DNA from: a virus
Length of the DNA: 35,095 nucleotides
Virus record (IMG/VR): IMGVR_UViG_3300044591_000078
Location: 1 to 35,095 of that record
Strand: one strand, 5' to 3'
Below are positions 1-35,095 of the stretch, in pieces. The notes beneath the pieces are model-generated. The model did not search any database. It was not told where the DNA came from and saw only the letters and a list, made by a program, of their open reading frames with translations. The translations under genes and the position numbers were made by a program. Within the stretch, counting starts at the first letter, position 1. Each line of letters starts with the position of its first letter.

Positions 1-228
1 ATCGTGGACCGCATTGAAGTTATTGAAAATGGCTCAGTACAAGTTCGCACAAAGACTGCTATCTTGGAAGATGGCAAGCAAATTAGCAGCTCATTCCATC
101 GTCATGTAATTTCCCCTGGTGCTGATTACAGTGGCGAAAATGCAAAAGTACAGGCTATATGTGCATCAGTTCACACTGCTGAAGTGATCGCAGCATACGA
201 AGCAGCCATCGCTGCACAAGGAGTCTGA
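1..228 (+). CDS. Small conserved phage protein, 5' end cut by window start
   Basis: The reading frame is open from the first base and ends at 228. Comparison with the complete copy at 34591-34839 shows that the first seven codons are missing, so the full protein would be 82 residues. The two copies differ at only two residues (Ser to Ala and Ala to Val) plus silent changes. The sequence is a short, soluble, mixed alpha/beta protein without membrane segment, cysteine cluster or recognisable motif. It lies between the tailspike and the lysis genes once the circle is closed, so a small virion or late protein is plausible. I do not recognise a function. Confidence 0.75.
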   Translation: MVDRIEVIENGSVQVRTKTAILEDGKQISSSFHRHVISPGADYSGENAKVQAICASVHTAEVIAAYEAAIAAQGV

Positions 229-484
229 CATGTCGACCAATTCGCAAATCGCATTTACCCCACTTGGTAAGACCATTGCAGTAGCAGCAGCTGGAACTGC
301 ACCCACTGGTGTGCAGGCTCCCGTATACGAGAAGTTCAACCCTCAGAACGCAGGCCAGTACCGTTTCATCAACAACGGCACAACCACCGTGTTCTTGGGC
401 ACTGGCCCAACTGCTGCACTAGCTCAAGCCGCTGCCGTTGCTCCAGTTGCTGGAACGCCTTCAGACGCTATCGTGCTGGTGCCT
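1..484. repeat. Left copy of near-identical terminal direct repeat
   Basis: These bases align without any gap to 34612-35095. Identity is exact over 1-111 and again over 383-484. Between these, differences are few up to about 230 and then frequent and mostly synonymous up to 382. The gap-free, codon-aware pattern shows two diverged alleles or paralogues rather than sequencing errors. Exact blocks of about 100 bases at both window ends are what a k-mer assembler leaves when it closes a circular genome through a strain-variable locus. A true tandem duplication is the alternative. Confidence 0.9.
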
Positions 485-583
485 GGTGCTGTTGAAATCC
501 TGCGCTTTAACATTGACACCTTCTTCAGCGGCTTGTCCAGCTCGTCCGCCACCGTCTACATCACACCAGGCCAAGGCCTCTAA
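230..583 (+). CDS. Small beta-rich, probably structural phage protein
   Basis: This encodes 117 residues. The start is supported by an AAGGAG at 217-222 inside the end of the preceding gene. The protein is rich in Ala, Val, Thr and Gly, has alternating hydrophobic residues and no charged clusters, and resembles the small beta-sandwich proteins at 25800 and 26146 in style. Such proteins often decorate phage capsids or tails, but this is inference. A second copy with a diverged first half begins at 34841 and runs off the window. The last 102 bases of that partial copy are identical to this gene, which makes this a variable locus with a conserved 3' part. Confidence 0.75.
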   Translation: MSTNSQIAFTPLGKTIAVAAAGTAPTGVQAPVYEKFNPQNAGQYRFINNGTTTVFLGTGPTAALAQAAAVAPVAGTPSDAIVLVPGAVEILRFNIDTFFSGLSSSSATVYITPGQGL

Positions 584-600
584 TGTTAGGAGCTGACGTT

Positions 601-816
601 ATGGCAGTAGAAGGAAACGAGATCGACCTTGTCAAATATGGCGTGCTCTGGCAGAAAGTTCAGGACATGGACAAAAAGATGGACAAGGTCGAGCGCCAGC
701 TCGAAGAACTGGTGGCGCTGGCCAACAAAGGTCGTGGAGGACTTTGGTTTGGCATGACCATTGTTTCTGGCGTGTCTGCCGTGGTCGGTTACCTGCTGAA
801 TTATTGGAAGCATTGA
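601..816 (+). CDS. Coiled-coil, single-membrane-segment protein (holin-like topology)
   Basis: The protein has 71 residues from the ATG at 601, which has AGGAG at 588-592. An upstream in-frame ATG at 583 overlaps the previous stop but would place that Shine-Dalgarno inside the gene. Residues 15-42 form a charged amphipathic helix (Lys, Asp, Glu, Gln with Met, Val, Leu) and residues 47-69 are a Gly- and Val-rich membrane segment with a short basic tail. This resembles XhlA-type holin-associated phage proteins in topology, but I cannot assign it by sequence. It opens a chain of overlapping genes that ends in the endolysin, so a membrane role in lysis is likely. Confidence 0.7.
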   Translation: MAVEGNEIDLVKYGVLWQKVQDMDKKMDKVERQLEELVALANKGRGGLWFGMTIVSGVSAVVGYLLNYWKH

Positions 817-953
817 AATATGGACTTGCGATGGTTTTAACACTGTCGCAAGTTTCATCAACTGAATATAGATGCGTCCGATGGGCATGGACGGGTGATG
901 TTTTTAATCGCAAAGTAGTATGCCTTGAGTGGAAAAAGGTAGAGCGAAAATGA
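813..953 (+). CDS. 46-residue secreted or membrane-anchored small phage protein, TTG start
   Basis: I place the start at the TTG at 813, which overlaps the previous stop and has GGAAG just upstream. This gives a short Lys-containing, hydrophobic N-terminus (residues 1-14) followed by a compact domain with two cysteines and the pattern CVRWxWTGDVxNRKVxCLEW. I recall this Cys-Trp pattern from small phage proteins near lysis genes, but their function is not known to me. The ATG at 831 is an alternative start with a poorer ribosome site. The stop overlaps the next ATG at 950 by four bases, which supports the frame. A disulphide between the two cysteines in the periplasm is possible. Confidence 0.6.
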   Translation: MKYGLAMVLTLSQVSSTEYRCVRWAWTGDVFNRKVVCLEWKKVERK

Positions 954-1444
954 TCGACCCAATTACAGCCCTAGCAGGGCTACAAAGCGCAATCAGCGTA
1001 GTTAAAAAAGCCAGCAAGGTCGCAAACGATCTGGCTGGTTTAGCTCCATCCATTGCCAAGATGTTTGATGCCAAAAGCGTGGCCACCAAAGCAATGGTGG
1101 AGGCCAAACGCTCTGGCAACAAGTCAAACCTTGGAACAGCCTTACAAATTGAGATGGCACTCGATGAGGCCAAGCGCTTTGAAGCCGAGTTGATGATTTT
1201 GTTCCAAGCCACTGGCCGCGCTGATGTGTGGCAAAAGATCAAAGAGCGCCAGCAGCAAATGGACATTGAAGACGCGCATCTGGCGCGTCAAGCCAAGGAA
1301 GAAGAAAAAAAGCGCAAAGAAGAGGAAGCCGAGCAGATGGCGTGGGCCATTGGCATTGTCGTGATCGTGATGCTTCTTGGTGCAGTCGGTTGGGGTATTG
1401 CTGAAATTCAAGATTTGTGCGCTAAAACGCGCTGTGGTCGATGA
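950..1444 (+). CDS. Phage protein with coiled coil and C-terminal membrane segment
   Basis: The protein has 164 residues from the ATG at 950, chosen over an upstream in-frame GTG at 929 because it makes a four-base overlap with the preceding gene. The N-terminal half is a set of amphipathic Ala-rich helices. Residues 95-130 are very highly charged (runs of Lys and Glu) and look like a continuous coiled coil. Residues 131-152 are a strong membrane segment, leaving a 12-residue tail with two cysteines. The topology suggests a large cytoplasmic part tethered to the inner membrane. It belongs to the lysis-type cassette. No family is recognised. Confidence 0.7.
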   Translation: MIDPITALAGLQSAISVVKKASKVANDLAGLAPSIAKMFDAKSVATKAMVEAKRSGNKSNLGTALQIEMALDEAKRFEAELMILFQATGRADVWQKIKERQQQMDIEDAHLARQAKEEEKKRKEEEAEQMAWAIGIVVIVMLLGAVGWGIAEIQDLCAKTRCGR

Positions 1445-1590
1445 ATGAATACCAAAAGCAATTCGACCTCTTTCTCAAAATCTTTGTGCGCATGTGCATT
1501 GCCTGGTACGTCTTGGGCCTGCTCAAATTTTTGCCGGACGAGCTTGCCGACAAGGTTGTCAATAAACTACTTGGGATGATTGGACTATGA
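1441..1590 (+). CDS. 49-residue small membrane protein
   Basis: This short gene fits exactly between its neighbours with ATGA overlaps at both ends (1441-1444 and 1587-1590). The product begins MNEYQKQFDLFLKIF and has one hydrophobic stretch at about residues 12-30 including Trp and Tyr, followed by an amphipathic Asp/Glu/Lys tail. The size, single membrane helix and position in the cassette would suit a holin accessory or antiholin, but nothing in the sequence proves that. The double overlap is the main reason to accept it as real. Confidence 0.6.
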   Translation: MNEYQKQFDLFLKIFVRMCIAWYVLGLLKFLPDELADKVVNKLLGMIGL

Positions 1591-2198
1591 GCGACGAAAA
1601 GCCAGCAGACATATTGAGCAAGGTGCTATCTTATGTAGACAGCCCATTCAAGCTGTTTGCACTCATACTCATGGCGGTGTTTGCATTCGCTGGGTACTTT
1701 GTCTGGCAGAACCAAGAACTTTTAATGGGCGCGTACAAAGAGTCCAAGAAGATGCCAAGCATTGTTGAGGACAGGGTAGAAGACGCTGCGGCCCATTTGT
1801 TCAAAACTACCAACGCCACCATTGTGGCCGTGTTCAAAGTAAACCCCATGTTTGGCACTAGAGTGCTGTATCGCGCTTACACCAAAGAAGGTAGGGACAA
1901 AACAAACGATGGGCTTGATGTGGGCCTGTTTACCCAGAACGCAAACAACAACGCTGATGTGGTCAGGCTAATGGCCAGTGAGATTCCTTGCGGTGAATAC
2001 CGATCAGCGCAATCTGAGATGGGCCTGTGGTACATCGCCAAGGGTGTCACCTACACTTGCCGAATCAGCATCCCACCAGACCCAAATCGGTTTGTTGGCC
2101 AAATTACTGTTGGCTGGGATAATGAGCCAGCCGACATTCAAGTCGCAAGAACCATGATGGAAATTGCAGCAACCATGCTTTCAAGGAGCAAACAATGA
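1587..2198 (+). CDS. Membrane-anchored protein with a soluble domain outside the cytoplasm
   Basis: The protein has 203 residues. Residues 20-42 form one clear membrane segment after a short charged N-terminus, followed by about 160 soluble residues. The soluble part has a mixed alpha/beta pattern and two cysteines. Type II signal-anchor topology would place this domain in the periplasm. It is next to the holin and endolysin, where Gram-negative phages often encode spanins. However, I see no Rz-like long periplasmic coiled coil and no lipobox partner, so a spanin call would be a guess. Alternatives are a host-signalling mimic or a superinfection-exclusion protein. Four-base overlaps join it to both neighbours. 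Confidence 0.7.
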   Translation: MSDEKPADILSKVLSYVDSPFKLFALILMAVFAFAGYFVWQNQELLMGAYKESKKMPSIVEDRVEDAAAHLFKTTNATIVAVFKVNPMFGTRVLYRAYTKEGRDKTNDGLDVGLFTQNANNNADVVRLMASEIPCGEYRSAQSEMGLWYIAKGVTYTCRISIPPDPNRFVGQITVGWDNEPADIQVARTMMEIAATMLSRSKQ

Positions 2199-2605
2199 TC
2201 GCACTCGACGCACTTCTGAATGTGGGCGGAAAGCTCATCGACAAACTGATTCCTGACCCAGAGGCCAAGGCTAAAGCGCAACTGGAGTTGGCAAAACTGG
2301 CGCAAGAGGGTGAGCTGGCAAAGATGGCCAACGACACCAAGTTGTTTGAGGTGGAGCAGCAGAACACCACAGATCGATGGACAGCAGACATGGGGTCAGA
2401 CTCTTGGCTTTCCAAAAACATTCGGCCTATGGCCCTCATAGCCATCTTCTTGGCCTATTTCATCTTCACTGCAATGTCTGCCTTCGGCTACAACGCTCAA
2501 GAATCCTACGTCCAGCTGCTTGGCCAGTGGGGACAGATTATTTTCTTGGCCTATTTTGGTGGCCGCACCGTTGAGAAACTCGCAGACATGCGGAGCAAAA
2601 AATGA
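2195..2605 (+). CDS. Holin of the gene-transfer-agent 3TM type
   Basis: The protein has 136 residues. The N-terminal half is a soluble helical region that includes a stretch rich in Lys, Glu, Ala and Leu (residues 20-50). The pattern IRPMALIAIF at about residues 77-86 opens a membrane segment at 76-98, and a second hydrophobic segment lies at 105-124, ending in a Gly-Gly-Arg turn and a Lys-rich tail. The Arg-Pro before the first segment, the segment spacing and the basic C-terminus match the family of holins described for gene transfer agents and many phages (GTA_holin_3TM). Holins make the inner-membrane lesion that releases or activates the endolysin. The gene overlaps the endolysin gene by four bases, as expected for a holin-lysin pair. 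Confidence 0.8.
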   Translation: MIALDALLNVGGKLIDKLIPDPEAKAKAQLELAKLAQEGELAKMANDTKLFEVEQQNTTDRWTADMGSDSWLSKNIRPMALIAIFLAYFIFTAMSAFGYNAQESYVQLLGQWGQIIFLAYFGGRTVEKLADMRSKK

Positions 2606-3039
2606 ACTTGACACCACACTTCACACTCGAAGAACTAACGGCCTCAGAGACCGCAGAACGCAACGGCTGGGACAACAGCCCCAATGACACCGAGCTGGCC
2701 AATCTGACGCGCCTGGCAGACTTTCTGGAGCAGGTGAAGGTGGTGCTGGGTGGCAAGCCGATCATGATCAGCTCAGGCCTGCGCACCAAGCTCGTCAATG
2801 ATGCGGTGGGAAGCAAAGACACCAGCCAGCATCGGACTGGTTGCGCTGCCGACTTTAAGGTGCCAGGCATGACACCAGATGAGGTGGTGCGCAAGATTAT
2901 GGACAGTGGAATTGGTTATGATCAAGTGATTCGTGAGTTTGATCGCTGGACCCACATCAGCATCTCAAACAGCGAGGACACCAGCCCACGCAAGCAGGCG
3001 CTGATTATCGACAAGGCTGGCACCAGACCTTACGCATAA
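2602..3039 (+). CDS. Endolysin, peptidase M15A-like (L,D/D,D-carboxypeptidase fold)
   Basis: The protein has 145 residues and a single domain of the Peptidase_M15_3 type. Visible marks are FTLEEL near the N-terminus, SSGLR at residues 57-61, then S-Q-H-x(3)-C-A-A-D with His77 and Asp84, and WTHIS with His118. His77, Asp84 and His118 are the expected zinc ligands, and the Asp/Glu between them would be the catalytic residue. Enzymes of this family cut peptide stems or cross-links of peptidoglycan. No signal peptide is present, so export depends on the holin. The last ten bases overlap the convergent gene on the other strand. Confidence 0.9.
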   Translation: MNLTPHFTLEELTASETAERNGWDNSPNDTELANLTRLADFLEQVKVVLGGKPIMISSGLRTKLVNDAVGSKDTSQHRTGCAADFKVPGMTPDEVVRKIMDSGIGYDQVIREFDRWTHISISNSEDTSPRKQALIIDKAGTRPYA

Positions 3040-3215
3040 GTGGCCACCACAAACGCCACAAACGCCATCCACAGCAGGCCAAGAATGGCGATCAACAGCC
3101 AATAAAAAAAGCGCCTGAGAAGGCGCTTAGATGTTGAAGGTTGCAAAGAACGAGCAACGCGCACAGGGCAGTCACGGCCCTGAGTGCAATTGCCGTACTC
3201 GTCGCAGCAATTCAT
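3030..3215 (-). CDS. 61-residue Cys-rich, C-terminally membrane-anchored phage protein
   Basis: I start this at the ATG at 3215, which forms an ATGA overlap with the gene ending at 3212. Longer in-frame starts lie inside that neighbour. The N-terminus has the pattern MNCCDEYGNCxxGxDCPxR, a four-cysteine motif I recall from many tiny phage proteins. A basic stretch (KRLLRRFFYW) then leads into a membrane segment at about residues 40-58. The motif could bind a metal or form disulphides. The function is unknown. An intrinsic-terminator-like hairpin lies inside the coding sequence at 3104-3128. The gene is convergent with, and overlaps, the endolysin gene. Confidence 0.65.
   Translation of the reverse strand: MNCCDEYGNCTQGRDCPVRVARSLQPSTSKRLLRRFFYWLLIAILGLLWMAFVAFVVATYA
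3104..3128 (-). terminator. Intrinsic-terminator-like hairpin, leftward
   Basis: Read on the minus strand, AAGCGCC pairs with GGCGCTT across a six-base loop and is followed directly by a T run (3110-3104). This is a textbook Rho-independent form. It lies within the 61-residue gene and encodes the basic residues before its membrane helix, about 70 bases before that gene's stop. If it works, leftward transcripts would often end before the stop codon. On the plus strand there is no T run after the stem. Confidence 0.6.
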
Positions 3216-3376
3216 GATGACCACCATGCGACCAAGAGGCATGCCAAGCCAACACCAATTGCAAAAGCCAGCACATAGCCTGCCACACGCTCCCAAAGCG
3301 GCTCTGTGCGGCCATAGCCCTGCACCCATGTGCAGTCTGCAAAATTACGTGGTGTTTGAAAGTTTGAGTTTTTCAT
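3212..3376 (-). CDS. 54-residue small membrane protein
   Basis: The start at 3376 has an excellent ribosome site (AAGGAAG, spaced six bases). Upstream in-frame codons extend a longer ORF but run across the hairpin and the previous gene. The product has a polar N-terminus with one cysteine and two tryptophans, then a Gly-, Ala- and Val-rich membrane segment at about residues 32-51. It overlaps the following gene by four bases, so the two may be translated together. Small membrane proteins next to lysis genes in phages can be holin-like or block superinfection. Neither can be shown here. Confidence 0.65.
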   Translation of the reverse strand: MKNSNFQTPRNFADCTWVQGYGRTEPLWERVAGYVLAFAIGVGLACLLVAWWSS

Positions 3377-3396
3377 AGTTTCTTCCTTTGAGTGAT

Positions 3397-3413
3397 GGGG
3401 CCGAAGCCCCTTT
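3397..3413. terminator. Short GC hairpin, possible rightward terminator
   Basis: GGGGC and GCCCC pair across CGAA on the plus strand and are followed by three T residues. On the minus strand the loop is the stable TTCG tetraloop with no T run after it. It sits in the gap between the genes ending at 3420 and starting at 3376. It could stop rightward late transcripts that read past the endolysin, or it could only protect or pace leftward mRNA. The short T run keeps this tentative. Confidence 0.35.
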
Positions 3414-3419
3414 GGTTGA

Positions 3420-3800
3420 TTAGGCTGCGGCTTTCTCAGCAAACAAGCGCTTAGCTTCTGTGCCTTGATACATGTATTCATCAGAACCATAAGCTGGATC
3501 GATTTCATCCCAAAATGTTGGAGATAAAAACTGACCAGACTGAAGGGCAGCATTAACACGAGCTGCTAAACGCTCGGCTTTGGCAGATGCTTCTTGACGC
3601 AGATCGGGAAAATAAGAATCGCCAGACTCTGGGCAAACAACTTCTTGAGTGCCATTAAAAATAACTTGATGACGAAAGCGACGACCAGCTGCGTTTTCGA
3701 TCATTACGTAATACTGCTCTGCGATGAATGGATGACCATCACATGAATATCCTGCGTTGAAAAGATCAGATGCGACATAAGCGGTATAAGTTTTATTCAC
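3420..3800 (-). CDS. Hypothetical soluble phage protein, GTG start
   Basis: I place the start at the GTG at 3800 because it has a perfect AAGGAG six bases upstream. The in-frame ATG at 3866 has no good ribosome site and would run through the probable promoter. The product has 126 residues, with an early beta-rich part containing Tyr, Phe and two cysteines and a helical C-terminal part rich in Ala and Glu. No membrane segment or known motif is seen. It is first in a three-gene leftward group separated from the main operon by about 90 bases, so it may be controlled separately. The function is unknown. Confidence 0.65.
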   Translation of the reverse strand: MNKTYTAYVASDLFNAGYSCDGHPFIAEQYYVMIENAAGRRFRHQVIFNGTQEVVCPESGDSYFPDLRQEASAKAERLAARVNAALQSGQFLSPTFWDEIDPAYGSDEYMYQGTEAKRLFAEKAAA

Positions 3801-3889
3801 GGTCAGCTCCTTGCTGGTTGTTTGTTGGTAGGCCTCCAGTATAAGGCATTTCCCACGAAGTCCCACAATTTATTTATAGGGATAAACCC
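3801..3889 (-). promoter_or_regulatory. Possible promoter/operator region for the leftward 3030-3800 group
   Basis: This is the only gap of this size in the leftward block. On the minus strand it contains TATACT, a fair -10 box, about 45 bases before the GTG start. TTGTGG lies upstream at a rather long 19-base spacing. Two copies of GTGGGA ten bases apart lie between them and could be an operator. An A/T-rich stretch with AGGG-TTTAT-CCCT follows the stop of the preceding gene. The promoter is a weak match and is offered as a candidate only. Confidence 0.3.
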
Positions 3890-4378
3890 TTATATTGAGG
3901 TTATTTCCACATCATGTGGTCTGCGCTTGCCATCGAGCAGGTCATGCAGTCGTTTCTCGGTCAATCTGTGGCATCGGTACATGGTGCGAGCAGGCAACAT
4001 GTTCAGAAGCTCGGCATAGTCGCTCAGAATCGATCGTACAGCCTGAATTCCTGCCCCATCCATACGAATGGTGCCACCAGCCCTGTTTCGCTTGCCAGCG
4101 AGCGCCAAAGCGGTGATGGCATCCATCAGCAAGCCACTGGAGTCCTCGCAGACTTTCATCTCGACCACCAGCGTCTCCATGAGGTTGATCGCATCGCTGA
4201 CGACCCGCCAGTCGTCCGTGGTGGGCGCTGGCGCGGTCTCCATCGCATGCAGGCCTTGATACATCATGGTGAGCTGGTGCGTGCGAAACTTCTCAGGCAA
4301 CGGCTCGGTCGGACTGGCCATCATCTCATCGAGGATGGTGTAGTGCCTTGGCCTTGGCTGTGGCTTGCGTTTTTTCAT
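3890..4378 (-). CDS. Conserved phage protein of unknown function
   Basis: The protein has 162 residues from the ATG at 4378, which overlaps the upstream gene's stop by four bases. Longer in-frame starts would run deep into that gene. The N-terminus is very basic (MKKRKPQPRPRH). The rest is predicted helical, with the stretches APAPTTDDWRVVSDAINLMETL and CHRLTEKRLHDLL. I recall similar proteins in phages of proteobacteria but know no function for them. The basic start and the operon with nucleases and a helicase would fit nucleic-acid binding, which is inference. It is the last gene of the main leftward operon. Confidence 0.7.
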   Translation of the reverse strand: MKKRKPQPRPRHYTILDEMMASPTEPLPEKFRTHQLTMMYQGLHAMETAPAPTTDDWRVVSDAINLMETLVVEMKVCEDSSGLLMDAITALALAGKRNRAGGTIRMDGAGIQAVRSILSDYAELLNMLPARTMYRCHRLTEKRLHDLLDGKRRPHDVEITSI

Positions 4379-4746
4379 GTCATCACGCCAGCATTCTTGA
4401 TGCCGACAAGCATTGGGTGAGGCCTTGGCAAATCCATGCCGATCGGTCTCCACATGTGCAAGCAGTTTGGGTGGTTGTTGACCCACTCGCTCTTTGGTGG
4501 ATGGTACTGAATGACGCAATCCTCATCATCCCAGAACATCTCCTTGACTTGACACATCTCGTCCCAAGTTGGACAGCGATCGCGTCGAGATACGCTGACA
4601 TGCTCCCAGCCTGCGCCATCGGTGGCAAGAATCAGCAACTTCTGCTGGTGCTTCAAAGGCACGATGAACATGCCATTGTTGCCAAAGGATTCGTCGCTGG
4701 CCATCTTGCCTTCACGAACACGGTATTTTTCAGGAATCTTGAACAT
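4375..4746 (-). CDS. DUF7694-like phage protein
   Basis: The start at 4746 gives 123 residues and shares one base with the stop of the preceding gene (TGATG). An earlier in-frame start at 4782 would overlap it far more. The sequence has a distinctive aromatic-rich order: MFKIPEKYR at the N-terminus, then W-E-H-V-S-V-S-R, CPTWDEM, a run with FWDDED, and HPPKSEWVNNHPNCLH with MWRP. I recognise this order from a phage domain of unknown function (DUF7694, from memory). No catalytic motif is evident, though the conserved His, Cys, Asp and Trp suggest more than a structural role. Confidence 0.75.
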   Translation of the reverse strand: MFKIPEKYRVREGKMASDESFGNNGMFIVPLKHQQKLLILATDGAGWEHVSVSRRDRCPTWDEMCQVKEMFWDDEDCVIQYHPPKSEWVNNHPNCLHMWRPIGMDLPRPHPMLVGIKNAGVMT

Positions 4747-4877
4747 CAGTAACCTCTCCAAATGCGAACATCCACCAGCCACAGCGAGACAAAGAACTCG
4801 CCATCAGAAAAGCCAATGCCAAACACTGGCCACTTGTGCATCAACGTGTCGATGCTGATGTGAATCTGCTTCTTCAT
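4746..4877 (-). CDS. 43-residue small phage protein
   Basis: The gene runs from the ATG at 4877, inside the stop of the previous gene, to a TGA that overlaps the next ATG by one base. The product begins MKKQIHISIDTLM and is rich in Trp, Phe and Val, with no charge clusters after the N-terminus. The tight fit on both sides is the main support. No family is recognised. Confidence 0.5.
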   Translation of the reverse strand: MKKQIHISIDTLMHKWPVFGIGFSDGEFFVSLWLVDVRIWRGY

Positions 4878-5041
4878 GCCTTGGTCTCCTGTGCTTGCTG
4901 GCGCTCCAATTCCATCTTGACGCAGTGCAGAATCTGCGCGGCCAGCGTGCGCGTGTTGCGCTCGGCCATCTTGCGCAGCTCGATCTCAATATCGGCAGGC
5001 AGCCTGATCGTCATGTAACGATCTTTGATTTTGGTGGTCAT
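4874..5041 (-). CDS. Arc-like ribbon-helix-helix DNA-binding protein
   Basis: The protein has 55 residues with ATGA overlaps at both ends. After a polar start, residues 8-14 (RYMTIRL) would be the beta-strand that contacts DNA. Helix one follows at about 16-28 (ADIEIELRKMAER), a turn at N-T-R-T, and helix two at about 31-50. This order and length match the Arc/MetJ ribbon-helix-helix fold used by small phage repressors such as P22 Arc and Mnt. It probably acts as a dimer on DNA. Its place late in the leftward operon suggests self-regulation or a timing switch. The fold is fairly certain; the target is unknown. Confidence 0.8.
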   Translation of the reverse strand: MTTKIKDRYMTIRLPADIEIELRKMAERNTRTLAAQILHCVKMELERQQAQETKA

Positions 5042-5403
5042 AGTTTGTCCTTCTGTTCATTGAAAAAGGCCTGAAGTTTGCCCTTGGCATCATCAGCACC
5101 TTTTCCCACTATACAACAGAATCTCACACTTTCAAGATAAGCAATCCAGTCTTTCTGCTCGGCACTCAGGCTGCCACCCTTGGTACGCTTCATCTCCACC
5201 CAAAGCCCCCAGGCAGGAATGAATAGATCAGGCACACCAGAGGAAACACCCTCGGCCTTCAATCGGCCAGCGGTGGCCGGACTGCGAGCACCGCCATTGG
5301 GAATGGCAAAGATGCGCACGCCTGGCCAAGTCTGGCGAAACCAGCGCACCAGCTCGCGCTGCTCCTCATGCTCTGTCGGTATGCGGTCGGTCAAAATGGG
5401 CAT
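5038..5403 (-). CDS. VRR-NUC domain nuclease
   Basis: The ATG at 5403 has GGGAG at a good distance and gives 121 residues. Residues 10-25 hold the E-x-x-E-Q-x-E-L helix. Asp59 in GVPD, then Glu70 and Lys72 in WVEMKR, form the PD-(D/E)XK-like catalytic set, followed by S-A-E-Q-K-D-W, the usual VRR-NUC ending. Stand-alone VRR-NUC proteins of phages are structure-selective DNA nucleases, related to the FAN1 nuclease domain. In this operon with a helicase and annealing proteins it may resolve branched DNA. It overlaps the next gene by four bases. Confidence 0.9.
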   Translation of the reverse strand: MPILTDRIPTEHEEQRELVRWFRQTWPGVRIFAIPNGGARSPATAGRLKAEGVSSGVPDLFIPAWGLWVEMKRTKGGSLSAEQKDWIAYLESVRFCCIVGKGADDAKGKLQAFFNEQKDKL

Positions 5404-5585
5404 TCTGGCTCCCACTTAGGGCAGGCATCCACCTCGGCAGCAAACTCGGCTGGTGGTGTCATGAAGAACTCGGTGCACAGACCATCTGTGCCGTACATCT
5501 CACAGGTGTGGCAGCACTTCGGTGGACCGGCCTTGATCCACTCGCGGTAGTCAACCAAGAATTGTGGCTCTGGTGGTCGGCTCAT
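5391..5585 (-). CDS. 64-residue cysteine-rich small protein
   Basis: The product holds five cysteines (the CCHTC cluster, a later Cys in the GTDGLCTEF region, and two near the end), with Trp and Pro residues between them. This suggests a small metal-binding or disulphide-stabilised fold. I recall similar short proteins in phage operons beside VRR-NUC genes but cannot name a function. The start makes an ATGA overlap with the previous gene, and the end overlaps the VRR-NUC gene by 13 bases. This coupling supports its reality. Confidence 0.65.
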   Translation of the reverse strand: MSRPPEPQFLVDYREWIKAGPPKCCHTCEMYGTDGLCTEFFMTPPAEFAAEVDACPKWEPECPF

Positions 5586-5737
5586 GACTTGCTACCACGC
5601 TGCATCAGCTTCACCCAGCATCGAGCGCAATGCCACTTGGTGCGCACCTTGACACCACCAAGCGGATCGGCCTCACGACTGCACACATCACAAACCTTGA
5701 GCTTGTGCATTCGATTCATTTGTTCTTCAACTGTCAT
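5582..5737 (-). CDS. 51-residue zinc-ribbon-like small protein
   Basis: The start at 5737 has AAGGAG seven bases upstream and overlaps the helicase stop by four bases. The product contains CDVC at residues 17-20 and CARC at 37-40, separated by a short basic beta-like stretch, which is a typical treble-clef or zinc-ribbon arrangement. It is likely to bind one zinc ion. Such small zinc proteins can contact nucleic acid or a partner enzyme, and the helicase just before it also ends in a four-cysteine motif. The function is unknown. Confidence 0.6.
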   Translation of the reverse strand: MTVEEQMNRMHKLKVCDVCSREADPLGGVKVRTKWHCARCWVKLMQRGSKS

Positions 5738-7323
5738 TCCCAGCTCCTTTTCATTACCCTAAAAAACTTTCCGTCCTTGCGATACTCAATCCATTCTGGT
5801 GGCGTGGCCATGTTCATGTTCTGCACCATGTCCTCCAGCGTTTTCACATTCAGACCACCAGGCACAATGCTGGCGCTGTTGGCAATACTCAGCAGCTGAC
5901 TCATTGCACGCTGGCCTGCATAACCTTCATGCATGATTGGCAAATACTCGGTGATCGGTGTGTCGCTTAGGCCACCGTAGTAGGTCACGGCCAGCATCTC
6001 AATGCCAGAGGCCTTGCTGATGTGCTTGCGCCATGTCCAGCTTGTAACCTCCAGCTCTTGACCATCCAGACCCATAATGTCGTCATTGCGCAACACCATC
6101 GATTTTTTTACTGGCTCAGGAAACTGCTCACCGCATGAAGGGCAAAGCATCACCGAGATGTGCACCAGCTCACCACAGTGATCGCACACCTTAACTGGTG
6201 CCTCGCCATTGCCATCGCCACCCTTCTTAGGCGGCTGCACATTGGTGATCGGACCATGCGACTCGACCACACCGGCAAAGTCGAGCACCAAACAATGATC
6301 GGTGTGCGACTTCACGCGCATACCACGGCCTGCCATTTGCACATACAAACTGGCGCTCATGGTCGGGCGCAGCATCACTACCAGATCAATGTCTGGATAG
6401 TCAAAACCAGTGGTCAGCACATTGGCATTGGTAAGGGCACGCACACGGCCAGCCTTGAAGTCAGCCAGCATGCGCTCGCGCTCTTTCTTTGGTGTATCGC
6501 CAGTCACGCACTCAGCGGTCACACCCTGCTGGCGCAGGACTTCAGCCACACGCTCGGCATGCTTCACGCCAGCACAGAAAAACAGCCACGCCTTGCGCTC
6601 ACCAGCCAAGCCCATGACCTCATGCACCACGGCCTGATTCTTGTCGTCAGTATCCACAGCGGCCTGCAACTCTGACTCAATGAACTCGCCACCGCGCTTC
6701 TTCACGCCACTCACATCCAGCTTGGCCTTGGTGACCTTGGAGCGCAGCGTGGCCAAATAGCCCTTGAACACCAGCTCCTCGATGCTGACAGGCGTGAGCA
6801 GATCGTCAAACAGCGCAGGCTTATCGGTGATCAGGCCATGCCCCAAGCGGTAAGGCGTGGCGGTCAGGCCAATCACACGCAGGTGCGGATTGATGGCCTT
6901 CAACTCGCCAAGCAACTTACGATAGCCACCCTCGTCCTTGTGGTTGACCAAGTGGCACTCATCGATGATCACCAGATCGATGTGGCCAAGCTCACGCGCC
7001 TTGGTGCGCACAGACTGGATGCCAGCAAAGGTGATTGGCTCGCTCAAGTCTTTCTGGCCAATGCTGGCGCTGTAGATGCCCATCGGTGCACCAGGCCAAT
7101 GCTGGCGCATCTTCTCGGCATTCTGCTCAATCAACTCCTTCACATGGGTCAGCATGAGCACCCGAGTCTCTGGCCAATTTTGCAAGGCATCCTTGCACAG
7201 CGCAGCCACGATGTGAGACTTGCCTGAGCCGGTCGGCAGCACCAGACAAGGATTGCCATCATTGCCAGCCTCAAACCATCTGTACAGCTCGTCGATGGTG
7301 CGCTGTTGGTAGTCACGAAGCAT
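5734..7323 (-). CDS. SF2 DNA helicase (DEAD/DEAH, RadD/SSL2-like) with zinc motif
   Basis: The protein has 529 residues. Superfamily 2 motifs are complete: LRDYQQ near the start (Q-like motif), Walker A LPTGSGKS at 29-36, DECH at 121-124, GLTATP at 152-157, a second RecA domain with TTGFDYPD at 304-311, and motif VI QMAGRGMR at 329-336. A four-cysteine zinc motif follows (Cys380, 383, 394, 397), and then about 130 residues of unassigned C-terminal domain. This matches phage helicases of the type III restriction-subunit/RadD class. The likely role is unwinding or remodelling branched DNA during replication or recombination. The ATG directly abuts the TGA of the nested ORF at 7324. Confidence 0.92.
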   Translation of the reverse strand: MLRDYQQRTIDELYRWFEAGNDGNPCLVLPTGSGKSHIVAALCKDALQNWPETRVLMLTHVKELIEQNAEKMRQHWPGAPMGIYSASIGQKDLSEPITFAGIQSVRTKARELGHIDLVIIDECHLVNHKDEGGYRKLLGELKAINPHLRVIGLTATPYRLGHGLITDKPALFDDLLTPVSIEELVFKGYLATLRSKVTKAKLDVSGVKKRGGEFIESELQAAVDTDDKNQAVVHEVMGLAGERKAWLFFCAGVKHAERVAEVLRQQGVTAECVTGDTPKKERERMLADFKAGRVRALTNANVLTTGFDYPDIDLVVMLRPTMSASLYVQMAGRGMRVKSHTDHCLVLDFAGVVESHGPITNVQPPKKGGDGNGEAPVKVCDHCGELVHISVMLCPSCGEQFPEPVKKSMVLRNDDIMGLDGQELEVTSWTWRKHISKASGIEMLAVTYYGGLSDTPITEYLPIMHEGYAGQRAMSQLLSIANSASIVPGGLNVKTLEDMVQNMNMATPPEWIEYRKDGKFFRVMKRSWE

Positions 7324-8236
7324 TCAAGATTCTCCATGCTGTTGCTGCACAGAGAGGGACTTGTCCATTTCCAATGGCTTTAAGTCTGTCCATCCTAGCG
7401 GCCACCCCATTAGCCACTCGACCCACGTTGGGTTCAGTTGACCACTGTTCTGGTCTACCGATTGACTCAACATAATTTGTTTTCCCTTGGCTACTCTTCG
7501 CTGAATAGATGGGTTGCTCATGTTTCCTCGATCTCTGTTGTCCGATGCCTGGGGAGTTGGAAACATTTTTTCCTTGGTTATGTATCCTATTGGTGGCCCT
7601 GTTCCCGACCATTCCACTTGTTCCGATAGGCATCCCGCACCCACTCCATTGCGTCCTATTTTCTTGCGGTAATCCAATCTCTTTTCCATCGATTCTGCTG
7701 ATCGAGTTGGTATATCTACCGTACTTGGAGTTAGCCACAATCCAGATTCTTTCTCGTTTATGGTTTGCACCAACGTCGGCAGCAGATATAACTCCCCACC
7801 TACTGTCATACCCCATTGCGGTAAGGTCTGCAAGGACTCGTTCAAGTCCCCTAGAAGTGAGCATTGGACTGTTCTCCACGAATGCGTATCTTGGTCGAAC
7901 CTCGCCAATAATCCGTGCCATTTCTCGCCACATTCCGCTACGTTCTCCGTTGATTCCTGCGCCTTTTCCTGCTGCGCTAATGTCTTGGCATGGAAAGCCT
8001 CCAGATACAACGTCAACAATTCCTCGCCACGGATTTCCATCAAAGGTTTGTACGTCATCCCAAATTGGGAAAGTCGGGAGAAGACCATCATTTTGTCTGG
8101 CGCACAATACGCTTGCTGGGTACGGTTCCCATTCGACTGCACAGACTGTTCTCCATCCGAGAAGTTTCCCGCCAAGTATTCCTCCACCAGCGCCTGCGAA
8201 TAAAGCCAGCTCATTTAATTCTCCTTGTTTGTTCAT
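7313..8236 (-). CDS. C5-cytosine DNA methyltransferase (first frame of a nested pair)
   Basis: The protein has 307 residues. C5-methyltransferase motifs are in order: FAGAGGG at 13-19 (cofactor binding), GGFPCQD with catalytic Cys83, ENS at 121-123 (motif VI), RERIWIVA at 161-168 (motif VIII), a variable target-recognition region at about 170-265, and RMDRLKAIGNGQVP at 281-294 (motifs IX-X). It transfers a methyl group from S-adenosylmethionine to cytosine. The ATG at 8236 has AGAGG upstream; a stronger AAGGAG just after it fits the ATG of the other frame at 8214. The gene overlaps the helicase gene by 11 bases. No matching restriction enzyme is seen, so self-protection of phage DNA is likely. 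Confidence 0.93.
   Translation of the reverse strand: MNKQGELNELALFAGAGGGILGGKLLGWRTVCAVEWEPYPASVLCARQNDGLLPTFPIWDDVQTFDGNPWRGIVDVVSGGFPCQDISAAGKGAGINGERSGMWREMARIIGEVRPRYAFVENSPMLTSRGLERVLADLTAMGYDSRWGVISAADVGANHKRERIWIVANSKYGRYTNSISRIDGKEIGLPQENRTQWSGCGMPIGTSGMVGNRATNRIHNQGKNVSNSPGIGQQRSRKHEQPIYSAKSSQGKTNYVESIGRPEQWSTEPNVGRVANGVAARMDRLKAIGNGQVPLCAATAWRILNAS
7324..8214 (-). CDS. Nested ORF in another frame of the methyltransferase gene; phage protein with LNPTWVEWLMG-type C-terminus
   Basis: This ORF lies wholly inside the methyltransferase gene, on the same strand in a different frame, and encodes 296 residues. Its ATG has AAGGAG six bases upstream, and its TGA directly touches the helicase ATG. 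Family-like features are FHAKT at 74-78, RFDQDTHSWRT at 105-115, LPQWGM at 131-136, a TP-rich middle, and NPTWVEWLMGWPLGWTDL at 261-278. I recall proteins of this layout in phages, next to cytosine methyltransferase genes, without a known function. Residues 1-58 overlie the most constrained methyltransferase motifs and may be passive; an internal ATG at 8040 is an alternative start. The protein is unproven but unlikely to be a chance ORF. Confidence 0.65.
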   Translation of the reverse strand: MSWLYSQALVEEYLAGNFSDGEQSVQSNGNRTQQAYCAPDKMMVFSRLSQFGMTYKPLMEIRGEELLTLYLEAFHAKTLAQQEKAQESTENVAECGEKWHGLLARFDQDTHSWRTVQCSLLGDLNESLQTLPQWGMTVGGELYLLPTLVQTINEKESGLWLTPSTVDIPTRSAESMEKRLDYRKKIGRNGVGAGCLSEQVEWSGTGPPIGYITKEKMFPTPQASDNRDRGNMSNPSIQRRVAKGKQIMLSQSVDQNSGQLNPTWVEWLMGWPLGWTDLKPLEMDKSLSVQQQHGES

Positions 8237-8276
8237 CTCATAAACCTCTAATAAAAGTATTTACGCATCTCATAAA
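8234..8276. repeat. 11-base direct repeats flanking the methyltransferase junction
   Basis: The same 11 bases (catctcataaa on the plus strand) occur at 8234-8244 and 8266-8276. One copy contains the ATG of the 307-residue methyltransferase and the other spans the stop of the 353-residue one. The 32-base spacing could be a scar of insertion or recombination that joined the two genes. A chance repeat in an A/T-rich spacer is also possible. Confidence 0.45.
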
Positions 8277-9331
8277 TTTTTAAGCCATTGCTCATAAACT
8301 TTTAATGCGATCTGAGCTGTCATAACTGGTGGAACACTCATTCCAATCATGTAATGTGGTTTTTGTTTGCAAAAGTCATAGTCCTGTGGATAACTTCCAA
8401 TGCTGCAAGCCTCTTGTTTGCTTGTGAACTTTGGTGCATCAAACAAAACAAGACTATCTTCATGCGATGTGAGCGTTGTGGCCACTTTGTCTTTGTAGAG
8501 ATAGCTCTGGCTAAAATATTTGGTTTTACCTGTAAGCCTCTCGCAAGCCTCAAGCATTGCCTTATCGCCATCTTGTCTAGCTTGCCAAATGGTTGTCATG
8601 TTTTCGCTAAGGTTGCGTCCTTCGCAATCTTGAATTTCTCCAAACACAATGGGTTTTTCATTGAATTCAAGTCTTAACTTTGGAACCATCGTGAACATGT
8701 CCATAGATTCCAAGAATGGTTCTGCTAAGTCTTTGCGTAAAGCGACAAAGAAAACACGCTCTCTACGTTGTGGAACACCCATAGTTGAACCATCAAGCAA
8801 CCAATGCTGAACAATGTAGCCGGCCTCATCAAATGCCTCATAAATGCGTGAAACGTAAGCTCTAGCCTCACCTAACAATAAACCTTTGACGTTTTCGGCA
8901 ATTACAACCTTGGGTTGTAGTTTTTTAGCCAAATCAATGAAGTCAAAGAAAAGCGTATCCAAAACCTGTTCGGCTTGTCCTTCACGAAACTTCTTCTCTT
9001 TTCCCCAATCATCCCCACGATTTCCGGCCATTGAGAAACTTGAACAAGGTGGCGAACCATCCAAAATGTCTAACTCATAAAGTTCCTGTGGCAAGTCATC
9101 ACGCAATTTGAATTCTTGGATTGGCTCCAAATAAGCGTATTTTGGGTTGTGGTTAGCTTTGTAAGCCTCAATCATTTTTGGATCAATTTCATTGCATCCA
9201 AGTACATCAAAGCCAGCCAATTTGTAGCCCATTGTTGAGCCACCACCACAAGCAAAACATGAGAACACCTTGCCTTTATCTTTTGTGAAATTGGCTTGTG
9301 CCAAAGTCCACTTGTATGGAAATTTGTTCAT
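8270..9331 (-). CDS. Second C5-cytosine DNA methyltransferase
   Basis: The protein has 353 residues. Motifs in order are a cofactor-binding FACGGGSTMGYKLAGF (26-41), catalytic PCSSF with Cys96, ENV at 146-148, VPQRRERVFF at 186-195, a target-recognition region of about 120 residues, and a C-terminal M-S-V-P-P-V motif. It differs strongly from the 307-residue enzyme, so the two probably methylate different sites. Base composition is visibly more A/T-rich than its neighbours, with many AAA, TTT and AAT codons, which suggests a separate origin. It overlaps the nuclease gene upstream by four bases. A role in evading host restriction is likely. Confidence 0.93.
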   Translation of the reverse strand: MNKFPYKWTLAQANFTKDKGKVFSCFACGGGSTMGYKLAGFDVLGCNEIDPKMIEAYKANHNPKYAYLEPIQEFKLRDDLPQELYELDILDGSPPCSSFSMAGNRGDDWGKEKKFREGQAEQVLDTLFFDFIDLAKKLQPKVVIAENVKGLLLGEARAYVSRIYEAFDEAGYIVQHWLLDGSTMGVPQRRERVFFVALRKDLAEPFLESMDMFTMVPKLRLEFNEKPIVFGEIQDCEGRNLSENMTTIWQARQDGDKAMLEACERLTGKTKYFSQSYLYKDKVATTLTSHEDSLVLFDAPKFTSKQEACSIGSYPQDYDFCKQKPHYMIGMSVPPVMTAQIALKVYEQWLKNL

Positions 9332-10353
9332 CCCACAATCCTTCCACCAAAGTCCTTGCGCATTTCAGCGATCAAAGGATCACCACTAGCACAGGCCTCA
9401 GCATTGGCCAACAACTCTTTGGAGCCGAAAACGCCTTCTTGCTCAGGATCGCCATTGGCCAGATTCACGCCATTGATCTCATACATAGCGGTGAACTCGT
9501 TCGGACCATCCTTGCGCTGCCAAGGCACCAGATCGGGGTGCAGGACATGCGACTCGCAACCAGTGCGTTGGGAATCCAAAGGAATCTCAGCATCCCACTT
9601 GGCGCAGTGCCAAGTCGAGTCAGGCATTGGAGTGGCCAAAGCGCAGGTGCGGCAGTTCACATGCTTGGTGGTCTTGGACTGGTGACAGAACTCATGCGCA
9701 TCACAGAACTTGCACTGATACCAACTCGCATCTGAGCTGATCGGCTCAGGCATGCGGTCACTCAAAGCAATGCGCTGGCCGCGAGCAATGGCCTTGCCTG
9801 CCACATCTTTATCGAACTTCACGCGCTCAGTGTGGATGCGGTCGTCATCCTTGCATACAGTCAAGTACAACGCACGATCGATGCCAGTGCCAGCCATGTA
9901 GACCTGCATCTGCACAAAGTGCTCAGGCTTAGACTTCTCCACGCCATTCTTCTCCAGATCGTCAAATGCTTTTTTGGATGCCGTCTTGAACTCGGCAATG
10001 TGCTTGGACTTTGGCGCATCTGGCACACCCTTGTCGATGATCGCATCGATGCTGCCAGAAACATGGCTGCCAAAGTCGACACGGTGCTGGGAAGACACCT
10101 TGCGCACATCGATGCCAATGGCACGCAGATCGCTGATGATGTTGGCCTCCTCTTGGTGGCCACGCCTAAACAGGCGCAGGATTCGACCAGGGAAGCTCGG
10201 CTGCACAGCCCAGCGGAAAGACAGCCACAGCCACCGATCACAAACATGGCCAAGCGTACTGGCTCCAAGGTGTGGGCGAGGCACCTCAGCAATGGCCTCA
10301 TGGTGCTTGTCAATCAAAGACTGGATGCTATTATCTGGCTCAGGGATTTTCAT
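9328..10353 (-). CDS. PD-(D/E)XK nuclease, Cas4/AddB-like, with probable Fe-S cluster
   Basis: The ATG at 10353 has AAAGGAGAG upstream and gives 341 residues; the longer in-frame ORF runs into the previous gene. A His/Glu pair near 66-69, Asp103 in GSIDAII, and Glu121 and Lys123 in AEFKT form the nuclease core, followed by a Q-x-Q-x-Y helix at 148-152. Cys38 plus C-x2-C-x5-C at 214-223 matches the one-plus-three cysteine layout of Cas4, AddB and Dna2 [4Fe-4S] nucleases. Two further cysteines follow at 234 and 237. A 5'-to-3' or end-processing exonuclease that feeds the neighbouring annealing proteins is the likely role. Confidence 0.82.
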   Translation of the reverse strand: MKIPEPDNSIQSLIDKHHEAIAEVPRPHLGASTLGHVCDRWLWLSFRWAVQPSFPGRILRLFRRGHQEEANIISDLRAIGIDVRKVSSQHRVDFGSHVSGSIDAIIDKGVPDAPKSKHIAEFKTASKKAFDDLEKNGVEKSKPEHFVQMQVYMAGTGIDRALYLTVCKDDDRIHTERVKFDKDVAGKAIARGQRIALSDRMPEPISSDASWYQCKFCDAHEFCHQSKTTKHVNCRTCALATPMPDSTWHCAKWDAEIPLDSQRTGCESHVLHPDLVPWQRKDGPNEFTAMYEINGVNLANGDPEQEGVFGSKELLANAEACASGDPLIAEMRKDFGGRIVG

Positions 10354-10376
10354 GTTGTCTCTCCTTTGATGAGTTT

Positions 10377-10412
10377 GCCCAGACCAGTTCACGCTAGTCT
10401 GGGCATTTTTTT
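10377..10412 (+). terminator. Strong intrinsic-terminator form facing rightward, inside the leftward operon
   Basis: GCCCAGAC at 10377-10384 and GTCTGGGC at 10397-10404 form a perfect eight-base stem with a 12-base loop, followed by A and seven T residues on the plus strand. Leftward mRNA would also fold this stem but has the A run before it, not a U run after it, so termination is expected only for rightward transcripts. It lies in the 61-base gap between the DUF669-type and nuclease genes. It may block antisense transcription or act as an mRNA-stabilising hairpin for the nuclease message. Confidence 0.65.
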
Positions 10413-10414
10413 GC

Positions 10415-10900
10415 TTACTTCTTAGCCCAAGGTGGTGCGGCCTTGGCAGGTGCAGAATTGCTTGGGACTTGAGGGATGGCCGCAGCTGGCGCTGTACTGC
10501 CAGACACAGACTTGAAGCCCTTGACCTCATTGCTTGCACCGTACTGCGCGTCCTCTTTAACCTCCAGCTTGATAGCGATCTGGCCACCAATCAACTGATC
10601 GGTGTCGGTCACTTTGGCCAAGCCAATCGCACGCATGATGTCTCCCAGCTGCTGGCGACCAATCTCCTCGGCCTTGGGATTGGCATTCTTGATATTCAGA
10701 TTGCCAAACACCACGCGACCTTGGTGGCTTGGGCCAGTGATGTCGTAGCGCAGTTTGATGTACTGGCCATTGCCAGCCTTAGTTGCCTTCAGCTCAGACT
10801 GAGAGATGGTGGCGGTGTACCAGCCAGCAGGCAAAGGCTCAAAGTTGCCATTGCCTTGGGGCAGTTCGTTGACATTAAATTCTTCGTTTAAAAAAGCCAT
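10415..10900 (-). CDS. DUF669 family protein, probable ssDNA-binding partner
   Basis: The protein has 161 residues. The start MAFLNEEF, the L-P-A-G-W-Y-T-A-T-I strand and the following Y-I-K-L-R-Y-D-I-T-G segment are typical of DUF669 phage proteins. The C-terminus is a Pro/Ala-rich linker ending PPWAKK. DUF669 members occur beside Sak4-type or other recombination ATPases and are thought to act like single-strand binding proteins. Here the AAA_24-type ATPase gene is two genes upstream, which supports that role. The ATG has AAGGAG in the short gap after the preceding gene. Confidence 0.85.
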   Translation of the reverse strand: MAFLNEEFNVNELPQGNGNFEPLPAGWYTATISQSELKATKAGNGQYIKLRYDITGPSHQGRVVFGNLNIKNANPKAEEIGRQQLGDIMRAIGLAKVTDTDQLIGGQIAIKLEVKEDAQYGASNEVKGFKSVSGSTAPAAAIPQVPSNSAPAKAAPPWAKK

Positions 10901-10903
10901 GAT

Positions 10904-11299
10904 TTACTCCTTGGGGATAATTTTGAAAGATGGGCGGCCAGGCTTGGCCGTGATTGCACCGGCAAGCGGTTTAGTGATGGACTCATCTGCTGCCTTCCAA
11001 ATGGCCATGTTGATCTCAGGCTTCCAGCGAAACAACTTAGCCAAGTGATCGGTCAGACCGAACTCAGCGGCAAGCTCTTGCACCTTGTCTCCGTCGACCT
11101 TGCGGTCGATGCGGCCAACGATCTTGATCTCGTATCGACCAGGCTCAACGGTCTCTGTGCCTTCAAGATTTTCGGCAATAGTTGCCAGCTTCTTGATGTG
11201 GTCCTCAATATCGCGTCGATCCGCTGTCGCATCTTCTTCCTGCTTCTTAGCAGCCAGCCACATCTGGGCTAACTCGTTCATGTCGGTGGTCTCAATCAT
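10904..11299 (-). CDS. DUF7173-like phage protein
   Basis: The protein has 131 residues. The N-terminal third is a charged helix (NELAQMWLAAKKQEEDATADRR...), followed by a beta-like section with G-R-Y-E-I-K-I-V-G-R-I-D-R-K and a helical part with LFRWKPEINMAIWK. I recognise this order from small phage proteins that sit between AAA_24 ATPase and DUF669 genes (DUF7173, from memory). A structural or accessory role in the recombination complex is inferred from position only. It overlaps the ATPase gene by four bases and is followed by DUF669 after a three-base gap. Confidence 0.75.
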   Translation of the reverse strand: MIETTDMNELAQMWLAAKKQEEDATADRRDIEDHIKKLATIAENLEGTETVEPGRYEIKIVGRIDRKVDGDKVQELAAEFGLTDHLAKLFRWKPEINMAIWKAADESITKPLAGAITAKPGRPSFKIIPKE

Positions 11300-11973
11300 G
11301 CTTTGCCTCCAATCTTGGCAATGATTGCACCCAGATCAGGCGCTTCCCAAGCCTCCAACTTGCCAGAGCGATCCTTGGCCAGCCAGAGGCCATCCGAGTC
11401 GCACATCAACGCACGCTGGGTCACGCCTTCGGAATCACGCTCAACACGAAGCGCCAGCACTTCATCAAAGAAGTAAGGCAGGCCTTGTGTCAGGCTCTTG
11501 CCAGGCATGCCTGGGTTGTAGAGCATCTTGCCCATCTCATCGGTGGACTTCTCCAGCTTGGCCGACATGTAGACATGCTTGCCTGGCAGATCGCGGAAGG
11601 CGCGAATCAGCTCCTGCATGGTGCTGTTCATCTCGCCATATGCTGCGCGGCCATCCTTGGACTTCTTCATCTCATGGGACAAGACCACCTCAGCAACTTC
11701 GCTTATCGAGTCAAGCGCCACCGATTGAAAGCCTGCGGCCTCCTTGCTGTCTCTGGCCCATGTGAAAGCCTCACGCAAGTCGTCCATCGAGGCGATCTCG
11801 ATGTAAGGCAGATCAGCGTCCTGAATGGACAGCAAGCCACCCTCAGCTGACAACACGATCACATTGGGCAGGGTCTTAACCAGCGTAGTCTTACCAGCAC
11901 CGGCTTGGCCGTACACCAACAACTTCACTCCATTGGCAGACAAACTGCCGGTCGATTTCAAATTGATAGCCAT
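11296..11973 (-). CDS. AAA_24/Sak4-like RecA-core ATPase
   Basis: The ATG at 11973 has AAAGGAGAG upstream and gives 225 residues; the longer frame extends through the control region. Walker A is GQAGAGKTT at about 22-30, and a Walker B-like strand (SVALDSI) lies near 85-91. The size and the K-H-V-Y-M-S-A-K strand fit the phage AAA_24 family, which includes Sak4, a single-strand annealing protein with a RecA core that works with a phage single-strand binding protein. The DUF669 gene two places downstream would be that partner. It is the first gene of the leftward operon and so is probably made early. Confidence 0.85.
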   Translation of the reverse strand: MAINLKSTGSLSANGVKLLVYGQAGAGKTTLVKTLPNVIVLSAEGGLLSIQDADLPYIEIASMDDLREAFTWARDSKEAAGFQSVALDSISEVAEVVLSHEMKKSKDGRAAYGEMNSTMQELIRAFRDLPGKHVYMSAKLEKSTDEMGKMLYNPGMPGKSLTQGLPYFFDEVLALRVERDSEGVTQRALMCDSDGLWLAKDRSGKLEAWEAPDLGAIIAKIGGKA

Positions 11974-12095
11974 TTGGCTCTCCTTTTTTTTGCACCTCCG
12001 TCTGGGAATCAGTTCGAGGTGTGACGTAACTATAAACCATTTTTTAGTGTAATATCCACACATCGCAATAAATATTTTCAACAAAGGAAAAAAAC
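11974..12095. promoter_or_regulatory. Divergent control region between leftward operon and rightward replication genes
   Basis: The two transcription units start on either side of this 122-base, A/T-rich stretch, so it must hold promoters for both. An inverted pair CACCTC (11993-11998) and GAGGTG (12016-12021) flanks 17 bases. A second, GTGT-AATATCC-ACAC, lies at 12047-12061. Either could be an operator for the small HTH protein encoded at 12096. A/T-rich -10-like words (TATAAA near 12031, TAATAT near 12050) are present, but I could not find a convincing -35 for either direction, so no promoter box is assigned. Confidence 0.6.
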
Positions 12096-12281
12096 ATGAT
12101 GACCCTAGAGCAGATACGAGACGCGCTCTCCGACCGAATGCCTGTCAAGGTGGCCGAAGCCACTGGCGTGCACTACAACACCATTCGCCAAGTGCGCGAC
12201 AACCCCAACGCAAATCCAACCCACAAAGTCCTGCTGGCGCTGTCCAACTACTTGGAAAGCCGCAAGGTGACACATGGCTGA
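12096..12281 (+). CDS. Small helix-turn-helix regulator (Cro/YdaS-like)
   Basis: The protein has 61 residues, starting at the first of two adjacent ATG codons with AAAGGA upstream. Residues 18-30 (KVAEATGVHYNTI) form the helix-turn-helix with the typical A-x-x-x-G turn, and the next helix contains R-Q-V-R-D-N-P. A following helix (THKVLLALSNYLE) completes a lambda-repressor-like minimal domain. There is no dimerisation or cleavage domain, so it resembles Cro rather than CI. Its position at the edge of the divergent control region suggests that it regulates one or both operons. It overlaps the primase-helicase gene by eight bases. Confidence 0.75.
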   Translation: MMTLEQIRDALSDRMPVKVAEATGVHYNTIRQVRDNPNANPTHKVLLALSNYLESRKVTHG

Positions 12282-14325
12282 CCTCTCAAAAGTACTTGGC
12301 GGTCCTTGGGCACCTCCACCAGAAAAACTCGTTGCACCACCAGAGACTCAACTAATCGATGCAATGCGTGCGGCTGGCCTTGAGCCACCAAATGAAATAT
12401 TGATGGATGGAAAGATTCATCGATTCCGATCAGGCACAAAAGGATCACCAGGACATGGTGACAAGCCTGGTTGGTATTTGGTATTTGGAGATGGTATTCC
12501 AGCTGGTCGGTTTGGCTGTTGGCGTGCAGGGATGGAAATAACATGGCGAGCTGATGTTGGCCGCAAGCTGACTGAATTTGAGGAAATGGCACACGCCAGA
12601 CGAATCAATGAGTCAAAAGTCTTGCGTGAAGCAGCTCAAGAACGACAGCATCAAGTCGCAAGCGAGACAGTTGAGAAAATTTGGCTTAGTGGTGGTGCAG
12701 CACATCCTGATCACCCATACCTAAAGCGCAAGGGAATCCAGACACATGGTGTTCGGATTACAGGCGATGGCAGATTGATGGTCCCACTATACGATGCAGA
12801 TGGCACACTCAGCACCCTGCAATACATTGATGAGGATGGCGGCAAGCTCTACCACCCAGGCGGTCAGACTGGCGGCAAGTTCTGGATGGTAGGCTCACTA
12901 GATGAGCCAGGCACGCTGTTCGTGGCCGAAGGCTTCGCAACAGCAGCCACCATCCATGAAACCACCGACAGGCCGGTCGTGGTGGCCTACAGCGCCAGCA
13001 ATCTGGTGCCGGTCACTGGCACACTCAGGGAAATGTATGGAGCAACTCAAGACATCGTGATTGTCGCAGACCATGACCAAAGCGGTGTTGGCCAACGCTA
13101 CGCAGAACAGGCTAGTGCCAAATATGGCGCACGCATGGTGATGCCTCCGATCCTCGGTGATGCCAACGATTATGCCCAAGCAGGCCACGATCTGGCAGGC
13201 TTATTGATTCAACAGACTGGCACAGCGGTGATCGACAAGCTCAAGGTCGTATTTGGAGACCAACTCGGCAGTGACTATGAAGCTCCAGACGAACTGGTCG
13301 AAGGCCTGATGACCATTGGCAGCTCGGTGGTGGTCTATGGCGACAGCAACTCAGGCAAGACATTCTGGGCGCTCTCAGTGGCCACAGCCATTGCCATAGG
13401 CACAGACTGCTACGGCAGGAAGACCGACCCAGGCTTGGTTGTCTATCTGGCCAGCGAAGCGCCAGCGAGCATTCGGTCACGCATGCAGGCCATCAAGAAG
13501 TTCCACGGCTGCAACCTAGAGAACTTGGCAATGGTGCCAGTTCCCATGAACTTCTACTCAGGCGACCAAGATGCTCATGATGTGATTGAGCTGGTGCGAG
13601 CAGTTGAGCAAATCAAAGGCAGGCCGGTGCGCTTAATCATTGGCGACACATTGGCCAGAATGAGCGCAGGAGCCAACGAAAACAGTGGTGAGGACATGGG
13701 TCCAGTAATGGCCAGATTCGATCAAGTGGCCACGGCCACAGGCGCAGCTCTGATGATCATCCACCACAATGGCAAAGATGCAGCCAAAGGAGCACGTGGC
13801 TGGTCAGGCATCCGAGCACACATTGACACCGAGATCGAGGTCACAGAGAAAGACGGAACACGCTCAGTGACCGTCACAAAACAGCGCGAACTTCCAAGCA
13901 AAGGCGACACGATTTACTTCAAACTGGAGATCATTGAGATGGGAACCACAAAGTTTGGAGGCGCTGCAACCACCTGCGTGGCCGTTCCAGACGATGATGC
14001 AGCAACCACAAAACCACACAAGAAACCATCCAAACACGATGAAAACAATCGGACAGTTGAGCGTGCATGGTGGTCATCTGGTGCAGAAGAACGTAATGGT
14101 TTACCCTATTTAAGCAGATCATCACTGCGCGATCTTCTAGTCAAGGATGGCATGTCAGAACGCACCGCAAAGAACAAAACAGAGGCCAGCAGGCAGGATG
14201 GAATCATCGCTCAAATGCTCAATGCAGGAACAATTGAGCCATTCGAACACGGCTGGATTTTCATCAACGAATCCCAAGTCAGTGCCATGATGATGCAGAA
14301 AAATGGAGAAAAGAATCGCCCCTAA
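12274..14325 (+). CDS. Toprim primase fused to RepA-like hexameric helicase
   Basis: The protein has 683 residues. After an N-terminal region with P-Y-L-K-R-K-G at about 148-154, a Toprim domain carries Glu219 (FVAEGFA) and D-H-D at 266-268. From residue 345 a RecA-like AAA_25/RepA domain carries Walker A GDSNSGKT (356-363), YLASEAP at about 391-397, Walker B ending at Asp458 (LIIGDT), and IIHHNGKD with the H-H-N motif. The last 90 residues look like a winged-helix DNA-binding end. The protein would prime and unwind at the phage origin while host polymerase copies the DNA. The probable origin follows directly. The ATG has AAGGTG upstream. Confidence 0.88.
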   Translation: MADLSKVLGGPWAPPPEKLVAPPETQLIDAMRAAGLEPPNEILMDGKIHRFRSGTKGSPGHGDKPGWYLVFGDGIPAGRFGCWRAGMEITWRADVGRKLTEFEEMAHARRINESKVLREAAQERQHQVASETVEKIWLSGGAAHPDHPYLKRKGIQTHGVRITGDGRLMVPLYDADGTLSTLQYIDEDGGKLYHPGGQTGGKFWMVGSLDEPGTLFVAEGFATAATIHETTDRPVVVAYSASNLVPVTGTLREMYGATQDIVIVADHDQSGVGQRYAEQASAKYGARMVMPPILGDANDYAQAGHDLAGLLIQQTGTAVIDKLKVVFGDQLGSDYEAPDELVEGLMTIGSSVVVYGDSNSGKTFWALSVATAIAIGTDCYGRKTDPGLVVYLASEAPASIRSRMQAIKKFHGCNLENLAMVPVPMNFYSGDQDAHDVIELVRAVEQIKGRPVRLIIGDTLARMSAGANENSGEDMGPVMARFDQVATATGAALMIIHHNGKDAAKGARGWSGIRAHIDTEIEVTEKDGTRSVTVTKQRELPSKGDTIYFKLEIIEMGTTKFGGAATTCVAVPDDDAATTKPHKKPSKHDENNRTVERAWWSSGAEERNGLPYLSRSSLRDLLVKDGMSERTAKNKTEASRQDGIIAQMLNAGTIEPFEHGWIFINESQVSAMMMQKNGEKNRP

Positions 14326-14464
14326 TCGCCCCTGACTGCCCCTAGGGGTTTTTAGGGATTAGGGGCAAAAGCCAGTTAAATCGCCCCGCCCCGCCCCTAA
14401 AACGTATACGTTAGGGGCAGTAGGGGCAACTGGATGCGGAAAATTCGGGACAAAGTTATCCACA
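14318..14464. other. Candidate replication origin: iteron-like repeats plus DnaA box
   Basis: GCCCCT occurs at 14318, 14328 and 14338, exactly ten bases apart, and again at 14393. Its complement AGGGGC occurs at 14361, 14413 and 14422. CCCCTAGGGG (about 14340-14349) and a long near-palindrome around AACGTATACGTT (about 14393-14418) lie inside. TTATCCACA, the consensus DnaA box, is at 14456-14464. No other non-coding stretch in the window has this structure. The place between primase-helicase and terminase genes fits an origin. A packaging site or regulator-binding array are alternatives. Confidence 0.6.
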
Positions 14465-14485
14465 GAAAGGTGAGCAGGTACTAAC

Positions 14486-14668
14486 ATGAACAACAAACGT
14501 GAAACTCCAAATTTTTTAAGCTGGCAACATGACACACTGGCCAAGTTTGCAACTGAGGTCTACATCAGACTTCAAGATGAGCAAGCCGCAAACGAGCAAC
14601 TCAGGATGGATTTAAAAGATGCCATGAAACTGGCGCGAATCGAAAACATGAAGGACAATGCAGCATGA
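14486..14668 (+). CDS. 60-residue small phage protein
   Basis: The ATG has an AAGGTGAG ribosome site. The product is polar and helical, with an amphipathic heptad-like run at about 33-55 (ANEQLRMDLKDAMKLARIEN), and probably forms a short coiled coil. It overlaps the small terminase gene by four bases and so is likely to be translated with it. I do not recognise a function. Confidence 0.6.
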   Translation: MNNKRETPNFLSWQHDTLAKFATEVYIRLQDEQAANEQLRMDLKDAMKLARIENMKDNAA

Positions 14669-15117
14669 CCACAAAATCACACAAAGCAAAAGCGCCAACC
14701 AAGCGAACTAAGCCTGGCAGTGAAGACCGAGCCGTGATCAGCCAGATGGTGCTTGATGGCATGCGAAACGGCTTGAGCGCTTTCAAAGCATGTCAAGCAG
14801 CTGGTGTTCCTCAAAGCACTTTTTCACGGTGGGTGGATGATGATGCTACCCTTGCGGAGAATTACGCGCGCGCGAGGGAAGACCTGATCGAACGCATGGC
14901 CACAGAGATCATGGAGATCAGCGATCAAGATGTTGGCGTGGCCGTTGATGGCAAAAAAGACTGGGCGGCAGTACAAAAGCACAGGCTTCAAGTTGACACA
15001 CGAAAATGGCTGTTGTCCAAGATGGCTCCAAAGAAGTTTGGCGACAAGATCGAAGTTTCTGGCGATCCTGCCAATCCCCTGGTGCAAAGAATTGAGCGCG
15101 TGGTCGTCAAGGCATGA
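14665..15117 (+). CDS. terS: Terminase small subunit
   Basis: The protein has 150 residues. The N-terminus is basic (Lys/Arg-rich to residue 20). Residues 24-55 hold a helix-turn-helix with A-F-K-A-C-Q-A-A-G-V-P-Q-S-T-F-S-R-W, typical of small terminases that recognise the packaging site. The C-terminal part carries R-L-Q-V-D-T-R-K-W-L-L-S-K-M, a conserved block in this family. It binds phage DNA as a ring and hands it to the large subunit. It overlaps both neighbours by four bases, and the large subunit follows directly. Confidence 0.88.
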   Translation: MTTKSHKAKAPTKRTKPGSEDRAVISQMVLDGMRNGLSAFKACQAAGVPQSTFSRWVDDDATLAENYARAREDLIERMATEIMEISDQDVGVAVDGKKDWAAVQKHRLQVDTRKWLLSKMAPKKFGDKIEVSGDPANPLVQRIERVVVKA

Positions 15118-16337
15118 CAGTTTTACAGCTTCCAACCCCTGAGTGGGCAGTTCCACTGCTGGAGCCAAGCCGATACAAAGGCGCTTGGGGTGGCCGAGGC
15201 TCTGGCAAGTCCCACATGTTTGCCGAGCTGATGATCGAGGCTCACATCATGGACCAGAAGCGCAGAAGCGTCTGCGTGCGTGAAATCCAGAAGTCGCTCA
15301 ACCAATCGGTCAAGCGCTTGCTAGAAACTAAGATCGAGCAAATGAACGCTGGCGCATACTTCGAGGTGCAAGAAGCCGTGATCAAGTCCCGCAAGGGCGA
15401 TGGCATGATCATCTTCCAAGGCATGCAAAACCACACAGCCGACTCCATAAAATCGCTCGAAGGTTACGACTGCGCTTGGGTGGAGGAGGCTCAAAGCCTG
15501 AGCCAGACCAGCCTCGACCTGCTGCGGCCAACCATCCGCAAGCCAGACTCCGAGCTGTGGTTTACATGGAACCCGCGCCAGCAAAACGACCCAGTCGACT
15601 TCCTGCTGCGCGGTCCGACACCACCAAAAGACGCGCAAGTTCTGAAGGTCAACTTCACCGACAACCCTTGGTTTCCACAAGTCCTGCGCGACGAGATGGA
15701 GTACGACAAGAGGCGCGACCCAGACAAATACCAGCATGTCTGGATGGGAAGCTACCTCACAAACAGCAACACTAGGGTGTTCAAAAACTGGCGCGTCGAG
15801 GACTTCGAGGCACCACCAGACGCAATTCACCGGCTTGGTGCTGACTGGGGCTTTGCGGTCGACCCGACCACGCTGGTGCGCTGCCACATCATTGGCCGCA
15901 CGCTCTACATCGACTACGAGGCCTACATGGTCGGCTGCGAGATCGTGAACACTCCAGAACTGTTCATGCAGGTGCCAGAGGCCGAGAAGTGGCCAATCGT
16001 GGCCGACTCAGCAAGGCCAGAGACGATCAGCCACATGAAAAAGAATGGCTTTCCAAAGATCATGACAGCGGTCAAAGGTCCGAAGTCGGTCGAGGAAGGC
16101 ATCGAGTTCCTGAAGAATTACGACATCGTGGTGCACCCTCGATGCATCCACACCATTGACGAGCTGACGCTGTACAGTTACAAGCAAGACCCACTGACCG
16201 GCAAAATCTTGCCGGTACTCGAAGACAAGAAAAACCACGTGATCGATGCCCTGCGTTACGCCTGCGAAGGTGTGAGACGATCGGCCATCACAAAGCCTGC
16301 AACATTCACTCCATTGCCAAATGTAAAGAAATGGTGA
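15114..16337 (+). CDS. terL: Terminase large subunit
   Basis: The protein has 407 residues. The ATPase domain has Walker A GGRGSGKS at 26-33 and Walker B with CAWVEEA at about 120-126, and a coupling motif with WFTWNP near 148-153. The nuclease domain starts at about 240 with GADWG (Asp243), followed by VADSARPE and D-A-L-R-Y near the end, giving the acidic residues of an RNase H-like site. The length and motif order fit the short PBSX-like Terminase_3/6 class. It drives DNA into the procapsid and cuts it. Confidence 0.95.
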   Translation: MTVLQLPTPEWAVPLLEPSRYKGAWGGRGSGKSHMFAELMIEAHIMDQKRRSVCVREIQKSLNQSVKRLLETKIEQMNAGAYFEVQEAVIKSRKGDGMIIFQGMQNHTADSIKSLEGYDCAWVEEAQSLSQTSLDLLRPTIRKPDSELWFTWNPRQQNDPVDFLLRGPTPPKDAQVLKVNFTDNPWFPQVLRDEMEYDKRRDPDKYQHVWMGSYLTNSNTRVFKNWRVEDFEAPPDAIHRLGADWGFAVDPTTLVRCHIIGRTLYIDYEAYMVGCEIVNTPELFMQVPEAEKWPIVADSARPETISHMKKNGFPKIMTAVKGPKSVEEGIEFLKNYDIVVHPRCIHTIDELTLYSYKQDPLTGKILPVLEDKKNHVIDALRYACEGVRRSAITKPATFTPLPNVKKW

Positions 16338-16364
16338 GAAAATCACACAAAATGAGGATATAAC

Positions 16365-18425
16365 ATGGCCCGACTCTCAAACGATCAACGCCTTGCGAAC
16401 CTGCACGACGAAGCCCTCGCGCAATTCGATGATGTGCAAAGCGCACTGCGCGACGAGCGCTTGCAATGCCTGCAAGACAGACGCTTCTACTCCCTAGCAG
16501 GCAGCCAGTGGGAAGGCCCACTCTGGGACCAGTACGAGAACAAACCCAAGTTCGAGGTCAACAAGATCATGCTGGCCGTGATCCGAGTGGTCAACGAATA
16601 TCGCAACAACCGCATCACGGTCGACTTCGTCTCCAAAGATGGCGCTGAGAACGACAAGCTAGCCGAGGTCTGCGATGGACTCTACCGCGCAGACGAGCAG
16701 GCATCGGTGGCCGATGAAGCCTACGACAACGCCTTCGAGGAAGCTGTCGGTGGCGGTATCGGTGCATGGCGCTTGCGCACCATCTACGAAAACGAGGAAG
16801 ACCCAGAGGACGACCGCCAACGCATCCGCATCGAGCCGATATTTGACGCTGACAGCTCGGTGTTCTTTGACCTTGGCGCCAAACGCCAAGACAAGTCCGA
16901 TGCCAAGTTCTGCTTTGTCGTCACATCAATGACGCGCCAGGCATACAAAGACACATGGGGCGATGACCCGACCGACTGGCCAAAGATCATCCACCAGTAC
17001 GAATTCGACTGGTGCACACCAGATGTGGTCTATGTGGCCGAGTACTACAAGGTCGAGGAAAAGACCGAGACCATCCGCATTTTCCAAACTATCACAGGCG
17101 AGGAAGAGCGCTACACCCAAGCCGACTTTGCCAAAGACGAAATGCTGGAGGAAACTCTGGCAGCCATCGGCACAGTCGAAGTGCGCCAGCGCAGGATCAA
17201 GACCAAGCGCGTGCACAAGTACATCATGTCGGGCGGCAAGGTGCTTGAAGACGCAGGCTACATCGCAGGCAAGTGCATCCCAATCGTGGTCGTTTACGGC
17301 AAGCGCTGGTTTGTCGACAACGTCGAGCGATGCATGGGCCATGTGCGCTTGGCCAAAGATGCCCAGCGCCTCAAGAACATGCAACTGTCCAAGCTGGGTG
17401 AGATCAGCGCATTGTCCTCAGTCGAGAAGCCAATCCTCACGCCTGAGCAGGTCGCTGGCCACCAAGTCATGTGGGCCGAGGACAACCTCAAGGACTATCC
17501 GTACCTGCTGATCAACCCGATCACAGACCAGAACGGCAACCAGGCAGTGTCTGGACCTGTGGCCTACACCAGATCGGCAGCCATCCCACCGGCAATGGCC
17601 GCGCTCTTGCAGATCACCGAAACCGACATGCAGGACATTCTGGGCAATCCAGCTGGTGCTGACAAGATGGTGAGCAACATCTCAGGCAAGGCCGTGGAGA
17701 TGATTCAAGCCCGAGTCGATGGCCAAGCCTTCATCTACATGAGCAACTTTGCCAAGGGCATGAAGCGATGCGGTGAAATCTGGTTGTCAATGGCCAAGGA
17801 CATCTACATCGAAGACAAGCGCAAGATGAAGACAATCGCGCCAACTGGCGAGGCTGGCATGGTCGAATTGATGCAGCCAACCATCGATCAGGAAACTGGT
17901 GAAGTTGTCATGGCCAACGACCTGACCAGCGCCACATTCGATGTGATCGCAGATGTTGGACCATCGAGCAGCACCAAGCGCCAGGCAACTGTTCGCGCCT
18001 TGACCGGCATGCTACAGATTACCCAAGACCCAGAGACAGCCCAAGTGATCACGGCAATGGCCATGATGAACATGGAAGGCGAAGGCATCAGCGATGCCAA
18101 TGCTTACTTCCGCAAGAAGCTCCTGCGCATGGGCGTGGTCAAGCCGACCGACATGGAAGCCGAAGAACTCATGGCCGAAATACAGGGCAAGCCACAAGAC
18201 CCGAATGCCATGTACCTGCAAGCCGCAGCTGAGAATGAAACTGCCAAGGCAGCCAAAGCCAGAGCCGATACCGTCGAAACCGTGGCCAGCGCAGAACTCA
18301 AACGCGCTCAAACGCTGGAGACTTTGGGCAAGGTTGACGAGACAGCACAGAACATGGCGCTCACAAATGCGGAGGCAGTGCAACAAATTTTGCAAGGCCA
18401 GATCGTTCAACCAGTTGTAAGATGA
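16365..18425 (+). CDS. Portal protein, P22 type
   Basis: The protein has 686 residues, close to the P22 portal (725). Family marks are WEGPLWDQYE near residue 47, then NKIMLAVIRVVNEYRNNR, E-x-x-G-G-G-I-G-A-W-R-L-R near 125 and D-A-D-S-S-V-F-F-D. A long Ala/Glu/Lys-rich helical tail at about 600-680 corresponds to the barrel of P22-like portals. It forms the dodecameric ring at the packaging vertex, binding terminase during filling and the gp4-like protein afterwards. GAGG lies upstream of the start. Confidence 0.93.
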   Translation: MARLSNDQRLANLHDEALAQFDDVQSALRDERLQCLQDRRFYSLAGSQWEGPLWDQYENKPKFEVNKIMLAVIRVVNEYRNNRITVDFVSKDGAENDKLAEVCDGLYRADEQASVADEAYDNAFEEAVGGGIGAWRLRTIYENEEDPEDDRQRIRIEPIFDADSSVFFDLGAKRQDKSDAKFCFVVTSMTRQAYKDTWGDDPTDWPKIIHQYEFDWCTPDVVYVAEYYKVEEKTETIRIFQTITGEEERYTQADFAKDEMLEETLAAIGTVEVRQRRIKTKRVHKYIMSGGKVLEDAGYIAGKCIPIVVVYGKRWFVDNVERCMGHVRLAKDAQRLKNMQLSKLGEISALSSVEKPILTPEQVAGHQVMWAEDNLKDYPYLLINPITDQNGNQAVSGPVAYTRSAAIPPAMAALLQITETDMQDILGNPAGADKMVSNISGKAVEMIQARVDGQAFIYMSNFAKGMKRCGEIWLSMAKDIYIEDKRKMKTIAPTGEAGMVELMQPTIDQETGEVVMANDLTSATFDVIADVGPSSSTKRQATVRALTGMLQITQDPETAQVITAMAMMNMEGEGISDANAYFRKKLLRMGVVKPTDMEAEELMAEIQGKPQDPNAMYLQAAAENETAKAAKARADTVETVASAELKRAQTLETLGKVDETAQNMALTNAEAVQQILQGQIVQPVVR

Positions 18426-18500
18426 ACGAAAAAGCGCGAGAATGTGATAAACGGCATCCACCCAGCCGTTCTTAATGGGTGAGTTTGATGGGGTCAGAAG
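18426..18500 (+). other. Intergenic stretch with a stem-loop and a 17-codon mini-ORF
   Basis: AACGGC (18450-18455) can pair with GCCGTT (18465-18470) across nine bases; no T run follows, so it is not a classic terminator. A mini-ORF at 18422-18475 overlaps the portal stop, but its product has no recognisable feature. The scaffold gene starts after this. The stem may affect translation or mRNA processing at the portal-scaffold junction. Confidence 0.35.
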
Positions 18501-19394
18501 ATGAACACAAAGGCAGTATCAGGAGAAGAAAACCAAGACGATGACACCATCGTCATTGAGGACGAAGGCCAAAGCACTGAGCAAACCACCGATGAGCAAA
18601 AATCCATTGGTGACCAGGGCGAAGACCAGACAACCGAAGATGGCGAAGGCGACAGCGACGAGGTGATCGTATCCATTGGTGAGGAAGCGCCACCTCCCGA
18701 AGAACAGACTCACGCGCCTGAATGGGTACGCGAGCTGCGTAAGACGAACAGAGAATTGCAACGGCAAAACCGTGAACTGCAAGGAAAGCTGCAAAGCACC
18801 GCACAGACTGAGACCAAGCCGGTCGTGCTAGGCAAGAAGCCAAGTCTTGAAGAACATGACTATGACGCTGACAAATTCGAGGCAGCACTGGCCAATTGGT
18901 TTGAGCGCAAGCGACAAGCCGATGAAGCCCAAGCCAAGCAAGAAGCTGAAGTTATGAATCAGCAAAAAGCATGGCAAGCCAAACTGGATGGCTACGGCAA
19001 GGCGAAAGCCGAGTTGAGAGTCAAAGATTTTGAAGACGCTGAGGCCGTGGCCCAAGAGTTGTTCAACATCACCCAGCAAGGCGTGGTGCTCCAAGGTGCA
19101 GATAATCCTGCGCTCGTCATCTACGCGCTCGGCAAGAATCCAAAGAAGGCCAAAGAGCTGTCCGACATTAAAGACCCTGTAAAGTTTGCCTTCGCGGTAG
19201 CGAAACTGGAGAAAGAATTGAAAGTTACAAACCGTAAGGCAGCCCCGCCACCCGAGAGAATCGTGTCAGGAACTGGCCGAGTATCTGGGGCGGTGGACTC
19301 AACCCTCGAACGGCTGCGAGAAGAAGCTGCTCGAACTGGCAACATGACGAAAGTCATCCAGTACAAGCGGCAGAAGCAAGCAGCTTCAAAATGA
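18501..19394 (+). CDS. Scaffolding protein
   Basis: The protein has 297 residues. The first 75 are strongly acidic (Asp/Glu/Gln/Thr-rich, disordered). From 80 to 110 there is a coiled coil (NRELQRQNRELQ), followed by a Lys/Glu/Ala-rich helical body. The C-terminus is basic (Arg/Lys-rich, ending K-R-Q-K-Q-A-A-S-K), as in the P22 scaffold, where a basic helix-turn-helix touches the coat. Its place between portal and coat genes is the normal scaffold position. It would guide procapsid assembly and then exit. Confidence 0.85.
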   Translation: MNTKAVSGEENQDDDTIVIEDEGQSTEQTTDEQKSIGDQGEDQTTEDGEGDSDEVIVSIGEEAPPPEEQTHAPEWVRELRKTNRELQRQNRELQGKLQSTAQTETKPVVLGKKPSLEEHDYDADKFEAALANWFERKRQADEAQAKQEAEVMNQQKAWQAKLDGYGKAKAELRVKDFEDAEAVAQELFNITQQGVVLQGADNPALVIYALGKNPKKAKELSDIKDPVKFAFAVAKLEKELKVTNRKAAPPPERIVSGTGRVSGAVDSTLERLREEAARTGNMTKVIQYKRQKQAASK

Positions 19395-19416
19395 TTTTTT
19401 AATTTAGGAGCCCATC

Positions 19417-20688
19417 ATGGCCAATAGCTTTTCCAAAGAAGAACGCGTAGCGTTTGAAGACATCCTCGAAGGTTTCCAAGACTTGCTGGTCTTGTCGCGT
19501 CACGTTAGCGTGTACAACACAAACCAGACCGAAATGGCTCGTACCAACGACACCATCTGGCGTCCCATGCCTTACATCGCTCAGTCGATCAACAGCACTC
19601 CTGGCACGACCATCGCTGGTTCTTACCAAAACATGACTCAGTTGTCTGTGCCATCTACCATTGGCTTCAGCAAGACTGTGCCTTGGACAATGACCACTCT
19701 TGACTTGCGTGATGCATTGCAAGAAGGTCGTCTGGGTGAGTCTGCCAAGCAGAAGCTCGCATCCGACATCAACGTTGCAATCATGAACACCGCAGCTGCT
19801 CAAGGCACTTTGGTCGTTCCAGTTGCTGGCGCTTCTGGTGACTATGATGACATCGCTCTGTGCGACAGCATCATGAACGAGCAAGGCGTGCCTGACTATG
19901 ATCGCTTCTTGGGCTTGTCCAGCCGCGACTACAACGGTCTGGCAGGTAACTTGTCTCAGGCCAGCCGTTCATTCGGTAACATGAAGTCTGACAAAGCATA
20001 CGAGCGCAACTACGTTGGCCCTGTTGCTGGTTTCGAGACATACAAGTTCGACTATGCAAACCGCATTGCTGTGGCCGCTGGTGGTACTACCACAATCGAT
20101 ACACAGAACTCTGCCAACAACTACCTCGTGCCTCAGGCAACATCGACATCTGTCGGTGGCCAGATCAACGTTGACAACCGCTATCAGACCGTCACAGTGT
20201 CCAACACTGTTGGCGTGGCTGTTGGCGATGCCTTCACGATCGATGGCGTGGTTGCAGTGCATCACATCACCAAGCAGTCCACTGGTCAGTTGAAGACATT
20301 CCGTGTCATCAGCATCACCAACGGCACACAAATGGTGATCAGCCCTGGCATCATCTCCAACCAAGTGGCAAGCGATGCATCTGCACAGTACAAAAACTGT
20401 ACAGTGACTCCATCTGCTTCTGCCAACATCAACTGGCTCAACACTGGTGCTTCTAACATCAACGTGTTCTGGCAGCGTGATTCCTTGGAAATCTTGCCTG
20501 GCCGCTACGCAGTCCCATCCGATGCTGGCACCGCAGTGATGCGTGCTACCACCGATCAGGGTGTGGAGTTGGTGATGCAGAAGTTCTATGACATCGACAC
20601 CATGACAATCAAGTATCGCTTGGACACACTGTTTGGTGTTGTCAACAAGCAGCCTGAAATGTCTGGTATCTTGTTGTTCAACCAGTAA
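19417..20688 (+). CDS. Major capsid protein, P22 coat (HK97 fold) type
   Basis: The protein has 423 residues, against 430 for P22 coat. P22-type marks include a helical N-terminus (F-E-D-I-L-E-G-F-Q-D), R-T-N-D-T-I-W-R-P-M-P-Y, a V-P-W-T-M segment near 90 and the ending M-S-G-I-L-L-F-N-Q. A Thr/Val-rich inserted region (about 200-320) fits the extra Ig-like insertion domain of P22-type coats. AGGAG lies nine bases before the ATG. A strong hairpin follows the gene and may help set its high expression. Confidence 0.93.
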   Translation: MANSFSKEERVAFEDILEGFQDLLVLSRHVSVYNTNQTEMARTNDTIWRPMPYIAQSINSTPGTTIAGSYQNMTQLSVPSTIGFSKTVPWTMTTLDLRDALQEGRLGESAKQKLASDINVAIMNTAAAQGTLVVPVAGASGDYDDIALCDSIMNEQGVPDYDRFLGLSSRDYNGLAGNLSQASRSFGNMKSDKAYERNYVGPVAGFETYKFDYANRIAVAAGGTTTIDTQNSANNYLVPQATSTSVGGQINVDNRYQTVTVSNTVGVAVGDAFTIDGVVAVHHITKQSTGQLKTFRVISITNGTQMVISPGIISNQVASDASAQYKNCTVTPSASANINWLNTGASNINVFWQRDSLEILPGRYAVPSDAGTAVMRATTDQGVELVMQKFYDIDTMTIKYRLDTLFGVVNKQPEMSGILLFNQ

Positions 20689-20704
20689 TTCAGCAAAAAA
20701 GACT

Positions 20705-20725
20705 GGGGGGCTTCGGCCCCCCTTT
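20705..20725 (+). terminator. UUCG hairpin after the coat gene (terminator or attenuator)
   Basis: GGGGGGC at 20705-20711 and GCCCCCC at 20716-20722 enclose the very stable TTCG tetraloop and are followed by TTTCT. The stem is strong but the T tract is short, so partial termination is expected. More late genes follow within 20 bases. Such hairpins often raise coat mRNA over that of downstream genes. Confidence 0.7.
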
Positions 20726-20742
20726 CTCAATAGGAGATCACC

Positions 20743-20913
20743 ATGCCATTGACAAAAGGTTACTCAAGCAAATCCATCGGCAAGAACATCAAAGCCGAGA
20801 AGAAAGCAGGCAAGCCCATGAAGCAGGCTGTGGCCATCGCATTGAATGTGGCCACCAAAGCAGCCAAGGCCGCAGGAAAGCCAAGCAAAGCGCCTAAGAA
20901 GGCCATGAAATGA
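20743..20913 (+). CDS. 56-residue basic Lys/Ala-rich phage protein
   Basis: The ATG has TAGGAGATCACC upstream. The product begins MPLTKGYSSKSIGKNIK and carries A-G-K-P-M-K-Q-A-V-A-I-A, a motif I recall from many very short basic phage proteins near coat genes. The rest is Lys-, Ala- and Pro-rich. DNA contact or a minor virion role is plausible but unproven. Its stop overlaps the next start (ATGA). Confidence 0.75.
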   Translation: MPLTKGYSSKSIGKNIKAEKKAGKPMKQAVAIALNVATKAAKAAGKPSKAPKKAMK

Positions 20914-21083
20914 AAGCCGGTCTATATGCAAACATTCACGCCAAGCGTGAGCGCATTGCAGACCAGAAGGCCGCAGGCAAAACGCCTGAGCGCATGCGCA
21001 AGCCAGGCACAAAGGGCGCACCTACTGCTGCAGCTTTCAAAGCCGCAGCAAAGACAGCAAAGCCTATGAAAGCCAAAAAATGA
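20910..21083 (+). CDS. 57-residue basic small phage protein
   Basis: This overlaps the preceding and following genes by four bases each. The product begins MKAGLYANIHAKRERI and contains R-M-R-K-P-G-T-K-G-A-P-T, a pattern I know from small phage proteins that occur next to coat or packaging genes. The C-terminal third is a Lys/Ala repeat-like tail. No function is known to me. Together with its neighbour it forms a histone-like basic pair. Confidence 0.75.
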   Translation: MKAGLYANIHAKRERIADQKAAGKTPERMRKPGTKGAPTAAAFKAAAKTAKPMKAKK

Positions 21084-21526
21084 GTGTATTACTTCCAGCG
21101 ATGTTGTATAAAAGCCCAGGCGCACACAAAAAGCCTACTGGTGGCACTTACACTTATATCAGCGTCGAAACGCAAGAAGAACTCGACGATAAACTGGCAA
21201 ATGGCTGGTTTGCATCGTCTGCTGAGGCTATTGAAGCCGCAGGCGACAAGGCTGATGGGTACAAAAAACCAAAGCCTAAATGGGCCATGAAGCCCATTAA
21301 AAAGAAAAAGCCATCAAAGCCACTCGACTGGCGTGAGCAAGTCAAAGCTGAACCAGCGCCAGCTCATGAGCCAGAGCCAGAGCCTATCGATGAGAATACA
21401 GGTCCAACACGCGAAGAACTTGAGGCCAAGGCCACAGAACTAGGAATTCGCTTTGATGGTCGCACAAAAGACAAAAAACTGGGACAATTGATCCAAGACA
21501 GATTGTCTGAGAACATAGGAGAATGA
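21080..21526 (+). CDS. Small head-associated protein with C-terminal HeH/SAP-like domain
   Basis: The protein has 148 residues. An N-terminal globular part includes TGGTYTYISVETQEELDDKL. It is followed by a Lys-rich linker (KKKKPSKP), an acidic Pro-Glu repeat (PEPEPEPID), and a C-terminal helix-extended-helix block TREELEAKATELGIRFDGRT at about 109-128, which resembles HeH/SAP-type DNA-binding motifs. It lies between coat and gp4-like genes, so a minor head protein is likely. Confidence 0.6.
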   Translation: MSVLLPAMLYKSPGAHKKPTGGTYTYISVETQEELDDKLANGWFASSAEAIEAAGDKADGYKKPKPKWAMKPIKKKKPSKPLDWREQVKAEPAPAHEPEPEPIDENTGPTREELEAKATELGIRFDGRTKDKKLGQLIQDRLSENIGE

Positions 21527-21527
21527 C

Positions 21528-22010
21528 ATGGGATGGACAAAGCGCCAATTCGTCACACAGGCCTTCGAGGAGATTGGCTTGGCCTCCTACGTTTTTGATC
21601 TGACACCTGAGCAGTTGCAGTCTGCCCTGCGCAGGCTGGACACCATGATTGCAGCATGGAATGCCCTTGGAATTCGACTTGGATACCCACTGCCATCAAG
21701 CCCACAAGACAGCGATCTTGATGAGCAGACCAACGTGCCAGACAGCTCAAACGAAGCCATCTACACCAATCTGGCCATCAAGCTGGCACCCAGTTATGGC
21801 AAGCAGGTAATGCCTGACACCAAGACAACGGCCAAAGAGTCCTACAACACCCTGCTATCGCGTGCGGCTATGCCAATGGAGCAACAGATGCCTGGCACGA
21901 TGCCAAGCGGTGCAGGCAACAAGCCTTGGCGAGTCTACGACGACCCATTCTTGCAGCGTCCATATGATCCAGTCTTGGCCGGTCAAGACGGTCCACTCGA
22001 ATACAACTGA
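21528..22010 (+). CDS. P22 gp4-like tail accessory factor (head completion)
   Basis: The protein has 160 residues, near the 166 of P22 gp4. The start M-G-W-T-K-R-Q-F-V-T-Q-A-F-E-E-I-G-L and the S-A-L-R-R-L-D-T-M-I-A-A-W segment are characteristic of the P22_Tail-4 family. A disordered Pro/Gly-rich C-terminus follows, as in gp4. In P22 this protein binds the portal after packaging, seals the channel and forms the platform for gp10. The gp10-like gene is at 23981. AGGAGA precedes the ATG. Confidence 0.9.
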   Translation: MGWTKRQFVTQAFEEIGLASYVFDLTPEQLQSALRRLDTMIAAWNALGIRLGYPLPSSPQDSDLDEQTNVPDSSNEAIYTNLAIKLAPSYGKQVMPDTKTTAKESYNTLLSRAAMPMEQQMPGTMPSGAGNKPWRVYDDPFLQRPYDPVLAGQDGPLEYN

Positions 22011-22022
22011 GGAAATACCAAC

Positions 22023-22478
22023 ATGCCACAAATTAACCAACTCTCAAGCATCAGCCAAGTATCTGGTGCAAACCAGATTCCAGTCTATGACCAGAACAAT
22101 GGCGATGCTCGGAAAATGTCGGTCAGCGCATTGCTGCAATATTTCCAAGCTACATTTGCGGCCCCGACCGTGGCCACCAACCTGTACACACCAGGAACTG
22201 GCTTCAACGTGACAGTGCCCACACCAGTCAGCGAACAGCAATGGATGATCATCCAGCCTGCTGGCACACTGGCCACAGGAACGATCACATTGCCATTGAA
22301 CACTGGTGTGCCTGATGGCACTCAAGTGCTGGTGACAAGCACCCAGATCATCACAGCATTCACACTGGCGCTCAATGGCGCGTCCAATGCATTCGGTGCA
22401 CCAACGACAATGGCAGCCAATGCATTCTTCACCATGCGTTTCTATCAAGCCACAAATTCGTGGTATCGCATCGCTTAA
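22023..22478 (+). CDS. Small structural phage protein
   Basis: The protein has 151 residues. The N-terminus MPQINQLSSISQVSGANQIPVYDQNNGD includes a conserved phage tail/head-type segment with the D-A-R-K-M-S-V-S-A-L-L-Q-Y-F helix after it. The rest is Thr-, Ala- and Val-rich beta structure ending in a W-Y-R-I-A strand. I recall this type between gp4-like and gp10-like genes in P22-like environmental phages. A virion role is likely; the exact position is unknown. Confidence 0.7.
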   Translation: MPQINQLSSISQVSGANQIPVYDQNNGDARKMSVSALLQYFQATFAAPTVATNLYTPGTGFNVTVPTPVSEQQWMIIQPAGTLATGTITLPLNTGVPDGTQVLVTSTQIITAFTLALNGASNAFGAPTTMAANAFFTMRFYQATNSWYRIA

Positions 22479-22496
22479 CTTTTAGGAGAAAAAACC

Positions 22497-23690
22497 ATGT
22501 TTATTCAGCCAAGCCTGACCCAAAACCAAGTCGATGTGATCCTGCCTGTTGGTCAGTACATCAGCATCGGCAACACCGGCAATGAGTCAACCACTGTCCT
22601 TCTGCAATCTGTAGCACCAAGTGCCCAGCCTTGGAATTACTCCACCATTGGCACGCTGTTCAACACTGCGCAAACCTTCGGTCCTTATACTGAAGAACGC
22701 ACAATCCGGATTGACAATCGCAATGCCACTGTGGAGTACAGCATTGGCACACAGCCACAGTTGCGCAGCTTCCCTCAATTGGTGCTTGAGAATAAAGGAC
22801 CAATTGGATTGGTCGAGCCAGCTGGCACATTTGTGACTTTGACATATAACAACAACGCAGGCAAAGTTCGTTTGAACAGTGCTGGCGCTCACGGCCTCAC
22901 AGCAGCTGTGGCAGTTGGTGAAAATGTCTATGTGACATGGAGTGGTGGCACAGGCGTGACTGGTTTGTACCAAGTCACAGCATTGGACACTGACACCACG
23001 GGCACAGCAGTCACAATCGATCTGGCTTACAAAAGCGCCACCGCAACGATCACCATCGCTGCACCTGGCGTGGTGACATGGACAGATCATGGCTTGTCAG
23101 TAAACGACACAATCCGATTCACGACCACTGGCGCATTGCCAACAGGCTTGGCCATCAACACGACCTACTACGTCAAAACCGTGTTGTCTCCAAACACCTT
23201 CACCGTGTCTGCATCCGCAGGCGGTGCAGCCATCACCACAAGCGGCACACAGTCAGGCACACAAACAGCCTTGGTCTGGTACGGCACAGCTGTCGTCGCA
23301 GTGGCCAATACAGCAGTCACTTTGGCATCTGTCACTGTGCCAGGCTGGTCAGTTGGTACTGGTGGACAGATCGAAATCAATGCACTTTTTAGTCTGACCA
23401 ATAGTGCCAATGCCAAAAACCTGAATATGACTTTTGGTGGTAGTGCAGTCTTTACATTGGCCTCAGCCAATGTTGCAAGCGTATCTGTTCAAAAAGAAAT
23501 TGTTAATCGTGGCGGCTCGCAAATTGTCTCAAGTGCAGTTGGTGCAACTGGCCACGGAGCATCAACAGGTACTGTATTGACACTAAGTGTTAACACCAAT
23601 GTGGATCAGACATTTGCAATCACTGCTCAACCAACAACTGCAAATGAGCTGGTTCAATTGGAATACTACAGCTTGCAAGCTATCTTCTGA
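22497..23690 (+). CDS. Beta-rich structural protein with repeated Ig-like segments
   Basis: The protein has 397 residues and is Thr-, Val- and Ala-rich throughout. Three to four beta-sandwich-like units are suggested: residues 1-95, a section with N-S-A-G-A-H-G-L-T near 125, a second with V-T-W-T-D-H-G-L-S-V-N-D-T-I-R-F near 190, and a C-terminal part from about 265. The H-G-L pattern repeats in phage tail and decoration proteins. It probably forms fibres or decorates the virion. AGGAG lies upstream of the ATG. Confidence 0.65.
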   Translation: MFIQPSLTQNQVDVILPVGQYISIGNTGNESTTVLLQSVAPSAQPWNYSTIGTLFNTAQTFGPYTEERTIRIDNRNATVEYSIGTQPQLRSFPQLVLENKGPIGLVEPAGTFVTLTYNNNAGKVRLNSAGAHGLTAAVAVGENVYVTWSGGTGVTGLYQVTALDTDTTGTAVTIDLAYKSATATITIAAPGVVTWTDHGLSVNDTIRFTTTGALPTGLAINTTYYVKTVLSPNTFTVSASAGGAAITTSGTQSGTQTALVWYGTAVVAVANTAVTLASVTVPGWSVGTGGQIEINALFSLTNSANAKNLNMTFGGSAVFTLASANVASVSVQKEIVNRGGSQIVSSAVGATGHGASTGTVLTLSVNTNVDQTFAITAQPTTANELVQLEYYSLQAIF

Positions 23691-23692
23691 TT

Positions 23693-23977
23693 ATGGCCAC
23701 AAAAGACTCAAGACTCGCTCGAGCTGGCGTGGAAGGCTACAACAAGCCCAAACGCACACCATCGCACCCAACCAAAAGCCACGTTGTCGTGGCCAAGGCC
23801 GGTGACGAGGTGAAGACCATTCGCTTTGGTCAGCAAGGCGTGTCTGGGTCTCCAAAGAAGGAAGGCGAGTCAAAAGCAGAAAAGACTCGTCGAGAATCAT
23901 TCAAGGCCAGACACGCTGAGAACATTGCCAAGGGCAAGATGAGCGCAGCGTATTGGGCCAACAAGGTCAAGTGGTAA
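23693..23977 (+). CDS. 94-residue basic conserved phage protein
   Basis: The sequence is strongly conserved in style: NKPKRTPSHPTKSHVVVAK, then K-T-I-R-F-G-Q-Q-G-V, a Lys/Arg helix, F-K-A-R-H and M-S-A-A-Y-W-A-N-K-V-K-W at the end. I recall this protein in many P22-like and T7-like environmental phages, always small and basic, with no assigned role. DNA or capsid binding is plausible. It sits just before the gp10-like gene. Confidence 0.75.
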   Translation: MATKDSRLARAGVEGYNKPKRTPSHPTKSHVVVAKAGDEVKTIRFGQQGVSGSPKKEGESKAEKTRRESFKARHAENIAKGKMSAAYWANKVKW

Positions 23978-23980
23978 GCC

Positions 23981-25393
23981 ATGCAAATCCCAATCCTCAA
24001 CGGCATCTACGCTGACAACACGCCAGAGCTGCGCACAAGCTATCCAGTCAACATGATGCCTGTGCCAAAGAAGTCAGGCATCAGCAATGGATTCCTGCGT
24101 CCAGGCGATGGCATTGTGGCCAACGGAACAGGACCAGGCACTGACCGTGGCGGCATAAACTGGAATGGTGTCTGCTACCGAGTTATGGGCACCAAGCTGG
24201 TATCCGTGGCCAGCAATGGCACAGTGACAACTCTGGGAGATGTAGGTGGGCCAGTCACTGATCTAGTGACACTTGACTACAGCTTCGATTTACTGGGCAT
24301 TGCCTCTGGTGGTCGACTGTATTTCTGGAACCCAGTCGCATTAACGCTTACTCAGAACACAGACCCAGACCTTGGTGTGGTGCTTGACTTTTGCTGGGTG
24401 GATGGATACTTCATGACTACTGACGGTGCTAATTTAGTCGTCACAGAGTTGTCCAATCCATTGTCTGTCAATCCATTGAAATATGGCAGCTCAGAAGTTG
24501 ATCCAGACCCTGTGGTGGCACTCATCAAGTTGCGCAACGAGGTTTATGCGCTTAACAGCAACACCATTGAGGTGTTCGACAACGTGGGTGGCGAGCTGTT
24601 TCCGTTTGCACGCATTGATGGCGCACAAGTCCAAAAAGGCGTACTTGGAACGCATGCATGCTGCATCTTCCTTGATCGCATTGCATTCTTGGGCGGTGGT
24701 CGCAATGAAGCTCCATCCATCTACATTGGTGCAGCAGCAACCACTCAGAAACTCAGCACACAGGAGATCGACAATCTGCTTCTGCAATACACAGAAGCGC
24801 AACTGGTGCGCGTCCAACTAGAATCACGCAACGACAAGAACCACCTGCACCTTTATGTTCATCTCCCAGACCGCACCATTGTCTATGACGCATCAGCATC
24901 TGAGGCATTGGGAGAGCCTGTCTGGTTTACATTGGCCAGCACTGTGGTCGGTTTCAGCCAATACCGCGCACGCAACATGGTCTGGATTTACGACAAGTGG
25001 CTAGTGGGCGATCCACAATCCAGCTCAATTGGTTACTTTGTGCAAAGCACTGGTGAGCATTGGGGCCAGCAAGTGCGATGGGAATTTGGCACATTGATCG
25101 TCTACAACGAGAGCAATGGCGCGATCTTCAACGAGCTGGAGCTGGTCAGTTTGACCGGCAGCGTGGCATTAGGCACCAATCCACAGATCAGCACTAGCTA
25201 CAGCGTGGATGGAAAATCATGGAGCCAAGACCGCTACATCACAGTTGGAACGATCGGAAACACAGTCAAGCGCCTGGCATGGTTTCAGCAAGGCCACATG
25301 CGCAACTGGCGCATCCAGCGTTTCCGTGGTGACAGTGATGCCCATGTTTCATTCATTCGTCTTGAAGCCCAGATTGAGGCATTGGCATTCTGA
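23981..25393 (+). CDS. P22 gp10-like tail accessory (DNA stabilisation) protein
   Basis: The protein has 470 residues, essentially the length of P22 gp10 (472). It starts M-Q-I-P-I-L-N-G-I-Y with S-Y-P-V-N-M-M-P and L-R-P-G-D-G-I, all typical of the family, followed by a long beta-propeller-like sequence and a C-terminal R-W-R/W-R-I-Q-R-F-R-G-D-S-D. In P22 it binds under gp4 and carries the tailspikes and needle. It overlaps the next gene by one base. Confidence 0.9.
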   Translation: MQIPILNGIYADNTPELRTSYPVNMMPVPKKSGISNGFLRPGDGIVANGTGPGTDRGGINWNGVCYRVMGTKLVSVASNGTVTTLGDVGGPVTDLVTLDYSFDLLGIASGGRLYFWNPVALTLTQNTDPDLGVVLDFCWVDGYFMTTDGANLVVTELSNPLSVNPLKYGSSEVDPDPVVALIKLRNEVYALNSNTIEVFDNVGGELFPFARIDGAQVQKGVLGTHACCIFLDRIAFLGGGRNEAPSIYIGAAATTQKLSTQEIDNLLLQYTEAQLVRVQLESRNDKNHLHLYVHLPDRTIVYDASASEALGEPVWFTLASTVVGFSQYRARNMVWIYDKWLVGDPQSSSIGYFVQSTGEHWGQQVRWEFGTLIVYNESNGAIFNELELVSLTGSVALGTNPQISTSYSVDGKSWSQDRYITVGTIGNTVKRLAWFQQGHMRNWRIQRFRGDSDAHVSFIRLEAQIEALAF

Positions 25394-25815
25394 TGGCAAC
25401 CGCACCACAATCACGCAGACTCAATCTGACGCGAGACCAGCTCGCAACGTTCCTGACTGATCAGCAACAGATCAGGCAGTTCGAGTTGCTTTTTTCTACC
25501 GTGGATGAATTGCAAGTTATCACAGGAACTGACTTTGAGTATCAGGCAGACACGGCAGCAGCTACCGCAAATGAGGCACTGGCACAGATCAATTCGCTGG
25601 CGCAGGCCACCGCAGTCGATGATGCTGTTCTGAACGCCAAAGTTCAGCAGGCCTTAGATGCCATTCCTCGATTGACGCAAGCACTTGACTTGCTTGCATT
25701 GGCTCCTGTGCGTAACAATATCGAACTGGCGCACGATGTGAATGGCATCTTGCCACTTGCTAACTTACCCGCATCACTGCGATCTAATCAGGTGCTCACA
25801 TGGCTTTCGATGTAA
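25393..25815 (+). CDS. Tail-associated protein of unknown function
   Basis: The protein has 140 residues. The N-terminal part contains R-L-N-L-T-R-D-Q-L-A-T-F-L-T-D-Q-Q-Q-I-R-Q-F-E-L-L-F and then E-L-Q-V-I-T-G-T. The middle (about 50-80) is an Ala-rich, heptad-like helix that could form a trimeric coiled coil. It follows the gp10-like gene and overlaps the next gene by 16 bases. The layout could suit a short neck or needle-like component, but I cannot confirm this. Confidence 0.65.
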   Translation: MATAPQSRRLNLTRDQLATFLTDQQQIRQFELLFSTVDELQVITGTDFEYQADTAAATANEALAQINSLAQATAVDDAVLNAKVQQALDAIPRLTQALDLLALAPVRNNIELAHDVNGILPLANLPASLRSNQVLTWLSM

Positions 25816-26135
25816 TTACACCCGCAAAACTTGGCCAAGCGGCCATCACCACTGGCGTGACTACGCTGTACACCGTACCAGCCAGCACTCGCACGCTTCT
25901 CAAAGAATTCAGCATTGCCAACACCACGGCAGCGGCCATTAATGTGCGTGTGTTTTTGGTGCCATCAGCAGGTTCGGCAGGCACTGGAAACGCCTTCTTG
26001 TACGATGTGCCAGTACCAGGCAACAATACTCTGCAATATAACGGCATCGAAGTGCTGAATGCAGGAGACACCATCCAAATTCAAGCTGCATCCGCAGGCC
26101 TAACCATCATCGCCAGCGGTGGCGAAGCCACATAA
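25800..26135 (+). CDS. Small beta-sandwich structural protein, paralogue of 26146 gene
   Basis: The protein has 111 residues of regular beta pattern (T-L-Y-T-V-P-A-S-T-R-T-L-L-K-E-F-S-I-A-N-T-T, and I-Q-A-A-S-A-G-L-T-I-I-A-S-G). It starts within the end of the previous gene. The sequence order of strands and the G-L-T-I-x-A-S-G ending recur in the next gene, which suggests duplication. Such domains occur in phage decoration or adaptor proteins. Confidence 0.7.
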   Translation: MAFDVITPAKLGQAAITTGVTTLYTVPASTRTLLKEFSIANTTAAAINVRVFLVPSAGSAGTGNAFLYDVPVPGNNTLQYNGIEVLNAGDTIQIQAASAGLTIIASGGEAT

Positions 26136-26145
26136 GGAGAATGAA

Positions 26146-26481
26146 ATGACCGTATCAATCAAGGTTTTAATCCCACCAAAGCAGGCCGAGAATGCTCAGA
26201 CCACGCAGTACACAGCAGTGAACTGCAAGGCCATCATTGACAAATTTACAGCCACCAACACCACATCAGGCAATGTGACGATGAGCGTCAACTTGGTGAC
26301 AAGTGGTGGCGCAGCTGGCGTAACCAACTTAATCGTGGACACGCGCAGCATTGCACCCGATGAAACCTACACATTCCCAGAGCTGGTTGGCCAGGCGCTG
26401 GAATCAGGCAGCTTCATCAGCACGATTGCAAGCGCAGCCACATCACTAACCATCCGCGCATCTGGCCGCGAAATCACTTAA
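26146..26481 (+). CDS. Small beta-sandwich structural protein, paralogue of 25800 gene
   Basis: The protein has 111 residues from the ATG at 26146, with AAGGAGA upstream; an in-frame ORF start at 26119 lies inside the previous gene. It has the same length and strand order as its neighbour (Q-Y-T-A-V-N-C-K-A-I-I-D-K-F-T-A-T-N-T-T and S-L-T-I-R-A-S-G-R), with low direct identity. Two adjacent copies suggest hetero-oligomers or copies at different symmetry positions. The function is unproven. Confidence 0.7.
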   Translation: MTVSIKVLIPPKQAENAQTTQYTAVNCKAIIDKFTATNTTSGNVTMSVNLVTSGGAAGVTNLIVDTRSIAPDETYTFPELVGQALESGSFISTIASAATSLTIRASGREIT

Positions 26482-26495
26482 TCAAGGAGAACAGC

Positions 26496-26897
26496 ATGGA
26501 CAAATTCATGATGATGCCCAAGGGCTTTATGGGCCTGCCAATGGAGGAAGAATTCATCAGCACAGCTGAAAACAAGAAGAACACACAGATCGCCATCGAC
26601 GACTGGATGCTTGGCCCTGAGAATCCAAGCAACGAGCCAACAGCCAACAAAACCTACTGGATCGCTGTTGGCAAGGCCATGCAAGTGGATGAAAAAGAGT
26701 CTCGTCGTCGTCGCTGCTCGAATTGTGAGTACTACGACAACAGCACCATGACGCAGGCCAAAATGGAACGTATCCCTCGCAATGAGTGGGACACCAATGC
26801 CGGTTTCCGTGGTTACTGCCACAAATTAGAGTTTATTTGCCACGATCTTCGCGTCTGCCAGGCATGGGAAGAATGTGAATTTGAAATGGAAGATTGA
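26496..26897 (+). CDS. Cysteine-rich conserved phage protein
   Basis: The protein has 133 residues. A Met-rich start (MDKFMMMPKGFMGLP) is followed by an acidic region and then a basic stretch (R-R-R-R) directly before C-S-N-C-E-Y-Y. Further cysteines occur in G-Y-C-H, I-C-H and R-V-C-Q and E-C-E. Six cysteines in the last 60 residues point to a metal- or Fe-S-binding domain. AAGGAG precedes the ATG. The function is unknown; placed among virion genes, it may be a virion component. Confidence 0.65.
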   Translation: MDKFMMMPKGFMGLPMEEEFISTAENKKNTQIAIDDWMLGPENPSNEPTANKTYWIAVGKAMQVDEKESRRRRCSNCEYYDNSTMTQAKMERIPRNEWDTNAGFRGYCHKLEFICHDLRVCQAWEECEFEMED

Positions 26898-26901
26898 CCA
26901 A

Positions 26902-26979
26902 ATGCCAAAATGTGGGAAAATAAAGGCGCTGAGTCTATCGGGCCACCAGCAGCTCACCCTTGATAGGAGTTGCGCATGA
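26902..26979 (+). CDS. Possible 25-residue mini-protein
   Basis: A 26-codon frame fills the 78-base gap between two genes and overlaps the next ATG (ATGA, 26976-26979). It has GGAAG nine bases upstream. The product begins MPKCGKIKALSLSGHQQ and is basic with two cysteines. The coupling supports it, but its length gives little proof. If not translated, the gap holds only the ribosome site TAGGAG for the next gene. Confidence 0.35.
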   Translation: MPKCGKIKALSLSGHQQLTLDRSCA

Positions 26980-27425
26980 TTGGTATCGAATGGCTCAAAG
27001 AGAACCTGCAAAGGGTTTTCATGCTGCCTGCGCCAGTCGTGGAATGGCTTGTCATGGTTTACGATGCCATTCAGGTGTTTGACGATATTGCTGATGGCGA
27101 TACGGTCGAGCGCAAAGACCTGAATGCGACCATCTGGAACACACTGGTGGGAATGCACCAGAACCAATTTTTTATTTCAAACAGCCACCACCTCATCCCA
27201 TTGCTGGCCACAGCAATTATGAAGTGGCAAGCCTCTGACCATGCCGAGCGTATAGGTGATGCCGATGCCAGATCATTTGTCTGGCGTGCAGGCTACTATG
27301 ACCTGATTTTGATGGCCGTCTCGCTCACGCATGGCCCAGGCTTTGCCACAAAGAATGCACATCTGGTCATGGAGTTATATGGCGAGAAATTTGAAGACTA
27401 CATGAAGGAGTTCGGCAATGCCTGA
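26976..27425 (+). CDS. Conserved helical phage protein of unknown function
   Basis: The ATG at 26976 has AGGAG six bases upstream and gives 149 residues; an upstream TTG at 26970 would overlap that site. The sequence is helical with L-P-A-P-V-V-E-W-L-V-M-V-Y-D-A-I-Q-V-F-D-D-I-A-D-G near the start, and S-H-H-L-I-P-L-L-A-T-A and F-V-W-R-A-G-Y-Y-D-L in the middle. I recall this type in P22-like environmental phages just before ejection protein genes. The function is unknown, perhaps head or ejection related. Confidence 0.65.
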   Translation: MIGIEWLKENLQRVFMLPAPVVEWLVMVYDAIQVFDDIADGDTVERKDLNATIWNTLVGMHQNQFFISNSHHLIPLLATAIMKWQASDHAERIGDADARSFVWRAGYYDLILMAVSLTHGPGFATKNAHLVMELYGEKFEDYMKEFGNA

Positions 27426-28143
27426 TCCAGTCACAGCCCTAGTTGTTGGCGGAAGTCAACTCATCGGAAGTTCAATGCAGGCCAGCGCTGCCGAGGACGC
27501 AGCAAACGTTCAAGCCGGAGCAGCAGGTCAAGGTATTGAAGAACAACGTAGGCAATTCAATGCCATGCGTGAATTGCTCAAGCCTTACACCGAAGTCGGT
27601 GTTCCTGCTCTTGCAGGACTGCAACCTTATGCGAAAGCAGGAGAACCAGCATTTGAGCAACAGCAGGCCTTGCTTGGATTAAAAGGACCAGAGGCCCAGC
27701 GTGCGGCCATTGCAGGCATTGAAGGTGGTGCTGGCTACCAAGCACAAGTTCAAGCTGGTGAAGAAGCATTGCTCCAGCGTGCATCGGCCACTGGTGGACT
27801 GCGTGGTGGCAATATTCAAGGTGCGCTGGCACAATTCAGACCACAAATGTTGCAACAAGAAATTGAAAGACAGTATGGTCGATTGGGTGGCATAGCTGAC
27901 ATTGGACGAATTACACAGCAAAACTTAGCCCAGATCGGTCAGTCATCGGCTGCTGGTACTGGTGCAGCAGGCCTCCAAACTGGCACCAATGTAGCCAACT
28001 TGCTATCTCAGCAGGGCGCGGCTCTGGCCGGTGGAGAACTTGGCCAAGCCAAAGCCTATGGCCAACTCTTTAATCTGCCAGCTCAGTTCCTTGGTATGCA
28101 AATGGGCGCAGGTGGCAAAGCTGGCTTGGGCTTTGGGTTCTAA
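27418..28143 (+). CDS. Internal head/DNA-ejection protein (P22 gp7-like position)
   Basis: The protein has 241 residues and is Ala-, Gly- and Gln-rich. It begins M-P-D-P-V-T-A-L-V-V-G-G-S-Q-L-I-G, a small-residue hydrophobic N-terminus. R-G-G-N-I-Q-G-A-L-A-Q-F-R-P-Q and G-R-L-G-G-I-A-D-I-G are segments common in phage DNA-transfer proteins. It is the first of three ejection-type genes, as gp7, gp20 and gp16 are in P22. It would be packed in the capsid and ejected with the DNA. Confidence 0.75.
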   Translation: MPDPVTALVVGGSQLIGSSMQASAAEDAANVQAGAAGQGIEEQRRQFNAMRELLKPYTEVGVPALAGLQPYAKAGEPAFEQQQALLGLKGPEAQRAAIAGIEGGAGYQAQVQAGEEALLQRASATGGLRGGNIQGALAQFRPQMLQQEIERQYGRLGGIADIGRITQQNLAQIGQSSAAGTGAAGLQTGTNVANLLSQQGAALAGGELGQAKAYGQLFNLPAQFLGMQMGAGGKAGLGFGF

Positions 28144-28155
28144 AAGGAAAACAAC

Positions 28156-29580
28156 ATGGCAGGCATTAACCCATTCCAAGCACCAATCAACTACGCAGTC
28201 GATGTGCAAAGCCCATTTGAGGCTGTACTCAGTGGATTCAAAATTGGTGCAGCTGGTGCAGAAGCACAGGCAAAAGCACAAGCACTTGAGCAGGCAAAGG
28301 CAGCGCAAACAGAACTCACAGCTTTGTTTGCTAATCCAAAAGCAACAGCCACAGACTTTGCTCGCGTTTCTGCCATGCTTCCGAAAGATCAAGCAGAAGG
28401 CGTGCGCAAGTCATTTGAGTTGATGTCAACTTCTCAACAGCAAAACCGCCTGCAACAATCTGGCCAAGTTTATGCAGCCTTGAAATCTGGCCAACCTGAT
28501 ATTGCAAAAAACCTGCTCAAAGAACAGGCAGATGCATTCCGCAATTCAGGCCGTGAGCAAGAAGCCAAGGCAACAGAAACATACCTGCAATTGATCGACA
28601 TGAATCCTACTGGCTCACAGGCAACCGTTGGATTGATGATGGCCACATTGCCTGGTGGTAAAGAATTGCTCGAAAACATCGACAAGACTTTATCGACAGG
28701 CAGAGAAGAAGCCAAAGCACCATCTGCATTACTTGAGGCCAGAGCAAAGGCTGACAAAGCCGTGGCAGATGCCACCACAGCTCAGGCTACTGCCACCAAT
28801 GCAGCTGAAAAGGCAGCTGCTGATGCAGCCAAAGCAACGGCAGATGCACAAAAAGCGCAAGTCGATGCCAAGTTTGCAGAACAGATCACACTTGCAGACC
28901 TTAAAAAGAAAGCTGCTGACCTTGGCCTGACAAATGCACAAACTGGTTCGGCATTAGCACAAACCAAAAAACTGGGTCTGGAAAGTCAAAAAGCTGCACT
29001 TGAGTTGGAAGCGCTAAAATCCACTGGTGGCCTTGATCCGACCAAGACATTCGAGCAGGAAGACAAGCTACGCAAAGAATTCCAAGGACGCACCAAGGTA
29101 TATGGCGAACTTGGAACCACATTCAACAACATCCAATCTTCAGCAACTGCCAAAACTGGCCCAGGCGACATTGCACTGATTACTGGATTCATGAAGATGC
29201 TCGACCCAGGCTCAGTGGTGCGCGAGACAGAATTTGCAACAGCACGCGATACAGCTGGCTTGTACACAAGGCTTGAAAACAGCCTGAAGAAAGCAGAAAG
29301 CGGTCAATTCTTGCAACCTAAACAGCGTGAAGAATTCGTCAATCTGGCCAGAGAATATTACAAGTCAGCACAGAAAAAAGCAGAAGAAGACAAGAAGGCA
29401 CTTGGTGTGGTGGTCAAAAACTACCGCCTTAATCCTGAAAACGTGTTTGGACCAGAGACAGCGGCAGCGCCAACTCCATCACCAAATAGCGTGACAGTTG
29501 GTGGCCAAACTTACACTCGACCTGCAAACTTCACTGATGCTCAGTGGAGCGCATACAAGCAATCTGTGGGGGCACAATGA
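28156..29580 (+). CDS. Large Ala-rich coiled-coil ejection protein (P22 gp20-like position)
   Basis: The protein has 474 residues. After a short N-terminal segment the protein is almost all helix, with an Ala/Lys/Gln-rich run at about 185-280 that has clear heptad character. The C-terminal third ends in a linker P-T-P-S-P-N-S and Y-T-R-P-A-N-F-T-D-A-Q-W. This composition and position fit ejected internal proteins that form a tube or pore. Its TGA overlaps the next ATG by four bases. Confidence 0.75.
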   Translation: MAGINPFQAPINYAVDVQSPFEAVLSGFKIGAAGAEAQAKAQALEQAKAAQTELTALFANPKATATDFARVSAMLPKDQAEGVRKSFELMSTSQQQNRLQQSGQVYAALKSGQPDIAKNLLKEQADAFRNSGREQEAKATETYLQLIDMNPTGSQATVGLMMATLPGGKELLENIDKTLSTGREEAKAPSALLEARAKADKAVADATTAQATATNAAEKAAADAAKATADAQKAQVDAKFAEQITLADLKKKAADLGLTNAQTGSALAQTKKLGLESQKAALELEALKSTGGLDPTKTFEQEDKLRKEFQGRTKVYGELGTTFNNIQSSATAKTGPGDIALITGFMKMLDPGSVVRETEFATARDTAGLYTRLENSLKKAESGQFLQPKQREEFVNLAREYYKSAQKKAEEDKKALGVVVKNYRLNPENVFGPETAAAPTPSPNSVTVGGQTYTRPANFTDAQWSAYKQSVGAQ

Positions 29581-31961
29581 GTCCAGAAGAATGGTTGGCA
29601 TCACAGACTAAGCAGGCAGCAGCTCCTGCACCTGCACCTACGGCCACAGCACCAGCTGCGGCACCAATGTCTCCTGAGCAATGGGCGGCATCACAGCCAA
29701 AACCAATGAGCTTTATTGAAGGCTTGGTCGAGTCTGTCACTGGCCGCGCACGCGCAACGCCTGAGACGCAAGCATTGCCTGAGTGGACAAGCATGCCTGA
29801 ACTCAATCAAATGAGCGTGGCATCGTTTAAAACAGCGCTTGGCACGCTCATGAGCAACCCCAAGGAAACGGTGCAGATTCTGCAAGCCAATTTCCCTGGC
29901 GTGCAAGTTCGTCAAGATGCCAAGGGCAACTACCTGATGCGATCGTCAGTCGATCAAAAAGAGTATGCAATCCCACCAGGCTTCACGATGGGTGACATTC
30001 CTCGCGCAGCCGGTGCTATTGCAGCATTCACACCAGCAGGCCGAGCCGCAACAATTCCTGGTGCAATTGTGGCCGGTGGTGCAACTCAAGCGGCCATCGA
30101 AGCAACCCAAGCTGGCACTGGTGGCAGATTCGACACTGGCGAGGTGGTCACAGCAGCCGCAACAGGCCCAGCAGGGCAGATTTTGCAGCGCGTGGCACCT
30201 CCGGTCGTACAAGCTGTAAAAAAGGGCGTACAGCGCGTCACAGGCAAAGCACCGGCACCTGTGCCAACAGCAGGCGCACCAGGCGCTCCAATGGGCACAG
30301 CAATGGCACCAGAAGCGCCTCCAGCAGCAACAGTGGCCGCAGCAATGCCAGAAGTGGCACCAGTCGCACCAGAGATTCCAGTTGCGCCAGCTGCACCAGC
30401 AGTGGCACCAATCGTCGCAGAAGTGACAGAGGAAGAAGTTGGCAATCTGGTCAAGAAGGCATCCGGCACAGGCTTTGGCTCGGCTGGCGCACGCGACCGG
30501 CTGGCCGATCTTGCTCAGGTCAACGTGGCAGCCAAAGAAGCAGCTGATCGCCTTGGCATCCAACTGCCTGCCGATGTATTCAGCGACAACCCACAAGTCA
30601 GAGCAGCCGCAGGACTGACCAGATCAGCAGCAGGCACTGAGGCCGAGGCTGCATGGCGCAACACCGTCACGCAGGCCGTGGACAAGGCCGACGATGTGAT
30701 CAAGCAATTTGATGCCACATTTGTCGAAGGCGCAGTTGCACCTGGCGTGGTGTCGCAAAAGATCAAAGACTCGCTGACTGCGACTCGTTCAGACCTCAAT
30801 GCTCAGGCAAGCAAGGTCTACAACGCAGTCGATGAAGTAGTGCCAAAGACATCGGTTGTGGAACTGCCAAAGCTAAAAGCAACACTTGACACCGTCAAAG
30901 CTGAGGTGGGCGAGAAAGGCATGTCAGCAGCCGAGCGAAACTTGGCCAAGATGATCGATGAAGGCAACATCACATATGGCCGACTCAAGCGCGAAAAAAC
31001 CCTGATCGGCAACGCCATCAACAAGATGGAATCACCCTATGGCAGCATGGCTGAGGCAGACCTTAAGCGCCTATATGCGGCATTGGCTGATGACCAGTTG
31101 ACAAACGTTGGCAACATTGGTGGCGAGGAACTGCGCCAGCAACTGCGTGCAGCCAATTTGCTGTATGCCAAAGAGCGTGCATTGGGCAATCGCATCGTGA
31201 ATGCATTTGGCCAAGACATTGAGGGCAGCGTGGCCAACAAGATGCGCACCGCCATCACAGGCGCTGCCAAGGGCGATGCTGGCGAGTTTAATCGCCTGCT
31301 TAAAACCGTTCCAGAAGACCTGCGCAAAGAGACGATTGCCACTGCGCTAGCATCCGTCACTCGCTCGACCAGAGGTGCTGAGAAGGGTGGATTTGGATTT
31401 TCCGAGTTTGCCGACATCTATCCCAAACTCAGAGCCAATCCACCAGTCTACAAAACCATCGTGGACACACTTGGAAAAGACTCAGCAGACGTTTTGCGCG
31501 ACCTGTTCGAGGTCTCCAAGCGAGTCACAGAGGCCAGGGCCAATGTCCTGACAACTGGCAAAGCAAACCAAGCACTGTTGCAAGGCATGCAGGCCGAAAG
31601 CCTAATTGGTAAAGTTATGGAAAGCACGTTGGCCAAAGGCGCATTGACTGGTGCAGCAGCTGTTGGCGGTCCTATTGCAGCCGCAGCCACATCGGTGCTC
31701 ACCGGAGCCATGACTCAAGGCAACAAGGATTCACTCAAAGCAGCAGGAAAACTGTTCGCTGATGAGGGATTCCAGAAACTTGCTATTGAAGCAGCAACCA
31801 GAGGAACGCCAAGTGAGGCTAGCATTCGTCGCACAGCCATGTCACAATCCTTCCAGAAATTCGCAGACGCAGCAAAGCTGCCAAAAGCACTGGACGCAAG
31901 GATTCAATGGTTGCAGACAGCAACCCAAGCCGAGCGACAATTCGACCAGGAGAACCAATAA
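29577..31961 (+). CDS. Very large ejection protein (P22 gp16-like position)
   Basis: The protein has 794 residues from the ATG at 29577, which overlaps the previous stop. The start carries a twofold M-S-P-E-(E/Q)-W-(L/A)-A-S-Q repeat separated by an Ala/Pro linker. Two small-residue hydrophobic stretches (about 140-180 and 685-715) could enter a membrane, and the middle has an Ala/Pro-rich linker (about 220-285). The rest is helical. A membrane-penetrating role in DNA transfer is likely. No enzymatic motif such as a transglycosylase was seen. Confidence 0.75.
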   Translation: MSPEEWLASQTKQAAAPAPAPTATAPAAAPMSPEQWAASQPKPMSFIEGLVESVTGRARATPETQALPEWTSMPELNQMSVASFKTALGTLMSNPKETVQILQANFPGVQVRQDAKGNYLMRSSVDQKEYAIPPGFTMGDIPRAAGAIAAFTPAGRAATIPGAIVAGGATQAAIEATQAGTGGRFDTGEVVTAAATGPAGQILQRVAPPVVQAVKKGVQRVTGKAPAPVPTAGAPGAPMGTAMAPEAPPAATVAAAMPEVAPVAPEIPVAPAAPAVAPIVAEVTEEEVGNLVKKASGTGFGSAGARDRLADLAQVNVAAKEAADRLGIQLPADVFSDNPQVRAAAGLTRSAAGTEAEAAWRNTVTQAVDKADDVIKQFDATFVEGAVAPGVVSQKIKDSLTATRSDLNAQASKVYNAVDEVVPKTSVVELPKLKATLDTVKAEVGEKGMSAAERNLAKMIDEGNITYGRLKREKTLIGNAINKMESPYGSMAEADLKRLYAALADDQLTNVGNIGGEELRQQLRAANLLYAKERALGNRIVNAFGQDIEGSVANKMRTAITGAAKGDAGEFNRLLKTVPEDLRKETIATALASVTRSTRGAEKGGFGFSEFADIYPKLRANPPVYKTIVDTLGKDSADVLRDLFEVSKRVTEARANVLTTGKANQALLQGMQAESLIGKVMESTLAKGALTGAAAVGGPIAAAATSVLTGAMTQGNKDSLKAAGKLFADEGFQKLAIEAATRGTPSEASIRRTAMSQSFQKFADAAKLPKALDARIQWLQTATQAERQFDQENQ

Positions 31962-32444
31962 ATGTCAGCACTCTCAATCAAACCACCATATCCTGCATTT
32001 GCAGGAGCTGATGGGCAGCCATTGGAGAATGGTTACATCTGGATTGGCACCGTCAATCTGAATCCACAGGTCAATCCGATCAATGTCTATTGGGATGCAG
32101 CTCTAACAATTCCAGCGGCCCAACCAATCCGAACACTCAATGGCTATCCAAGATACCAAGGAACGCCATCGCGTTTTTATGCGGCAAGCGATTACAGCAT
32201 TCAGGTATTGGATAGTAAAGGAAGCGTTGTCTACACATCTCTGAATGGAAATGTGTCATCTGGTTCAGCCGCAACAAACGCAACTGGCAATGGTGTTCAG
32301 ACAATTTTTTCTGTGTCATCTACGCCATTTGCAATTTACATCAATGGTGTGTATCAGAATCAAAACACTTACACAGTGTCTGGCGGTAATGTGACATTCA
32401 GCCAAGCACCACCATTCACTTCAGTGATTGAATTCTTGATTTAA
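31962..32444 (+). CDS. Stand-alone P22-type head-binding adaptor for the tailspike
   Basis: The protein has 160 residues. The P-P-Y-P-A-F-A-G-A-D-G-Q-P-L-E-N-G-Y-I-W-I-G order and N-P-I-N-V-Y-W-D match the N-terminal head-binding domain of P22 tailspike. The C-terminal part (G-V-Q-T-I-F-S-V and I-Y-I-N-G-V-Y-Q) is a short beta-prism-like unit. In P22 this domain is fused to the receptor-binding spike; here it is a separate protein. AGGAG lies 12 bases before the ATG. Confidence 0.82.
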   Translation: MSALSIKPPYPAFAGADGQPLENGYIWIGTVNLNPQVNPINVYWDAALTIPAAQPIRTLNGYPRYQGTPSRFYAASDYSIQVLDSKGSVVYTSLNGNVSSGSAATNATGNGVQTIFSVSSTPFAIYINGVYQNQNTYTVSGGNVTFSQAPPFTSVIEFLI

Positions 32445-32454
32445 GGAGATCGAA

Positions 32455-32943
32455 ATGCTAAAAACAGTTTCAACAGCAAATGGACTTGTCAGTCCAACAT
32501 TTAGTGGTGATGTAACGCTATCTACAGGCAACTTAGTCATCGGCACATCTGGCAAAGGCATCGACTTTTCTGCTACACCAAACACAGGCACAAGCGAGTT
32601 GTTGGCTGACTATGAAGAAGGCAATTGGACACCTACGGGTAACGGAATCACATTTGCATCGGCTGCTGGTAAATATACAAAAATTGGAAATGTTGTAGTT
32701 GCAACATTTTCAGTAACATTTCCGACTACTGCTGACACAAGCAATGCACAAATTGGTGGACTTCCATACACTGTAGGAACTGCTTCTGCGGCAGCTATAA
32801 ATGGTAATTTAACAATTACACAGCTTACGCCAAACGTTGGTGCAACTTCAATGTCATTCTTGACAGCAAATAACGCAGCATATTCAACAAACGCAAATCT
32901 CAGCACACAGCCCTACACAGGTGTTGTTTCATACCGAGTTTAA
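32455..32943 (+). CDS. Small tail-fibre-like protein
   Basis: The protein has 162 residues and is Thr-, Asn- and Ala-rich with regular beta strands. The segment with E-E-G-N-W-T-P and then Y-T-K-I-G-N-V-V-V-A-T-F-S-V is a recurring unit in phage tail-fibre and spike proteins. The ribosome site and ATG context (AAGGAGATCGAA) are nearly the same as at 34591. It lies between adaptor and spike, so it may join them or be a second receptor-binding protein. Confidence 0.7.
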   Translation: MLKTVSTANGLVSPTFSGDVTLSTGNLVIGTSGKGIDFSATPNTGTSELLADYEEGNWTPTGNGITFASAAGKYTKIGNVVVATFSVTFPTTADTSNAQIGGLPYTVGTASAAAINGNLTITQLTPNVGATSMSFLTANNAAYSTNANLSTQPYTGVVSYRV

Positions 32944-32952
32944 GGACTAATG

Positions 32953-34542
32953 ATGGCACTTACTAAAGTATCGCAATCAATGATTCAGGGGCGAACTGTT
33001 AGCGTCCTTGATTACGGTGCTGATCCTACTGGGTTAACTGACAGCACAGCGGCATTTAACGCCGCTATTGCAGCCGCTTCGCAAACATTGCCAAGCACCA
33101 TTGACGCAGGCGTTACGCTTATTTGCAACGGTGGTGTTTTTGTCATTGGTGCGTTAAACACGATCACCGTGCCAATCATTATTGATTTCCAAAATGGATA
33201 CGTCATTCCCAATACAACGGGCGTAATGTTCACAATTGGTTATTCAAACGCAACTTACAACGCTGAAAAGTTTGTAATGCGCGATGTTACTTTTATTGCC
33301 AGCGCTTCATTCCCACAACAACCTAGCACTTTAATTAAAATTGGAACTACGGAGCAATCTAATCAAGTTGTTCTTCAAAATGTTAACGCTTGGGCAGTTA
33401 CCGCAACGCATAGCCTTATTTGGAACTTACGTTCATTTGGTTTAACAATGCGCGATTGTATTCTTCGAGGTTGCAACTCTCCACAAGCTATTTATTTAAG
33501 TAAAAGCCTTGTTGATGACAGCACTTTTTCTAATGCCATAAATCTTGACCACATTGAAATTTCTGCTCATACTGGTCTAGGCATTTACAGCCAAGGTGCC
33601 GATATGTCTATTAGCAACAAGTCTATTATTGAGGCTTGTACACTTGGCGGCATTAAAACAATCAATAACACAAACAAATTCATTGTTACAGATTGTTATT
33701 TTGAAGCAAATTATCAATACGATATATCTATCACTGAACAGCTTTATGGTGGTAACTATACTGTTCGAGGTTGTTTCTTTGGCGGCGCGCCAAACGTAAC
33801 AACAAGCAACCGTGTTTATATTGACACTAGTGCTTTGTTAAGTGGCAGCGTAGATGTTACTGTTCAAGACAACTTTTTCTACTTTGGCGGCGTAATTGGC
33901 CCAGTAGGATCAAGCCCAAATTACATTGGTATTAATAACCAAACAGGCGTGTTTTTGGACTCGTGGATCGGCGAAGATCGCTTTAACTATGAGTTATCTA
34001 ACCTCATCACACCCACTTTTAACGCAAACATCATCAACAGCTATGGTGTTAACGGTACGAGCCCAAAACTAACGTACACAACTATTTACAGCGACACTAC
34101 ATGGGCAGGGGCAACAGGGTCAACACCTCCTACAAATTGGTCAGTTCTTAACGCTGGCACATTTACGATTGTTAACGCTGGCACTGCCCCCTACGATGTC
34201 GCGTTGCAAATTGCTCACAGCGGGGCTGTTAATAATCCCGCCATCTATCGACAATACACAACAGTTGCGGGTAAAAAATACAGATTTAGTTTTGCAATTA
34301 AATCCGCCACTGCAACGCCTTTTGTGTTTCTTGGAAAAACTCTTGGTGCTAATCAATACACAAGCCAAAGTTCAACAACTGGCGCTATAGTTTCTTTTGC
34401 AAATGAATTTATCGCAGAAACAACCACAACTTTTGTGACGCTTCAAGCCGGAACAATCGTAGCTGGACAATCTTGTATTTTTGACCAAGTGATTTTGGAA
34501 GAACTTGGCGCAACGATAACAGTGACTGGTGCAACAGCTTAA
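32953..34542 (+). CDS. Tailspike with pectate-lyase-like beta-helix and C-terminal binding domain
   Basis: The protein has 529 residues from the second of two adjacent ATG codons (the first is at 32950). S-V-L-D-Y-G-A-D-P-T-G-L-T-D-S-T-A-A-F near the N-terminus is the hallmark of pectate-lyase superfamily spikes, followed by a long parallel beta-helix (about 60-370). A jelly-roll-like domain from about 375 (T-P-P-T-N-W-S to F-D-Q-V-I-L-E-E-L-G) resembles carbohydrate-binding modules. It probably binds and cuts a host surface polysaccharide. The gene is A/T-rich compared with its neighbours, which suggests exchange between phages. Confidence 0.85.
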   Translation: MALTKVSQSMIQGRTVSVLDYGADPTGLTDSTAAFNAAIAAASQTLPSTIDAGVTLICNGGVFVIGALNTITVPIIIDFQNGYVIPNTTGVMFTIGYSNATYNAEKFVMRDVTFIASASFPQQPSTLIKIGTTEQSNQVVLQNVNAWAVTATHSLIWNLRSFGLTMRDCILRGCNSPQAIYLSKSLVDDSTFSNAINLDHIEISAHTGLGIYSQGADMSISNKSIIEACTLGGIKTINNTNKFIVTDCYFEANYQYDISITEQLYGGNYTVRGCFFGGAPNVTTSNRVYIDTSALLSGSVDVTVQDNFFYFGGVIGPVGSSPNYIGINNQTGVFLDSWIGEDRFNYELSNLITPTFNANIINSYGVNGTSPKLTYTTIYSDTTWAGATGSTPPTNWSVLNAGTFTIVNAGTAPYDVALQIAHSGAVNNPAIYRQYTTVAGKKYRFSFAIKSATATPFVFLGKTLGANQYTSQSSTTGAIVSFANEFIAETTTTFVTLQAGTIVAGQSCIFDQVILEELGATITVTGATA

Positions 34543-34590
34543 CCGTACCAGTTCGGACAACTGGATTCTTGATTTTGATTGGAGATCGAA

Positions 34591-34839
34591 ATGGCTTTAG
34601 AAAAACAAATTATCGTGGACCGCATTGAAGTTATTGAAAATGGCTCAGTACAAGTTCGCACAAAGACTGCTATCTTGGAAGATGGCAAGCAAATTAGCAG
34701 CTCATTCCATCGTCATGTAATTGCCCCTGGTGCTGATTACAGTGGCGAAAATGCAAAAGTACAGGCTATCTGTGTATCAGTTCACACTGCTGAAGTGATC
34801 GCAGCATACGAAGCAGCCATTGCTGCACAAGGAGTCTGA
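34591..34839 (+). CDS. Small conserved phage protein, complete copy of the gene cut at position 1
   Basis: The protein has 82 residues. The ATG at 34591 has GGAG seven bases upstream; a TTG at 34579 is a weaker in-frame option. From codon 8 the gene aligns without gaps to 1-228, with two residue changes (Ala in place of Ser, Val in place of Ala) and a few silent ones. It is soluble, with no membrane segment. The function is unknown. It directly follows the tailspike and precedes the beta-rich gene, as at the left end. Confidence 0.78.
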   Translation: MALEKQIIVDRIEVIENGSVQVRTKTAILEDGKQISSSFHRHVIAPGADYSGENAKVQAICVSVHTAEVIAAYEAAIAAQGV

Positions 34840-35095
34840 CATGGCCGGTAATTCACAAATCGCATTTGCCCCACTTGGCAAGACCATCGTGGTGGCAGCA
34901 GCTGCATCTGCACCTGTTGGAATTCAAGCGCCTGTTTATGAGAAATTTAATCCTCAGAACGCAGGCCAATACCGATTCATCAACAATGGAACGACCACCG
35001 TGTTCTTGGGCACTGGCCCAACTGCTGCACTAGCTCAAGCCGCTGCCGTTGCTCCAGTTGCTGGAACGCCTTCAGACGCTATCGTGCTGGTGCCT
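34612..35095. repeat. Right copy of near-identical terminal direct repeat
   Basis: This is the partner of 1-484, gap-free over the whole length. The first 111 and last 102 bases are exact. The stretch between contains the changes that alter the start of the 117-residue protein. If the exact end block is an assembly overlap, the circular unit is about 34,611 bases. Confidence 0.9.
34841..35095 (+). CDS. Second allele or copy of the beta-rich protein, cut by window end
   Basis: The frame is open to the last base, giving 85 codons. The ribosome site AAGGAG in the end of the previous gene is the same as for the copy at 230. The first half differs at many positions (for example MAGNSQIAFAPLGKTIVV against MSTNSQIAFTPLGKTIAV), while the last 102 bases are identical. 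This mix of diverged and identical blocks suggests recombination between strains or an assembly through strain variants. Confidence 0.75.
   Translation, partial: MAGNSQIAFAPLGKTIVVAAAASAPVGIQAPVYEKFNPQNAGQYRFINNGTTTVFLGTGPTAALAQAAAVAPVAGTPSDAIVLVP

Follow-up and report, generated by a model that had tools for sequence, protein, structure and literature searches.

The two ends of the record and the phage that carries them

The window analysed here is the whole of the IMG/VR virus record IMGVR_UViG_3300044591_000078, 35,095 nucleotides in length. Both of its ends cut a gene, an 86-aa gene on the left and a 117-aa gene on the right. The features concerned are the following.

1..484, + strand: end overlap, left copy (allele A), gap-free alignment with 37 differences
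34612..35095, + strand: end overlap, right copy (allele B), gap-free alignment
233..382, + strand: divergent tract holding 33 of the 37 allele differences (21.6% over codons 1-51)
1..228, + strand: 86-aa gene, 5' end lost at the window start, phrog_6228 (no assigned function)
34579..34839, + strand: 86-aa gene, complete copy, phrog_6228 match
230..583, + strand: 117-aa gene, allele A, complete, without a named family
34841..35095, + strand: 117-aa gene, allele B, cut by the window end after 85 codons
32950..34542, + strand: tail spike-like gene, a variable module upstream of the locus
14665..16337, + strand: terminase small and large subunits
19417..20688, + strand: P22 coat protein family (PF11651, E 2e-85), which places the phage

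Bases 1-484 align with bases 34612-35095 without a gap and with 37 mismatches (92.4% identity), and the overlap thereby spans the record from its very first base to its very last. A self-search of the record found these two places and no others. The outer edges of the overlap consist of exact runs, 111 bases on the left and 102 on the right, and the differences between the two copies are confined to positions 112-382, with 33 of the 37 falling inside 233-382; none of 20,000 random scatterings placed 33 differences within any 150 bases. The third codon position holds 24 of the 37 differences. The initial annotation had read the window ends as two alleles of one locus that overlap inexactly, with exact outer blocks and clustered differences, and the 484-base alignment confirms this description. 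The class given to the record in IMG/VR is 'linear', a label that is to be expected if exact end repeats alone are counted.

The 117-aa gene matches IMG/VR at 310 places or more, and its product keeps at least 78% identity across 72 aligned relatives, with about 50 invariant positions. Allele B is readable for 85 codons, the last 32 codons lying beyond the window end. Searches of Pfam, PHROG and GenBank phages with the 117-aa protein gave no match and those of PDB sequences no credible one, and the structure model reaches a mean pLDDT of 47.7, too low for anything firm to come from the fold; the earlier description of the gene as structural is left unsupported by these results. The gene is located near the tail spike-like gene, of which most relatives match about the first 40 residues only, and a tail-related role of the 117-aa protein could be conceived from this neighbourhood.

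Elsewhere in the window, two small-protein genes lie side by side at 25800-26135 (111 aa) and 26119-26481 (120 aa). Their products are probably related to each other, as both match overlapping stretches in two related contigs (G023 and G027). The 117-aa protein was considered as a paralogue of this pair (25800-26481), and the comparison gave no support.

Judged by its gene content, the phage is a P22-like podovirus. The genome encodes the small and large terminase subunits (terS/terL), a P22-like portal, the P22 coat protein, a head-tail adaptor, a tail accessory factor, a phage stabilisation protein, DNA ejection and transfer proteins, a holin and an endolysin; the P22-like set of coat, portal, tail accessory factor and stabilisation protein is present through matches to PF11651, phrog_156, phrog_637, phrog_578 and PF11134. 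Coat, portal, tail accessory factor, stabilisation and ejection genes are common to this phage and to the P22-like podoviruses (Lederbergvirus and kin), from which it differs by its own small genes of 86 and 117 aa and by the distance of its nearest GenBank record. The latter, MW202867, is an uncultured circular genome of 34,522 bp with a similar gene order and 74% nucleotide identity over 99% of the terL-portal-scaffold query. The window minus one copy of the overlap measures 34,611 bp, which is close to the length of MW202867.

The locus and the contig ends in related records

In the 80 IMG/VR loci compared, the 117-aa gene is carried once in every case (80/80), and whole-record searches of 19 longer records (30.3-40.7 kb) gave one match each. 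The 86-aa and 117-aa genes adjoin wherever both are found, the commonest spacing being 5 bases by end coordinates.

The ends of 27 related IMG/VR contigs of 28.9-40.7 kb were also compared. Six of them have exact end overlaps (G001, 52 bp; G005, 79 bp; G011 and G014, 127 bp each; G016 and G027, 123 bp each). Four have gap-free but imperfect overlaps: G004 (127 bp, 95.3% identity), G009 (182 bp, 96.7%, at the holin-endolysin), G010 (2053 bp, 92.3%, at the portal/scaffold) and G026 (147 bp, 98.0%, at the portal). Gapped or partial overlaps are present in three more (G019, G021, where it lies at terL, and G022), and the overlap-free contigs reach a best-offset end identity of about 45% at most. 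Exact outer runs are kept in G010 (127 bp) and G026 (126 bp), and the differences in the G010 portal gene, like those of the window, favour the third codon position (123, against 22 at the first and 13 at the second). Since the overlaps lie in differing genes, the effect is general to the assembly of this population and not bound to the present locus. A special hotspot of closure at the locus was rejected, the relatives closing in other genes. In this sample (n=27), imperfect overlaps, of which four are gap-free and three gapped or partial, are about as frequent as the six exact ones.

These comparisons bear directly on the possibility of a true duplication, in which two diverged 86-aa/117-aa pairs would stand in tandem or flank a linear genome as imperfect terminal repeats. 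The record does hold two copies, and the 5' tracts of A and B have different nearest relatives, both of which speak for this possibility. However, a duplication typical of such phages should appear as two copies in the relatives, all of which have one, in the 19 longer records as in the 80 loci; both copies in the window are cut by the record ends and are in exact register with them; and comparable end overlaps occur at unrelated genes of related contigs. A duplication is consequently very improbable. A biological direct terminal repeat was likewise rejected, the two copies differing by 7.6% and the overlaps of the relatives ending in different genes.

Proposed closure of a circular genome through two alleles

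The reading we propose, to which we give a probability of about 0.94, is that the window represents one full turn of a circular P22-like genome, with a unit of about 34,611 bp, plus 484 further bases, the circle being closed through the alleles of different strains. The mixture of strains and the path followed by the assembler are what we infer here. The genome would be either circularly permuted or closed by way of a concatemer, and would be assembled as one walk round the circle. The sampled population would contain at least two strains, which have most of the genome in common and differ at this locus. The walk of the assembler would come in via allele A, pass once round the shared sequence and go out via allele B; it would halt where the alleles rejoin, thereby leaving about one k-mer of shared sequence at each end.

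A toy de Bruijn graph made of both alleles and a circle of random filler resolves into a single long unitig of shared sequence and a pair of allele unitigs with k-1 bases in common at each end, and a contig that ran through path A, then the shared part, then path B would resemble the window. With k=103, the allele paths measure 475 bases, versus the 484 bases observed. The outer exact blocks of 111 and 102 bases are near this k but unequal, whereas a two-allele bubble with a single k predicts equality; the 9-base excess would be explained by a third variant that precedes the first difference by 9 bases, or by end trimming. The closure of a circular genome at a strain-variable site had been suggested in the initial annotation, and the single copy of the locus, the imperfect overlaps of the relatives and the toy graph all come to its support.

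This reading joins two observations of the literature. According to the authors of CheckV, contigs assembled from a circular template break at a random place and carry a repeat of k-mer length (PMC8116208); on the other side, metagenome assemblers are known to break up strains or fuse them where the sequence is conserved (PMC11443906). As in the DTR contigs of CheckV (PMC8116208), the end repeat would result from the assembly of a circular or concatemer-derived genome, but here it is 484 bases long and imperfect (92.4% identical), and its two copies would come from the alleles of different strains. Because different alleles stand at the two ends, an exact test labels the record linear. As in the strain bubbles and inter-strain chimeras of de Bruijn assemblies (PMC11443906), shared sequence would force the joining of alleles; unlike an ordinary strain bubble, the present one would be situated at the closing point of the circle, which brings both alleles into one contig.

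The near-repeat would thus be a common by-product of metagenome assembly, an ordinary and already known phenomenon, and no special feature of this virus. For curation, it means that such contigs are complete circular genomes which exact-repeat tests label linear, and whose length the overlap inflates. Many complete circular phage genomes probably escape exact-repeat tests, and an end test tolerant of errors would recover a sizeable further share of them, as indicated by the four gap-free imperfect overlaps found besides the six exact ones among the 27 contigs. Furthermore, an imperfect end overlap offers a cheap view of the alleles that co-exist in one sample.

Origin of the divergent tract, and the methyltransferase genes

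Could the divergence of the two alleles reflect diversifying selection, or a built-in generator of diversity, acting on the N-terminus of a surface protein of the virion? The concentration of the differences in codons 1-51 is in favour of this explanation, and selection at the virion surface, together with a specially conserved second half of the gene, had been suggested in the initial annotation. The substitutions themselves argue against it, dN being far below dS both over the readable part of the 117-aa gene (0.059 against 0.422) and in its first 51 codons (0.097 against 1.19). Moreover, in a scan of 73 distinct sequences of the gene, from the window and its relatives, diversity is spread evenly from the start to the end of the gene at each of the three codon positions, without a step between the halves, and lies mostly at third positions; the second half varies in the relatives as much as the first. 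This evenness implies that the variable start and the conserved end are not properties of the 117-aa protein, and the 'conserved second half' reflects the identical DNA common to the two strains there. Nor does anything point to a virion location for the protein. Diversifying selection is therefore barely credible, and neither suggestion is supported.

On the other hand, the recombination also suggested in the initial annotation is supported by the sharp edges of the tract, by the differing nearest relatives of the alleles and by the distribution of the differences. In the 24 relatives with the same layout, the mean divergence is 0.371 at 112-229 versus 0.231 at 230-382; the A/B pair shows the reverse, with 4 differences in the former interval versus 33 in the latter. 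At the proportions of the relatives, the chance of finding 4 or fewer of the 37 differences in 112-229 is about 2e-8, a binomial value that assumes independent sites and serves as a rough guide. The nearest relatives of the 5' tracts are L003 and L004 in the case of A, and L046, L042 and L009 in the case of B. This 150-base tract between near-identical flanks would most likely result from homologous recombination between co-resident strains. A chimera of library amplification or of assembly, formed without any real recombinant strain, could also have produced the tract, which is known from one contig and whose joins at both ends fall by construction in sequence shared by the alleles. This origin, which would leave the circular closure unaffected, seems unlikely, since both alleles keep an intact reading frame, each resembles different relatives, and the L003/L011 pair has a similar step within the same gene, the differences falling from 30 over the first 195 bases to 2 over the last 156. 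An exact 24-mer of each allele gave no match in IMG/VR, in searches that may miss near-identical records.

Situated on the border of the variable tail module, the 86-aa/117-aa pair might be a frequent crossover point for the exchange of tail modules between co-resident phages, which would leave short mosaic tracts like 233-382. We regard this possibility as quite unlikely.

A separate observation concerns two different cytosine methyltransferase-like genes that adjoin on the - strand, at 7313-8236 and 8270-9331, and both match DNA methyltransferase PHROGs. The first is a C5-cytosine methyltransferase gene of 307 aa (PF00145, 7313-8236), and a second ORF, read in a different frame and 296 aa long (phrog_1008, 7324-8214, - strand), lies almost wholly within it. 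The two ORFs look like a conserved dual-coding gene pair, of which a literature search found no account. Indeed, the second frame is open in the same register, over 247-298 codons, in Acinetobacter phage ABMM1, Salmonella phage S9-5 and Microcystis phage Mel-JY01, and in these three phages the identity amounts to 33-42% for the second frame and 47-52% for the methyltransferase frame.
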